Program-made: the position numbers and the translations under genes
Assembly: GCF_016907275.1 (NCBI RefSeq)
Contig: NZ_JAFBBP010000001.1
Coordinates: 1,302,001 to 1,366,000 of the forward strand
From: Micromonospora luteifusca
Lineage (GTDB): Bacteria > Actinomycetota > Actinomycetes > Mycobacteriales > Micromonosporaceae
DNA: 64,000 nucleotides
Direction: 5' to 3'
Part shown: one piece after another, positions 1 to 64,000 of the stretch
How the letters are laid out: each line of letters begins with the position of its first letter
Position numbering within the stretch: position 1 is the stretch's first letter
Notes under the pieces: generated by a model
Seen by the model: only the letters and a program-made list of their open reading frames with translations
Told to the model about the DNA's origin: nothing
The model's database searches: none

Positions 1-200
1 CAGACGCTGAGCAGCAGCGTGGGGGCCGCCTGGAGCAGCACGGCGAAGCCCATGGACGTCGCCGAGCCGGTCTCCTTCAGGACGTACCAGTTGACCCCGA
101 GGACCTGCATCCAGGTGCCGATGACGGAGACGAACCCGGCGAGCGCCCAGATCCGGTAGTTGCGGTGGCGCAGCGCGGCGAAGGTGGCACCCTTGGCCAC
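1..200 (-). CDS. MFS transporter, N-terminal part (cut by window edge)
   Basis: Only the first ~66 residues are in the window. Translation gives a short cytoplasmic start (MAKGATFAALRHRNYR) followed by a hydrophobic helix (IWALAGFVSVIGTWMQVLGV) and a second one (GFAVLLQAAPTLLLSV). The layout FxxLRxRNYRxW then helix is typical of drug/siderophore exporters of the MFS_3 (EntS-like) group. The GTG start is chosen because GGAGG lies 6 nt upstream (207-211). Substrate cannot be told. It is co-directional with gltD but downstream of a strong stem-loop, so probably separately transcribed. Confidence 0.75.
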   Translation of the reverse strand, partial: MAKGATFAALRHRNYRIWALAGFVSVIGTWMQVLGVNWYVLKETGSATSMGFAVLLQAAPTLLLSV

Positions 201-324
201 GACGAACCTCCAGCGATCGATTGCATGATCATTCATGCCGATCGCGGTGCGGTTCGGCAGCCGACAAGTCTTGCGGCTTTAAACCTATTTGCCCATGTTT
301 GTGAGCGGTCTCACCTGCGGAGAC

Positions 325-360
325 GTCCGGCCGGCGGGCAGAATGCCGCGCCGGCCGGAC
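325..360 (-). terminator. Stem-loop terminator after gltBD
   Basis: A perfect 12-bp inverted repeat, GTCCGGCCGGCG (325-336) and CGCCGGCCGGAC (349-360), encloses an inner GGCA-GAA-TGCC hairpin. It starts 27 nt past the gltD stop in the direction of gltD transcription. There is no T-tract, as is common for actinobacterial stem-loop terminators. Role inferred from position and stem strength. Confidence 0.6.
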
Positions 361-387
361 CTCTCCGTCGATCCGTCGGGTGCTGTC

Positions 388-1927
388 TCAGCGGGTGGCG
401 GCGAGGGGCTGCGCGGCCGAGCCCACCGGGGCCGGCAGCGCGCCGGCACCACCGAGATACCCGTGGATGGCGGCGGCCGCCGCACGCCCCTCGGCGATGG
501 CCCAGACGATCAGCGAGGCACCCCGGTGCATGTCACCGGCGACGAACACGCCGCCGGCGTCGGTCTGCCAGTCGTCGCGAGCGTCAACAGCACCCCGGGG
601 GTTACGCGTCACGCCGAACTGGGCCAGCAGCGGCTGCTGCTCCGTGCCCTCGAAACCGATCGCCAGCAGCACCAGATCGGCCGGTAACTCCCGCTCGGAG
701 CCCGGCACCACGGTGACGACCCGCTGGCCGTCGCGCTTCTCCACGGTCACCTCGGCGATCCGCACCGCCCGCACCTGTCCGGTGCCGTCGTCCACGAACT
801 CCTGCACCGCGACGGCGAAGACCCGCTCGCCACCCTCCTCGTGCGCGGGGTAGCTGCGCAGGATCCACGGCCAGGTCGGCCACGGGTCCCGGGCCTCGTC
901 ACGTGCCTCGGGCGGCTGCGGATACAGGTCGAGCTGGTGCACGCCCGCCGCGCCCTGGCGGTGTGCGACACCGAGGCAGTCCGCCGCGGTGTCACCACCA
1001 CCGATGATCACCACGTGCTTGCCGGCCGCGTCGATCGGGGTGCCGTCCGGCAGCAACGCACGCGCCGGCCGGCCCTCGCCCGTGACCGCGACGCCGGGCT
1101 GGTCGGTGGCCGCGGTGGCGACCGCGCGATTCGCCGCGACCAGGTGCGCCATCGCCTGGTGTACGCCCCGAAGCGCGCGCCCCGGGGTCTCCGGAGTGTC
1201 CCGGCCCTGCAACGCGCCGCAGGCCAGCAGCACCGCGTCGTGCTCGGCGCGCAACTGCTCGGCGGTGATGTCCACCCCGACGTTCACGCCGGTGCGGAAG
1301 CGCACCCCCTCGGCGGCGAGCTGGGCCAGCCGGCTGTCGACGTGCCGCTTCTCCAACTTGAAGTCGGGGATGCCGTACCGAAGCAGGCCACCGATCGCGT
1401 CGTCACGCTCGTACACCGTCACCGCGTGACCGGCGCGCGCCAGCTGCTGGGCGGCGGCCAGACCGGCGGGCCCGGAGCCGACGACGGCCACCGACCGGCC
1501 GGACGGCGTCGGCACCGGGCGGGCGGTGAGTCCGCGCGCCACAGCGGCGTCGGCGATCTCCACCTCGATCTGCTTGATGGTCACCGGCTGGCCGCCGGAG
1601 ATGCCGAGCACGCAGGCCGCCTCGCACGGTGCGGGGCAGAGCCGGCCGGTGAACTCCGGGAAGTTGTTGGTGGCGTGCAGCGACTCCACGGCGGCATCCC
1701 AGTTGCCGGTCCGCACCAGGTCGTTCCAGTCCGGGATGCGGTTGCCCAGCGGGCAACCTGCGGTGTCGCTGTGGCAGAACGGAATGCCGCAGTCCATGCA
1801 TCGCGTGGCCTGCTCACGGACCAGTTCCTCGCCGGCCGGCGGGTAGACCTCACGCCAGTCGCTGATCCGCACCGGCACCGGGCGGCGGGCCGGCAGTCGC
1901 CGGTCGTAGCGCAGGAAACCGTTCGGG

Positions 1928-1935
<8 letters not shown>
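388..1935 (-). CDS. gltD: Glutamate synthase (NADPH) small subunit
   Basis: Beta subunit of glutamate synthase (GOGAT). It passes electrons from NADPH through FAD to the large subunit, which makes two glutamates from glutamine and 2-oxoglutarate. Visible motifs are N-terminal cysteine clusters for two 4Fe-4S centres (CMDCGIPFC...GC and CPAPCEAAC), an FAD-binding [12 protein letters not shown] near residue 150, and an NADPH-binding [11 protein letters not shown] near residue 310. Length 515 aa is slightly above the usual 470-490. Its start overlaps the end of gltB by 8 nt, so the two are translationally coupled and made in equal amounts. Confidence 0.96.
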
Positions 1936-6634
<4,699 letters not shown>

Positions 6635-6766
6635 CGGGCCTCCTGTCGTCACTCAGGTTGGATCATGGTGGGGACGACGTCGGCCCGTGGGTCTATTGAG
6701 TCTACGTTAGGGCCAGGCCCGCACGACCACCTGAGATTGATCACACCGTCCATAGTCTGGGACGTG

Positions 6767-6772
6767 TAGTCT
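6767..6772 (+). promoter_or_regulatory. -10 box TAGTCT, leaderless GNAT gene
   Basis: TAGTCT matches the actinobacterial TANNNT -10 and ends 6 nt before the GTG at 6779. No Shine-Dalgarno is present, so transcription probably starts at the start codon. A second TAGTCT occurs at 6753-6758. No clear -35. Confidence 0.5.
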
Positions 6773-6778
6773 CGCGCG

Positions 6779-7624
6779 GTGGATCCGCTACACAAGGACA
6801 TCTTCGACCGGTTGGAACGCTTCTACGACGCGGTGCCCCGCGACGTCGCCGGTGTGGAGGAGCATGGCGGGCTGGTGTTGTTCGTCCGCGAGGGCGCCGG
6901 CTGGCCGTTCTACGCCCGCCCCCGGATCGACGCCACCGAGCCACCGTCGCTGGCCGACGTGACCTCGGTCCGCGAACGGCAGCGGAAGCTGGGCCTGCCG
7001 GAAGCCTTCGAGTGGGTGCACGAGACGACCCCCGAACTGCTGGCGGTGGCCCGCTCGGCGGGGCTGAGCGTGCTGGAGGCCCCGCTGATGGTGCTCGACC
7101 CGACGGCGCTGCCCGACCCGGCGACGCTGTCCGACGGCGCGGTGCGGGTGCTGACGGCGGACTCCCCCAGCTTCGCCGCCGACGTCGCCGCCCGGCGTGC
7201 GGTGGCCGCGGTGTCGTTCGCCGCAGCCGGCACCGCGCCCGGTGAGGCCGGCCCGGCCGAGCGGGACGCCGCCGTCACCGAACTCGAGTTGACCGCGCTC
7301 GACGAGGAGCGTGCCCGGATCGCGGACGGCCGACGAGTCTCCGCGCTGGCCGGCACGTCGACCGACGGTGCGCTGGCCAGCGGCATGGCCATGCGTGTGG
7401 GTGACGTCGCGGAGATCGCCGGAGTGGCCACGTTGCCGGCCGCCCGACGACGCGGGCTGGGCGCCGCGCTCACCGCCGCCCTCGCCCACGAGCTCCGCGC
7501 GGCCGGCACCGACCTGATCTTCCTCTCCGCGGGCAGCGAGGACATCGCCCGGGTCTACCTGCGCGTCGGGTTCCGCCGCATCGGCACCGCCTGCATCGCC
7601 GAACCCGCGGCCCTCATCGCCTGA
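6779..7624 (+). CDS. GNAT-family N-acetyltransferase
   Basis: Soluble 281-aa protein. The C-terminal half has the acetyl-CoA-binding signature of GNAT enzymes (EIAGVATLPAARRRGLGAAL, residues ~204-223, with RRRGLGAA as the pyrophosphate loop), followed by the usual SAGSEDIARVYLRVGFRRIG strand-helix. The N-terminal ~130 residues are more diverged, as in two-domain GNAT proteins. Acceptor substrate unknown. It is transcribed away from gltB, has no Shine-Dalgarno and appears leaderless. It converges with the monooxygenase gene, whose stop is 18 nt away. Confidence 0.8.
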   Translation: MDPLHKDIFDRLERFYDAVPRDVAGVEEHGGLVLFVREGAGWPFYARPRIDATEPPSLADVTSVRERQRKLGLPEAFEWVHETTPELLAVARSAGLSVLEAPLMVLDPTALPDPATLSDGAVRVLTADSPSFAADVAARRAVAAVSFAAAGTAPGEAGPAERDAAVTELELTALDEERARIADGRRVSALAGTSTDGALASGMAMRVGDVAEIAGVATLPAARRRGLGAALTAALAHELRAAGTDLIFLSAGSEDIARVYLRVGFRRIGTACIAEPAALIA

Positions 7625-7647
7625 CCTCCCCCGGGACCGGGGTCAGG
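7620..7647. terminator. Stem-loop between convergent genes
   Basis: CCTGACC (7620-7626) pairs with GGTCAGG (7641-7647), extended inward by a T-G and a C-G pair. It spans the stop codons of the convergent GNAT and monooxygenase genes and so could end transcripts from both sides. No T-tract on either strand. Confidence 0.4.
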
Positions 7648-8830
7648 CTGGGGGACGCCACTGGGCCGCGGAGGCGGCGGCACTGGAGAGCAGCCGCGTG
7701 TTGATCGTGCCGAGCGCGGCGTCGCGGGCCCGCAACGCCAACCGACCCCGGGTCTGGAGCACCGCCGACATCCGCCGGGTCTGCCGGACCACGGTCGCGG
7801 CCCGGGGACGGCGCACCCGGTCGTACGCCTGAACGGCGTCGGGCAGTCGAGCCTCCCGCAGCAGGGAGGCGAGCGTGGCGGCGTCCTCGAAGGCGAGGCA
7901 GGCACCCTGCCCCAGGTGCGGCGGCATGGCGTGTGCCGCGTCGCCGAGCAGCACCACCCCGCCCGGCCCGACCGGGAAGCCGTACGCACGGGGCAGCGGA
8001 CGCAGCTCGCGGACCTCCTGCTGGACCAGGTCGGCCGGGTCGGTGGCGTCGAGCAGCGCGCCGACGGGCGCGGGCCAGCCCGCGTACCAGCGGCGCAGCA
8101 GGGCGAGTTGGGTCTCCGGGGGCTCTGGGCGTGGTGCGCCGGCGGCAGTGGCGACCCAGTAGATGCCACCCCGGGTGGACCCACCCGAGGAGCCGCGGTC
8201 GCCCAGCGACGCGGCCACGAACCGGTAACCGGCACCGAGGATCTCTCCGGCCAGCGGCTGGTCGTCGGGCAGCCGGGGTGCCTGGTACCAGGGAATGACG
8301 GCCCGCCAGGCGGCGCATCCGGAGCTGACCACCCGCGACTCGGGGGCGAGTTGGCGGCGGATGCCGCTGTCCGTGCCGTCGGCGGCCACCACCAGGTCGG
8401 CCTCGATGGTGTGCCGTCCGTCGCTGACCGCCGGTCGCTCGCCCGGCTCCACCCGGACGTGGCGCACGGTCACTCCGGTACGCAGCTCGACCCGCTCACC
8501 GAGGCCGGCGATCAGCGTGTCGTGCAGGTCCTCGCGGTGCACCACCACCGGCATCCGGTCGGCCGGGATGGGTCGAGGTTGCACGAGCCAGTGCCCGTCC
8601 GGCCGACGGACCCCGCCGTCGGACAGCGGGGTGGCGATGGCAGCCAGGCCGGCGCCGAGGCCGAGGGCCTGCAACGCGCGGACGCCGTTGGGCCAGAGCA
8701 CCACGGCTGTCGACTCGGGGCGGACCCGTTCGGCGCGTTCCAACAGAGTGACCTGCCAGCCGGAGCGGGCCAGCGCGCCGGCCACCGCGAGGCCACCGAC
8801 CCCTGCGCCGACCACCACCGCGCTTCGCAT
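7643..8830 (-). CDS. FAD-dependent monooxygenase (PHBH fold)
   Basis: Class A flavoprotein hydroxylase of 395 aa. It has the N-terminal dinucleotide-binding GAGVGGLAVAGAL with the ribose-binding E about 30 residues on (LLERAERV), the middle VVAADGTDSGIRR (DG motif), and the C-terminal VVLLGDAAHAMPPHLGQGA (GD motif). These three motifs define the p-hydroxybenzoate hydroxylase-like family. Substrate is not evident: relatives act on urate, aromatics or polyketides, and no biosynthetic cluster is adjacent. It lies 15 nt downstream of lgt on the same strand and may be read through from it. Confidence 0.85.
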   Translation of the reverse strand: MRSAVVVGAGVGGLAVAGALARSGWQVTLLERAERVRPESTAVVLWPNGVRALQALGLGAGLAAIATPLSDGGVRRPDGHWLVQPRPIPADRMPVVVHREDLHDTLIAGLGERVELRTGVTVRHVRVEPGERPAVSDGRHTIEADLVVAADGTDSGIRRQLAPESRVVSSGCAAWRAVIPWYQAPRLPDDQPLAGEILGAGYRFVAASLGDRGSSGGSTRGGIYWVATAAGAPRPEPPETQLALLRRWYAGWPAPVGALLDATDPADLVQQEVRELRPLPRAYGFPVGPGGVVLLGDAAHAMPPHLGQGACLAFEDAATLASLLREARLPDAVQAYDRVRRPRAATVVRQTRRMSAVLQTRGRLALRARDAALGTINTRLLSSAAASAAQWRPPA

Positions 8831-8845
8831 CGGTGCCGCCCCCGC

Positions 8846-10030
8846 TCAGCTGTCCCGGTCGGCGGGCCGCGCGCCCGTGGCGTCGGCCCGGTCGGCGCGC
8901 GAGGCCGACGCGTCGTCCGCCGGCTCGTCGTCGGTCGACGGGCCGTCGACGGGCGCCGCGTCACCGAGCGGCTCGCCGCCGGGCCGGGAGGCCTCGTCGG
9001 TGGCCGGCTCCGGCGGAACGACACCGGTGTCCTGCCAGGCGGCGAACTGCTCCTCGCTGACCACCCGGTAGCCCTCCGGCGCGGCGGCCCGGCTGGGGGT
9101 CTCCCGCTCGGAGAGGTCGACCTGGGACAGGTCGGACGTGGGGGGCGGGGTCGGCGTCGCCGCCGCGCCGAGCGGGATCAGGTAGTCCCGAGGGCCGCGC
9201 ACCCGCACGAAGTAGATCAACGCGCCGAGGAAGACCAGCGCGGCGGTCCAGACATTGAGCCGGACGCCGAGGATCTGGTTGGCCTCGTCGGTGCGCATCA
9301 GCTCGATCCAGAACCGGCCGACGGTGTAGCCCATCACGTAGAGCGCGAACGCCCGGCCGCGACCCAGCTTCAGCCGGCGGTCCACGATCAGGACCAGCGC
9401 GACAACGGCGAGGTTCCACAGCAACTCGTAGAGGAACGTCGGATGGTAGAGGCCCGGTTCGAGGATCGGCTGCCCGGCGTCGTCGCGCAGCGCGTGCCCC
9501 GGATTGTCCGGGTCCATCCGGTGGATCTCCAGGCCCCACGGCAGGGTGGTACGGCCACCGAACAGCTCGTTGTTGAACCAGTTGCCGAGCCGGCCGACCG
9601 CCTGGGCCAGCGGCAGCCCGGGGGCCAGCGCGTCCGCGACCACACCGAACGGGATACCGAGCTGCCGGGCGGCGATCCAGGCGCCGAGCGCACCACCGGC
9701 GACGGCGCCCCAGATGCCGAGACCGCCCTCCCAGATGGCGAACGCCTTCATCGGGTCGCCACCGGCGCCGAAGTATTTCTCCGGCGAGGTGATCACGTGG
9801 TAGATCCGGGCGCCGATGATGCCCGCGGGCACCGCCCAGACGGCGATGTCGAGCACCGCGCCGGGCGCGACGCCGCGCTGCCGCAGCCGGCGCTCCGTCA
9901 CCCAACAGGCCAGCACGATGCCGGCGATGATGCAGAGCGCGTACGCCCGGATCGGCACGGGCCCGAGCTGCCAGACCGCGGTGCTGGGACTGGGCAGGGC
10001 CGCCTGGGGGGACAGCGAGGCGAGGGTCAC
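8846..10030 (-). CDS. lgt: Prolipoprotein diacylglyceryl transferase
   Basis: Membrane enzyme that moves diacylglycerol from phosphatidylglycerol to the lipobox cysteine of prolipoproteins. The Lgt signature GRLGNWFNNELFG is present (family Arg, Asn and Glu intact), as is the C-terminal GYTVGRFWIELMR. About seven hydrophobic segments precede an acidic, Pro/Ser-rich tail of ~110 residues, probably disordered and cytoplasmic, as in other actinobacterial Lgt. The frame stays open far upstream. The GTG at 10030 is chosen because TAGCGT ends 8 nt before it (leaderless) and the family homology starts just inside. Placement downstream of the trp block is common in actinobacteria. Confidence 0.93.
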   Translation of the reverse strand: MTLASLSPQAALPSPSTAVWQLGPVPIRAYALCIIAGIVLACWVTERRLRQRGVAPGAVLDIAVWAVPAGIIGARIYHVITSPEKYFGAGGDPMKAFAIWEGGLGIWGAVAGGALGAWIAARQLGIPFGVVADALAPGLPLAQAVGRLGNWFNNELFGGRTTLPWGLEIHRMDPDNPGHALRDDAGQPILEPGLYHPTFLYELLWNLAVVALVLIVDRRLKLGRGRAFALYVMGYTVGRFWIELMRTDEANQILGVRLNVWTAALVFLGALIYFVRVRGPRDYLIPLGAAATPTPPPTSDLSQVDLSERETPSRAAAPEGYRVVSEEQFAAWQDTGVVPPEPATDEASRPGGEPLGDAAPVDGPSTDDEPADDASASRADRADATGARPADRDS

Positions 10031-10038
10031 GGGTGCAC

Positions 10039-10044
10039 ACGCTA
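10039..10044 (-). promoter_or_regulatory. -10 box TAGCGT of lgt
   Basis: TAGCGT on the minus strand ends 8 nt before the lgt GTG; no Shine-Dalgarno lies between. It supports this start and a leaderless mRNA. Confidence 0.45.
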
Positions 10045-10095
10045 CCGCTGCACACCCCCGCAGCGGCACCCCGGGCGGTCGGAGGGCGCATCTCG

Positions 10096-10124
10096 ATGAC
10101 TTCTGGTTTGCGTCGCCGTAGGCT
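10096..10124 (+). promoter_or_regulatory. Promoter of the Nudix gene
   Basis: -35 ATGACT (10096-10101), a 17-nt spacer, and -10 TAGGCT (10119-10124), which ends 8 nt before the ATG at 10133. The short leader has no Shine-Dalgarno, so the mRNA is probably leaderless. Confidence 0.55.
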
Positions 10125-10132
10125 CTTTGTCC

Positions 10133-10744
10133 ATGGGCGCGCTCACCTGGGCGGTTGCCGCGGTCGTCAGCGACGACACCGGCCGGGTGCTGCTCTGCCA
10201 GCAGGGCCGGGGTGAACGCCGCTACGCGCTGCCCGGCGGGCGGCTGCGCCCGGCCGAGAGCCCGGTGCGGGCGGCCCTGCGGGACACCCGCGCGGAGACC
10301 GGCTGGGAGATCGAACTGGTCGACCTGGTCGGCGTCTACCACCTGACCGGCCCCACGGGACAGACCCCGGCCGGACGCGCCGGGCCGCTCCCGGACGTCC
10401 TCGTGCACGTGTTCCGGGCCCGCGCCGCCGATGTCCGACCGACCACCGACCCCCTGCCGGGCTGCCGGCTGTCCTGGCACGCCCCCGCCGCGTTGCCCGA
10501 GGCGGTCACCCCGCTCACCCGGGCCGCCGTCACCGACGCGACCGCCGGCCGCTCCGGCGTGCTCCGCGACGTCCCCTGGGTGCCCGTCGCCTGCGCGCCA
10601 CTGCCGGCGGCTCGCCCAGCCGAGGAAGGCCGGCCGGCAACTGACCAGGACGGGCGGCCGGAGACCGGCCAGGACGAGCGGCCGGGACCGGGGCAGCCAC
10701 CGGGGCAACGCGGCGAGCCCGCGGACCCGTCCCTGCACCCCTGA
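10133..10744 (+). CDS. Nudix hydrolase with degenerate Nudix box
   Basis: Nudix-fold protein of 203 aa; the fold covers roughly residues 1-135. The region GGRLRPAESPVRAALRDTRA followed by ETGW aligns with the Nudix box GX5EX7REUXEEXGU. The RE is RD and the first metal-binding E of EE is A (RAETGW), so hydrolase activity may be weakened or altered. The last ~65 residues are a low-complexity Glu/Gly/Pro/Gln tail. Substrate unknown. It is divergent from lgt and convergent with trpA. ATG chosen from the -10 distance; an in-frame TTG lies 6 nt upstream. Confidence 0.75.
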   Translation: MGALTWAVAAVVSDDTGRVLLCQQGRGERRYALPGGRLRPAESPVRAALRDTRAETGWEIELVDLVGVYHLTGPTGQTPAGRAGPLPDVLVHVFRARAADVRPTTDPLPGCRLSWHAPAALPEAVTPLTRAAVTDATAGRSGVLRDVPWVPVACAPLPAARPAEEGRPATDQDGRPETGQDERPGPGQPPGQRGEPADPSLHP

Positions 10745-10813
10745 CCGGCCGGAAACAGTCCCGAGGTCCGCCGCGCGGTCGCGGACGCCCTCGCCGCCAG
10801 GCCACATCCGAAC

Positions 10814-10861
10814 GAGCGGTATACCTGTGAGTCATATCTATGACTCACAGGTATACCGCTC
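10814..10861. repeat. 48-bp perfect palindrome downstream of trpA
   Basis: Two 23-bp arms (10814-10836 and 10839-10861) are exact reverse complements around a TC centre. Each arm begins GAGCGGTATACCTGTG and ends AGTCATA, and itself holds the 8-bp palindrome GGTATACC. It is clearly AT-richer than its surroundings and lies between the convergent Nudix and trpA genes, 73 nt from the trpA stop. It could be a bidirectional terminator, a large dyad operator or a mobile-repeat unit. There is no T-tract. Confidence 0.85.
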
Positions 10862-10933
10862 AACAGACAGACCTGCGCCGCGCGGCCCGACCGGCGGGCC
10901 AGCACGAGCGCCGAGGGGTCGGCGCGGACGGGC

Positions 10934-11737
10934 TCAGCGGGTGGGGTTGCGGACGCCCTCGGCGAGTTCGGCGCTGAGGGTACGCAGCGCGGCCAGCCCC
11001 TCCGCCTCGGACGGCGCGTCGAGCAGGCACCGGATCAGCGCACTGCCGACGATCACCCCGTCGGCGTATCCGGCGACGGTGCCGGCCTGCGCACCGGTGC
11101 CCACGCCCAGACCGACACCGACGGGCAGGTCGGTGACCGCCCGGACCCGGGAGACCAACGTCGGTGCGGCGTCGGAGGTACGCGCCCGGGCGCCGGTCAC
11201 ACCCATGACGGCGGTCGCGTAGACGAAGCCACGGCAGTGCTCCACGGTCATCGCCAGCCGCGCGTCGGTGGACGACGGCGAGACCAGGAACGTGCGGTCC
11301 AGTCCGTGTGCGTCCGAGGCGGCCAGCCACTCGTCCGCCTCGTCGGGAATCAGGTCGGGGGTGATCAGACCGGTGCCACCGGCAGCGGCGAGGTCACGGG
11401 CGAACACGTCCACGCCGTAACGCTCGACCGGGTTCCAGTACGTCATCGTGACCACCGGAGCGCCGGTGGCCGCCACCGCCTCGATGATGCGCAGGGTGTC
11501 CGCCGTACGTACGCCCCCGGCCAACGCGATGTCACTGGCCTTCTGGATCACCGGCCCGTCCATCACCGGGTCCGAGTAGGGGATCTCCACCTCGATGACG
11601 TCGACACCCGCCTCGACCATCGCGGTCATCGCGGCGATGCTGCCCTCGACGGTCGGGAAACCGGCCGGCATGCAGCCCACCAGCAGCGCCCGTCCGTCGG
11701 CGCGGGCCTTGTCGAAGGCCACCCCGATCCGGCTCAT
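10934..11737 (-). CDS. trpA: Tryptophan synthase alpha subunit
   Basis: TIM-barrel enzyme that splits indole-3-glycerol phosphate to indole and glyceraldehyde 3-phosphate and passes indole to TrpB. The catalytic Glu and Asp lie in VIEVEIPYSDPVMDGPVIQ (residues ~44-62). The phosphate-binding loops GVGLGVGTGAQ and GVIVGSALI are seen in the C-terminal half. Length 267 aa is normal. The ATG is 1 nt after the trpB stop (TGAGATG), so it is translationally coupled. Last gene of the trpCBA run. Confidence 0.96.
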   Translation of the reverse strand: MSRIGVAFDKARADGRALLVGCMPAGFPTVEGSIAAMTAMVEAGVDVIEVEIPYSDPVMDGPVIQKASDIALAGGVRTADTLRIIEAVAATGAPVVTMTYWNPVERYGVDVFARDLAAAGGTGLITPDLIPDEADEWLAASDAHGLDRTFLVSPSSTDARLAMTVEHCRGFVYATAVMGVTGARARTSDAAPTLVSRVRAVTDLPVGVGLGVGTGAQAGTVAGYADGVIVGSALIRCLLDAPSEAEGLAALRTLSAELAEGVRNPTR

Positions 11738-11738
11738 C

Positions 11739-12977
<1,239 letters not shown>

Positions 12978-13015
12978 CGGAAATCCTCTCGGTGGGACGT
13001 CACGCCGGCGCGGGG

Positions 13016-13906
13016 TCAGCGCACCGGCCGGGGCGTTGCCGGGTGGTTACCGGCGTTGACCAGCTCAGCGACCGCCTCGCGGGGGCTCTTCTGCGTGACC
13101 AGGCCCTCGCCCACGAGGACCGCGTCGGCACCCGCGGAGGCGTACCGGATCAGGTCGTGCGGACCGCGGACGCCAGACTCGGCGATCTTGACCACGCTGC
13201 TGGGCAGGCCGGGCGCGATCCGCTCGAACACCGACCGGTCGACCTCCAGGGTACGCAGGTCACGGGCGTTGACCCCGATCACCTGGGCGCCAGCCTCCAG
13301 AGCGCGGTCGGCCTCTTCCTCGTCGTGCACCTCGACCAGCGCGGTCATGCCGAGCGACTCGATCCGCTCCAGCAGGCCCATCAGAACGTTCTGCTCGAGC
13401 GCGGCGACGATCAGCAGGACCAGGTCGGCGCCGTGCGCGCGCGCCTCGTGCACCTGGTAGCTGGAGACCACGAAGTCCTTGCGCAGCACCGGCACGGTGA
13501 CCGCGGCCCGGACGGCCGCCAGGTCGTCCAGTGAGCCGCCGAACCAGCGCCCCTCGGTCAGCACACTGATCGCCCGCGCCCCACCGGCCGCGTAGTCGAC
13601 CGCCAGGTCGGCCGGATCGGCGATCTCGGCCAGCCGGCCCTTGGACGGCGACGAGCGCTTCACCTCGGCGATCACGGCCACGCCGGGCTTGCGCAGCGCC
13701 GCGTACGCGTCCAGCGGCGGCGGCGCCGCCGCCGCCAGTTCACGGATCCGCTCCAGCGGAACCTGCTCCTGGCGTCGGGCGACGTCTTCACGTACGCCAG
13801 CCAGAATCTCGTCGAGCACGCTTACGGACGCTGCCTGACCGGCCTCGTCCCCCTCCGCGTGCGCATGCTCAGCAGTCACCAACGGACTCCCCTCTCCGGG
13901 CGTCAT
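13016..13906 (-). CDS. trpC: Indole-3-glycerol phosphate synthase
   Basis: TIM-barrel enzyme closing the ring of carboxyphenylamino-deoxyribulose phosphate to indole-3-glycerol phosphate. Family homology starts at [17 protein letters not shown]. Catalytic residues are seen in [33 protein letters not shown] and [15 protein letters not shown]. Two starts are possible. The ATG at 13906 is 6 nt after a TAGCAT -10 and would be leaderless. The GTG at 13879 has GGGGAG 7 nt upstream. Either gives a 20-30 residue extra N-terminus. No trpF domain is fused. Confidence 0.95.
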
Positions 13907-14306
13907 GGGCCGATGCTAGGGGCAGCCGACCGACGCCGGATGCCGGGGGTATGGCGCTGCTCACGAAAAGGCCTGCGGCATAATGGCCGACCTGCCGTGA
14001 ACGGCATGTCACGCAGCGCCACCTCCCGTATCGACCGCTGTCACGCGGAACGGAGCCTGGCGGCCACGGTCGGACCGGGCCGATCCATCGATCATGCCAC
14101 CAGTTCCTGGGCGGCGCCCGCCGACAACGGCGTCGATCGATGTTGTGACCAAGCTCAAGGCCGAACGGACGGGCCCTGGTCATGGCCGAGGCGGGACAGT
14201 TGACCGGGCGGTCACGACGGCGAAACGTCAGCCAGTCAGCATCGTCCTCGGGCAGACTCGATGACGCGCCTGCCCCGACCGTCGCAACTCCTCGTGCGAG
14301 GTGACC
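13907..14306. other. Intergenic region between trpC and the small plus-strand gene
   Basis: About 400 nt without a convincing gene. The minus strand carries TAGCAT (13913-13918, minus strand), a -10 ending 6 nt before the trpC ATG. On the plus strand TTGACC (14199-14204) could be a -35 for the gene at 14307, but no good -10 follows. I see no leader peptide with tandem Trp codons and no T-box specifier that would indicate trp attenuation. Confidence 0.5.
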
Positions 14307-14576
14307 ATGAGCATTTCCGAGCCGCAACCGACCATCGGGCTGACGACCATCTCACGGACGGTGGCGTCGCTCGCCGTCGGGGTGGTGCACACCCTGGAGC
14401 GGGCCGTGGTGGGCGAGGCACGGATGCGGACCGCGCGCGGCAACGCCTGGGAGGCGGTCTGCGCCGACCGGGCCCGCGCCGACCAGCGCGCCGAGCTGAA
14501 CCGCCTGGTGGCCGAACTGGCCGCCGCCCGCGCCGCCAGTCACCGACCGGAGCGGGACCGGGAGCCAGTCGGCTGA
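14307..14576 (+). CDS. Small hypothetical protein in the trp block
   Basis: Predicted 89-aa soluble protein with no family I recognise. The first half (TIGLTTISRTVASLAVGVVH) is an amphipathic, weakly hydrophobic helix; the second half is an Arg/Ala/Glu-rich helix (CADRARADQRAELNRLVAEL) that could form a coiled coil. The ATG has GAGGTG 5 nt upstream; an in-frame GTG lies 6 nt earlier. It is on the strand opposite to the trp genes and splits trpC from the trp-associated membrane gene. Real coding is likely but not certain. Confidence 0.5.
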   Translation: MSISEPQPTIGLTTISRTVASLAVGVVHTLERAVVGEARMRTARGNAWEAVCADRARADQRAELNRLVAELAAARAASHRPERDREPVG

Positions 14577-14604
14577 CACTCCGCCGGCCACACCGGCCGT
14601 CGCG

Positions 14605-15189
14605 TCAGTCGGCCGTCGGGTCCTCACCCCGATCCAGCGCGTTCCACGCCTCGGTGGTCCGCCGCCCGGCCATCGGCGCTGACGGTCCCTCCGGGCCGGC
14701 CGACGCCGCCTCCGGAGCGGTCCGCGCCGGCCGCTCGTACCGTGCGCCCATCGCCGGCCAGCCGCCGCCGCGCAGCGCGGTCCAGAAACCGCCCGCGGCG
14801 GCCAGCAGACCGCCGAGCAGGCAGAGCGCCGGCCACTGCCGGCTCACCAAGCCGTCGACGTCGGCGACCAGCCCGTAACCGCCACCGGCCGCCACGGCCA
14901 ACGCGAGCACGCCGAGCAGCACACCGAGCACCCGCCGCAGCACTCCACGGGTAGCCAACACCGCGCCACCGCCCGCCAACGTCACCAGGGCCAACGCCGG
15001 CAGCCAGGGCAGCAACCCGGCACCGCTGCGGGTCTCACGCACCGGTGGCAGCGGCGCCGGACGCAACGTCAACTCGACCGACCAGTTCCGCGTCGCAGCC
15101 CACAGCGCCAGGCCCGCACCGGCCAGGCAGAGCAGGACGGCGTACGTCAACTCCCGCCGCCCCCCGGCGGACCGCTCCCTCGCGCTCAC
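14605..15189 (-). CDS. Trp-region conserved membrane protein (TIGR02234 type)
   Basis: Integral membrane protein of 194 aa with four hydrophobic helices (about 17-35, 61-82, 88-112 and 125-145) and a polar tail. It matches in size, topology and place the actinobacterial membrane protein found between trpE and trpC. Molecular function unknown. The GTG start overlaps, through GTGA, the stop of the 20-codon mini-ORF that links it to trpE. AAAGG lies 8 nt before the start. Initial residues MSARERSAGG resemble the repeat's own start. Confidence 0.8.
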   Translation of the reverse strand: MSARERSAGGRRELTYAVLLCLAGAGLALWAATRNWSVELTLRPAPLPPVRETRSGAGLLPWLPALALVTLAGGGAVLATRGVLRRVLGVLLGVLALAVAAGGGYGLVADVDGLVSRQWPALCLLGGLLAAAGGFWTALRGGGWPAMGARYERPARTAPEAASAGPEGPSAPMAGRRTTEAWNALDRGEDPTAD

Positions 15190-15248
15190 CGATTCCGCCT
15201 TTCGTTCGCGACTGCGGGGCTCCGCTGCGCTGCACTCCTCGCGCTCAC
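15186..15248 (-). repeat. Gene-junction mini-ORF repeat, trpE to membrane gene
   Basis: One ~55-bp repeat copy (15197-15251). It reads as a 20-codon ORF beginning [10 protein letters not shown]. Its GTG overlaps the trpE stop as GTGA, and its TGA overlaps the next gene's GTG as GTGA. AAAGG near its end is 8 nt before that GTG. The sequence GTGAGCGCGAGG occurs at both ends, like a target duplication. Other copies lie at 24468-24590, 38135-38194, 38364-38483 and 39091-39159. Confidence 0.8.
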
Positions 15249-16798
15249 CGGGCCGGACGCAATGTCTCGGCGGCGGCGATCGCCGCCAGCACGGCCGCGG
15301 CCTTGTTCCGCGTCTCCTGGTCCTCGGCGGCCGGGTCGGAGTCGGCGACCACCCCCGCCCCGGCCTGCACGTAGGCGCGGCCGTCGCGGATGAGCGCGGT
15401 CCGGATGGCGATCGCCATGTCCAGGTCGCCGCCAAAGCCGAAGTAGCCGACCGTGCCGCCGTAGAGACCGCGGCGCACCGGTTCCAGCTCCTCGATGATC
15501 TCCATGGCGCGCACCTTCGGCGCGCCGGACAGCGTGCCGGCCGGGAAGGTCGCGGCGAGCGCGTCGAACGCGGACTGGTCGTCACGCAGGGTGCCGGTGA
15601 CGGTGGAGACGATGTGCATGACGTGGCTGTACCGCTCGATGGTGGCGAACTCGGGCACCTCCACGCTGCCGGGCTGACAGACCCGGCCCAGGTCGTTGCG
15701 GCCCAGGTCGACCAGCATCACGTGCTCGGCCCGTTCCTTCGGGTCGGCGAGCAGCTCCGCGGCGAGCGCGGCGTCGGCGGCGGGGGTGCCGCCCCGGGGC
15801 CGGGTGCCGGCGATCGGGTGCAGCAGCGCCCGGCGCCGCCCGTCCGCGCCGCCGGTGACCTTCAGGTGCGCCTCCGGAGAGGAGCCGACGATGTCGAACC
15901 CGTCGAAGCGCAGCAGGTACATGTACGGGCTGGGGTTGCTGGTACGCAGCACCCGGTAGATGTCCAGCGGGTCGGCATGCGTCGGCCGCTCGAACCGTTG
16001 GGACAGCACGATCTGGAAGCACTCGCCGGCCCGGATGGCCTCCTTGGCCGCCTCCACCGCCTTCGGGTAGCCGCCGTCGGGCGTACGGCAGAACACCTCC
16101 CCGGCTGGCGGACGCTCGACCGTGGAGATCATCGGCGGGATGGGCCGGGACAGTGCGGTGGTCATCGCGTCCAGCCGGCCCACGGCGTGGTGGTACGCGG
16201 CGGCGACCTGCGGAGCGCGGTCCGGGGCGTCCAGCGGCGGCAGCACCGCGTTGGCGACCAGGATCGCCGAGCCGTCGTAGTGGTCGAGCACCACCAGGTC
16301 GGTGGCGAGCATCATGCCCAGCTCGGGTACGCCCAGGTCGTCCTCGGTCAGCTCGGGCAGCCGCTCGAAGCGGCGGACCAGGTCGTACCCGAGGTAGCCG
16401 ACCATGCCCCCGGTCAGCGGCGGCAGACCGTCGGACGGGTCCCCGACCGGGCCGGCGAGCGCCGCCACCGTCTCCCGCAGCACCCGCACCGGGTCGCCCT
16501 CGGTGGGCAGCCCGGCCGGCGGCTGGCCCAGCCAGCTCGCCACGCCGTCCCGCTCGATGAGGGTGGCGCTGCTGCGTACGCCGATGAACGAGTACCGCGA
16601 CCAGGCCATGCCGGCCGAACCGACGCCCTGCTCGGCCGATTCCAGCAGGAACGTGCCCGGTCCACCGGCCAGCTTCCGGTAGACCCCGACCGGGGTCTCC
16701 GCGTCGGCCAGCAGCCGCCGGGTGACCGGCACCACCCGCCAGTCGGCGGCCAACTCGGTGAAGGTGGCCAGGTCGGGGCTGACGGTGCCGTCAGTCAT
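15245..16798 (-). CDS. trpE: Anthranilate synthase component I
   Basis: Converts chorismate and ammonia or glutamine nitrogen to anthranilate. The N-terminal regulatory region keeps the tryptophan-feedback motif LLESAE (residues ~50-55). The C-terminal chorismate-binding domain has [52 protein letters not shown] and [17 protein letters not shown]. Length 517 aa is normal. The amidotransferase partner TrpG is not in the window. The ATG overlaps the end of the hisI fusion gene (ATGA), and the stop overlaps the mini-ORF repeat. Confidence 0.96.
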
Positions 16799-18096
16799 GG
16801 GCGTGCCTCCGGGGCGGTGACGGGCAGGTCGGTGAAGAAGCAGGTCCGGTGCCCGGTGTGGCAGGCGGCGCCGACCTGGTCCACGCTCACCAGCAGCGCG
16901 TCGCCGTCGCAGTCCAGCGCGACCGAGCGGACGTACTGGTGGTGCCCGGAGGTGGCGCCCTTGACCCAGTATTCGCGGCGGCTGCGCGACCAGTAGGTGG
17001 CGCGGCCGGTGGTGAGGGTGCGGTGCAGCGCCTCGTCGTCCATCCACGCGACCATCAGCACCTCGCCGGAGTCGTGCGCCCGGACCACGGCGGCGACCAG
17101 ACCGTCGGCGGTGCGGCGCAGCTGGGCCGCGATGGCCGGGTCGAGCCGGGACGGGCGGGCCGGGACGGGCGCCACCGGGTCGCTCGGGTCGCTGGGGGCG
17201 CCGGTCACCGGCGCGTCAGGTACGGGCACAGTGACCAATTGTCCCGCACGCGGCGCGGGCACCGGCGACCGCTCCCGCCGGGGCCGCTGCGCGAGCCCGA
17301 CGGGCCGTGCCAGCTGGGCCACGTAGCGATCCAGCCGGCCGTCGACCAGGGCGGCGGCCAGGTCCGTGCCGGCCGTCTCGGCGATCTCCTCGGCGTACGG
17401 CCGGATCAACGGCAGGGTGCCGGCGACCAGCCGTACCGCGGCGGCCCAGAGTTGGCCGGTGGCCCCGGGGCGCAGCCCGAGGCAGAGCAGCATGTCCGCC
17501 CGGTAGCCGGGCGGGGCCACCGGCAGTTCCAGGGCCGCCGCGAAGGCCGCCCGGCGGGAGTGGACCCGCACCGACGGGTTGGCCGGGCGCAGCACCGATG
17601 GGCAGAGTCGAGCCAGGTCGGCCACGGCGAGCCGAACCCCGAGGCGGTCGCTGGCGGCCCGGGCGGAGGCGGCCTTACCCAGCGTGGCGATCAGCTCCTC
17701 GAGTCGGGGCGGCTCGGCGGGCTGGCAGAGCACCGGCAGGTCGATCCGGGGCCGCCAGTGCGGGTCGGCCCAGAGCAGCCGCGCCGGCGCGGTGACCGGC
17801 AGCCCGAACGCCCAGTCGGCCGGTTCGCCGAGTCGGTGCACCCAGGAGCGGACGTCGCGGGCGGCCACCGAGACGTGGGTGACCCGACCTGCGGATTCGG
17901 CCAGGTACGCCCGCCGCGCGGCGTACGGGGCGCCACCGACCAGCACGTCGAGGTCGACATCGCTGTGCGCGGTGGCCGCGCGGCGGGCGTGACTACCGCG
18001 CAGCAGGATGCCGACAACCTGCCGCTCGGCGGTCTGCCGCAACCGCGCGGCCCAATCCTCAAGAAAACCGCTATCCGGTAACGGAGCGTGACCCAC
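16795..18096 (-). CDS. hisI: Nucleotidyltransferase-phosphoribosyl-AMP cyclohydrolase fusion
   Basis: One open frame of 433 aa joins two unrelated parts. Residues ~25-55 hold a Pol-beta-type nucleotidyltransferase motif: GSHA at 34-37 and SDVDLDV with Asp 46, 48 and 50. A helical region to ~285 and a Pro/Ala-rich linker (~285-318) follow. Residues ~320-433 are a complete His[20 protein letters not shown], the metal-binding DCDGDALL, and zinc ligands ACHTGHRTC. HisI opens the ring of phosphoribosyl-AMP in histidine synthesis. The 18096 GTG is weakly supported by CACGAT 6 nt upstream. A separate hisI start inside the linker (TTG or GTG near 17240) cannot be excluded, but I see no clear ribosome site there. 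Confidence 0.85.
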
Positions 18097-18165
18097 CGAG
18101 CCATCGTGCCGTACGTCCGATCGGCGCGCAATGCCCGTTGCCGGACCTGGTGTCCGGTCCGGAGG

Positions 18166-19170
18166 CTACTGCCCGACGGTTCTCATTGCTGCCGCCGGGT
18201 ACCTTTCGCCGGCCGCGGCGCCGGGCGGCAGGGCAGCGCTGAGTCGGGCCAGTTGCTCCGCGCTCAGGTGCAGGTCGACAGCGGCGGCGTTCTCCTCCAG
18301 CCAGCGCACCCGCTTGGTGCCCGGGATCGGCAGGATGTCCTCGCCCTGGGCGAGCAGCCAGGCCAGCGCGATCTGCGCCGGGCTGGCACCCAGCTCGGCG
18401 GCGACCGCCCGCACCTGGTCGACCAACGCCAGGTTCGCTTCCAGGTTGTCCTCGGCGAAGCGCGGCGCGCCCCGGCGCCAGTCGTCGGCCGCCAACTGTT
18501 CGCGGCTCGTGATCGCCCCGGTGAGCAGCCCACGGCCGACCGGCGAGTACGCCACCAGCGCCACCCCCAGCTCCCGGCAGGTGGCCAGCATCTCGCCCTC
18601 GACGTCCCGGCTGAACAACGAGTACTCCAACTGCACGGCGGTGATCGGGTGCACCGCGTGCGCGGCGCGCAGGGTCGCCGGGCTGACCTCGGACAGGCCG
18701 ATCAACCGCACCTTGCCGGCACGGACCAGCTCGGCCATCGCCCCGACGGTCTCCTCGATCGGGGTGTCGGGATTACGACGATGCAGGTAGTAGAGGTCGA
18801 TGGTGTCCACACCGAGCCGGCGCAGCGACGCGTCGCACGCGTCAAGGGCCCAGGCGGCGCTGCTGTCCACGTAGGCGCCGGGGGTGCCGGTGGTGCCGTA
18901 GCCTTCGCCGGCCACCCGGTTGCCGAACTTCGTGGCCAGGAAGACCTCGTCACGCCGGGCCCGCACCACCGGCCCGAGCAGCTCCTCGTTGGCGCCGCGA
19001 CCGTACATGTCGGCGGTGTCCAGGTGGTTGACGCCCAGGTCGAGTGCGCGGTGCAGGGTGCGGGTCGACTCGGCGTCGTCGCCACTGCCGTAGGCGAAGC
19101 TCATCCCCATGCAGCCGAGCCCGATCGCTGAGACGTCCGGCCCGGTGGTGCCCATCCGACGACGGATCAT
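18166..19170 (-). CDS. Aldo/keto reductase
   Basis: NADPH-dependent TIM-barrel oxidoreductase of 334 aa, AKR13/YghZ-like group. Catalytic tetrad residues are placed as Asp and Tyr in [19 protein letters not shown], Lys in [10 protein letters not shown] and His in [17 protein letters not shown]-terminal [16 protein letters not shown] is the NADP 2'-phosphate site. The ATG has GGAGGAG upstream and overlaps the stop of the MerR gene (TGATG), so both are one unit. Such reductase-MerR pairs are common and usually self-regulated by stress; substrate not deducible. Confidence 0.88.
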
Positions 19171-19535
19171 CACTTCTCCTCCTCGGCGCGACGGTAGGCG
19201 TCGATCTTGTAGTTGAGCACGCTGAGGTCTTCCTCCAGCTCGGCCATCCGGCTCAGTACCCGGGCTCGGTGCGCCTCGAACAGCGCCCGCCGGGCACCGA
19301 GGGTGCGGTCGCCCTGCCGGGCCAGCTCGGCGTAGCGACGCATGTCGCGCACCGGCATCCCGGTGCGGCGCAGCCTGGTGAGCAGGAGCAGCCAGTTGAC
19401 ATCTCCGGCGGTGTACCGCCGACGCCCGACGGCGTCCCGGCCGACCGGCGCGACCAGCCCTTCCTGCTCGTACCACCGCAGCGTGTAGGTGGTGAGGCCG
19501 ACACGTTCGGCGGCCTCGCCGACGGTAAGGGTCAT
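19170..19535 (-). CDS. MerR-family transcriptional regulator
   Basis: 121 aa: winged helix-turn-helix at the N-terminus ([20 protein letters not shown], then [10 protein letters not shown] and RRRYTAGDV) and a C-terminal dimerisation coiled coil ([20 protein letters not shown]). No metal-binding cysteines, so an organic-effector or stress-type MerR. The ATG has only a weak ribosome site; a GTG at 19556 gives a 7-residue longer form. It probably controls itself, the reductase and perhaps the divergent ABC operon through the dyad at 19574-19589. Confidence 0.85.
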
Positions 19536-19573
19536 GTCTTTGGTGCTGACGTTCACGCTGTCAAGGCTTCCAG

Positions 19574-19589
19574 TTCGAGTGCGCTCGAA
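19574..19589. promoter_or_regulatory. Dyad in the merR/ABC intergenic region
   Basis: TTCGAG-TGCG-CTCGAA is a perfect 6-bp inverted repeat directly after a minus-strand TTGACT (19589-19594), where a MerR protein would bind in the promoter spacer. No convincing minus -10 is seen, so promoter placement is uncertain. Confidence 0.5.
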
Positions 19590-19598
19590 GTCAACCCA

Positions 19599-19628
19599 TT
19601 GTGTACACGCGGGTATCTCATCTAGCGT
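19599..19628 (+). promoter_or_regulatory. Putative promoter of the ABC-2 operon
   Basis: TTGTGT (19599-19604), 18-nt spacer, TAGCGT (19623-19628). The spacer holds the palindrome GTGTACAC (19601-19608 includes its start), and GTTGA-GT-TCAAC (19627-19638) covers the likely start site, offering two operator candidates. Confidence 0.45.
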
Positions 19629-19667
19629 TGAGTTCAACAGTTGATGAGTTTCTTGGGGAGGTGCGTG

Positions 19668-20411
19668 ATGGACGACGCGATAGCCGTCCGTGACCTGGTC
19701 GTCGACCGGGGTGGGCGGCGGGTGCTGGACGGCATCAGCTGCCGCGTCCCGCGCGGCGCCGTCACGGGGCTGCTCGGCCCCAGCGGCAGCGGGAAGACCA
19801 CATTCATGCGCGCGGTGGTCGGGGTGCAGGTGGTCAGAGACGGCACGGTCACCGTGCTCGGTCAGCCGGCGGGCACCCCCGCGCTGCGGCACCGGGTGGG
19901 CTACCTGACCCAGGCGCCGAGCGTCTACGCCGACCTGACGGTCCGGGAAAATGCCCGCTACTTCGCGGCCCTGTACGGGCGGGGGCGGGTCGAGGCCGAC
20001 CGGGCGATCAGCGATGTCGGGCTGGCCGAGGCCGCCGGCCAACTGGTCGCGACCCTCTCCGGCGGTCAACGCAGCCGGGCCTCGCTGGCCTGCGCGCTGG
20101 TCGGAGAGCCGGAGCTGGTCATCCTCGACGAGCCGACCGTCGGTCAGGACCCGGTGCTGCGGGCGGACCTGTGGGCCCGTTTCCACGCGATGGCCGCCGC
20201 CGGCACCACCCTGCTGGTGTCCAGCCACGTCATGGACGAGGCGGCCCGCTGCGACCGGCTTCTGCTGATCCGCCAGGGGCGGTTGATCGCCGACGACAGC
20301 CCGGCCGCGGTCCGCGCCGCCGCCGGTGTGGACGACCTCGACGAGGCTTTCCTCCGCCTCATCCGGGCGGGCGAGACGCGTCGCGCGACGACCGGACAGG
20401 AGGCGTCGTGA
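19668..20411 (+). CDS. ABC transporter ATP-binding protein (ABC-2 type)
   Basis: 247-aa ATPase partner of an ABC-2 exporter. Walker A GPSGSGKTT, Q-loop region GYLTQAPSVYADLTV, signature LSGGQRSRASLA, Walker B LVILDEPTVGQDP and switch His in LVSSHVMDEA are all present. It resembles the DrrA/NodI drug and lipid export group. ATG chosen for GGGGAGG 5-6 nt upstream; an upstream in-frame TTG lacks one. Overlaps the permease gene by 4 nt (GTGA). Confidence 0.9.
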   Translation: MDDAIAVRDLVVDRGGRRVLDGISCRVPRGAVTGLLGPSGSGKTTFMRAVVGVQVVRDGTVTVLGQPAGTPALRHRVGYLTQAPSVYADLTVRENARYFAALYGRGRVEADRAISDVGLAEAAGQLVATLSGGQRSRASLACALVGEPELVILDEPTVGQDPVLRADLWARFHAMAAAGTTLLVSSHVMDEAARCDRLLLIRQGRLIADDSPAAVRAAAGVDDLDEAFLRLIRAGETRRATTGQEAS

Positions 20412-21163
20412 ACCCGCGGATCCTGACGGCCACCACCGGCCGCATCCTGCGCCAACTCCGGCACGACCGACGGACCATCGCGTTGCTCGTGGTCGTGCCG
20501 GCCGCCCTGCTCACCCTTGTCTATTTCATGTACGTCGACCAGCCGACCCCACCCGGGCAGCCGACGACGTTCGACCGGATCGCCCTGGTGATGCTGGGCA
20601 TCTTCCCCTTCGTGATCATGTTTCTGGTGACCAGCATCGCCATGCTCCGGGAACGCACCTCCGGCACCCTGGAGCGGCTGCTCACCACGCCGCTGGGCAA
20701 GCTCGACCTGCTCTTCGGGTACGGCATCGCGTTCGGGCTGGCCGCCGCCGTGCAGGCCGCGGTCGCCGCCGGCGTGGCCTACTGGGTCTTCGATCTGGAC
20801 ACCGCCGGCAGCATCGGGCTGGTGATCGGGATCGCCGTCATCGACGCCGTGCTCGGCGTCGCCCTCGGGCTGCTCTGCAGCGCCTTCGCCCGCACCGAGT
20901 TCCAGGCAGTACAGTTCCTGCCGGTCGTGGTGGTCCCCCAACTGCTGCTCTGCGGGCTGTTCGTGGCCCGCGATCAGATGGCCGGTTGGCTCCAGGCGCT
21001 CAGTGACGCCTTCCCCCTGTCGTACGCCATCGAGGCGTTGCAGGAGGTCGGCGCCCACGCCGAGCCGGCCGGCAGGATGTGGCGGGACGTGGCGGTGGTG
21101 CTCGGCGCGGTGGTGTTGGCGCTGGTGCTCGCGGCGGCCACCCTGCGCCGCCGCAGCGGCTGA
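20408..21163 (+). CDS. ABC-2 type transporter permease
   Basis: 251-aa membrane protein with six hydrophobic segments (e.g. IALLVVVPAALLTLVYFMY, ALVMLGIFPFVIMFLVTSIA, VVLGAVVLALVLAAATL) and the ABC-2 family stretch RERTSGTLERLLTTPLGKLD. C-terminal FPLSYAIEAL is typical of this group. GTG start overlaps the ATPase stop. With the upstream ATPase it forms an exporter; substrate unknown. Confidence 0.9.
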   Translation: MNPRILTATTGRILRQLRHDRRTIALLVVVPAALLTLVYFMYVDQPTPPGQPTTFDRIALVMLGIFPFVIMFLVTSIAMLRERTSGTLERLLTTPLGKLDLLFGYGIAFGLAAAVQAAVAAGVAYWVFDLDTAGSIGLVIGIAVIDAVLGVALGLLCSAFARTEFQAVQFLPVVVVPQLLLCGLFVARDQMAGWLQALSDAFPLSYAIEALQEVGAHAEPAGRMWRDVAVVLGAVVLALVLAAATLRRRSG

Positions 21164-21194
21164 CAACCAAAGGGTGGACGAACGAAGGGCGGCG

Positions 21195-21791
21195 ATGACG
21201 CGGCGGACCGGCCGGCGACCCGGCAACCCCGGCACCCGGGAGGCGATACTCGACGCGGCGCGGACGGCGTTCGCCGAGCGTGGCTTCGACGCGGCCTCGA
21301 TCCGCGCCATCGCCGGCACGGCGGAGGTCGATCCGGCGCTGGTGCACCACTATTTCGGCAGCAAGGACCAGCTCTTCCTGGCCGCGATGAACTTTCCCGT
21401 CGACCCCGGTCAGCTGGTGCCGAAGGTGCTCGCCGGTGACCTGGACGGTGTCGGCGAGCGCATGGTGCGCATCTTCCTCGGCGTCTGGGACTCCCCGGCC
21501 GGCAGTGCCGGGGTGGCACTGCTGCGCTCGGCGGTGAGCAACGAGTGGACCGCGCGACTGCTGCGAGAATTCATCACCACTCAGGTGCTGCGTCGGGTGC
21601 TCGAACAGCTCGACGTCGATCCGGCCCAGCTGCCGCTGCGGGGTTCCCTGGTGGCCACCCAGATGATCGGCCTGGCCATGATGCGGCACGTGGTGCGCCT
21701 TGAGCCGGTCGCCTCGGCGGACCCGGAGACCCTGGCCGCCGCGATCGGTCCCACGATCCAGCGGTACCTCACCGGTCCGCTACCCACCTAG
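21195..21791 (+). CDS. TetR-family transcriptional regulator
   Basis: 198 aa. N-terminal HTH: REAILDAARTAFAERGFDAA then SIRAIAGTAEVDPALVHHYF and GSKDQLF (residues ~14-60). The C-terminal ligand domain resembles the TetR_C group seen with drug exporters (RRVLEQLDVDPAQLPLRGSL). It lies 31 nt after the ABC-2 permease and likely represses that operon. AAGGGCGG precedes the ATG. Confidence 0.88.
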   Translation: MTRRTGRRPGNPGTREAILDAARTAFAERGFDAASIRAIAGTAEVDPALVHHYFGSKDQLFLAAMNFPVDPGQLVPKVLAGDLDGVGERMVRIFLGVWDSPAGSAGVALLRSAVSNEWTARLLREFITTQVLRRVLEQLDVDPAQLPLRGSLVATQMIGLAMMRHVVRLEPVASADPETLAAAIGPTIQRYLTGPLPT

Positions 21792-21804
21792 GCCAACCCG
21801 GGCA

Positions 21805-21836
21805 GGCGGTCAGCGTGGCGGGCGGTCAGCGTGGCG
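21805..21836. repeat. 16-bp tandem duplication at convergent gene ends
   Basis: GGCGGTCAGCGTGGCG is present twice in tandem (21805-21820, 21821-21836). The second copy contains the stop codon of the DUF2470 gene, so the duplication repeats its last codons beyond the stop. Looks like replication slippage. Confidence 0.7.
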
Positions 21837-22575
21837 GGCGGGCGCCGGCCGGGAGTCGTAGCGGCGGCAGCAGTCGCGGCAGTTCGGCCGGGTCGGCGAT
21901 CGGGCCGGGGAACGCCAACCGGATCCGACGTCGGGCGCCGGGTCGGCCGAGGACGACCACGAGCCCGTAGCGGTCGATGCGCACCACTCGGGGCGGCCCG
22001 TCGGGGGTCTGCTCGGTCAGGCCGAGTTGCCGGCGCAGGTACTCGGTCACCTGGGCGCCGTCGCGCTCGGCGAGGTCGGCGAGCAGGCGCGCTTCGACCG
22101 GGTGTACCGGGTCCGGCTCCGCCTCGGCGTACTCCCCCGGGTCGACCCGGTGCACGGCGCCGGCCCGCTCCCAGCGGACCTCGACCACCTCGAAGCGGAA
22201 CAGCCGGAACCGGGTGCCCAGGTCGAGCAGGTCGCCGGTCGGCTCCACCGCGGCGAAGTCGACCGCCGCATGGCGGGCCTCGTCGCCGTGCAGTTCGCCC
22301 GCCCAGCCGGAGACCCAGGCTCGGCCCAGGCCGGGTGCTCCGGCGGCGGGTGGCAGGTCGAGCACGTCGAGCACCACCGCGACGTCGCTGCCCCCGGCGA
22401 CCGGCTGCAGCGCGGCGGCCAGGTGGCTGGCCACCGGCACCAGCAGCAGCACCCGCCCGTCCGGGTCGGTCACGTGCCGGGCGTGGTGGGGGCCCGGCCG
22501 GTGAGCAAGGTGGACGAGGCCGGGCAGGCGGCCGGCGACGAGGGTACGAACGATCTCGGCGGGGTTGGGCCGCAT
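21826..22575 (-). CDS. DUF2470 protein, HugZ/PNPOx-like
   Basis: 249 aa. The N-terminal part resembles a split-barrel flavin/heme-binding fold (LVHLAHRPGPHHARHV, VLLLVPVASHL). The C-terminal ~80 residues have the DUF2470 pattern (EARLLADLAERDGAQVTEYL, VVRIDRYGLVVV, RIRLAFPGPIADPAELPRLL). This architecture is found in HugZ-type heme oxygenases and related iron proteins. An IdeR/DtxR-type box sits just upstream, so expression is probably iron-repressed. The ATG at 22575 has AAGGAGG 7 nt upstream; an upstream in-frame TTG would fall inside the iron box. Heme degradation is inference. Confidence 0.8.
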   Translation of the reverse strand: MRPNPAEIVRTLVAGRLPGLVHLAHRPGPHHARHVTDPDGRVLLLVPVASHLAAALQPVAGGSDVAVVLDVLDLPPAAGAPGLGRAWVSGWAGELHGDEARHAAVDFAAVEPTGDLLDLGTRFRLFRFEVVEVRWERAGAVHRVDPGEYAEAEPDPVHPVEARLLADLAERDGAQVTEYLRRQLGLTEQTPDGPPRVVRIDRYGLVVVLGRPGARRRIRLAFPGPIADPAELPRLLPPLRLPAGARPPR

Positions 22576-22591
22576 GGGCGCGACCTCCTTC

Positions 22592-22610
22592 AAAGGTTAG
22601 GCTTACCTAA
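22592..22610 (-). promoter_or_regulatory. IdeR/DtxR iron box
   Basis: TTAGGTAAGCCTAACCTTT on the minus strand matches 15 of 19 positions of the consensus TTAGGTTAGGCTAACCTAA. It is 17 nt upstream of the DUF2470 ATG and just downstream of a TAGGCT -10 candidate (22617-22622), placed to block transcription when iron is plentiful. Confidence 0.8.
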
Positions 22611-22674
22611 CCCGGAGCCTAGAGCACCCGGCCACCGGCGTCCACCGCACCCGCACAACCGGAATGCCACCACG

Positions 22675-24471
22675 TCATCGTGTCTGCTCCAGCCAGGAGG
22701 CGTAGAGCAGGCCGTAGACCGAGTCGGCATCGCGGACCAGCTCATCGTGCGGGCCGCGCTGCACCACCCGACCCCGGTCCACCACGATCACCTCGTCGGC
22801 GGCCTGCGCCGTGGAGAGCCGGTGTGCGATCGCGAGGGTGGTCCGACCCCTGGTGACCGCGTCCAGGGTGCGTTGCAACCGCACCTCGGTCGCCGGGTCC
22901 ACCGCGCTGGTCGCCTCGTCCAGCACCAGCAGGTCCGGATCGGCCACGTACGCCCGGGCCAGCGCCACGAGCTGCCGCTCACCCACGCTGAGCGCCTCGC
23001 CGCGCTCGCCGACGGGTGTGTCCAGACCCGCCGGCAAACCCTCCAGCCAGTCCGACAGGCCCAACTCGGTGAAGGCCGCGCTCAGCTGCTCGTCGGTCAG
23101 CTCCGGCCGGGCGAACCGGACGTTGTCCCCCACCGTCGCGTCGAAGAGGAACCCGTCCTGCGGCACCATCACCACCCGGGAGCGCAGCGAGTCGAACCGG
23201 ACCTCCGCCAACGGCACCCCGGACAACAGCACCGCCCCGGCCGACGGGTCCATCAGACGCGTCAGCAACTTGGCGAAGGTGGTCTTTCCGCTGCCGGTCT
23301 CACCGACCACCGCCACCCGGCTCTTCGCGGGGATCTCCAGGTCGATGTCGTGCAGCACCGGCGGGCCACCCGGGTAGGCGAACCGCACACCGGCGAACCG
23401 GACGTCCAACGGCCCGTCCGGCAGCTTGCGCCCCTGCTCCCCCGGGTCGGCCACGTCGGGGGCGACGTCCAACACGTCCAGCACCCGACGCCAACCGGCG
23501 ATCGCGTTCTGCGCCTCGTTGAGCACCTCGGTGGCGATCTGCACCGGCTGGATGAAGAGCGTCACCAGGAACAGGAACGCGGTCAGCTGGCCGATCGACA
23601 GCGTGCCGTCCACCCCCAGCGTCACCCCGAGCACCACCACACCGGCCAGGGCCAACCCGGCGGCCAACTCGCCGACCGAGCTGCCCACGATGCTGATCCG
23701 GATCGCGCGCTGCTGCGCCACACGTTGCCCGTCGATGGCCTCGTCCAGCCGCCGCGCCGTGCGCCCCGCGATCCCGTAGGCCCGGATCACCGGCGCGCCC
23801 ACCACGCTCTCGCCGATCGTGCCGAGCAGCGCGCCGGTGCGCTGGCGCACCGTCGCGTACGCCGTGCCGAGACGGCGTTGCAACTGCCGGATGACGAACA
23901 CCGCCGGCAGGAACGCGGCCAACACCACGAGGGTCAACTGCCAGGAGTACGCGAGCATGACGGCGGTGGTGACCACCAACTGACCGAGGTTCACCAGCAG
24001 GATCACCCCGCCCCACTGGAGGAACTGGGTGATCTGGTCGACGTCGCTGGTGACCCGCGAGACCAGCGAGCCACGCCGCTCCGACTGCTGGTGCAACATC
24101 GACAGGTCGTGCACGTGCCGGAACGCCCGCGTCCGCACGTTGGCCAGCGCCGTCTCGCTGACCGTGAACAGCCGGCGCATCATCAGGTAGCCGCAGATCG
24201 TCGTGATCGTCAAAATCAGTGCGGTGATCGCCACCACCGACCAGACCACATCCAGATTCAGGCCACCGACGATGCCCCGGTCGATGCCCTGCTGCACGGC
24301 GACCGGCACGGCCACCCGACCGACCATGTAGACCAACGCCAGGGCCAGGGTGCCAGCCAGGCCCGTCCGCAGCTCCGGCGAGAGCGCCAGACCGCGGCGC
24401 AGGGTCTGCCAGGTCGTCTCCAGCTTCTCATCGATCTCAGGCGACTTCTCACCGGTCACAGACGTACTCAA
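22675..24471 (-). CDS. ABC exporter half-transporter with canonical Walker site
   Basis: 598 aa: six-helix transmembrane domain (to ~330) and a C-terminal ATPase. Walker A GETGSGKTT, Walker B LLVLDEATSAVD with catalytic Glu, and H-loop AIAHRLST are intact, but the signature is LSVGERQ instead of LSGGQ. It pairs with the gene upstream (24587-26473) as a heterodimer. The TTG at 24471 is chosen because it overlaps the stop of the mini-ORF repeat as TTGA and has AAAGG 8 nt upstream. The frame also runs open through both repeat copies, which would add ~40 residues. Substrate unknown. Confidence 0.9.
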   Translation of the reverse strand: MSTSVTGEKSPEIDEKLETTWQTLRRGLALSPELRTGLAGTLALALVYMVGRVAVPVAVQQGIDRGIVGGLNLDVVWSVVAITALILTITTICGYLMMRRLFTVSETALANVRTRAFRHVHDLSMLHQQSERRGSLVSRVTSDVDQITQFLQWGGVILLVNLGQLVVTTAVMLAYSWQLTLVVLAAFLPAVFVIRQLQRRLGTAYATVRQRTGALLGTIGESVVGAPVIRAYGIAGRTARRLDEAIDGQRVAQQRAIRISIVGSSVGELAAGLALAGVVVLGVTLGVDGTLSIGQLTAFLFLVTLFIQPVQIATEVLNEAQNAIAGWRRVLDVLDVAPDVADPGEQGRKLPDGPLDVRFAGVRFAYPGGPPVLHDIDLEIPAKSRVAVVGETGSGKTTFAKLLTRLMDPSAGAVLLSGVPLAEVRFDSLRSRVVMVPQDGFLFDATVGDNVRFARPELTDEQLSAAFTELGLSDWLEGLPAGLDTPVGERGEALSVGERQLVALARAYVADPDLLVLDEATSAVDPATEVRLQRTLDAVTRGRTTLAIAHRLSTAQAADEVIVVDRGRVVQRGPHDELVRDADSVYGLLYASWLEQTR

Positions 24472-24590
24472 CGGGCTGGCCTTTCGTTCGCGACTGCGGG
24501 GCTCCGCTGCGCTGCACTCCTCGCACTCACCGGTGCCGGCCTTTCGTTCGCGACTGCGGGGCTCCGCTGCGCTGCACTCCTCGCACTCAC
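24468..24590 (-). repeat. Gene-junction mini-ORF repeat, tandem pair between ABC genes
   Basis: Two copies with 60-bp period, identical over 57 nt (24478-24534 and 24538-24594). Together they form a 40-codon ORF. Its GTG overlaps the upstream ABC stop (GTGA), a second GTG starts the second unit in frame, and its TGA overlaps the next gene's TTG (TTGA). AAAGG ends each unit. Confidence 0.82.
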
Positions 24591-26473
24591 CGGTCCACCT
24601 CGATTTCCAGGCCGGACGGCAGCGGCGCGACCTCATCGCCGTACGCGCTTTCCTGCGCGCGGTCGACCTCAGCCTGCTCGTAGGCGGTGACCAGGTCGAC
24701 GTAGCCGGGCACGGTGGCCAACAACTCGCTGTGCGTACCCCGGGCGATTACCCGCCCCTGCTCCACGTAGATGACCTCGTCGGCGAGCGCGATGGTGGCC
24801 CGGCGGTACGCCACCACCAGGATCGACGCGGCCGGCACCCCCGGCTCGGCCGTCGACGACCGCAGCCCGGCCAGGATGGCGGCCTCCACCCTCGGGTCGA
24901 CCGCGCTGGTCGCGTCGTCGAGCACCAGCAGGCGCGGTCGGCCGGCCAGCGCGCGGGCCAGGGTGAGCCGCTGCCGCTGCCCACCGGAGAGCGAGGTGCC
25001 CCGCTCGCCGACCATGGTGTCCAAACCGTCGGGCAGCGCGGCGACGAACCCGTCCGCCTCGGCCAGCCGCAGCGCCGCCCAGACGGCCTCGTCGTCGATA
25101 CCCGCGCGGTCGAGGGAGATGTTGGCGCGGACCGTGTCGTCGAAGACGAACGGCACCTGGGCGACCAGGGCCACCGTGCCGGCCAGCGACGCGGCGGTCA
25201 ACTCGCGCACGTCCACCCCGTCCAGGGAGACGGTGCCGGAGTCCGGGTCGACGAGGCGGACCGCCAACGAGGCGATTGTCGACTTGCCGGCGCCGGTGGG
25301 CCCGACCAGTGCGACCGTCCGGCCGGACGGAACGGTGAAGCCGACCTCGCCGAGCACCTGCGCACCGGGCTGGTGCGCCTCGGCGGGTGGGTAGGAGAAG
25401 TGCACGTCGCTGAAGGTGAGGGTGGCCGGGCCGAGCGTGCTGGCCGGGTCGAGGACGCGTTGCCCGTACGGCATCTCGCCGGTCGCGTCGAGCACCCGGC
25501 GGACCCGGTCCCAGCCAGCGACGCTGCGCGGCAGCTCGGCCAGGACCCACCCGATGGCCCGCACCGGAAAGGCCAGCACGGTGAAGAGGAAGGCCACGCT
25601 GACCAGCTCGGTCACGCTGATCGCACCCTGGCGGAGCCGGAACGCCCCCACCACCAGTACGGCGAGGGTGCCGATGCTGGGCAGCGTCTCCAGCAGTGGG
25701 TCGAAGACGCCGCGCAGCCGGCCGACCGCGATCAACGAGTCGCGTAGCTCGCCGGCCCGGCCCGCGAACCGGGCGGTCTCCTGGGCCTCGCGGCCCATCG
25801 TCTTGACCACCAGGGCGCCGTCGAAGCTCTCGTGGGCGATCCCGCTGACCTCGGCGCGCAGGCGCTGCGCCCGGGCCTGCCGGGGCGCCATCCGGCGGGA
25901 GTAGACCACGTTGAGCGCGAACAGCGCCGGGAAGACCGCGAGACCGACCAGGGCGAGCGCCCAGTCGGTGGCGAAGAGCGAGACGATCGCGCCGACCAAC
26001 ATCACCAGCGTGCCGACGGCGAAGGGCAGCGGCGCAATGGGGTACCAGGCCGCCTCGACGTCGGAGTTGGCGTTGGACAACAGGGTGCCGGTGGAGTTGC
26101 GGTGGTGCCAGGACAGTGGCAGCTCCAGATAGCGGCGGGTGACCCGGCGGCGGTAGGAGGCCTGGAGGCGGTACTGCATGTAGCCGGCACCGAGGCGACG
26201 GCCGATGATGCCTGCCACCCGCAACACGCTGATCCCGAACAGCGCGGCCGCGGCCAGCGCCAGCGTCCCGGTGCCCACCTCTCGGCGGGAGATGGCCGGG
26301 AGCGCCACCTCACCGATGACCGTCCCGACGACCCGCGCGCTGACGATGATCATCCCGCCGAAGAGCACGCTGCCGACGACCGCGACCGCGAAGATCCGTG
26401 GCTGCTCGCGGATTGCCTGCCGCAGGACTCCCAGCCCTCGGCTGAGCACGTCCCGACTTGTCTTGCTAGCCAC
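24587..26473 (-). CDS. ABC exporter half-transporter with degenerate Walker site
   Basis: 628 aa: six-helix domain and C-terminal ATPase. Walker A GPTGAGKST and signature LSGGQRQRL are canonical, but the catalytic Glu after Walker B is Asp (LLVLDDATSAVD) and the H-loop His is Tyr (VVAYRRATI). Partner of the 22675-24471 protein: together one ATP site is intact and one degenerate, as in TM287/288-type exporters. GTG at 26473 has GGGGGA 5 nt upstream; an in-frame TTG 24 nt earlier overlaps the -10. The stop overlaps the repeat mini-ORF. Confidence 0.9.
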   Translation of the reverse strand: MASKTSRDVLSRGLGVLRQAIREQPRIFAVAVVGSVLFGGMIIVSARVVGTVIGEVALPAISRREVGTGTLALAAAALFGISVLRVAGIIGRRLGAGYMQYRLQASYRRRVTRRYLELPLSWHHRNSTGTLLSNANSDVEAAWYPIAPLPFAVGTLVMLVGAIVSLFATDWALALVGLAVFPALFALNVVYSRRMAPRQARAQRLRAEVSGIAHESFDGALVVKTMGREAQETARFAGRAGELRDSLIAVGRLRGVFDPLLETLPSIGTLAVLVVGAFRLRQGAISVTELVSVAFLFTVLAFPVRAIGWVLAELPRSVAGWDRVRRVLDATGEMPYGQRVLDPASTLGPATLTFSDVHFSYPPAEAHQPGAQVLGEVGFTVPSGRTVALVGPTGAGKSTIASLAVRLVDPDSGTVSLDGVDVRELTAASLAGTVALVAQVPFVFDDTVRANISLDRAGIDDEAVWAALRLAEADGFVAALPDGLDTMVGERGTSLSGGQRQRLTLARALAGRPRLLVLDDATSAVDPRVEAAILAGLRSSTAEPGVPAASILVVAYRRATIALADEVIYVEQGRVIARGTHSELLATVPGYVDLVTAYEQAEVDRAQESAYGDEVAPLPSGLEIEVDR

Positions 26474-26496
26474 GCTTTCCCCCGCCGTAAGCCACA

Positions 26497-26502
26497 ATTA
26501 TC
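26497..26502 (-). promoter_or_regulatory. -10 box GATAAT for the ABC pair
   Basis: GATAAT on the minus strand, 23 nt before the GTG at 26473, gives a short leader that includes the GGGGGA ribosome site. No clear -35. Confidence 0.4.
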
Positions 26503-26634
26503 TCCCTCATCCTTACCGGTCGGGGCCAGCAGTGCCGACCCGGACCGGATATGTCGACCATCACGTACCGGACGGCGACGAGCGGCGGGCGCCGATCCGG
26601 CGGCCGGTGTCGCGCGCCGACCGGCGACCGGGCC

Positions 26635-26640
26635 TACGAT
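26635..26640 (+). promoter_or_regulatory. -10 box TACGAT, leaderless TIGR03085 gene
   Basis: TACGAT ends 6 nt before the ATG at 26647; no Shine-Dalgarno. Leaderless arrangement. Confidence 0.5.
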
Positions 26641-26646
26641 CGGGCC

Positions 26647-27276
26647 ATGCCGCGGTACGCCCGAGCCGAGCGCGAGGCGCTGGCCGATCTCCTGCTGGCC
26701 CTCGGGCCGGAAGCACCGACGATCAACGAGGGCTGGGCGACCCGTGATCTCGCCGCGCACCTGGTGCTGCGGGAGCGCCGCCCGGACGCGGCCGGCGGGA
26801 TCGTGCTGCCGCCGCTGCGTGGCTACGCCGAACGGGTCCGTCGTGAACTCGCCGCGCGTCCCTACCCGGAGTTGGTGGCCCAGGTACGACGGCCGCCGCT
26901 GTGGAGCCCGGTCAGCAACCCGGTAACCGACGAGTTGGCCAACACGATGGAGTTCTTCATCCACCACGAGGACGTGCGGCGGGCCGGCTCCGGGTGGCAA
27001 CCGCGCGACCTGCCCGCCGGGCTGCAGCGCGCACTCTGGAAGCGTGCCGCCCCGATGGCTCGGCTGGCACTGCGCCGCTTTCCGGCGGATCTCTACGTGC
27101 AGGCGCCCGGTCACGGCGAGATATCCGTCGGTCGCGGCGGCGAAATGCTGCGGCTGGTCGGCCCCCCGGCCGAGCTGGTGCTGTTCCTCTCCGGTCGCCA
27201 ACGGGTGGCCCGGGTCCAACTGGACGGTCCGACGGAGGCAGCACGTCGATTACGCACCGCCAGCCTGGGAATGTGA
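26647..27276 (+). CDS. TIGR03085-type metal-binding protein (DinB/MDMPI fold)
   Basis: 209 aa. The start RAEREALADLLLALGPEAPT, then GWATRDLAAHLVLRERRPDA, fits the TIGR03085 group of actinobacterial proteins related to mycothiol-dependent maleylpyruvate isomerase. His in AAHL, Glu in TMEFFIHHEDVRRA and neighbouring His residues are likely metal ligands, and the last ~90 residues resemble an SCP-2-like cap. Probably a thiol-transfer or detoxification enzyme, substrate unknown. ATG chosen from the -10 distance. Confidence 0.75.
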   Translation: MPRYARAEREALADLLLALGPEAPTINEGWATRDLAAHLVLRERRPDAAGGIVLPPLRGYAERVRRELAARPYPELVAQVRRPPLWSPVSNPVTDELANTMEFFIHHEDVRRAGSGWQPRDLPAGLQRALWKRAAPMARLALRRFPADLYVQAPGHGEISVGRGGEMLRLVGPPAELVLFLSGRQRVARVQLDGPTEAARRLRTASLGM

Positions 27277-27401
27277 CCCTCTGCGCTTAAACGGTCACGA
27301 CTTCGGTGTGGGGTGCCCCACACCCAGCGAGATGCGCTGATGTCTTCTCCCGTACGCTTCACCGCGCCGCTCTGGGCCGGGTGACGCGAGTGGGGGCAAT
27401 T

Positions 27402-28346
27402 ATGCGAACTTTCGCGATTTCGGCACTGCGGGAGCCACCGTTTCCGGCGGGGCGCCACAAGGCCACGGACCGAGTGGCGAGCGAGAGTGTCGAGTGGGCG
27501 CACGCCTCCGGTCTGATCGATTCCGGCCACCGGGCTCATCGACTCCGGCGGGCGGATGCTGCCGGCCTGGCCGGACGGGCCTGCCCGGACGGACCAGAGG
27601 ACGGGCTGCGGCTGCTCACCGACCTGATCTCCTGGCTCTTCGTGATGGACGACGCCTGCGACGAGGACGACCTCGGCGCGGATCCGGCCCGGCTGGCGTC
27701 GACCATCGGGGGCCTGCTCGACGTGCTGGACCGGTGCGGCGAGCCGGGCGGTGCACCGGGCGCCGGCCCACTCGGCGCCGCGTTGCACGACCTGTGTCGC
27801 CGAACCCGGGCCCACGGCCGACCGGGACAACTGCTGCGGTTCGTCAGCCAGGTGCGGGCGTACCTGCTGGCACTGCTCTGGGAGGCGACCAACCGGGAGC
27901 GCCGGCGGGTCCCCGAGGTCGCGGAGTACGTGCAGATGCGGCGGCACACCGGCGGCGTACGCCCGTGCCTCACCCTGACCGACCTGGCGTCGGCGCGACC
28001 ACCCGGGTCGGCCCAGCACGCCGATCCGGCGCTGGTCGCCCTGGATCTGCTGGCGGTGGACCTGGTCTGCTGGTGCAACGACCTCTTCTCCTACGGCAAG
28101 GAGAGCGAGGTGGACCCGGACGCGCACAACCTGGTGACGGTGATCGCCCGAAACAGCGGCGCGGACGAGGCGACCGCGCTGCGGGCTGCGGCGAACCGGT
28201 TCAACCAGGGGCTGGCGGCGTACCTCGAGGTGGAGCAGACGCTGCTGGCCGGTGGGGACGACGGGATACGCCACGCGCTGGCCGCACGGCGAAACTGGGT
28301 GCGGGCCACCTACGACTGGTCACTGGTGGCTGCCCGGTACGCCTGA
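27402..28346 (+). CDS. Class I terpene synthase
   Basis: 314 aa. The two metal-binding motifs of class I terpene cyclases are intact: Asp-rich VMDDACDEDD (residues ~83-92) and the NSE triad NDLFSYGKE (~226-234), plus the C-terminal Arg-Tyr pair (AARYA). It cyclises a linear prenyl diphosphate, most likely C15. Bacterial sesquiterpene synthases are usually 320-360 aa, so it is compact. GTGGGGG lies ~6 nt before the ATG. No prenyltransferase or P450 is adjacent; product unknown. Confidence 0.88.
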   Translation: MRTFAISALREPPFPAGRHKATDRVASESVEWAHASGLIDSGHRAHRLRRADAAGLAGRACPDGPEDGLRLLTDLISWLFVMDDACDEDDLGADPARLASTIGGLLDVLDRCGEPGGAPGAGPLGAALHDLCRRTRAHGRPGQLLRFVSQVRAYLLALLWEATNRERRRVPEVAEYVQMRRHTGGVRPCLTLTDLASARPPGSAQHADPALVALDLLAVDLVCWCNDLFSYGKESEVDPDAHNLVTVIARNSGADEATALRAAANRFNQGLAAYLEVEQTLLAGGDDGIRHALAARRNWVRATYDWSLVAARYA

Positions 28347-28441
28347 TTCGGCCGTACCGGTCGGCGGGGCGGGGTGGCCGGACGATCACCGGGGCTAGCC
28401 GACGCACCGCGCCAGGCAATACTCTTCGGTAACCACCATGA

Positions 28442-28457
28442 CGTGACGACCGTCACG
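28442..28457. promoter_or_regulatory. Dyad upstream of the acyl-CoA ligase gene
   Basis: CGTGACG-AC-CGTCACG is a perfect 7-bp inverted repeat 27 nt before the ATG, a good operator candidate for a fatty-acid-responsive repressor. Regulator unknown. Confidence 0.45.
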
Positions 28458-28484
28458 CCACCACCCCCGAAGGCGGCTACAGCG

Positions 28485-30311
<1,827 letters not shown>

Positions 30312-30316
30312 TCCAG

Positions 30317-30362
30317 CGCCGGTGGCGCCGTGCCCGCTCGGGTGCGGCGCCACCGGCGTTTT
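30317..30362 (+). terminator. Rho-independent terminator after the acyl-CoA ligase gene
   Basis: A 13-bp perfect stem CGCCGGTGGCGCC (30317-30329) with GGCGCCACCGGCG (30346-30358), extended inward by weaker pairs and CCC/GGG, is followed by TTTT (30359-30362). It starts 5 nt after the stop codon. Confidence 0.92.
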
Positions 30363-30373
30363 CGTCGTGCGGC

Positions 30374-31831
30374 TCAGGCGATGACGGCCGGCTCGCGCCA
30401 CCGCTGAGGCCCGGCCCGGTCCAGGTCGTAGCGGACCGCCGCGATCCGCCCGACGGCCTCCACCAGGTCCGCGGCCGGCAGGGTGAAGGGCAGCCGCAGG
30501 AAGCGCTCCAGGGTGCCGTCCAGGCCGAACCGGGGACCGGGCGCCAGTCGTACGCCGACCTCCTCGCTGGCCCGGGCCAGCGCACTGGAGACCGGCCCGT
30601 CCAACTCGGCCCAGAGCGTCACGCCACCGCGTGGCACGGTGACCCGCCAGTCCGGCAGCCGGTGCGCCAGTGCGCCGAGCAGCGCGTCACGCTGGGCGGC
30701 CAACTGGACTCGTCGGTCGGCGACGATGGCGTCGGCGTCGGCGAGCAGGTGCACCGCGACCAGTTGGTCCAGCACCGGGCTGGCCATGTCCACCCCGACC
30801 CGAACGGCGGCCAGCCGCTGCACCTGCGGCGCGGAGGCACGCACCCAGCCGATCCGCAGGCCACCCCAGTAGGGCTTGCTCATCCCGCCGATGCTGATCA
30901 CGCGGCTGTGTCGGTCGTAGACAGCCACCGGGGGCGGCAGTTCCGTGCCGTCCAACGCGAGGTCCACGAAGGACTCGTCGATGATCAGGTCGGTACCGAC
31001 CGCGTGGGCGGCGGCCACCACGCGCTCGCGTAGAACGGCGGGCATCAGGTGCCCGGTCGGGTTCTGGAACTCGGGGATGAGGTAGGCCAGCTTGGGCCGG
31101 GTCTGCCGCAGGCTCGCCAGCAGCAGGTCGGGCTCCCAGCCGCCGGCGTCGGTGGCCAGGCCATGGGTGGTGATCCGGGCTCTCCGGCCGGCCAGCGCGG
31201 CGAGCGCGTTGGGGTAGGTCGGGGACTCGACCAGGACGTTGCCGCCAGGGGCCAGAGCGAGTCGCAGCACCAGGTCCAGTGCGTGCTGGGTGCCGCTGGT
31301 GACCATGATCTGGTCGGCCGAGGTGGGCAACCCCCGAGCGGTGTACGCGTCGGCCACCGCCTCGCGCAGCTCGATGATGCCGGTCGGGTGGTAGCCGGCC
31401 CCGCCCAGGTAGCGGGGCAGGTCCTCGGCAGCCGCACGGGCGGCCGTCAGGAGTTGCGGCGGGGCGGCCAGCGCGGCGACGCCGAGGTCGAGCATCTCCC
31501 GGTCGTCCAGCGGGGTCCACAGGCCGGTGCTGGCCACCCGGTGGTTGCCGGGCAGCATCGTCCAACTGCCGGCGCCTCGGCGGCTGGCCAGGTGCCCGGT
31601 CTCGCGCAGGTGCCGGTACGCGGCGGTCACCGTGGTCCGGCTGATCCGCAGCGCCTCGGCCAGTTCTCGTTCGGCGGGAAGGCGGACGCCCAGCGGTAGC
31701 CGTCCGTCGGCGAGCAGGCCGCGCACGGTGGTGGCCAGGGCGACGTAGTCGGGGCTGCGCCGGCGACCCGGCAGGGCGTGCCACTGACCGAGCAGACGGG
31801 CCAATTGGACGCCACGCACCTGACCAGTCAT
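30374..31831 (-). CDS. MocR-type regulator (GntR HTH plus aminotransferase domain), YczR-like
   Basis: 485 aa. N-terminal winged helix (LPLGVRLPAERELAEALRIS then RTTVTAAYRHLRETGHL) joined to a fold-type I aminotransferase domain with the PLP lysine in ISIGGMSKPYWGGLRIGW. MocR proteins sense PLP-linked ligands. The divergent neighbour is a YczE-family membrane protein, the pairing known as YczR/YczE. ATG at 31831 has GAGGAG 6 nt upstream; a longer in-frame start at 31876 would overlap the operator region. Confidence 0.9.
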   Translation of the reverse strand: MTGQVRGVQLARLLGQWHALPGRRRSPDYVALATTVRGLLADGRLPLGVRLPAERELAEALRISRTTVTAAYRHLRETGHLASRRGAGSWTMLPGNHRVASTGLWTPLDDREMLDLGVAALAAPPQLLTAARAAAEDLPRYLGGAGYHPTGIIELREAVADAYTARGLPTSADQIMVTSGTQHALDLVLRLALAPGGNVLVESPTYPNALAALAGRRARITTHGLATDAGGWEPDLLLASLRQTRPKLAYLIPEFQNPTGHLMPAVLRERVVAAAHAVGTDLIIDESFVDLALDGTELPPPVAVYDRHSRVISIGGMSKPYWGGLRIGWVRASAPQVQRLAAVRVGVDMASPVLDQLVAVHLLADADAIVADRRVQLAAQRDALLGALAHRLPDWRVTVPRGGVTLWAELDGPVSSALARASEEVGVRLAPGPRFGLDGTLERFLRLPFTLPAADLVEAVGRIAAVRYDLDRAGPQRWREPAVIA

Positions 31832-31846
31832 GGCCACTCCTCGAAT

Positions 31847-31874
31847 ATTGGCTTCTTCCTCCGCGATGATTGGC
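31847..31874. promoter_or_regulatory. Direct repeats ATTGGC, likely MocR operator
   Basis: ATTGGC at 31847-31852 and 31869-31874, 22 bp apart (two helical turns, the usual MocR spacing), with a third ATTGGC at 31900-31905 inside the yczE start. They lie in the shared promoter region of the divergent genes. Confidence 0.6.
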
Positions 31875-31877
31875 ACC

Positions 31878-31883
31878 TAGAGT
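31878..31883 (+). promoter_or_regulatory. -10 box TAGAGT, leaderless yczE gene
   Basis: TAGAGT ends 7 nt before the ATG at 31891; no Shine-Dalgarno. Directly follows the second ATTGGC repeat. Confidence 0.5.
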
Positions 31884-31890
31884 GGCATGC

Positions 31891-32568
31891 ATGGCACTGA
31901 TTGGCAATCTGCGGCATCGGCCGGTTCGGCGATTGGTCCAGCTCTACCTCGGGCTCACCCTCTACGGCGTCAGCATGGCCCTCATGATCCGCTCGGACCT
32001 TGGCCTCGACCCGTGGGACGTGTTCCACCAGGGGTTGTCCGAGCGGACCGACCTCTCCTTCGGCACCGTCACCATCGCCGTGGGCGCGCTGGTGCTGCTG
32101 CTCTGGATCCCGCTACGGCAGCGGCCGGGCCTCGGCACGGTCAGCAACGTGGTGGTAATTGGCCTGGTCGTGGACGCCACTCTGACCGTGTTGCCCACCG
32201 GTGGCCCGCTCGGCGTCCAGATCGCGCTGCTGATCACCGGGATCGTCGCCAACGGCGCCGCCACCGGCCTCTATCTCGGTGCCCGACTGGGGCCCGGCCC
32301 CCGAGACGGGCTGATGACCGGTTTCGTCGCCCGCCGGCCGGGCCGGTCGGTCCGACTGGTGCGCACCGTCATCGAGGTCACCGTCCTGGCGCTCGGCTGG
32401 CTGCTCGGCGGCACCGTCGGCGTGGGCACCGTCGCCTATGCGCTGGCCATCGGCCCGTTGGCCCAGTTCTTCATCCCGCTGTTCGCCGTGCCCGACAGCG
32501 CCGCACCCGCGCCCGTACCGGGCACCGCCGGTCCGGGCACCGCCGCACCGCCCGCTCCCGCCGGCTGA
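31891..32568 (+). CDS. YczE/YyaS/YitT-family membrane protein
   Basis: 225-aa integral membrane protein with about five helices. RLVQLYLGLTLYGVSMALMI, RSDLGLDPWDVFHQGLSE and LGPGPRDGLMTGF are hallmarks of the YczE family, which has two similar halves each with a GxxPxD/R-like loop. Function of the family is unproven. It is controlled by the divergent MocR gene by context. The C-terminus is a short Pro/Ala tail. Confidence 0.88.
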   Translation: MALIGNLRHRPVRRLVQLYLGLTLYGVSMALMIRSDLGLDPWDVFHQGLSERTDLSFGTVTIAVGALVLLLWIPLRQRPGLGTVSNVVVIGLVVDATLTVLPTGGPLGVQIALLITGIVANGAATGLYLGARLGPGPRDGLMTGFVARRPGRSVRLVRTVIEVTVLALGWLLGGTVGVGTVAYALAIGPLAQFFIPLFAVPDSAAPAPVPGTAGPGTAAPPAPAG

Positions 32569-32669
32569 GCCTCACCGACCGTCCGCGAACCGGTACGCCG
32601 TGGTGGTACAAGATGCCGGATGGGAGGGTGGGTGTTCCCTTCCGCGACGCGCGCCGTCATCATCTCTGC

Positions 32670-33131
32670 ATGGGGGAGAACGGTTGGCGCTGGACGGACG
32701 CCTGGATCTTCGTTTCGTTGGTCATCGCGAGCGGGGCAGGGCGGCACCGTCGGTCGGCGACAAGTCGGCGGCCGGAGGGCGTCCGCCTGACCGACGTGCT
32801 CTCCACCGCCGATCACCTCAACCACACGATTCCGCAGCGGCACGAGGTGGAGGCCGCGGTCCAGCGGCTGGTCGGCGCCGGGTTGGTCAGCGTCGCCGAC
32901 GGCTGGTTCCGGATCACCGCCGAGGGTGAGCAGCTCTGGCGTACCCGCCCGCGCGCGGGTGTGGCGACAATGGTGGACACCGTGCAGGGCGTGCTGACCC
33001 GCCGGCACGCACCCGGCAGCGCCGACTGGAGCCTGGACGAGGCCGACCACGCGGCGGCCGTCCAGGAATATGCCGTCCGCTCGATCCCCACGCCCCGCCG
33101 GTCACCGGAGGGGCATCCCGGCGGGCACTGA
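32670..33131 (+). CDS. Small winged-helix-like protein, unknown function
   Basis: 153 aa, no named family recognised. WRWTDAWIFVSLVIASGAGR suggests a helical start. Residues ~34-92 (VRLTDVLSTADHLNHTIPQR to LVSVADGWFRITAEGEQLWR) have the helix-helix-wing pattern of a winged helix, ending in TAEGEQLW as in PadR/MarR-like wings. The C-terminal ~50 residues are polar. The frame is open further upstream with an ATG at 32612; the 32670 start is a judgement because no ribosome site is clear. Convergent with hisF, 5 nt apart. Confidence 0.6.
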   Translation: MGENGWRWTDAWIFVSLVIASGAGRHRRSATSRRPEGVRLTDVLSTADHLNHTIPQRHEVEAAVQRLVGAGLVSVADGWFRITAEGEQLWRTRPRAGVATMVDTVQGVLTRRHAPGSADWSLDEADHAAAVQEYAVRSIPTPRRSPEGHPGGH

Positions 33132-33136
33132 CCGGG

Positions 33137-33904
33137 TCAGCGCACCGGGTGGCCGCTGTGCCGCAGCGCGTCCTTGACCTCGGCCACGGTCAGCTCGCCG
33201 AAGTGGAAGACACTGGCGGCGAGCACCGCGTCCGCGCCCGCGCCGATCGCGGGCGGGAAGTGGGCCACCTCGCCAGCTCCCCCGCTGGCCACCACCGGCA
33301 CGTCCACGACCGCTCGCACCGCGGCGATCAGCTCCAGGTCGAAGCCTGCCTTGGTGCCGTCGGCGTCCATCGAGTTGAGCAGGATCTCCCCCGCTCCCAA
33401 CTCGGCGCCCCGGCGCGCCCACTGGACCGCGTCGATCCCGGTGCCGCGCCGACCGCCGTGCGTGGTGACCTCGAAGCCACTGGGCGTGCCGCCGTCGGGC
33501 GCCCGGCGCACGTCGAGGGAGAGCACGAGCACCTGCCGGCCGAACCGGTCGGCGATCTCCGCGATCAGCTCCGGCCGGGCGATCGCGGCAGTGTTCACGC
33601 CGACCTTGTCCGCCCCGGCGCGCAGCAGCGTGTCGACGTCGGCGACCTGCCGGACCCCGCCACCGACGGTCAGTGGGATGAACACCGACTCGGCCGTGCG
33701 GCGCACTACGTCGAGCATGGTGCCGCGGTCACTCGAGGACGCGGTGACGTCGAGGAAGGTCAGCTCGTCCGCCCCGGCCCGGTCGTACGCGGCGGCCAAC
33801 TCCACGGGGTCGCCGGCATCGCGTAGGTCGAGGAAGTTGACCCCCTTGACCACCCGCCCGGCGTCCACGTCCAGACAGGGGATCACCCGTACCGCCACCG
33901 TCAT
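33137..33904 (-). CDS. hisF: Imidazole glycerol phosphate synthase, cyclase subunit
   Basis: TIM-barrel that uses ammonia from HisH to form imidazole glycerol phosphate and AICAR. Catalytic Asp residues are in [15 protein letters not shown] (residue ~11) and [13 protein letters not shown] (~130s). Phosphate loops [15 protein letters not shown] and [11 protein letters not shown] are present. 255 aa is normal. It is separated from the other his genes by the ohrR-ohr-oxidoreductase unit on the same strand. Confidence 0.96.
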
Positions 33905-34003
33905 GCCATCAGCCTATCCCTCCGTACGGCGACGGTGGCCGACCCGTCGGGCCGGCCACCGTGGGTGCCGTTGGTGCGGTGTCTTGCCGGAAGGGGCCCT
34001 TCC

Positions 34004-35002
34004 TCAGACCCGGACGAGCATCTTGCCGAGGTTCTCGCCACGCAGCAGGCCCAGGAACGCGGCCGGGGCGTTCTCGATGCCGTCCACGATCGTCTCGTCG
34101 TAGGACAGCGTGCCGTCGCGCAGCCAGCCCGCGACGTCGCGCACGAACGCCGCCCGCACGTCGTTGTGGTCGTTGACCAGGAAGCCGCGCAGGGTGAGCC
34201 GTTTGCCGATGACCAGCGCCAGGTTGCGCGGGGCGGCCGGCGGCTCGGTGGCGTTGTACTGCGCGATCATGCCGCAGATGGCGACCCGGCCGTGCAGGTT
34301 CATGGCCGAGATCGCCGCCTCCAGGTGATCGCCGCCGACGTTGTCGAAGTAGACGTCGACGCCGTCCGGAGCGGCCGCCCGCAGCGAGTCGCGGACCGAC
34401 CCGTCGTGGTAGTCGAAGGCGGCGTCGAAGCCCAACGCCCGCAACCGCTCGACCTTGGCCGCCGAGCCGGCGCTGCCGACCACCCGACCGGCACCCTTGA
34501 GCTTGGCGATCTGGCCGACCAGGCTGCCCACCGAGCCGGCCGCGGCGGAGACGAAGACCGTCTCGCCGGGCTTCATCGCGGCCACCTCCAACAGCCCGGC
34601 GTACGCGGTCAGGCCGGGCATGCCCAGCACGCTCAGGTACGCGCTGACCGGGGCGAGCGTCGGGTCGACCGGACGAGCGGCGGTCGCGTCGAGCAGCGCG
34701 TACTCCCGCCAGCCCAGCCCGTGCAGGACGGTGTCGCCGACGGCGATGTCCGCCGCCTCGCTGGCCACCACCTCGCCGATCGCGGCACCGTCGAGCGGCG
34801 CGTCGAGCGCGTACGGCGCCACGTACGACTTGACGTCGTTCATCCGCCCGCGCATGTACGGGTCGACGGACAGGTACTGGTTGCGGACCACGATCTGGCC
34901 CGGTCCGGGGGTCGGGACGTCCGTCTCGACGAGCCGGAAGTTGTCCTCGGTGGGCCAGCCCGCAGGGCGGCTGGCCAGGTGGATCTCACGGTTGCTGGTC
35001 AC
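34004..35002 (-). CDS. NADP-dependent oxidoreductase (zinc-free MDR, leukotriene-B4 dehydrogenase-like)
   Basis: 332 aa, medium-chain dehydrogenase/reductase without structural-zinc cysteines. YLSVDPYMRGRM, LGMPGLTAYAGLLEVAAMKP, VFVSAAAGSVGSLVGQIAKL and VYFDNVGGDHLEAAISAM match the prostaglandin/alkenal reductase group (YncB, CurA), which reduces alkenals and enones. GTG at 35002 follows GAGAGG by ~11 nt. Downstream of ohr by 47 nt, so probably co-expressed under peroxide control to clear lipid-peroxidation products. Confidence 0.9.
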   Translation of the reverse strand: MTSNREIHLASRPAGWPTEDNFRLVETDVPTPGPGQIVVRNQYLSVDPYMRGRMNDVKSYVAPYALDAPLDGAAIGEVVASEAADIAVGDTVLHGLGWREYALLDATAARPVDPTLAPVSAYLSVLGMPGLTAYAGLLEVAAMKPGETVFVSAAAGSVGSLVGQIAKLKGAGRVVGSAGSAAKVERLRALGFDAAFDYHDGSVRDSLRAAAPDGVDVYFDNVGGDHLEAAISAMNLHGRVAICGMIAQYNATEPPAAPRNLALVIGKRLTLRGFLVNDHNDVRAAFVRDVAGWLRDGTLSYDETIVDGIENAPAAFLGLLRGENLGKMLVRV

Positions 35003-35049
35003 GGGGGTGGTCGTCCTCTCGTCCGCGGTCGGGGCCTGGTTCCGCGACG

Positions 35050-35481
35050 TCACGCGGGCAGGGTCTCGCGGACGGTCAGCGTGACGTCGATGTTGCCGCG
35101 GGTGGCGTTCGAGTACGGGCAGACCTGGTGGGCCTGCTCGACGAGCTGCTCGGCCGCGTCGCGGGGCACGGCGGGCAGGTCGACCACGAGTTGCACGGTG
35201 AGCCCGAACCCGCCGCTGCCGTTCGGGCCGATGCCCACCTCGGCGCCGACGACCGAGCCGGTCACGTCGGCCTTGGCCCGACGGGCCACCAGTCGCAGCG
35301 CGCCGTGGAAGCAGGCCGCGTAGCCGGCGGCGAAGAGCTGCTCGGGGTTGGCGGCGCCGCCGGCGCCACCCATCTCCTTCGGCACGGCCAGGTCGAGGGT
35401 GAACGTGCCGTCGGAGGTCTCGACGTGGCCGTCGCGGCCGTCGCCGCTGGCGGTCGCGGACGCGGTGTAGAGCACCTGCAT
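35050..35481 (-). CDS. ohr: Organic hydroperoxide resistance protein
   Basis: 143-aa OsmC/Ohr-fold thiol peroxidase that reduces organic and lipid hydroperoxides. The two redox cysteines are in FAAGYAACFHGALRLVARR and AHQVCPYSNATRGN, with the conserved Arg and Glu in the N-terminal half (NPEQLFAAG). The ATG has AAGGAG 11 nt upstream and lies 5 nt after the ohrR stop. Regulated by OhrR from the promoter upstream of ohrR. Confidence 0.95.
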   Translation of the reverse strand: MQVLYTASATASGDGRDGHVETSDGTFTLDLAVPKEMGGAGGAANPEQLFAAGYAACFHGALRLVARRAKADVTGSVVGAEVGIGPNGSGGFGLTVQLVVDLPAVPRDAAEQLVEQAHQVCPYSNATRGNIDVTLTVRETLPA

Positions 35482-35486
35482 GATGG

Positions 35487-35933
35487 TCACTGCTCCTTCT
35501 GTCGGTGGATGGTGTCGGTGACCCGGGTGAGGGTGTCGCGCAGCGCGACCAGCTCGGTGAGGCCGAGTCCGGTGGCCCGGGCGATCTGCAGCGGGACCTC
35601 GTCCACCTGCTGCCGCAGCGCCCGGCCCTGTTCGGTGAGGCCCACCTCGACCCGCCGCTCGTCGCGGGCCGACCGCCGCCGGGCCACCAGGCCCGCCCCC
35701 TCCAGCCGCTTGAGCAGCGGGGAGAGCGTGCCGGAGTCCAGCCGCAGCTCGGCACCCAGCTCGGACACCGTGGGGGCGGCCTCGGGGCGTTCCCAGAGCA
35801 CCAGCAGCACCAGGTACTGCGGGTAGGTCAGCCCGAACTCGTCGAGGATCGGCCGGTAGACGTCGGTCAGTGCGCGCGACGCGGCGTAGAGCGCGAAGCA
35901 CACCTGCCGGCGCAGTACCAGGTCATCGGTCAC
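35487..35933 (-). CDS. ohrR: MarR-family organic peroxide sensor
   Basis: 148-aa winged-helix repressor. The sensing Cys is in LRRQVCFALYAASRALTDVY (residue 12 with this start). The DNA-binding helices cover TVSELGAELRLDSGTLSPLL and the wing DERRVEVGLTEQG. GTG at 35933 is chosen because TATGGT ends 6 nt before it (leaderless); an in-frame GTG at 35966 would lie inside the operator. First gene of ohrR-ohr-oxidoreductase, autoregulated. Confidence 0.93.
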   Translation of the reverse strand: MTDDLVLRRQVCFALYAASRALTDVYRPILDEFGLTYPQYLVLLVLWERPEAAPTVSELGAELRLDSGTLSPLLKRLEGAGLVARRRSARDERRVEVGLTEQGRALRQQVDEVPLQIARATGLGLTELVALRDTLTRVTDTIHRQKEQ

Positions 35934-35939
35934 CACTGA

Positions 35940-35968
35940 ACCATAGCCCACAATTAGATTGTGCACAA
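35940..35968 (-). promoter_or_regulatory. ohrR promoter with OhrR box in the spacer
   Basis: On the minus strand TTGTGC (35963-35968), 17-nt spacer, TATGGT (35940-35945). The spacer holds the perfect palindrome CACAAT-TAG-ATTGTG (35949-35963), very close to the Bacillus OhrR operator TACAATTAAATTGTA. Repressor binding would directly cover the promoter. Confidence 0.8.
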
Positions 35969-36016
35969 CTTATCTGGCCGTGGTCCGGCCCTGACGGCGG
36001 CCACGCCGGGCCCACC

Positions 36017-36406
36017 TCAGCGATCGCCGAGGTACGCCTCCACCTCCACCTCGACCAGGTGCTCCGGGTCCAGCAGACCGGCGACCACCACCATCGTCGC
36101 CGCCGGCCGGACCGCGCCGAAGACCGCATTGTGCGCCCGACCCACCTCGTCGGCGTGCAGCCGGTCGGTCACGTACATCCTGGTCCGGACCACGTCGCCC
36201 GGCTCGGCACCCACCTCGGCGAGCGCGGCCAACGCGATCCGCAACGCCTGCGCGGTCTGCGCGGCGGCGTCACCGACATGCGCCACCCGCCCGTCCACCG
36301 TGGCCGTGCAACCAGCCGTCCAGGCCCGTTCACCGGCCCGCACCACCCGGGAGTAGCCGTACCGCTGCTCCCACGGACCGCCCGAGCCGAGCCGAGTGAT
36401 CGTCAC
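36017..36406 (-). CDS. RidA/YjgF-family protein
   Basis: 129 aa, RidA fold. Features are [40 protein letters not shown] and the C-terminal [20 protein letters not shown] ending in a VEVEAYL strand, with the family Arg in the RPA stretch. RidA enzymes deaminate reactive enamine/imine intermediates. The GTG overlaps the priA stop by 4 nt (GTGA), so it is made with the his enzymes. Confidence 0.85.
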
Positions 36407-37128
36407 GCCTCTGCCAGGGTGCGCAGCGCCTCGGCCACCGTGAAGGCACCCGCGTAGAGCGCCTTGCCGGCGATGACACCCTCCACCCCGGCCGACTCCA
36501 GGGTCGCCAACGCCCGCAGGTCGTCCAGCGTGGACACCCCACCGGAGGCGATCACCGGTCGGTCGGTGCGGGCACACACCTCACGCAGCAGGTCCAGGTT
36601 CGGCCCGCGCATCGTGCCGTCCTTGGTGATGTCGGTGACCACATACCGACTCGCGCCCGCCTTGTCCAGCCGCTCCAGCACCTCGTACAGGTCGCCGCCG
36701 TCACGGGTCCAGCCACGCGCCGAGAGGATGTGACCCCGCACGTCCAACCCGATCGCGACCCGGTCGCCATACTCCCCGACCACCCGGTCACACCAGACCG
36801 GGTCCTCCAGCGCCGCGGTGCCGATGTTCACCCGGGCCGCCCCGGTGCCCAGCGCCGCGCGCAGCGACTCGTCGTCACGGATACCGCCGGACAGCTCCAC
36901 CTTCACGTCCAACTGGCGCACCACCTCGGCAAGCAGGTGCGCGTTGGTGCCCCGACCGAACGCCGCGTCCAGGTCGACCAGGTGGATCCACTCGGCGCCG
37001 TCCTGCTGCCAGGCCAGCGCGGAGTCCAACGGGTCACCGTAGATGCTCTCGCTTCCGACGGCGCCCTGCACGAGCCGAACGGCCCGGCCGTCGGCGACAT
37101 CCACGGCGGGTAACAGGGTGAGGCTCAA
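36403..37128 (-). CDS. priA: Phosphoribosyl isomerase A (bifunctional HisA/TrpF)
   Basis: 241-aa TIM-barrel. In actinobacteria this protein isomerises both ProFAR (histidine path) and phosphoribosylanthranilate (tryptophan path). Catalytic Asp residues are in [18 protein letters not shown] (~10) and [13 protein letters not shown] (~170s). The loop [12 protein letters not shown] carries the Arg/Trp pair typical of PriA. No trpF exists in the window, which fits dual use. 15 nt downstream of the small membrane gene. Confidence 0.92.
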
Positions 37129-37142
37129 CGTCTTCTCCTCGA

Positions 37143-37466
37143 TCAGGTACGACGGTCCAGGGCGATCACGACGATCGCCGGCAGTACGAGCAGCAACAGC
37201 ACAATCAGCGCGATACGCAACGCCAGGTTGTCGACGAACGTCCAGATCAAAATCAGTGCCGCACCGGTGAGCAGCACGATCGCGGCCCGCTCACCCCGGG
37301 TGTGCCGGGCCAGCCGCCCGGAACGGCCCCGCCGCAACCGCGGAGTCAACCGACGGACCACCGCGCGGCGGCGCTGCCGGCGAGCCACCTGACGCTGCCG
37401 AACCGCCCGTTCCCGGGCCTGCTCCGCCTCCCGCTCGGCCCGCCGACGGGCACGTTCCCGGCTCAC
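37143..37466 (-). CDS. Small membrane protein in the his operon, unknown function
   Basis: 107 aa. The first ~58 residues are extremely Arg-rich ([18 protein letters not shown] and onward), then two hydrophobic helices ([20 protein letters not shown] and [20 protein letters not shown]). A positive cytoplasmic arm that could bind nucleic acid or membrane lipids. No family recognised. Sits between hisH (37 nt) and priA (15 nt), clearly in the operon. Confidence 0.75.
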
Positions 37467-37502
37467 CGCGACGCCCCTCGGCCGGGCACCGGGCGACGAC
37501 GC

Positions 37503-38135
37503 TCAATCACCGGTGGGCAGCGTGGCGAGCCAGTTGCGCAGCAGCGCGGCACCGGTGTCGGCGGACTTCTCGGGATGGAACTGCGCCGCCGAGAGCGAAC
37601 CGCGCTCCACCGCGGCGACGAAATCCGTGTCGTGGTGGGCGGTGGTCACCGTGGCACCGGCAGCGGACAGCCCCGCCGGGTCGCCCATCGCGTACGAGTG
37701 GACGAAGTAGAACCGGCTCTGCTCGGACAGCCCGGCGAAGAGCACCGACTCCCGGGGCGCCCGGACCGTGTTCCAGCCCATGTGCGGCAAACGGGTGGCG
37801 GCCAGCCGGGTCACCCCGCCGGGCAACAGCCCGAGCCCCTTGGTCACCACACCGTGCTCGTCACCGTGCTCGAAGAGCACCTGCATGCCCACGCAGATCC
37901 CGAGCACCGGCCGGCCGGCAGCCACCCGCTCGGCGATCACCGGGCCGGCGCCGAGCGCCTCGATCCCGGCCATGCAGGCGGCATACGCGCCCACCCCCGG
38001 CACCACCAGGCCATCGGCGGCAGCCGCGGCCGCCAGGTCGTCGGTCACCCGTACGTCCGCGCCGGCGGCGGCGAGCGCCCGCTCCGCCGAACGCAGGTTT
38101 CCCGAGCCGTAGTCGAGCACCACCACGGCGCTCAT
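37503..38135 (-). CDS. hisH: Imidazole glycerol phosphate synthase, glutaminase subunit
   Basis: 210-aa class I glutamine amidotransferase partner of HisF. Triad: Cys in PVLGICVGMQVLFE, His and Glu in SAAQFHPEKSADTG. Oxyanion strand VVPGVGAYAACM present. ATG at 38135 overlaps the stop of the repeat mini-ORF (TGATG) and has GGAAGG 9 nt upstream. Confidence 0.96.
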   Translation of the reverse strand: MSAVVVLDYGSGNLRSAERALAAAGADVRVTDDLAAAAAADGLVVPGVGAYAACMAGIEALGAGPVIAERVAAGRPVLGICVGMQVLFEHGDEHGVVTKGLGLLPGGVTRLAATRLPHMGWNTVRAPRESVLFAGLSEQSRFYFVHSYAMGDPAGLSAAGATVTTAHHDTDFVAAVERGSLSAAQFHPEKSADTGAALLRNWLATLPTGD

Positions 38136-38194
38136 CAGGCGCCGCCTTCCGTTCGCGACCGCAGGGCTCCGCCGCGCCGCACCCTCGCGCTCAC
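38135..38194 (-). repeat. Gene-junction mini-ORF repeat, small gene to hisH
   Basis: A diverged copy (38144-38195), with indels that change its reading frame relative to the other copies, yet still a 19-codon ORF. Its GTG overlaps the upstream stop (GTGA) and its TGA overlaps the hisH ATG (TGATG). GGAAGG lies 9 nt before hisH. Confidence 0.75.
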
Positions 38195-38364
38195 GCGTTC
38201 TCCCCCGGCAACAGCCAGAGCACTCCGCCGACCGTGGCGAGTACCGCGAGCAGCGCGGTGATGACGATCGCGCCCTTCGGCGCGCCCTGGCGGTACAGCG
38301 ACCAGGCGCCGCCCACCAGCACCCCGGCCAGGATCAGCATCAACGTCGGCAACGCGGCACCCAT
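38191..38364 (-). CDS. 57-aa membrane protein in the his operon
   Basis: Two hydrophobic helices (GAALPTLMLILAGVLVGGAW and AIVITALLAVLATVGGVLWL) joined by a short basic loop; function unknown. The ATG overlaps the stop of the repeat mini-ORF (TAATG) with GGAAGG 8 nt upstream. The frame is open upstream through both repeat copies, so an over-long call of ~100 aa is possible but unlikely. Confidence 0.7.
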   Translation of the reverse strand: MGAALPTLMLILAGVLVGGAWSLYRQGAPKGAIVITALLAVLATVGGVLWLLPGENA

Positions 38365-38483
38365 TAGAGCCACCTTCCATTCGCGACTGCGGGGCTCCGC
38401 TTCGCTGCACTCCTCGCGCTCATCAGAGCGCACCTTCCATTCGCGACTGCGGGGCTCCGCTTCGCTGCACTCCTCGCGCTCAT
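38364..38483 (-). repeat. Gene-junction mini-ORF repeat, tandem pair between hisB and small gene
   Basis: An exact 60-bp tandem duplication (38371-38430, 38431-38490). It forms a 39-codon ORF whose first ATG overlaps the hisB stop (TGATG); a second ATG opens unit two in frame, and its TAA overlaps the next gene's ATG (TAATG). GGAAGG lies 8 nt before that ATG. Confidence 0.82.
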
Positions 38484-39094
38484 CAGAGCGCACCCTTCGT
38501 GCTGGGGATGGCCCCGGCCGCCCGCGGATCGATCGCGGTGGCCTCGCGCAACGCCCTGGAGACGGCCTTGAACTGCGCCTCCACCACGTGGTGTGCGTCC
38601 GGGTGACCGCCCGGCCGGGCCGCCCGCAGCACGTCGACGTGCAGCGTGACCCGGGCCGCCTGACCGAAGGACTCCCAGATGTGCCGGGTCATGCTGGTCG
38701 CGTAGACCGGCCCGATGTAAGGGGCCAGCACCGGCTCGTCGTGCACCACGTACGGCCGACCGGACAGGTCCACCGCCGCCCGGACCAACACCTCGTCCAT
38801 CGGTACGGTCGCCGAACCGTACCGCCGGATGCCGGCCTTGTCGCCCAGCGCCTGGTCGAATGCGGCACCCAGGGCGAGCGCGGTGTCCTCGATGGTGTGG
38901 TGCGCGTCGATCTCCAGGTCACCCACGGTGCGCACGGTCAGGTCGTAGCCGCCGTGCCGGGCGATCTGGTGCAGCATGTGGTCGTAGAAGCCGACGCCGG
39001 TGCTGATCTCGGCGGTGCCGGTGCCGTCGAGGTCGATCTCGACGAGGACCTTGGTCTCCTTGGTGATCCGTTCCACCCGGGCGGTCCGGCTCAT
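38483..39094 (-). CDS. hisB: Imidazoleglycerol-phosphate dehydratase
   Basis: 203-aa manganese enzyme. Two HHxxE motifs, DAHHTIEDTALALG and DAHHVVEAQFKA, bind the metals; GFYDHMLHQIARHG and the C-terminal STKGAL are also typical. The phosphatase domain of enteric HisB is absent, as expected in actinobacteria. ATG overlaps the preceding mini-ORF stop (ATGA). Confidence 0.96.
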   Translation of the reverse strand: MSRTARVERITKETKVLVEIDLDGTGTAEISTGVGFYDHMLHQIARHGGYDLTVRTVGDLEIDAHHTIEDTALALGAAFDQALGDKAGIRRYGSATVPMDEVLVRAAVDLSGRPYVVHDEPVLAPYIGPVYATSMTRHIWESFGQAARVTLHVDVLRAARPGGHPDAHHVVEAQFKAVSRALREATAIDPRAAGAIPSTKGAL

Positions 39095-39158
39095 TGCTGT
39101 GCAACCTTTCGTTCACGACTGCGGGGCTCGCAGGACCGGCGCACTCCTCGCGCTCCCA

Positions 39159-39159
<1 letters not shown>
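39091..39159 (-). repeat. Gene-junction mini-ORF repeat, hisC to hisB
   Basis: Diverged copy (39105-39156) whose centre is replaced but whose ends (GGAGCGCGAGGAGTGC and GAACGAAAGG) are kept. It forms a 22-codon ORF: GTG overlaps the hisC stop (TAGTG) and TGA overlaps the hisB ATG (ATGA). AAAGG is 10 nt before hisB. Confidence 0.78.
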
Positions 39160-41548
<2,389 letters not shown>

Positions 41549-41555
41549 CCTTGCG

Positions 41556-41561
41556 AGTCTA
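41556..41561 (-). promoter_or_regulatory. -10 box TAGACT of the his operon
   Basis: TAGACT on the minus strand ends 7 nt before the hisD GTG with no Shine-Dalgarno between: a leaderless his operon mRNA. There is no room for a leader-peptide attenuator or T-box. Confidence 0.55.
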
Positions 41562-41641
41562 GGCGGCCGGGCCGCAGCACGTCCGAGCCGCCCGTCCGGC
41601 GAGACGGTGAGCCGGGCCACGCCCCCGGGGGCGAGATTGGT

Positions 41642-41647
41642 TAGGCT
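41642..41647 (+). promoter_or_regulatory. -10 box TAGGCT, leaderless LON-domain gene
   Basis: TAGGCT ends 7 nt before the GTG at 41655; divergent from the hisD -10, about 80 nt apart. Confidence 0.5.
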
Positions 41648-41654
41648 CGACCAT

Positions 41655-42359
41655 GTGACCGCACGGCTGCCGGTTTTCCCGCTCGCAACGGTGCTCTTCC
41701 CGGGTTTGGTGCTGCCGCTGCACATCTTCGAGGAGCGCTACCGGGCGCTGGTCCGGCACCTGGTCGGCCTGCCCGAGGGTGCTCCGCGTGAGTTCGGCGT
41801 GGTGGCCATCCAGGCCGGCTGGGAGGTCGCTCCCGCCGGTCCCGGCGCCCGCGCGACGCCGAGCGCCGGCGAGGTCACCCTGCACGAGGTGGGCTGCACC
41901 GCCGAGCTGCGCCAGGTGACCGAGCTGGCCGATGGCGGCTTCGACATCGTCACGGTGGGCCGGCGCCGTTTCCGGATCACCGAGGTCGACGACAGCGCCA
42001 TGCCCTATCTGACCGCGGACGTCGAGTGGCTGCCCGACCCGGCCGGGCCGGACGAGGTGGCCGAGTTGCTGGCCGCCCGGGTGATCGCGGTGTTCCGGCA
42101 GTACCTCGGCCTGATCCGCTCCGACCCGGAGGAGATCTCCGAGCAACTGCCGGAGGACCCGACCGTGCTCTCCCACCTGGTGGCGGCGACCGCGGCGCTC
42201 ACTGTCGACGACCGGCAGCGGCTGCTGGCGATCGACGACACCGCCGCCCGGCTCCGCGCCGAGCTGCGGCTGCTCAACCGCGAGGCGGCTCTGCTGCGTC
42301 AGGTCCGGGCGGTTCCGGTGCCGCTGACGGAGCTGGCGTCCCCGCCGACACCCAACTGA
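41655..42359 (+). CDS. LON substrate-binding-domain protein
   Basis: 234 aa. [20 protein letters not shown] followed by [10 protein letters not shown] is the start signature of the Lon N-terminal domain, but there is no AAA+ ATPase or protease domain. Such stand-alone LON-N proteins are common in actinobacteria; role unproven, perhaps peptide or protein binding. C-terminal helices [17 protein letters not shown] and [17 protein letters not shown] match the domain's helical bundle. Its last 86 nt overlap the convergent membrane gene. Confidence 0.88.
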
Positions 42360-43182
42360 GCCCCGCTGGGTCGGGCTCCGGTCGCAGTCCGGGCCACCGC
42401 GACCACCCAGCCAGCAGCGTGTACATGATCGCCGCGCCGAACGCTGGCAACAGCAGGTTGCCGTGCGGCACCGGCAGCACACCGAGCAGCCAGTCGACCC
42501 CACCGGCCCGCAGGTCGGCGGGTTTGGTGAAGGCCTGTCCGGCCGGGGCGGTGGCCAGCAGCCGGTCGAAGGTGCCCAGGCCGACCCGCCGCCCCACCTG
42601 CCAGGCCACCGGCGCGGCGACCAACGCGCCGAGCACCGCGGCGAGCAGCCCCACGGGACCGCGCCGCCGCCGCAGCACCACCCACAGGGCGAGCGCCACA
42701 AGCAGCCCGAAGGCGAGCCCGAGCAGGCTGAACCAGCCGTCGGCGGCGATCGGCTGCTCCGGTTGCGGCTCGGCGTAGATCGCCCCCTCGACGGTCTTGA
42801 GCACCGGAGTGTCCGGCGCGAGCGCGGCCCAGAGCAGCCCGAACGGCACACCCAGCACCGCCAGCGCGAGCACGGCACCCAGCACCGTCGCCACGGTCCG
42901 CAGCGGACGGCGCGGCTCGTCGAAGCTCAGCTCCAGCGAGCTCTGGTACGCCGTCGAAGGGGCGAAGCCACCCGGGCTCTCGGCCGGGTTCTCGGCCGGG
43001 TTCTCGGCCGACTGCTCGCCGCGCGACGACTGCTCGGCGGCCGGCGACTGTTCGGCAGCTGGCGACTGCTCGCCGCGCGACGACTGGTCGGCAGCCGGCG
43101 ATGTCGCGCCCGAGGCTCGGGGCGGCGCGGGTTCGTCAGGCTCGTCGACGGGCCGCTCACGGTCGGGGTTGTCCGGGCTCAC
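42274..43182 (-). CDS. Four-helix membrane protein with repeat-rich N-terminus
   Basis: 302 aa. Residues 1-75 are hydrophilic with short repeats (SSRGEQSPAAEQSPAAEQ, then SAENPAENPAESP), followed by four hydrophobic helices (~95-118, 148-169, 172-190 and near 240). The layout resembles actinobacterial DUF2567-type proteins, but I am not certain of the family. The stop lies inside the 3' end of the LON gene, an antisense overlap of 86 nt. Upstream is the MinD-like ATPase gene. Confidence 0.7.
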   Translation of the reverse strand: MSPDNPDRERPVDEPDEPAPPRASGATSPAADQSSRGEQSPAAEQSPAAEQSSRGEQSAENPAENPAESPGGFAPSTAYQSSLELSFDEPRRPLRTVATVLGAVLALAVLGVPFGLLWAALAPDTPVLKTVEGAIYAEPQPEQPIAADGWFSLLGLAFGLLVALALWVVLRRRRGPVGLLAAVLGALVAAPVAWQVGRRVGLGTFDRLLATAPAGQAFTKPADLRAGGVDWLLGVLPVPHGNLLLPAFGAAIMYTLLAGWSRWPGLRPEPDPAGLSWVSAGTPAPSAAPEPPGPDAAEPPRG

Positions 43183-43238
43183 CCGATGATCCTCTCAGGC
43201 CCGGTGCCGGGCCGGGGCGCCGGTGGCGGCAGACCAGC

Positions 43239-45005
43239 TCACCGGGCGAACGGCTCCACCATCATCGCCGCCGCACGCAACCACGCGTCCCGGGTCTCCG
43301 GTTGGAGCTGGTGGTACTCGATCGACGAACCCGTCTCCAGCGCCGGGTCGTACGGCACCACGGCCACCCCACGGGTACGGGTGGCGAAGTGCCGCTCCAG
43401 GTCGTCCTGCAGGGTCGAGCGACCCGGGGTCGGGCAGGAGATGAGGGTGATCGCGTTGTCCGCCAACTCGCCCATGCCCTCCTCGTGCAGCAGGTCGAGC
43501 ATCCAGTCGGCGCTGAACGCCGCGTCCTCACGGGGCACGGTGGTCACCACCAACTGGTCCGCGGCCTGCATCACCGTGCGCCAGTTGGGGCTCTCCACGT
43601 TGTTGCCGGTGTCCACGCAGACCACGTCGTGGGTGCGCCGCAGCAGCTCCAGCACCCGTCGGACGGTGAACTGGTCCAGTCGCTGGGCGAAGCGCGGGCT
43701 CTCCTCGCCGGCCAGCACGTCGTACGAGCCGTCGGAGGCGTGCCGCAGGTAGTCGTCGAGCCGACCCAGCAGCGTCGAGTCCTCCAGGATCTCGATCTGG
43801 GCCAGGTCGGTGATCAGGTGACGGATCGTCCGGGCGTGCCGGGCGCTGCCGGCCCGCAGCCCGAGGGTGCCGCGCAGCTCGTTGTCGTCCCAGGCCAGCA
43901 CGCCCTGCCCGCGCACGCTGCCGACCGTGGCCGCGGCGAGCACGGTGGCGGTGGTCTTGTGCACCCCTCCCTTGGGGTTGGCGAAGGCGAACACCCGGGG
44001 CGTGCCCAGGTCCCGCCGGAGCACCCCGTTGGCCCGCTCCTGCTCCGGGTCGACGGCCTGCGGGCGCCACTCGACCTGGGTCGGGTAGGCACGTTCGGCG
44101 ATCGCCGAGCCGACCGCCGGGGCGGGTGGCGGCGCGACCGGCGGGGCGGGTGGGGGTGCGACCGGCGGGGCAGGTGGGGGTGCGACAGGTGGGGACGGCG
44201 GCGCGACCGGAGCGGGTGCCGGATAACCGGTCTCGGGCTGGTACCCGGTCTCCAGCAGCGCGTACCGCGACTCCACCGCCGGGTCGCCCTGCCGGTAGCC
44301 GTTGTCCAACAAGGCGTAGCGCGACTGGACCGGCTCGGAGCCGCGCGCCGGCGGCTCGGGCTCGGCCCGGTACGTCGGCTCCGGCTGGTAACCCGGCTCA
44401 GCCCGATAACCCGGCTCAGCCCGATAACCCGGCTCAGCCCGATAACCCGGCTCAGCCCGATAACCCGGCTCAGCCCGGTAGCCCGGCTCCGCGCGGTAGC
44501 CCGGCTCAGCCCGATAACCCGGCTCGGCCTGGTAGCCAGGCTCAGCCCGATAGTCCGGCTCAATGCGGTAGCCCGGCTCAGCCCGATAACCCGGCTCAGC
44601 TCGGTAGCCAGGCTCAGCCCGATAGCCCGGCTCAGCCTGATGACCCGGCTCAGTGCGGTAGGCCGGCTCCGAGCGGTAGTCCGGCTCGGCCCGGTACCCC
44701 GGCTCCGCCCGGTAGGCGGGGTCGACACGGTAGGTCGCCTCGGCCCGGTAAGCGGGCTCCGCGCCGTACGACAGCTCGGCCGGATGTCCGATGGCGGATG
44801 CCCGTCCCGCGTACCCGTTGGGGGCCGCGCGGCGCGGCAGCGGGTCCGGCGGCGTCTCGTCGGCGTGCCGGTCCGGCTCGGCCGGCTCCGCGCCGCGACC
44901 GCCCAGCCGGGCACGGTCCAGCAACGCACGCCACCGCGGCGCTGGTTCGGCCGGCCGGCCCCAGCCGGTCTCACTGCCCTCCACGGCCCGCCCTCCCAGC
45001 GCCAT
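43239..45005 (-). CDS. MinD/ParA-like ATPase with hexapeptide-repeat N-terminus
   Basis: 588 aa. Residues 80-217 are 23 tandem hexapeptides of consensus YRAEPG, then two SRYALL[DE]xGY units and a VAPPPAPP-rich stretch. The ATPase domain (~335-588) has a deviant Walker A FANPKGGVHKTTAT, VLAWDDNELRGTLG, VVCVDTGNNVESPNW and VVTTVPREDAAFSADW. This order (long disordered N-terminus plus MinD domain) is seen in actinobacterial EspI-like proteins linked to type VII secretion and in polar/cell-envelope factors. No ESX genes are in the window. ATG has GGAG 4 nt upstream. Confidence 0.88.
   Translation of the reverse strand: MALGGRAVEGSETGWGRPAEPAPRWRALLDRARLGGRGAEPAEPDRHADETPPDPLPRRAAPNGYAGRASAIGHPAELSYGAEPAYRAEATYRVDPAYRAEPGYRAEPDYRSEPAYRTEPGHQAEPGYRAEPGYRAEPGYRAEPGYRIEPDYRAEPGYQAEPGYRAEPGYRAEPGYRAEPGYRAEPGYRAEPGYRAEPGYRAEPGYQPEPTYRAEPEPPARGSEPVQSRYALLDNGYRQGDPAVESRYALLETGYQPETGYPAPAPVAPPSPPVAPPPAPPVAPPPAPPVAPPPAPAVGSAIAERAYPTQVEWRPQAVDPEQERANGVLRRDLGTPRVFAFANPKGGVHKTTATVLAAATVGSVRGQGVLAWDDNELRGTLGLRAGSARHARTIRHLITDLAQIEILEDSTLLGRLDDYLRHASDGSYDVLAGEESPRFAQRLDQFTVRRVLELLRRTHDVVCVDTGNNVESPNWRTVMQAADQLVVTTVPREDAAFSADWMLDLLHEEGMGELADNAITLISCPTPGRSTLQDDLERHFATRTRGVAVVPYDPALETGSSIEYHQLQPETRDAWLRAAAMMVEPFAR
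44355..44768 (-). repeat. Coding minisatellite, 23 x 18 bp (YRAEPG)
   Basis: Tandem 18-bp units encoding YRAEPG-type hexapeptides; on the plus strand the commonest unit is GCCCGATAACCCGGCTCA. Seven consecutive YRAEPG units (protein units 15-21) are nearly identical in DNA, while the outer units have diverged, the pattern of recent slippage expansion. Confidence 0.92.
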
Positions 45006-45079
45006 CGATCTCCGTCTGACAGGCTACGAACCAAACCCTATTCGGACCACACCTCAGAACGCACACCAGCCGACGCAGA

Positions 45080-46108
45080 TCACGACGACGTGGGCGTCGG
45101 CAGCTCGGTGGCGGTGGCGTCCGGCGAGGTGGCGACGCTCGGCGGCACCGACTCGGTCGGTGCCGGCGCCGAGGGTTCGGGTGACGGAATCGTCACGACC
45201 GGTGCGGGTTCCGACGATTCGCCCATCGACGCCGAGGGCGCCGACGTGCTCGGTGCCGGCTCCGACCGCTCGCCCGGGGTGGTCTCCGGGCTCGGCCCGC
45301 TGTCGGCCGGGGGGCGCACCACGTCGTGCTGCTCGGGCAGTGGTGGCGTGAAGACCGTGCGGTCCAGCCGGTACACCTCGGGGGCGGGGTCGACCGCCCG
45401 CACGTCCGGCCGGGCGGCGACGCCGCGCAGCACCACCGGCGTCGCGCGTACCACCGCCGCGTAGACGCAGGCGCATCCGGTGCGGTACGCCGCGGCCTCG
45501 GCGGCCGCCACGTCGGCACCGCTGGCGTAGCGGGCACGCAACTCCCGCTCGCCCACACCCGCGCCGTCGACCGCGGCGGCCCTGGCCCGGTAGTCGGCCG
45601 CTTCGGTCTCCTTGCGGGCCGCCACCTCGTCCATCCCGGCGACCACGTCGTCCGGCACCCGCAACGCGGGAATCTTGACGATCTCGGTCTGCCGCCCCGG
45701 CAGCGGAACCCGCCCGAAGACGGTCGAGAGCGGAACGTCGCCGAGCACCGTCGCCAGACGCTGCGGCGGCAGGTACGCGACGAGCGTGACCAGCGCGTAG
45801 GTCCCGTCCTCGGCGGCCGGGGCCGATGCGGGCAGCGCGGCCAGGTCGGCGGCGGCGGACCGCAGGTAGCCGGGCACGGAGTCGCCGTCGGAGACTCCGA
45901 CCCGGGTCACCTCGCCCACCGTCCGGTCGCCGACCGGGGTGTCGTCGACGGCCCAGACCGCGGTGCCCAGCACCGCCGCCGCGGAGAGCACGGCTGCCCA
46001 GGTGAGCACCCCGGACCGCGCCGACCGGTCGCCCAGCCGGGCCACGGCCCGGGTCAGCGGCGGCAGCAGCTGTTGGTCCAGCTGCCGCAGCAGTTTGCCG
46101 GCGCGCAC
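45080..46108 (-). CDS. Single-pass membrane-anchored extracytoplasmic protein, unknown
   Basis: 342 aa: ~30 cytoplasmic residues, one helix (LTWAAVLSAAAVLGTAVWAV, ~35-54), an extracytoplasmic domain to ~270 and a Ser/Thr/Pro/Glu-rich tail to the C-terminus. The tail resembles cell-wall-spanning or glycosylated linkers. The domain has a close Cys pair (YRTGCACVYAAVV). Family not recognised. 74 nt upstream of the MinD-like gene on the same strand, so the two may act together at the envelope. Confidence 0.7.
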   Translation of the reverse strand: MRAGKLLRQLDQQLLPPLTRAVARLGDRSARSGVLTWAAVLSAAAVLGTAVWAVDDTPVGDRTVGEVTRVGVSDGDSVPGYLRSAAADLAALPASAPAAEDGTYALVTLVAYLPPQRLATVLGDVPLSTVFGRVPLPGRQTEIVKIPALRVPDDVVAGMDEVAARKETEAADYRARAAAVDGAGVGERELRARYASGADVAAAEAAAYRTGCACVYAAVVRATPVVLRGVAARPDVRAVDPAPEVYRLDRTVFTPPLPEQHDVVRPPADSGPSPETTPGERSEPAPSTSAPSASMGESSEPAPVVTIPSPEPSAPAPTESVPPSVATSPDATATELPTPTSS

Positions 46109-46150
46109 GGGCGGGATCCCCTCGTCGGATCGGTGTCGGGCGGTCGCCGC

Positions 46151-47095
46151 TCAGTCACGCAAGATCTGTAGCGCACGTTCCAGATCGTCAGGGTAGTCGC
46201 TGACGAAGCGGACCTCGTCCCCCGTTCGGGGGTGCAGGAAGCTCAGTTCGCGGGCGTGCAACCACTGTCGGGACAGGCCGAGACGGGCCGACAGGGTGGG
46301 GTCGGCACCGTAGGTGAGGTCGCCCACGCACGGGTGCCGCATGGTGGAGAAGTGCACCCGGATCTGGTGGGTCCGACCGGTCTCCAGTCGGACGTCGACC
46401 AGGCTGGCCGCCGGGAACGCCTCAAGGGTGTCGTAGTGGGTGATGCTCGGCTTGCCGCCGGACACCACCGCCCAGCGGTAGTCGTGGGTGGGGTGCCGGT
46501 CGATCGGCGCGTCGACCGTGCCGCGCAGCGGGTCCAGGTGACCCTGCACCACCGCGTGGTAGCCCTTGTCCACCTCGCGGTACTTGAAGGCCCGCTTCAA
46601 CGCCGTGTACGCGTGTTCGCTCTTGGCCACCGCCATGATGCCGGTGGTGCCCACGTCGAGCCGGTGCACCACGCCCTGCCGCTCGGCCGCACCGCTGGTG
46701 GAGATGCGGTGCCCGATCGCGGCGAGGGCGCCGATCACCGTCGGGCCGGTCCAGCCGGGGCTGGGGTGCGCGGCGACGCCCACCGGTTTGTCGACCACCA
46801 CGATGTCGTCGTCGGCGTAGACGACCCGCAGGCCGGGCACCGCCTGCGGCACGATGGTCGGCGGCGCGACCGGGGCGGGCAACGTGACGTCCAGCCAGGA
46901 GCCGGCCTTGACCTTGTGCGAGTTGGGCCGGGCGGTGCCGTCGACCAGCGCGTCCCCGGCATCGACCAGGGCCGCGGCGGCGGTGCGGGAGAGCCCGAAC
47001 AGCCGTGCCACCGCCTGGTCCAGTCGCATGCCGTCGAGGCCGTCCGGAACCGGAAGGGAACGGTGGTCGCCGCCAGCGGCGAACGCGGAGGTCAT
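46151..47095 (-). CDS. rluD: RluA-family 23S rRNA pseudouridine synthase
   Basis: 314 aa. N-terminal S4 RNA-binding domain ([32 protein letters not shown]), catalytic domain with [19 protein letters not shown] where the Asp is the nucleophile, and C-terminal [14 protein letters not shown]. RluD-type enzymes modify helix 69 of 23S rRNA; the exact target is inference. ATG overlaps the lspA stop (ATGA). Confidence 0.9.
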
Positions 47096-47706
47096 GCCCG
47101 CTCCCGCTGGTCGGTGGCCTGCGCTGCGTTCGTCTCGAGCGGGTCGCCGTCGCGGCCGGCCCGCCGGCCGTCCCGCTGGCGGCCGGTCAACTCCAACAGC
47201 ACGGCCAGCAGCACACCGCAGACCAGCGAACTGTCGGCCAGGTTGAACACCGGCCAGACCTGGCCGTACGGGTCGAAGAGGCTGATCATGTCGACCACGT
47301 GCCCGTGGAAGGGTGCGGGTGCTCGGAAGATCCGGTCGACGAGGTTGCCGAGCGCGCCACCCAACACCAGGCCGAGGGAGATCGCCCACGGCAGCGAGCG
47401 CAGTCGCAGGGCCATCCAGATGATCCAGCCGACCACACCGATGGTGATCAGCGGGAAGACCCAGGTGTGGTCCGCGCCGATGCTCCAGGCGGCACCGCTG
47501 TTGCGGGTCAGACTCAGGTAGACGAACCCGCCGAGCAGCCGGACCGGCTCCCGGTCGGTCAGCGCGGCCAGCGCGAGGTGCTTGGTGACCAGGTCGGCCA
47601 GCAGGGCCACCAGGGCGACTCCGGCCAGAATCACAACGGCCCGAGGCCGGCGTGTGCCGCCACCCGGGTCGGTGCGGCCGGGTTCGGCGGACGGTACTGC
47701 GGTCAT
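47092..47706 (-). CDS. lspA: Lipoprotein signal peptidase
   Basis: 204-aa membrane aspartic protease that cleaves signal peptides of lipidated prolipoproteins (after Lgt). Four helices; conserved [19 protein letters not shown], and the two catalytic Asp regions [12 protein letters not shown] and [10 protein letters not shown]. Both ends are extended by polar tails. Coupled to rluD (4-nt overlap), the usual lspA-rluD arrangement. Confidence 0.95.
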
Positions 47707-47770
47707 GCGCTCCCCATCGACAGTCTCGGCGGTGATCGCTCACCGTCTCATCGCCGCCGGGGAACGGACC

Positions 47771-48190
47771 TCAGCGCCGCTCCTCCAGCTGCTTGCACGT
47801 CACACACTGGGTGGCCGACGGGAAGGCGGCGAGGCGCTCGACCGGGATCGGATTGCCGCACCGCTCGCACCAGCCGTAACCACCCTCGTCGAGACGCTCC
47901 AGAGCGCGCTCGACCTGTGTGATCCGTTCCAGAATGCTGTTGGCGAGAGAGATCTCCTGCTCCCGCTCGAGCGTCTTCGTGCCCGTGTCGGCCTGGTCGT
48001 CCCCGGCCGAGTCGGTCAGCCGATCGCGCTGCAGCTCGGTGATCTCACTCAGCGTCTGATCGTACTCGGCGCGAAGCTCGTCCCGTCGCGCCGCCAGCGC
48101 CGCCCGGATCTTCTCGGTCTCCGCGGTGCTGCGGGTGGCCTTCGCCGCCGGCTTGCGCCCGGCGGTCCTGGTGTCGGCTGGCTTCGCCAT
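47771..48190 (-). CDS. DksA/TraR-type zinc-finger protein
   Basis: 139 aa. Lys/Arg-rich start, a long coiled-coil (IRAALAARRDELRAEYDQTL to LERITQVERALERLDEGG) and a C4 zinc finger (YGWCERCGNPI ... QCVTCKQLEE). It has the DksA/TraR layout; actinobacterial members may act on RNA polymerase, unproven here. The ATG has GGGAGC 7 nt upstream. The neighbouring lspA location is common. Confidence 0.87.
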   Translation of the reverse strand: MAKPADTRTAGRKPAAKATRSTAETEKIRAALAARRDELRAEYDQTLSEITELQRDRLTDSAGDDQADTGTKTLEREQEISLANSILERITQVERALERLDEGGYGWCERCGNPIPVERLAAFPSATQCVTCKQLEERR

Positions 48191-48417
48191 AGGTCGCTCC
48201 CTCGGCCGGGGAGCCGCGTGGTCCGCGGCGCCTGGTCAGGGGGCGCCAACCACGGCGTCCCCTATATGTACGAAAAGGGGCGCACGGCGACGATGGCCGC
48301 GCACTCCGGAGGTTGGCAAGAATACGGAACGTACAGGCGTCCGACAACGTGCCGCACCGTCGCACCGCTTAACCGCCCCTAGCCCTGCCTAACTGGGGCA
48401 AAGGGAACGCTAGCAGA

Positions 48418-49917
48418 TCAACCGACTGCCTCATCCCCGTACTCGCCAAACCATCGGGCCAGCCGACCTCGCCGGCTGACCGCCCGCAGCCGCCGTTCAG
48501 CGGCGTCCCGCACCCCGGCGGTCGCCACGATCAGCAGGCTGTCTCCAGTCTTCAGCCGGGTGTCCGGTCCGGGCACGAAACCCACCCCGTCGCGCAGCAC
48601 CAGCGTTACCGACGCGCCGACTGGAAGCCGCAACTCGTCGACGTGCACACCCGCCAACCGCGAGCCCGGCGGCACCTCCAACTGGAGCAGATCCGCCCGC
48701 ATCCGCTCCAGCGGCGCGGTCTCCACATGGATCTCGGCCGCCTCGGCCGGCGCGGTCACCCCCAACCAACGCGCGAACGGCCCCAGCGCCCCGGCCTGCA
48801 CCAGCGTGAAGATCACTACCAGCACGAAGACCACGTCGAAGAGACGCTCCGCACCGGGCACCCGTTCGGAGAGCGGAATGGTGGCCAGCACGATCGGCAC
48901 CGCCCCGCGCAGCCCCGCCCAGGACAGGAACGCCTGTTCGCGGAGGCCGACGCGGAACGGCAGCGCCGAGACGGCCACCGACAACGGCCGGGCCAGCAGC
49001 ACCAGGGCCAACCCTGCTACCACCGCGGGCAGCACGGCCGCGTCCAGCCGACCCGGCGAGGCCAGCAACCCGAGCAGCACGAACAGCCCGATCTGGGCGA
49101 GCCACGCGAGCCCGTCCGCGAAACCGAGGATCGCCTGCCGGTGTGACAACCGGGCGTTGCCCAGCAGCACCCCGGCCACGTAGACGGCGAGGAACCCCGA
49201 GGCGTGCAGCACCGCCCCGGCGGCGTACGCCAGCACGGTGATGCCCACCGCCGCGATCGGGTAGAGCCCGGCCGAGGGCAACGCGGCCCGGCGCAGCGCC
49301 CAGGTGCCGGCGACGCCGGCGCCCACGCCCACCGCCGCACCCACACCCAGCTCGTAACAGACCAGCCCGACCTCGTACCACCACGGGTGCGCCCAGCCCT
49401 CATGGGACAGCAGCACCACCAGCAGCACCGCCGGGGCGTCGTTCATGCCCGACTCGGCCTCCAGGGTCGCCACCAGCCGGGGCGGCAGCCGCAGCCGGCG
49501 CAGGGTCGCAAAGACGGCCGCCGCGTCGGTGGACGAGAGCACCGCGCCGTAGAGCAGCGCCAACCGCCAGTCCAACCCCAACAACAGGTGTACGGCGACG
49601 CCGACCACCACGATGCTGACGATCACGCCGACCGTGGAGAGCGCGGAGGCCAGCCCGAGCACCGGACGCAGGGTGGTCCACCGGGCGGTCAGGCCACCCT
49701 CCGCGATGATCACGATCAGCGCGCAGAAGCCGAGGGCCCGGGTCAGCTCGACGTCGTCGAAGCGGATACCCAGCCCACCCTCGCCGATCGCCACGCCCAG
49801 CGCCAGGTAGACGAGGAGGCTGGGCACGCCGAGCCGGGTGGAGAGGCGCACCGCGCCGACGGCGACCAGCAGCACGGCCGCACCGAGCAGCAGCGCGATA
49901 TCCAATCCGGGCGTCAC
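48418..49917 (-). CDS. Potassium/proton antiporter (CPA, NhaP2-like) with TrkA-C domain
   Basis: 499 aa. About 12-13 helices; ALLYGAVLSSTDAAAVFATL and EAESGMNDAPAVLLVV carry the ion-binding Asp residues (ST-D and ND) of cation/proton antiporters. Residues ~410-475 form a TrkA-C regulatory domain (RADLLQLEVPPGSRLAGVHV, LKTGDSLLIVAT). The family exports K+ or Na+ for H+. GTG start, no strong ribosome site. 22 nt after the DUF167 gene. Confidence 0.88.
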   Translation of the reverse strand: MTPGLDIALLLGAAVLLVAVGAVRLSTRLGVPSLLVYLALGVAIGEGGLGIRFDDVELTRALGFCALIVIIAEGGLTARWTTLRPVLGLASALSTVGVIVSIVVVGVAVHLLLGLDWRLALLYGAVLSSTDAAAVFATLRRLRLPPRLVATLEAESGMNDAPAVLLVVLLSHEGWAHPWWYEVGLVCYELGVGAAVGVGAGVAGTWALRRAALPSAGLYPIAAVGITVLAYAAGAVLHASGFLAVYVAGVLLGNARLSHRQAILGFADGLAWLAQIGLFVLLGLLASPGRLDAAVLPAVVAGLALVLLARPLSVAVSALPFRVGLREQAFLSWAGLRGAVPIVLATIPLSERVPGAERLFDVVFVLVVIFTLVQAGALGPFARWLGVTAPAEAAEIHVETAPLERMRADLLQLEVPPGSRLAGVHVDELRLPVGASVTLVLRDGVGFVPGPDTRLKTGDSLLIVATAGVRDAAERRLRAVSRRGRLARWFGEYGDEAVG

Positions 49918-49939
49918 AGCAGCCTGGCCTGGGCGTTCC

Positions 49940-50245
49940 TCACTCGGCGGATCCGTCGCGCAGTCGGCGCAGCACCTCGGACAGGTCCGGGCTGGGCCGA
50001 TCGACGAGGAAGAGCTTGTCCCGACTGGCCGCGCCGGTACGCAGCGACACCGCCGACCGCCGGATGCCCAGCGCAGCCGCGAGGGCCCGGCGGGCCGCCT
50101 CGGTCGCCCGACCGTCGACGGCCGGGTCGTGCACCGCGATCACCAGGGCGGGCCCGTGCGGACCATCGAAGCGGCCACCCACCCGGTCCCGAGACGCCCC
50201 GGGCTTCACCCGTACCGCCACGGTGAGCGTGTCCTGCGTGGGCAC
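49940..50245 (-). CDS. DUF167 (YggU) family protein
   Basis: 101 aa. TVAVRVKPGASRDRVGG, AVHDPAVDGRATEAARRALA and SLRTGAASRDKLFLVD match DUF167. Function unknown; the fold suggests nucleic-acid binding. GTG start; upstream ribosome site weak. In many bacteria it is found near yggS/yggT, as here. Confidence 0.85.
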   Translation of the reverse strand: MPTQDTLTVAVRVKPGASRDRVGGRFDGPHGPALVIAVHDPAVDGRATEAARRALAAALGIRRSAVSLRTGAASRDKLFLVDRPSPDLSEVLRRLRDGSAE

Positions 50246-50255
50246 CGGTGCCGCT

Positions 50256-51101
50256 TCAGATCGGCCGGGCGTCGGCGAGCAGGGCGGTGGCCGGCGCACA
50301 GTCCGCACACGGAGTGAAACCGAGTTCGGCGGCCTCGGCGACCGGCAGCGACTCGGGCACCCGGCCAACGAGATGTGGGCAGCTGGCGAGGTGGTAGCGA
50401 GGGCGACCGTCGATCACCTCGACGACATCGGGGAGTCGTGCCACCCGGGCCGCCTCGGCGGGGGTGACCAACTGCTCGGCCGGCTCGTCGGTTGGCGAAA
50501 CACCGTGCTGCGGGGCGTCGTCGGTCGACGCCGCGGGCGGCGGAGCCGGGCTGACGGGAGAGGACGCGTCGGCGGCGGGAGCCACGAAGGGCGCCCCCTG
50601 GTCGAACGGCGGCGCGTCGTCGACACGTGGGTCGAACGGCGGCGCGTCGTCGACACGAGGGTCGAACGGCGGCGGCTCGTCGACGCCCGGGTCGAACGGC
50701 GGCGGCTCGTCGACGCCCGGGTCGAACACGGGCGCATCGTCGACGGGTGCCGCACGGTCGACCGGCGACACGGGTGGTTGCCGCCACCCGGTGCCGCCGG
50801 TACCAACCGTCGTGGGCACGTGCTGGACCGGCACTTCCGGCTCGACCAGCGGCGGCCCGTACGCGACATCCGGCGGGGCCTGGCTGGCCGTGCGGGGTGC
50901 GTCGGGGTGCCGCCGGCCGGTCCGGCCGGGACCCGCCGTAGCGCGGTTGGTGGCTGCCTGGCGGGCGCCCACCACCAACGCCACGGCAGCCAGCAGACTG
51001 GCCGCGATGGAGATGATCAGCATGAAGCTGGAGCCACCGGCCAGGCCGAGCACCAGTAGCACCACCGCGACGAGGATGAGCAACAGACTTGCGACTATCA
51101 C
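50256..51101 (-). CDS. Membrane protein with decapeptide repeats and C-terminal Cys/His motif
   Basis: 281 aa. Two N-terminal helices (MIVASLLLILVAVVLLVLGL and FMLIISIAASLLAAVALVVG), a disordered Pro/Asp-rich middle with five tandem decapeptides (consensus VDDAPPFDPR, residues 120-169), and a conserved-looking end: RPRYHLASCPHL ... GFTPCADCAP. The H-x4-C ... C-x2-C set could bind zinc. Similar tails exist in other actinobacterial proteins but I cannot name a family. GTG has GGGGGTGA 5 nt upstream. Adjacent to wag31, so an envelope or division role is possible. Confidence 0.72.
   Translation of the reverse strand: MIVASLLLILVAVVLLVLGLAGGSSFMLIISIAASLLAAVALVVGARQAATNRATAGPGRTGRRHPDAPRTASQAPPDVAYGPPLVEPEVPVQHVPTTVGTGGTGWRQPPVSPVDRAAPVDDAPVFDPGVDEPPPFDPGVDEPPPFDPRVDDAPPFDPRVDDAPPFDQGAPFVAPAADASSPVSPAPPPAASTDDAPQHGVSPTDEPAEQLVTPAEAARVARLPDVVEVIDGRPRYHLASCPHLVGRVPESLPVAEAAELGFTPCADCAPATALLADARPI
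50595..50744 (-). repeat. Coding minisatellite, 5 x 30 bp
   Basis: Five 30-bp units encoding VDxxPxFDPx decapeptides. Units 2-3 and 4-5 are almost identical in pairs, suggesting recent duplication. Confidence 0.85.
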
Positions 51102-51181
51102 GGCTCACCCCCGCCGCGTCGTACCGTCCAGGCTAGGCCGGCGACCGTCACCATTGGCGGAGAGCGATCGCCGGCCGGTGC

Positions 51182-51985
51182 TCAGCGTCCGGATTCGAGG
51201 GCGCCGGAACGCCCGCCGCCGCCGTACGAACCGGCGAGGCCCGCTGCGGCCAGCCCGTTGCCGCCGGCGACCCGGCCTGCCTCGGAGCGGGTCATCTCGG
51301 CTTCGAGGCCCTGGCCGCGACCGTCGAGGTCACGCAACTGGCTCTCGAGGTACGCCTTGAGCCGGGTGCGGTACTCGCGCTCGAACTGCTTGAGCTCCTC
51401 GATGTGCTTCTGCAGAGCCGTGCGCTTGGCGTCCAGGCCGCCCATGGCCTCCTGGTGCCGCTGGCGAGCGTCCCGCTCGAGGGCGTCGGCCTTCGCGCGA
51501 GCCTCGCGGGTCACCTCCTCGGCCTTACCGCGGGCCTCGGACAGCAGCTGGTCGGCCTCGCGACGGGCGTCGGACACGTGGTCGTCGGCGGTGCGCTGGG
51601 CCATCATCAGCACGCGCAGGGCCTGCTGCTCGCCGTCACCGGTGACCGCGGGGCCGCCGGTTGCGCGGACCTGCTCCAGCTCGGCCTGCATCGCGCGGGC
51701 AGCCTGCTCGGCCGCCGACTTGTCGCGCTGCACCCGGTCCAGTTGGGCCTTGACGTCGTTGAGCTCCGCCGCGAGTCGGGCGTCGCCGCCGGGGCCTGCG
51801 GGGGCGCCGCCACGGCCGCCGCGCTCCACCTGGGCGCGCAGCTCGTTGTTCTCCTCGATGAGACGGGCGAGCTCGCGCTCAACCTCGTCCAGGAAAGCGT
51901 CGACCTCCTCCTCGTCATACCCCCGCTTGCCGATCGGCGGCTTTTTGAAGGCGACGTTGTGGACGTCGGCCGGGGTCAGCGGCAT
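51182..51985 (-). CDS. wag31: DivIVA/Wag31 polar-growth protein
   Basis: 267 aa. N-terminal membrane-curvature domain [20 protein letters not shown] then [20 protein letters not shown], followed by long coiled coils (~60-235) and a Gly-rich tail. It marks the cell poles and directs tip growth in actinobacteria. ATG at 51985 has GAGGAG 6 nt upstream and begins exactly at the family start; a frame-open extension to 52030 is rejected. Confidence 0.95.
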
Positions 51986-52029
51986 CGAAACTCCTCGGGT
52001 CAGTTGCGGCCGCGAAAGCGCGTCGGTCA

Positions 52030-52335
52030 TCAGGCAGATGCCCTGATCGACGGCCCTAACACGAACTCCATCAGCACGAACAGGATAACCAGGAGCACAA
52101 GGGAGGCCAGGTCGATGCTCACGGTACCAATTCGCAGCGGAGGGATCACACGCCTCAACGCGTTGAGAGGGGGATCAGTGACGCTCCACACGGATTCCAA
52201 TCCTGCCGATGCGCCACGCCCCGGTTGCCAGCGACGGCCGTACTGCAGGACGGCGCTCAACACGAACCGGGACAGAAGCAGAAGCAGGAAGACATAAAGG
52301 ATCAGGTACAGCACTTGCAGTAAGATCGACAACAC
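52030..52335 (-). CDS. yggT: YggT-family membrane protein
   Basis: 101 aa with two hydrophobic regions ([20 protein letters not shown] and [20 protein letters not shown]) and the [14 protein letters not shown] loop of YggT. Function linked to osmotic tolerance or division-cluster upkeep, not settled. GTG start. Lies between sepF and wag31 as in other actinobacteria. Confidence 0.9.
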
Positions 52336-52365
52336 GGTCAGCGACGTCCCTCGGGTCGGGCGGGG

Positions 52366-53058
52366 TCAACTCAGACTGAAAAAGCCGCCCTCAGCGATCT
52401 TGGCCTTGTCCTCAGCGGTGACCTGGACGTTGGCCGGTGAGAGCAGGAACACCCGATTGGTCACGCGCTCGATCGTACCGCGCAGGCCGAACGCCAGACC
52501 GGCGGCGAAGTCCACCAGACGGCGGGCATCGGCCTCATCCATTTCGGTGAGATTGATGATCACTGGGACGCCGTCGCGGAAGTGCTCGCCGATGGTGCGC
52601 GCTTCCCGGTAGGTGGTCGGGTGCAGCGTGGTGATCTGGTAGCGCTGCTCCTCCTCGGGCAACGCCCGCTCCCGCGACGTGACCTGCGGCGCGAGCGCCA
52701 GGTTGTCACGGGTGTGGTAGGTCAGCGCGCCGGAGGTCTCGCCAGCCGACGACCGGGTGATCGATCGAACGCTGGACCGCTCGGCCCGCTCCGGACGCTC
52801 GCCGTCACCACGCTCGGACTCGCTCAGCCGCCCGCTCGCCCGCTCGGAGAGTCGACCCCGCTCACTGGCGCGTGGCCGGGGAGCCGGCGGCTCCTCGGTG
52901 TCGTCCTCATCCTCGTCGGTGAACTCCTCGGCGTACCGGCTCTGCCGGTACCGCGAGTCGCGGTAGCCACCCTTGTCGTAGCCACCGTCGTCGTAGGCCC
53001 GCTCGTCGTCCTCTTCGACCAGACCGAGCCAGACCCCCGCCTTGCGCAGTGCACCCAT
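52366..53058 (-). CDS. sepF: Cell division protein SepF
   Basis: 230 aa. N-terminal membrane-binding helix [19 protein letters not shown], an acidic/Arg-Ser-rich linker (~20-135), and the C-terminal FtsZ-binding domain ([56 protein letters not shown]). SepF tethers FtsZ to the membrane; actinobacteria lack FtsA. ATG has GGAAGGGCG upstream. Confidence 0.95.
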
Positions 53059-53248
53059 CCCGCGCCCTTCCGTCCGCCGTGCGGCACGCGCCCCCGTGCC
53101 ATGTCGCCCGTCGCGAGTGGACAACCATGCCCATCGGACCAGAACGGCAATCCCCCGGCACGCGATTCGCGTCGCGCGCCACGACCCCCGACTAGGAGAC
53201 GCCGCCCCTGAAACAACACTGATGTAATTTGCATGTCTCGCGGTCAGG

Positions 53249-53992
53249 CTACCGCAGCGTGGGACGCATTCCGAGCAACGCGCTACCGACGCGGACATGT
53301 GTCGCGCCGTATCGGATCGCGATTTCGAAATCTCCGCTCATTCCCGCGGACAACGCGGTGGCTCCCGGATGGACCGCCCGAAACGCGCCGGCAACCTCCG
53401 CGAGTCGGGCGAAGGCCCGGTCCGGCTCCCAACCCAGCGGAGCCACCGCCATCAGACCGACCAGACGCAGCCCTGACCCCTCGGCCACCGCCTCGGCCAC
53501 CGGCTCCAGGCCGGCACCCGGATCGGCCGAACCGGGCAGCGCGCCGCCCCGGGCCGCGTCGCCGTCCAGGCTCACCTGGACCATGGCGTCGAGCGGCGAC
53601 TCCCGGTCGGCGGCCGCGGAGGCCAACGCCCGGGCCAGCCGGACACTGTCGACGGAGTGCACCGCGTCGGCGTAGCGGACCACCGAGCGGGCCTTGTTGC
53701 GCTGCAACTGACCGATGAAGTGCCACCGGGGACGCACCCCGGCCGCAGCGACCTCGGCGGCCTTACCGGCTGCCTCCTGGTCGCGGTTCTCCCCCATGTC
53801 GGTCACCCCGAGCCCGGCCAGCGCCAACACGTCGCTGGCCGGGTAGGTCTTCGTCACCGCGATCATCGTGACCTCGGCGCGGTCCCGGCCGACCTCCGCG
53901 CAGGCGTCGGCGATCCGGGTCCGGATGTGGGCCAGGCCGGCCGCGAGTTCGGCGCGCCGGTCCGGTCGTACCGTTGCTGAGCTGTCGGTCAT
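53249..53992 (-). CDS. yggS: YggS-type PLP-binding protein
   Basis: 247-aa fold-type III PLP homeostasis protein. PLP Lys in [14 protein letters not shown], phosphate-binding [16 protein letters not shown] and [20 protein letters not shown] are conserved. It balances free PLP and amino/keto acids. 9 nt after ftsZ. Confidence 0.93.
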
Positions 53993-54001
53993 CGGCGGTG
54001 C

Positions 54002-55117
54002 TCAGGACCCGTTCTTGAGGAAGTCGGGAACGTCCACGTCGTCGAAGAGCACGCGGCGCGGCGACTGGGCCGGAGCCGGGTTGGTGGCCGGTGCCGGCAC
54101 CGGCGTGCTCTGCGGCGCCGGTTGGTTGGTGTTGGTCTTGCGGGTCGGCTCAGCCGCCTTGTAGGCGGGAGTGCCGCCGTCGAAGCCCGCCGCGATGACC
54201 GTCACCCGCACCTCGTCACCGAGCGCGTCGTCGATGACGGCGCCGAAGATGATGTTGGCATCCGGGTGGGCGGCGTCGGTGACCAGCTGGGCCGCGTCGT
54301 TGATCTCGAACAGGCCCAGGTCCGACCCACCGGCGATGGAGAGCAGCACACCACGCGCGCCGTCCATGCTCTGCTCCAGCAGCGGGCTGGAGATGGCCGC
54401 CTCGGCCGCCTCGACCGCGCGGTTCTCCCCGCGGGCGCTGCCGATGCCCATCAACGCGCTGCCGGCACCGCTCATCACGCTCTTGACGTCGGCGAAGTCC
54501 AGGTTGATCAGACCCGGGGTGGTGATCAGGTCGGTGATGCCCTGCACACCCGAGAGCAGCACCTGGTCGGCCGTGCGGAACGCGTCCATCATGCTGATGT
54601 TGCGGTCACCCAGGGCCAGCAGCCGGTCGTTCGGGATCACGATCAGCGTGTCGCACTGGTTGCGGAGTTCGTCTATCCCCGTCTCGGCCTGCACCTGGCG
54701 GCGCTTGCCCTCGAAGGAGAACGGCCGGGTCACCACGCCGATGGTCAGCGCGCCGAGCTTACGGGCGATGTTGGCCACCACCGGCGCGCCACCGGTGCCG
54801 GTGCCGCCGCCCTCACCACACGTCACGAAGACCATGTCGGCGCCCTTGAGCACCTCCTCGATCTCGTCGCGGTGGTCCTCGGCGGCGTTCTTGCCGACGT
54901 CGGGGTTGGCGCCGGCGCCCAGGCCCCGGGTCAACTCACGGCCGACGTCGAGCTTGACGTCGGCGTCACTCATCAGCAGCGCCTGGGCATCGGTGTTGAT
55001 CGCGATGAACTCGACGCCCTTGAGCCCAACCTCGATCATCCGGTTGACGGCGTTCACGCCGCCGCCCCCGATGCCGACGACCTTGATGACCGCCAGGTAG
55101 TTGTGCGGAGGTGTCAT
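54002..55117 (-). CDS. ftsZ: Cell division protein FtsZ
   Basis: 371-aa tubulin-like GTPase that forms the Z ring. GTP-binding [14 protein letters not shown] (~100-113), [16 protein letters not shown]7-loop region [15 protein letters not shown], and the C-terminal peptide [12 protein letters not shown] that binds SepF and FtsW. ATG at 55117 has AAAGGACCGGAG upstream. Has its own promoter region between ftsQ and ftsZ. Confidence 0.97.
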
Positions 55118-55223
55118 CTCCGGTCCTTTCCTTCGAGATTGGCTTCGGCCGACCGGGTACGGCGTGGCCAGACCAGCGGCCGACGACATCTGTCACCAGC
55201 GACGATCAGAGGTGAACCCTCAC

Positions 55224-55252
55224 CCTCTACTAGAGGCTTACAGTTATGTCAA
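55224..55252 (-). promoter_or_regulatory. ftsZ promoter with dyad at -10
   Basis: Minus-strand TTGACA (55247-55252), 17-nt spacer, TAGAGG (55224-55229). The -10 lies within the perfect 13-bp palindrome CCTCTA-C-TAGAGG (55224-55236), a possible operator. The start site would be ~100 nt upstream of the ATG. Confidence 0.6.
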
Positions 55253-55362
55253 CCACTGATCCTCTTCGGGGCAACGTAAGCGCCACCGCGCGATGAGCCA
55301 AGGACCCGACCGGCGTGTCGCCGACCCGAGCGCGACGGGTCACCTCCGCGCGCGCTCCCCGG

Positions 55363-56181
55363 TCAGCGAAAGGTCACCACATCCGGCGCGCTCACGTCGA
55401 TCCGGGCGGCGTCCTCGTCGAGCAGTGCGGTGGCCACCCGGGCCTTGTCCGGCCCCCGGGTCGCGTCGCCCCAGACCACCGTCCGGTCGCCCCGCAACCG
55501 CAGGCTGATCCGGGCCAACCCCTCCACGTTCACGTCCACGAGCTCCGCGCGCAGCTCCGGGGTCAGGGCGACGAGGACCTCCAGCCCGGCCCGGGTGCCC
55601 GGGTCGTCCGCGGCCGGGCGAGCCACCGTCACCTGCGGCAGCTCGGCGGGGCGTCGGTCCACCGTCCGGAACGCCACCCCACTCCGGTCGATTAGGGCGA
55701 ACGTCTCCCCCTGCGGCACCGCGGCCACCGGGGTCCGCTCGGTCACCCGCACCACCAGCGTGCCGGGCCAGTCCCGGGACACCGTGGCCCGCTCCACCGC
55801 CGGCAGCGCACCGACCCGGTGAGCGGCGGCGGCGAGGTCCACCCGGGCCAGCGGCACTCCGTCCGGCACCCCGACCGCGTCGTGCACCTGCACCGGGGTG
55901 ACCAGGCCGGCACCCTCCACCCGCACCTCCCGGACCCCGAACAGCCCGGTGCCGAGCAGCGTCCAGGCGACCAGCCCGGCCAGCGCGAGCACCCCGGCGG
56001 CCACCGCCCAGGGCAGCGCCGCACGCATGCGACGCTGCCGGGCACGGGCCATGAACCGGCGGGTCGAGGGCGGTACCGCGTCACGGCCCGCCCGGACCAA
56101 CTGCCAACGCCGGGCCGGACCACGACGGGGGGCGCCACCGTCGGCGGCGCTGGTCCGCCCTCGGGCCGGGCCGGGACTCAT
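55363..56181 (-). CDS. ftsQ: Cell division protein FtsQ
   Basis: 272 aa: basic cytoplasmic N-terminus (~55 residues), one helix (ALPWAVAAGVLALAGLVAWT), then a POTRA domain (VREVRVEGAGLVTPVQVHDA) and FtsQ/DivIB domain (DWPGTLVVRVTERTPVAAVP, ALIDRSGVAF). It links early and late divisome proteins. ATG overlaps the murC stop (ATGA). Confidence 0.93.
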   Translation of the reverse strand: MSPGPARGRTSAADGGAPRRGPARRWQLVRAGRDAVPPSTRRFMARARQRRMRAALPWAVAAGVLALAGLVAWTLLGTGLFGVREVRVEGAGLVTPVQVHDAVGVPDGVPLARVDLAAAAHRVGALPAVERATVSRDWPGTLVVRVTERTPVAAVPQGETFALIDRSGVAFRTVDRRPAELPQVTVARPAADDPGTRAGLEVLVALTPELRAELVDVNVEGLARISLRLRGDRTVVWGDATRGPDKARVATALLDEDAARIDVSAPDVVTFR

Positions 56182-57743
56182 CCGGCCATGGGCGCCGTGC
56201 CACCGGGCGCGGCGGTGCCACCGAGGGCCGCACCGTCGCCCCCGGCCGTGGTCCCACCCGGCACCGGATCACCGATCGCCGGGGCGGTGGCCACCGGGTC
56301 GACGGTCGCGGTCGGAGCGGGGCCGGCGGTCCGCGCACCCAGCGCGGCCAACAGTTCGTCGCCCATCAGCGAGATCGGCGGGGCGCCCATGGTGACCACC
56401 ACGTCGCCCGAGCGGGCGCGACGGGCCACCTCGACCGGTGCCGCCTCCCACGAGTCGACGAAGACCTTCTGCTCGGCGGGCAGATCCACCGCCGCGATCA
56501 GCGCCGCCGAGCCCTCGCCGGGCTGACGCAACTCACCCGGCCCGAAGACCTCCAACAGCACCACCTCGTCGGCGATGGCCAACGCCTCGGCGATCTCCGC
56601 CTGGTTGTCGCGGGTGCGGTACAGCCGGTACGGCTGGAAGACGACGATCAGCCGGCCGTCCCCGGCGACCTCGCGCAGCGTCTGCATCGCCAACGTCATC
56701 GAGGTCGGGTGGTACGCGTACTCGTCGTAGACCAGCACGCCGTCCACGACACCCTTGCGCTCGAAGCGCCGTCGCACTCCGGGGAAGACCGCCAGCGCGG
56801 CCTCTGCCGCCTCCAGCGGCAGTTCCAACAGGTACGCGGCCAGCACCGCGGCGGCGCTGTTCAGCCCCATGTGCCGCCCCGGCACCGGCAGCCGGAACTC
56901 GCCCAGCGAGCGGCCGTCGATCGCGGCCAGGTAGCGCACCCCCCGTGCGGAGGAGACGATCTCGGTCAACCGAAGGTCGGCGTCGGCCGCCTCGCCGTAG
57001 GTGAACACCTGCCGCCCCTCGGCGCGCAGGCTCTCCGCCAAACGCCGACCGCCCGGGTCGTCGGCGCAGGTGATGATGAACCCGTCCGGGTCGGTGAGGC
57101 GGGCGAACTCCACGAACGCCGCCTCCAGCGTCGCGTAGTCGCCGTAGGTGTTCAGGTGGTCCGCCTCGACGTTGGTGATGATCGAGACGTACGGGCGGTA
57201 GATGAGGAACGAGCGGTCACTCTCGTCCGCCTCGACCACGAAGTGCTCGCCGGTGCCGTGGTGGGCGCCCGAGCCGACCTCGGAGATCTCCCCGCCGATC
57301 ACGAAGGACGGGTCCACACCGGCCTGCTGGAGCACCATCGTCACCATCGAGGTGGTGGTGGTCTTGCCGTGCGTGCCGGCGACCGCCACCGCCCGGCGGC
57401 CGGTCATCGCCGCGGCGAGCGCCTCCGAGCGGTGCAGCACCCGCAGCCCGCGCCGACGCGCCTCGACCAACTCCAGGTGGTCCTGCGGAATGGCCGAGGA
57501 GTAGACGACGGTGTCCACGCCGTCGAGGTTGGTCACCTCGTGGCTGAGGTGGATGGTGCCGCCGAGCGCCCGCAGGCCGGCCAGCGACGGCCACTCCCGC
57601 AGGTCGCTGCCGGAGACCCGGATGCCACGGGTGAGCAGCAGCCGGGCCACGCCGAGCATGCCCACCCCACCCACTCCGATCAGGTGGACGGCGCCCAGGT
57701 CCTCGGCGGTGAGCGTGCCGGCCGGGGTGAACTGCGCGGTCAT
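56178..57743 (-). CDS. murC: UDP-N-acetylmuramate-L-alanine ligase
   Basis: 521 aa. Rossmann-like HLIGVGGVGMLGVARLL, ATP loop VAGTHGKTTTTSMV, NVEADHLNTYG and YDEYAYHPTSM are MurC signatures. It adds L-Ala to UDP-MurNAc. The final ~50 residues are a Pro/Ala/Gly/Thr-rich extension beyond the normal end. Overlaps murG by 4 nt and ftsQ by 4 nt. Confidence 0.96.
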   Translation of the reverse strand: MTAQFTPAGTLTAEDLGAVHLIGVGGVGMLGVARLLLTRGIRVSGSDLREWPSLAGLRALGGTIHLSHEVTNLDGVDTVVYSSAIPQDHLELVEARRRGLRVLHRSEALAAAMTGRRAVAVAGTHGKTTTTSMVTMVLQQAGVDPSFVIGGEISEVGSGAHHGTGEHFVVEADESDRSFLIYRPYVSIITNVEADHLNTYGDYATLEAAFVEFARLTDPDGFIITCADDPGGRRLAESLRAEGRQVFTYGEAADADLRLTEIVSSARGVRYLAAIDGRSLGEFRLPVPGRHMGLNSAAAVLAAYLLELPLEAAEAALAVFPGVRRRFERKGVVDGVLVYDEYAYHPTSMTLAMQTLREVAGDGRLIVVFQPYRLYRTRDNQAEIAEALAIADEVVLLEVFGPGELRQPGEGSAALIAAVDLPAEQKVFVDSWEAAPVEVARRARSGDVVVTMGAPPISLMGDELLAALGARTAGPAPTATVDPVATAPAIGDPVPGGTTAGGDGAALGGTAAPGGTAPMAG

Positions 57744-58846
57744 CGGGCCACCGCCTCGATGACGAAGGACCGCAGCGCCTCGTCACCGTCGCGCCGCCCG
57801 TACGCTGCCGCGGCGGCGCCCATCGCGTACAACCGCTGCGGGTCACGGATGAGCGGAATGACGGTGCGCTCCAGCCAGTCCGGAGTGAGCTCCGCGTCGT
57901 CGACGAGCAGCCCTCCCCCGGCCTCCACCACGGGCAGCGCGTTGCGCCTCTGCTCCTGGTTGCTGTGCGGGTACGGCACGTAGATCGTGGGCAGCCCGAT
58001 CGCGGCCACCTCGGCGACGGTCATCGCCCCGCCCCGGGCCAGCATCAGGTCGGCGGCGGCGTAGCCCAACTCCATCTCGGACAGGTACGGCAGCGTCACG
58101 TACGGCACCGGCAGGTCGGTGGGGATCGGCACCGGCTCGTTGCGGGCGCCCATCACGTGCAGCACCTGCACGCCGTTGCGGGCCAGCTCCTTGGCCGCCC
58201 CGGAGACCGCCAGGTTGATCGAGCGGGCGCCCGACGAACCGCCGGAGACGAAGAGCACCGGCAGGTCGGGGCGGAGCCCGAAGTGGGCGCGGGCGGCGTT
58301 ACGCAGCGCGTACCGGTCCAGCCCGGCGATGGTGCGGCGCAGAGGCACCCCGACGATGGTGGCATCGCGCAGCGACTCGGCCTGGCTCGGCTGGTGCGGG
58401 AAGCCGACGGCGATGTTCTTGGTGAACTTCATGCCCAGCCGGTTGGCCACGCCCGGTGGCACGTTCACCTCGTGGATCACCATGGGCAGCTCCCGGCGCC
58501 AGGCGGCCAGGTAGGCCGGCACCGAGACGTACCCGCCGAAGCCGACGACCACGTCGGCCTTCACCTCGTCGATCACCTTGCCGGCGGCGCGGGCCGCGGT
58601 CCACATCCGGCCCGGGGTACGAACCAGGTTCATGTTGACCGACCGGGGCAGCTGGTACGCCGGGATCTGCCGCAGCTCGTAGCCGTGCGGCGGAATCAGG
58701 TCGTTCTCCATACCGCGTGGTGTGCCAAGGCAGGTGATCCGGACGCCCGGGTCGTGTCGGCGCAGGCAGTCGGCGAAGGCGAGCAGCGGGTAGACGTGCC
58801 CACCGGTGCCACCTCCCGCGAGCACCACCGAACGCAGCGGACCCAT
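57740..58846 (-). CDS. murG: UDP-GlcNAc transferase MurG (lipid II synthesis)
   Basis: 368-aa GT28 glycosyltransferase at the inner membrane face. VLAGGGTGGHVYPLLA, VVGFGGYVSVPAYLAA, IHEVNVPPGVANRLG and the donor-binding LARGGAMTVAEVAAIGLPTI, YVPYPHSNQEQRRNA are present. ATG at 58846 overlaps the ftsW stop (TGATG); the open frame upstream overlaps ftsW and is rejected. Confidence 0.96.
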   Translation of the reverse strand: MGPLRSVVLAGGGTGGHVYPLLAFADCLRRHDPGVRITCLGTPRGMENDLIPPHGYELRQIPAYQLPRSVNMNLVRTPGRMWTAARAAGKVIDEVKADVVVGFGGYVSVPAYLAAWRRELPMVIHEVNVPPGVANRLGMKFTKNIAVGFPHQPSQAESLRDATIVGVPLRRTIAGLDRYALRNAARAHFGLRPDLPVLFVSGGSSGARSINLAVSGAAKELARNGVQVLHVMGARNEPVPIPTDLPVPYVTLPYLSEMELGYAAADLMLARGGAMTVAEVAAIGLPTIYVPYPHSNQEQRRNALPVVEAGGGLLVDDAELTPDWLERTVIPLIRDPQRLYAMGAAAAAYGRRDGDEALRSFVIEAVAR

Positions 58847-60480
58847 CAGCGTCTCCTCTCGCTCGCCGTACCCCCGCGGCTCCGGTCCTGTCGGACCCCG
58901 CGCGGCGCGGCCTGGTCGTCGTGGCGCCGCTCGCGGGACCGGGGCACGGACCCTCGGCCGGCGGGCGGCGTCGCCGGTCGGCGGCGCCGGCCGGGAAGCG
59001 GCGGCAACGGGGCCCAGAGTAGTCGGACCCACCGGGCCGGCGGACGGGCATGCAGTGCTCTGGCCGCATCGGGTTCGGCGCGGGCGAAAGATGCCAGCAT
59101 CCCGATGCCGGCCAACGTCACCACCAGGGCACTTCCGCCGTCGGAGATGAACGGCAGCGGCAGGCCGGTGATCGGCAGCAGCCCGACCACCCCACCGATG
59201 TTGATCACAGCCTGGCTGACCAGCCAGGTCGTCACCGCGGCGGCGGCGAGCCGACGGAACGGGTCGTCGACCCGCCGGGCGATCCGCAACCCGGTGTACG
59301 CGAGGACCGCGAACAGGCTGAGGATGACGACACACCCGATCACGCCCAGCTCCTCGGCGATGATCGCGAAGATGAAGTCGTTGTGCGCCTCGGGCAGCCA
59401 GTCCCACTTCAGGCTGCCCTTGCCCAGCCCCACGCCGAACCAGCCGCCGTGCTCGATGGCCAGCCGACCCTGGTAGACCTGGTAGCACGGGTCCCCGCAC
59501 TTGTCCGGCGGCGGCGCGTTGAGAAAGAGCGTCAGTCGCGCCAGGCGGTAGTTGTCCGCGCCCTTCTCGCCGGAACCGGCACCCAGCGAGGCCACCGCGA
59601 TGAGCAGGCCGACACCGAGCAGTCCGACCACCGTCAGGGCGCCGAAGACCCGCATCCGCACACCGGCGGCCCAGAGCAGGCCGACCACCAGGGCCAGCAG
59701 GCAGAGCATGGTGCCCACGTCGTTGTAACCGACCAGGACGAAGAGCAGGCCCATCACCGGGAAGAGCGGGGTGGCCAGCTCCCGCCACCAGCCCAGCGCG
59801 GCGCCCTTGCGGGCGATCACGTGCGCGCCCCACAGCACCAGCGCGAACTTGGCCAGCTCGGAGGGCTGCACCTGGATCCCGCCGATGAACAGCCAGAGCA
59901 GTCGTGCCTCGATCGGGCCGATCCGGGCGGAGTCCTGGTCGGTCAGCCGGGCGTAGGCGAGCAGCAGGTTGAGCACCAGCAGCAGCGCGATCGAGGTGAA
60001 CAGCAGCGGCCGGCCCAGCGATCGGTAGGTGCTGGCGGGCAGTCGCTGGCAGGCCCAGAACACCACGATGCCGATCACCGCGAAGATGGCCTGCTTGGTC
60101 ACCGAGGCCGAGGCGTTGCCGTCCTCGGCGTAGTCCTTCACGCTGGTCGCCGAGAAGACCATGGTCAGCCCGATCAGCAGCAGCAGGCCGGCGCAGGACA
60201 GCAGCAGATAGTAGGAGGCCAGCGGCCGGTCCAGTAGGCCGCGCAACGCGGCGAGCCCGCTGGCCGCGTCCATCCCGCGCAGCGGCACGGAGGGTGCCGG
60301 TTCCGCCTCCCGCGGTGCCGCACCCGGCTCGGGGCCGCGCACGTCGTCCGGGGGCGCGCTGGCCTCCGCGGTACGCGCCGCGCCCGGTGACCGTCGCGGT
60401 CGACCGGCTGTCCTGTCGTCGGTGCCTGGATCCTCCCCCACCCCGACATCATCACCGCTAGCCGCGCCCGGCGGGCCCAC
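58846..60480 (-). CDS. ftsW: Peptidoglycan glycosyltransferase FtsW
   Basis: SEDS-family lipid II polymerase for division, 544 aa, ten helices. FSATS, IQPSEL-like VQPSELAKFALVLW, YNDVGTMLCLL, EAHNDFIFAIIAEELG and TGLPLPFISDGGSALV are diagnostic. Long polar tails on both sides (~85 N-terminal, ~80 C-terminal residues, the latter very Arg/Pro-rich). GTG start at 60480 has no clear ribosome site; a GTG 39 nt downstream is an alternative. Confidence 0.93.
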   Translation of the reverse strand: MGPPGAASGDDVGVGEDPGTDDRTAGRPRRSPGAARTAEASAPPDDVRGPEPGAAPREAEPAPSVPLRGMDAASGLAALRGLLDRPLASYYLLLSCAGLLLLIGLTMVFSATSVKDYAEDGNASASVTKQAIFAVIGIVVFWACQRLPASTYRSLGRPLLFTSIALLLVLNLLLAYARLTDQDSARIGPIEARLLWLFIGGIQVQPSELAKFALVLWGAHVIARKGAALGWWRELATPLFPVMGLLFVLVGYNDVGTMLCLLALVVGLLWAAGVRMRVFGALTVVGLLGVGLLIAVASLGAGSGEKGADNYRLARLTLFLNAPPPDKCGDPCYQVYQGRLAIEHGGWFGVGLGKGSLKWDWLPEAHNDFIFAIIAEELGVIGCVVILSLFAVLAYTGLRIARRVDDPFRRLAAAAVTTWLVSQAVINIGGVVGLLPITGLPLPFISDGGSALVVTLAGIGMLASFARAEPDAARALHARPPARWVRLLWAPLPPLPGRRRRPATPPAGRGSVPRSRERRHDDQAAPRGVRQDRSRGGTASERRR

Positions 60481-60522
60481 AACGCCACCCCGGGCGTGTC
60501 GAGGCCCCCTCCTCCCGCCGAC

Positions 60523-60584
60523 CTTGCACTTTCGGCCCCGACGGAAGCCACAGATAGGGGCATTCCGGGGGCCGAAAGTGCAAG
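60523..60584. repeat. 17-bp inverted repeat in the mraY-ftsW gap
   Basis: CTTGCACTTTCGGCCCC (60523-60539) and its exact complement GGGGCCGAAAGTGCAAG (60568-60584), 28-nt loop. It fills most of the 122-nt gap where murD is usually found. Looks like a REP/MITE-type element, possibly also a terminator or attenuator. Confidence 0.85.
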
Positions 60585-60602
60585 ATCGCGGAGAGCGGGG
60601 GG

Positions 60603-61727
60603 TCAGGTCATGTTGGCGAGGAACTCGCTGTAGAACAGGCCCAGGGCGATGGCCACGCCGATGCCGGCGATGATCCAGAAACGCACCACGATGTTGACTT
60701 CGCTCCAGCCGGCCAACTCGAAGTGGTGTTGCAGGGGCGACATTCGGAACACCCGTTTACCGGTGGTCTTGAAGGAGATGATCTGGATCACCACGGACAT
60801 CGTGATGATCACGAAGAGCCCACCGATGATCGGCAGCAGCAGGATGGTGCGGGTGGACATCGCCATGCCGGCGATCAGGCCGCCCAGCCCCAGCGCCCCG
60901 GTGTCGCCCATGAAGATCCGCGCCGGGGACGTGTTCCACCAGAGGAAGCCCACACAGGCCCCGGCCGCCGCCCCGGCTATCAGCGCGATCTCCAACGGAT
61001 CCCGGACGGCGTAGCAGTACGGCTGCTTGTAGCTCGGGTCGGCGCACCAGTGCCGGTACTGCCAGAACGCGATCAACGCGTACGCGGCGAGCACCATCAC
61101 CGAGGCACCGGTGGCCAGACCGTCCAGGCCGTCGGTGAGGTTGACACCGTTCGTCGCAGCCATCACCACGAAGATGAAGATGATCACCGCGCCGACCTTG
61201 CTGACCTGCAGGGCGTCGATGTCCCGGATGAAGCTCAGCGTGGTGCTGCCCACCGTCTCGGTGTTGGTCGCCCTGCCCGTCGCGTCGGTCATCGTGCTCG
61301 GGAAGTAGAGGGCGACCACGCCGAAGACCGCGCCGACCAGGATCTGACCGAGCAGCTTGCCGCGCTTGTTCAGACCGGCGCTGTTGCGCTTGCGCACCTT
61401 GAGGAAGTCGTCGATGAAGCCGACCGCGCCGGAGAAGACCATCAGCCCCAGCAGGACCAGCGCGGTGATGGTCGGCTCGACCTGGGCGATCTGCAGGTCC
61501 GGCAGGGTGGTCAGGGCCAGGTGCCCGGCCACGTACGCGATCACCGTGGCCAGGATGAAGACCACGCCACCCATCGTGGGCGTGCCCTTCTTGCCCTGGT
61601 GCATGGCGGGGCCGTCGGACCGGATCGGCTGACCGGCCTTCAGCCGGGTGAACACCTTGATCGCGATCGGGGTGCAGAAGAGCGAGACGAGGAAGGCCAC
61701 CCCGATGGCGACGATGACCGCCCTCAT
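60603..61727 (-). CDS. mraY: Phospho-N-acetylmuramoyl-pentapeptide-transferase
   Basis: 374 aa, ten helices; makes lipid [31 protein letters not shown] (Asp pair), [28 protein letters not shown] and [14 protein letters not shown] are the family motifs. ATG overlaps the murF stop (ATGA). Confidence 0.96.
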
Positions 61728-63121
61728 CGGGTCGGCTCCCCGTCGGCGTCGGCGCGCAGGGCGTCGGCCACCTCCCAGGTCCGATACCGGGAGCCCTTGA
61801 CCAGGACGACGTCACCCGGTCGTAGTTCGCCCCGCAGCACCTCGACGGCCGCCGCCTGATCGGTGAGCAACACCGACTCTCCTCCCCAGTTCGCTACCGC
61901 TGTCGCGCCTTCGTGGATCGGCGCGGCCGGCTCGCCCACCACGAGCAGCCGGTCGACACCCAGCTCGGCCACGAGCTGGCCGACCTCGGCATGGCCGTCG
62001 TACTCGAACGGGCCCAGCTCGGCCATGTATCCGAGCACCGCGACGGTACGCCGTCCCTGACCGATGCTGGCCAGCGCCCGCACCGCGACCGCCATCGAGG
62101 CCGGGTTGGCGTTGTACGAGTCGTCGATGACGGTCACCCCGTCCGGACGGTCGAAGACGTCCATCCGACGGGTCGAGACCAGCCCCAGCTCGCCGAGGGC
62201 CGCGGCCAGGTCGGCCAGCGGCATGCCCAGCTCCCGGGCCACCGCCGCCGCGGCGAGCGTGTTCCCGACCTGGTGCCGACCGGTCAGCCCGAGCCGCACC
62301 GAAACGCGGCCCTCCGGGGTGACCAGGGTGTACGACGGGTGCCCCCGCTCGTCCAGCGTGACGTCCTCGGCGCGCACGTCGGCGTCCGGGGCCTCGCCGT
62401 AACGGACCACCCGGGCCCCGGTGCGGCTCGCCATCGCGTCCACCCGGGGGTCGTCGGCGTTCAGCACCGCCAGCCCGTCCGACGGCAGGGCCTCGACCAG
62501 CTCGCCCTTGGCCAGGGCGATGTTGTCCTGCGAGCCGAACTCGCCGATGTGGGACGTGCCGACGTTGAGCACCACGGAGATCCGGGGCGGCACCAACTCG
62601 CAGAGGTACCGCACGTGCCCGATCCCGCGCGCGCCCTTCTCCATCACCAGGTAACGGGTGTCCGGTCCGGCCTGCAGCGCGGTGTACGGGTGCCCCAGCT
62701 CGTTGTTGAACGAGCCGGGCGGCGCCACCGTGGCTCCGAGCCGGGTGGTGAGCTGACCGATCAGGTCCTTCGTGGTGGTCTTGCCGGACGAACCGGTCAC
62801 GCCGATCACGGTCAGCTCGGGCAGCCGGTCCACCGCCGCGCGGGCCAGCCGGCCCATCGCGGTCAGAGCGTCGTCGACAAGCACCATCGGCACCCCGGGC
62901 ACCTCGCGGGTGCCGAGCACCGCCACCGCCCCAGCCTGGATCGCCGTCGCCGCGTAGTCGTGCCCGTCGACCTTCTCGCCCGGGAAGGCCACGAAGAGCG
63001 AACCGGGCACCACCTTGCGCGAGTCGAACTCCACCGAGCCGGTGACGCCGGCGGCCGGGTCGGCGCCCACCAGCCGCCCGTCGACCGCGGCGGCCACCTC
63101 GGCCAGGCTCAGCGCGATCAC
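61724..63121 (-). CDS. murF: UDP-MurNAc-tripeptide D-Ala-D-Ala ligase
   Basis: 465 aa. [22 protein letters not shown] loop [45 protein letters not shown] are present. Adds D-Ala-D-Ala to the UDP-MurNAc tripeptide. GTG start overlaps the murE stop (GTGA). Confidence 0.96.
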
Positions 63122-64000
63122 CGCTGACCCGCCGGGTCGGAGAAGCGGGCCCGCAGCGCGTCGGCCAGCTCGACATTGTCGTCGAACGGAAACACCTCGC
63201 CCGCCACCTCCTGGCCCCGCTCGTGCCCCTTGCCGAGCAGCGCGATCACGTCGCCCGGCTCGGCCAGCCGCACCGCCTCGTCGATCGCGGCCCGCCGGCC
63301 CGCCACCTCGATGATCCGGGCGGCCGTCGCGGCCGCGTACGCCCCGGCGAGCACCTCGGCGCGGATCTCCGCCGGGTCCTCGGTCCGCGGGTTGTCGTCG
63401 GTCACCAGCACCACGTCGGCTCCCTCCGCAGCGGCGGCGCCCATCACCGGGCGCTTACCCCGGTCCCGGTCACCGCCGGCACCGATCACACAGATCAACC
63501 GGCCGACGCTCAGCTCGCGCAGCGCGGCCAGCGCGGCCACGATCGCGTCCGACTTGTGCGCGTAGTCGACGACCCCGCGCACCGGCCCGACCGAGTCGAC
63601 CAGTTCCAGCCGGCCGGGCACACCACCGCAGGCGGCCACACCGTCGGCGGCGGTCGCCGGGTCGACCCCGGCACCGACCAGCACGGCGATGGCCAACAGC
63701 GCGTTGGCCACGTTGTGCCGGCCGGGCAGCGCCACCCCGGCGGACAGCACCACACCGTTCGGGCCGTGCGCGGTGAACCGCTGGGCGTACCCCTCGCCGC
63801 CCACGCCGTCGGCCCACCAGGTCGCGCCCTGGTCGCCTGCGGCCGAGTAGGTGACCGTCGCGGGCTTGTGCAGCGGCTTCAACGCCGGGTCGTCGGCGTT
63901 GAGCACCTCGACCGCGCAGCGCCCGTCGAAGAGCTGGGCCTTCGCGGCGAAGTAGTCGTCGCGGTCGGCGTGGAAGTCCAGGTGGTCGGAGCCGAAGTTG
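63118..64000 (-). CDS. murE: UDP-MurNAc-dipeptide-meso-diaminopimelate ligase, C-terminal part
   Basis: The 5' part lies beyond the window; ~293 codons are present. FGSDHLDFHADRDDYF and LNADDP belong to the central domain. VTDDNPRTEDPAEIRAEV contains DNPR, the motif that selects meso-diaminopimelate over lysine, so the wall is of the DAP type. C-terminal LLGKGHERGQEV is also typical. Overlaps murF by 4 nt. Confidence 0.95.
   Translation of the reverse strand, partial: NFGSDHLDFHADRDDYFAAKAQLFDGRCAVEVLNADDPALKPLHKPATVTYSAAGDQGATWWADGVGGEGYAQRFTAHGPNGVVLSAGVALPGRHNVANALLAIAVLVGAGVDPATAADGVAACGGVPGRLELVDSVGPVRGVVDYAHKSDAIVAALAALRELSVGRLICVIGAGGDRDRGKRPVMGAAAAEGADVVLVTDDNPRTEDPAEIRAEVLAGAYAAATAARIIEVAGRRAAIDEAVRLAEPGDVIALLGKGHERGQEVAGEVFPFDDNVELADALRARFSDPAGQR

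Follow-up and report, generated by a model that had tools for sequence, protein, structure and literature searches.

A short, apparently mobile repeat of Micromonosporaceae whose mini-ORFs probably keep operon genes translationally coupled

Results

Repeat copies between the his genes

The window analysed here is a 64,000-nucleotide stretch of DNA from Micromonospora luteifusca, situated at positions 1302001-1366000 of one 7.16-Mb chromosome. The his operon genes hisC and hisB, a gene of 57 amino acids and hisH follow one another on its minus strand, and each of the three junctions between them carries a single copy or two tandem copies of a short repeat with an open frame (Table 1). A preliminary description of this DNA had placed mini-ORFs of 22, 39 and 19 codons at these junctions, each overlapping the stop codon before it and the start codon after it. 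Both the coordinates and the double overlaps were recovered in this work, and the overlap at either end was also borne out at the two further loci of the window. The tandem copies between hisB and the 57-aa gene lie 60 nt apart. By eye, the product of the 57-aa gene has two hydrophobic stretches; in the his loci that were read, the gene has this same place between hisB and hisH.

Table 1. Genes, repeat copies and mini-ORFs of the window, with partial transposase matches elsewhere on the chromosome
Feature	Position	Strand	Form	Basis or remark
hisC	39159..40514	-	451 aa from first GTG; stop TAG at 39161-39159	Protein aligns with orthologues; name from neighbourhood and preliminary description
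hisC/hisB repeat copy	39105..39157	-	Diverged, GTGAG to GGGAG	Profile match, E 1.7e-14
Mini-ORF 1	39091..39159	-	22 codons, GTG start	TAGTG with hisC TAG; ATGA with hisB ATG
hisB	38483..39094	-	203 aa	
hisB/57-aa gene, tandem copy one	38433..38483	-	CAGCGAAGCGG type	Profile match
hisB/57-aa gene, tandem copy two	38373..38423	-	CAGCGAAGCGG type	Profile match
Mini-ORF 2	38364..38483	-	39 codons, ATG start; both tandem copies in frame	TGATG at 5' end; TAATG at 3' end
57-aa gene, between hisB and hisH	38191..38364	-	57 aa	Translated; orthologous frames in relatives
57-aa gene/hisH repeat copy	38145..38194	-	Most diverged of the three junctions' copies	Profile match, E 6e-8
Mini-ORF 3	38135..38194	-	19 codons, GTG start	GTGA at 5' end (TGA of 57-aa gene); TGATG at 3' end (hisH)
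hisH	37503..38135	-	210 aa	tblastn
Copy outside his operon	15199..15248	-	20-codon mini-ORF	GTGA at either end
Two tandem copies outside his operon	24480..24590	-	40-codon mini-ORF	GTGA entry; TTGA exit
Partial Y1 (IS200/IS605-type) transposase matches	734184-734387, 779672-780009, 6535339-6535428 of chromosome		Frames of 75-125 aa	

The repeat unit and its distribution

The unit runs from RTGAGCGCGAGGAGTG through a middle part, of which there are at least four versions (GAGCCGGGTTTGCG, GAGCTTGCG, CAGCGAAGCGG and one that is longer), to AGCCCCGCAGTCGCGAAC, usually followed by a Shine-Dalgarno-like AAAGG/GGAGG stretch before the next start codon. Since the element begins with RTGAGCGCGAGG, the stop codon of the upstream gene and the new start codon both come from its first RTGA. 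One frame of the element is open, and its length of about 50-60 nt usually sets the second stop codon over the start of the next gene.

A search of the genome with seed patterns gave 148 matches at up to two mismatches, against 73 with a reversed control, and 92 against 9 at up to one mismatch. A profile search with a model built from 58 copies returned at least 91 matches at E<=1e-3 in about 60 places; as it scored 150 of 11,848 first-look candidates, this figure may be a lower bound, and weak copies may be missed. It added two places to the seed hits, both of which were read and left out of the counts. Depending on the cut-off, the DNA of this genome holds 60 or 61 arrays. Copies are single or tandem, arrays of two to three near-identical units being common, and the tandem spacings are mostly 59 and 60 nt, also 56, 57 and 62 nt, and 58 or 61 nt in only three cases. 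Partial copies that start inside the unit were seen at L014 and L029, where the upstream flank is opposite-strand or non-coding; these may be remnants or may reflect another mode of insertion.

The 17-mer GAGCCCCGCAGTCGCGA occurs in all 63 sampled Micromonospora genomes, the present one included, and has a patchy distribution in the rest of the family (47 of 187 other Micromonosporaceae genomes), which brings the family-wide tally to 110 of 250 genomes and 21 of 44 genera. It was found in none of 293 genomes of a class sample from outside the genus, and the repeat model R1, used with stricter filters, in none of 55 non-genus genomes of the order. Among the 80 titles listed of at least 120 stretches, the named carriers were Micromonospora, Plantactinospora, Paractinoplanes and one unclassified member of Micromonosporaceae. 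An Rfam search of the window and five loci left the repeat unmatched, its single hit being a cobalamin riboswitch in L037.

Phase and spacers across the genome

Gene calling relied on a codon model that had been trained on 165 long ORFs from the same DNA, and copies below 20 bits were excluded from the counts of array outcome and phase. The rule of an overlap at both ends, put forward in the preliminary description, holds at all five loci of the window but is not perfect genome-wide, where 43 of the 60 arrays form a full chain, fusions being counted as success; a separate mini-ORF is likewise the form of most copies, while some cases are in-frame fusions. Four of the remaining arrays give no relay, one lies in frame inside a gene, seven lack upstream coding sequence, two lack downstream coding sequence and three have another orientation. 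Both flanks are coding on the strand of the repeat in 48 of the 60 arrays, and nine have no called gene on one side. The stretches from relatives, at least 120 in number, hold 128 arrays (90 chains, 7 without relay, one in frame within a gene, 15 at the edge of a contig and 15 others), counts that are not all independent since all 120 stretches were used and orthologues were kept. The upstream stop codon is the TGA of the element's first RTGA in 37 of 48 assessable arrays here and in 81 of 98 in the relatives' stretches.

Measured from the RTG of the last copy to the next start codon, 34 of 39 distances in this genome are 2 mod 3 (56, 59, 62 or 65 nt; binomial p 5e-12), the phase that creates the second overlap; four of the other five are 0 mod 3, which gives in-frame fusions, and one is 1 mod 3. 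The corresponding figures for the relatives' stretches are 77, 16 and 1 of 94. Arrays without a start codon within 30 nt (8 here, 8 in relatives) or without RTG as first codon (6 and 2) were dropped from this count. The commonest length by far is 59 nt (25 of 39). Cores of 40, 43 and 45 nt are paired mostly with linkers of 16, 16 and 14 nt, respectively, and the sum of core and linker is 2 mod 3 in 32 of the 36 well-parsed copies (3 of the 39 were not properly parsed), so that the total phase is kept though the parts differ by non-multiples of three. Random phase and copies lying off junctions, the outcomes that the preliminary description had named as contrary to its reading, were looked for across the whole genome and were not found.

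Co-directed gene pairs with a spacer of 20-130 nt, taken from the same DNA, served as a control. An overlap chain or a fusion was seen for 31 of 34 spacers with the element versus 15 of 57 plain ones in this genome (Fisher p 9e-10), and for 51 of 57 versus 19 of 122 in the relatives' stretches (Fisher p 5e-22); strict chains numbered 28 of 34 versus 3 of 57, and 49 of 57 versus 9 of 122, respectively. Shuffled spacers succeeded in 54-56% of the element cases and 16-19% of the plain ones, which indicates that composition and entry alone help chaining, but to below the observed level. When linkers were lengthened by 1 or 2 nt in a permissive relay test, 36 and 22 of 46 arrays were still connected versus 42 of 46 unaltered ones; this test is only weakly sensitive to phase because in-frame fusion is scored as success, and the phase count is the sharper evidence.

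Filled, empty and decayed sites in relatives

Thirty loci each were read out of 41 hisB, 41 rdgB and 40 bioD matches, with three bioF loci lacking a tblastn match. The chain between hisC and hisB is intact at 29 of the 30 loci, and 10 loci have a detectable element. The element of L214 is present with a broken chain, hisC ending in TAG followed by GA, with no overlapping start. In L199, L200 and L202 the element has decayed to a C-terminal tail of hisC that is read through and still ends in ATGA; the junctions of L201 and L213 resemble such tails at scores below the profile threshold. A GTGA within the element ends hisC in L190 and L206, and a new ORF runs from there to ATGA. Between hisB and the 57-aa gene the chain is intact at 28 of 30 loci, 11 of the loci having the element, and the failures are L215, solely owing to a mis-picked start, and L205, where the start lies 5 nt after the first base of the stop codon. 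All 30 loci reach the frame of hisH from the 57-aa gene, under a looser rule that takes any start codon in that frame.

The starts of rdgB, bioD and hisH were picked among nearby in-frame codons with overlap preferred, which inflates the counts for these genes. With this bias, the rph/rdgB overlap is kept at 29 of 30 loci: eight of the nine filled sites are intact, the chain being broken at L240, and an overlap is present at each of the 21 sites where no element was detected, directly at 20 of them and via a 31-nt spacer at L248. For bioF/bioD, the overlap is found in 26 of 27 adjacent pairs, the remaining one being a fusion; the overlap is present at all 14 filled sites, where in three cases it takes the form of a C-terminal tail of bioF, and at 12 of the 13 without the element. 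On the simplest reading, the junctions were overlapping before the element entered them and kept their overlap afterwards. Judged from the sequences compared, the overlaps are held through divergence, tandem duplication, insertions and deletions, and decay.

Several further features were noted at these loci. Between hisB and the 57-aa gene, spacers of 31-97 nt without a detectable repeat (L200, L202, L204, L206, L207, L210, L211 and L213) contain a short ORF that overlaps both neighbours. The hisC gene of L214 has an apparent frameshift about 50 codons before its end. At rph/rdgB of L241, the 5' part of the element looks duplicated, giving four successive overlapping stop/start links.

Target sites and candidate mobilisers

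Bases ahead of the first RTGA match those ahead of the next start codon more often than in shuffles, mainly at position -1; this level was reached by 8 of 2000 shuffles here (31 pairs) and by none of 2000 in the relatives' stretches (74 pairs). A gapped test for target duplication was not significant here (1239 of 5000 shuffles) and was significant in the relatives' stretches (11 of 5000). L053, L065, L159 and L112 have a target-side match over about ten bases or more, and nothing comparable was seen by eye at rph/rdgB. As candidate mobilisers, Y1 transposases gave only partial matches in the genome, four of them to PF01797, in short open frames (Table 1).

A covarying stem

The first two bases of the unit can pair with the two bases after TCGCGA, and changes are found on both sides of this stem: the first pair is G-C, A-T or, once, C-G, and the second is T-A, C-G or, in hisC/hisB orthologues, G-C. 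Two-sided changes fill 12 cells in alignment A1 and 22 in alignment A2, against shuffled means of 1.5 and 2.9 and at most 4 in slid registers. A1 holds 58 of 69 distinct copies and is the alignment from which the structure itself was derived, A2 holds 83 of 142 found copies, taken from the 120 with the lowest scores so that diverged copies are favoured, and relatedness of the copies can inflate the shuffle test. A measure of 'further pair types' was not in excess in A1, where 192 of 500 shuffles reached it, and was reached by 19 of 500 in A2. A first-base A is matched by T in 4 of 5 arrays here, whereas a first-base G never is (0 of 42; p 3e-5), and the counts in the relatives' stretches are 5 of 8 and 1 of 114 (p 2e-6); the second end pair is significant here only (p 0.001, versus 0.10 in relatives). 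The covarying stem is absent from the predicted best folds of consensus units: for five typed consensus units it comes to about -10 to -14 kcal/mol versus -18 to -22 kcal/mol for the best fold, a difference of about 4-9 kcal/mol from the minimum-free-energy fold. The stem may form in RNA, may form in DNA and serve mobility, or may result from arm conversion by template switching.

A second repeat type

Another type of repeat (ATGAGCGAGCGNAGCGAGCGAAY...) gave 8 pattern matches at 7 places of this genome (L284-L290). In five cases its mini-ORF has a stop codon overlapping the first codon of a coding ORF (253-465 codons), the distance being 68-80 nt and 2 mod 3, and the two other cases run on into long ORFs; in 6 of the 7 places, L288 being the exception, the RTGA is where a coding ORF stops. 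In its placement over stop and start codons and in its length phase, this second type agrees with the first. Inspection by eye shows short motifs (RTGAGCG and GCAGCGAAGCGGAGC) in common with some versions of the first repeat, and the two may have a common origin. Two 80-nt copies of this second type (ATGAGCGAGCGTAGCGAGCGAATC...) also lie between the 57-aa gene and hisH of L207, where they make up the series ATGA-ATGA-ATGA.

Discussion

It is highly probable, in our view, that the repeat is a non-autonomous, apparently mobile element that inserts at the stop/start of coupled genes and is nearly transparent to their coupling, which would involve both a relay of ribosomes and selection. Insertion would take place where the stop and start codons of coupled operon genes overlap (RTGA or TGATG), with the element oriented along transcription; a ribosome that has completed the upstream gene would reinitiate on the mini-ORF, read about 20 codons, stop at the start of the next gene and reinitiate there. 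Tandem duplication would add links or lengthen the mini-ORF, and copies that break the chain would tend to be purged by selection, so that frame and overlap persist as the sequence drifts. Such a relay had been proposed in the preliminary description, and the comparisons of phase, of plain spacers and of filled and empty sites all support it; translation of the mini-ORFs is what we infer from them. In the reporter work described in PMC10666635, termination-reinitiation is all but lost at gaps of about 20 nt, and 15 nt from the end of the upstream gene are enough for it, so that an insert of about 59 nt without such an ORF should uncouple the genes. According to PMC6728339, 13 of 14 overlapping gene pairs tested were strictly coupled.

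The overlaps could instead be by-products of insertion alone, if an element of near-fixed length targeted RTGA and remade it at both ends, with no selection for coupling. The first RTGA does seem to be borne by the element, as rph/rdgB sites without it mostly read ATGA (19 of 21) while the left junction of filled sites reads GTGA in all nine, and the predominance of the 59-nt length could by itself yield the phase. However, the core and linker lengths co-vary among subtypes in a compensating manner, diverged and decayed copies and even the element-less hisB/57-aa spacers retain their overlaps by different codons and frames, and phase 1 occurs just once in each of the two sets of distances. We therefore consider this alternative unlikely and infer that phase is kept by selection and not by the insertion mechanism alone. 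It is distinctly improbable that the repeat serves mainly as an RNA or DNA structure, be it a REP-like stem, a site of mRNA processing or protection or a substrate for mobility, with the open frame secondary: the two-sided changes at the end pairs of the stem, in excess of shuffles and slid registers, and the association of a first-base A with T would fit such a role, but the covarying stem is not the minimum-free-energy fold, the six sources searched against Rfam gave no match to the repeat, and structure alone leaves phase and overlap unexplained. Amplification by slippage of ordinary short tandem repeats that are alike by chance and not mobile would suit the common arrays of two to three near-identical units, but is refuted by the presence of the same sequence at about 60 places in the genome and by single junctions that are filled or empty across relatives.

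The repeat provides a natural experiment on translational coupling: each genome has dozens of such junctions, which related species show filled, in tandem form, decayed or empty. The persistence of the overlaps is comparative evidence for selection on coupling, which is otherwise tested pair by pair with reporters. The repeat is also an annotation hazard, as the elements give rise to short ORFs and C-terminal tails, and N-terminal extensions (VSARSEP..., MSARSAA...) may be called falsely because of them. A bolder and quite tentative extension of the relay is that the repeat might be a self-contained mobile translational adaptor, whose stem shuts on the start codon of its own mini-ORF and opens only for the ribosome that ends the upstream gene, so that the insert would be read strictly in proportion to that gene. 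With at least two repeat types in one niche, 'coupling-transparent' repeats would then be a general class of bacterial mobile DNA, of which MIRUs (mycobacterial interspersed repetitive units) would be the first known case.

Relation to known systems

A literature search of open-licence papers gave no description of such a repeat in Micromonosporaceae, nor does the accessible part of the Actinoplanes genome paper (PMC3364876) contain one. The repeat may resemble the ribosome termination structure (RTS) of PMC7518266, an mRNA structure just 3' of a stop codon that affects reinitiation, but the RTS is a general folding feature and no repeat family. The same text says that it is depleted where reinitiation is useful, which would argue against a strong stem at the repeat junctions. 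The overlaps of -4 and -1 nt are the same as those described for termination-reinitiation at overlapping genes in PMC6728339 and PMC10666635. Unlike at such plain overlaps, the coupling sites here are borne by the repeat and chained across the insert.

REP/BIME elements are small, non-autonomous interspersed repeats with arms capable of pairing, and Y1 transposases are associated with them. The present repeat is likewise small, non-autonomous and interspersed, with arms able to pair, but differs in its stop/start overlaps, its orientation with the genes and its open frame, and just partial Y1 transposase matches were found; in contrast to REP/RAYT systems, a stable stem-loop is not its dominant fold.

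The closest parallel is with the MIRUs. Both are short interspersed repeats, single or tandem, that lie between co-directed genes and are oriented with them (48 of 60 arrays here), both contain a small ORF that overlaps the stop and start codons of the neighbours, though here not in every copy, and both are inserted at RTGA/start sites that are empty in relatives. On the other hand, the repeat was found only in Micromonosporaceae among the samples, and changes on both sides of its end pairs suggest a stem, though one that is not the best predicted fold, whereas Supply et al. reportedly described MIRUs in 1997 as being without dyad symmetry. Its usual distance of 56-62 nt also differs from the 77 and 53 bp at senX3-regX3 given in PMC4213456, a text that confines MIRUs to M. 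leprae and the M. tuberculosis complex; PMC12548453 places them in many mycobacteria. At the rnc-fpg1 junction, according to PMC2734929, a gap of a few bp in species without the repeat is filled in the M. tuberculosis complex, and the same idea, that coupling is preserved, has already been stated for MIRUs in PMC12548453. We do not class the repeat, which was compared with MIRUs by description, as a MIRU, the lineage being different; it looks like a separate counterpart, in another family, of this nearest known kind, working in a like manner, and its existence suggests that living as MIRUs do is not peculiar to mycobacteria.
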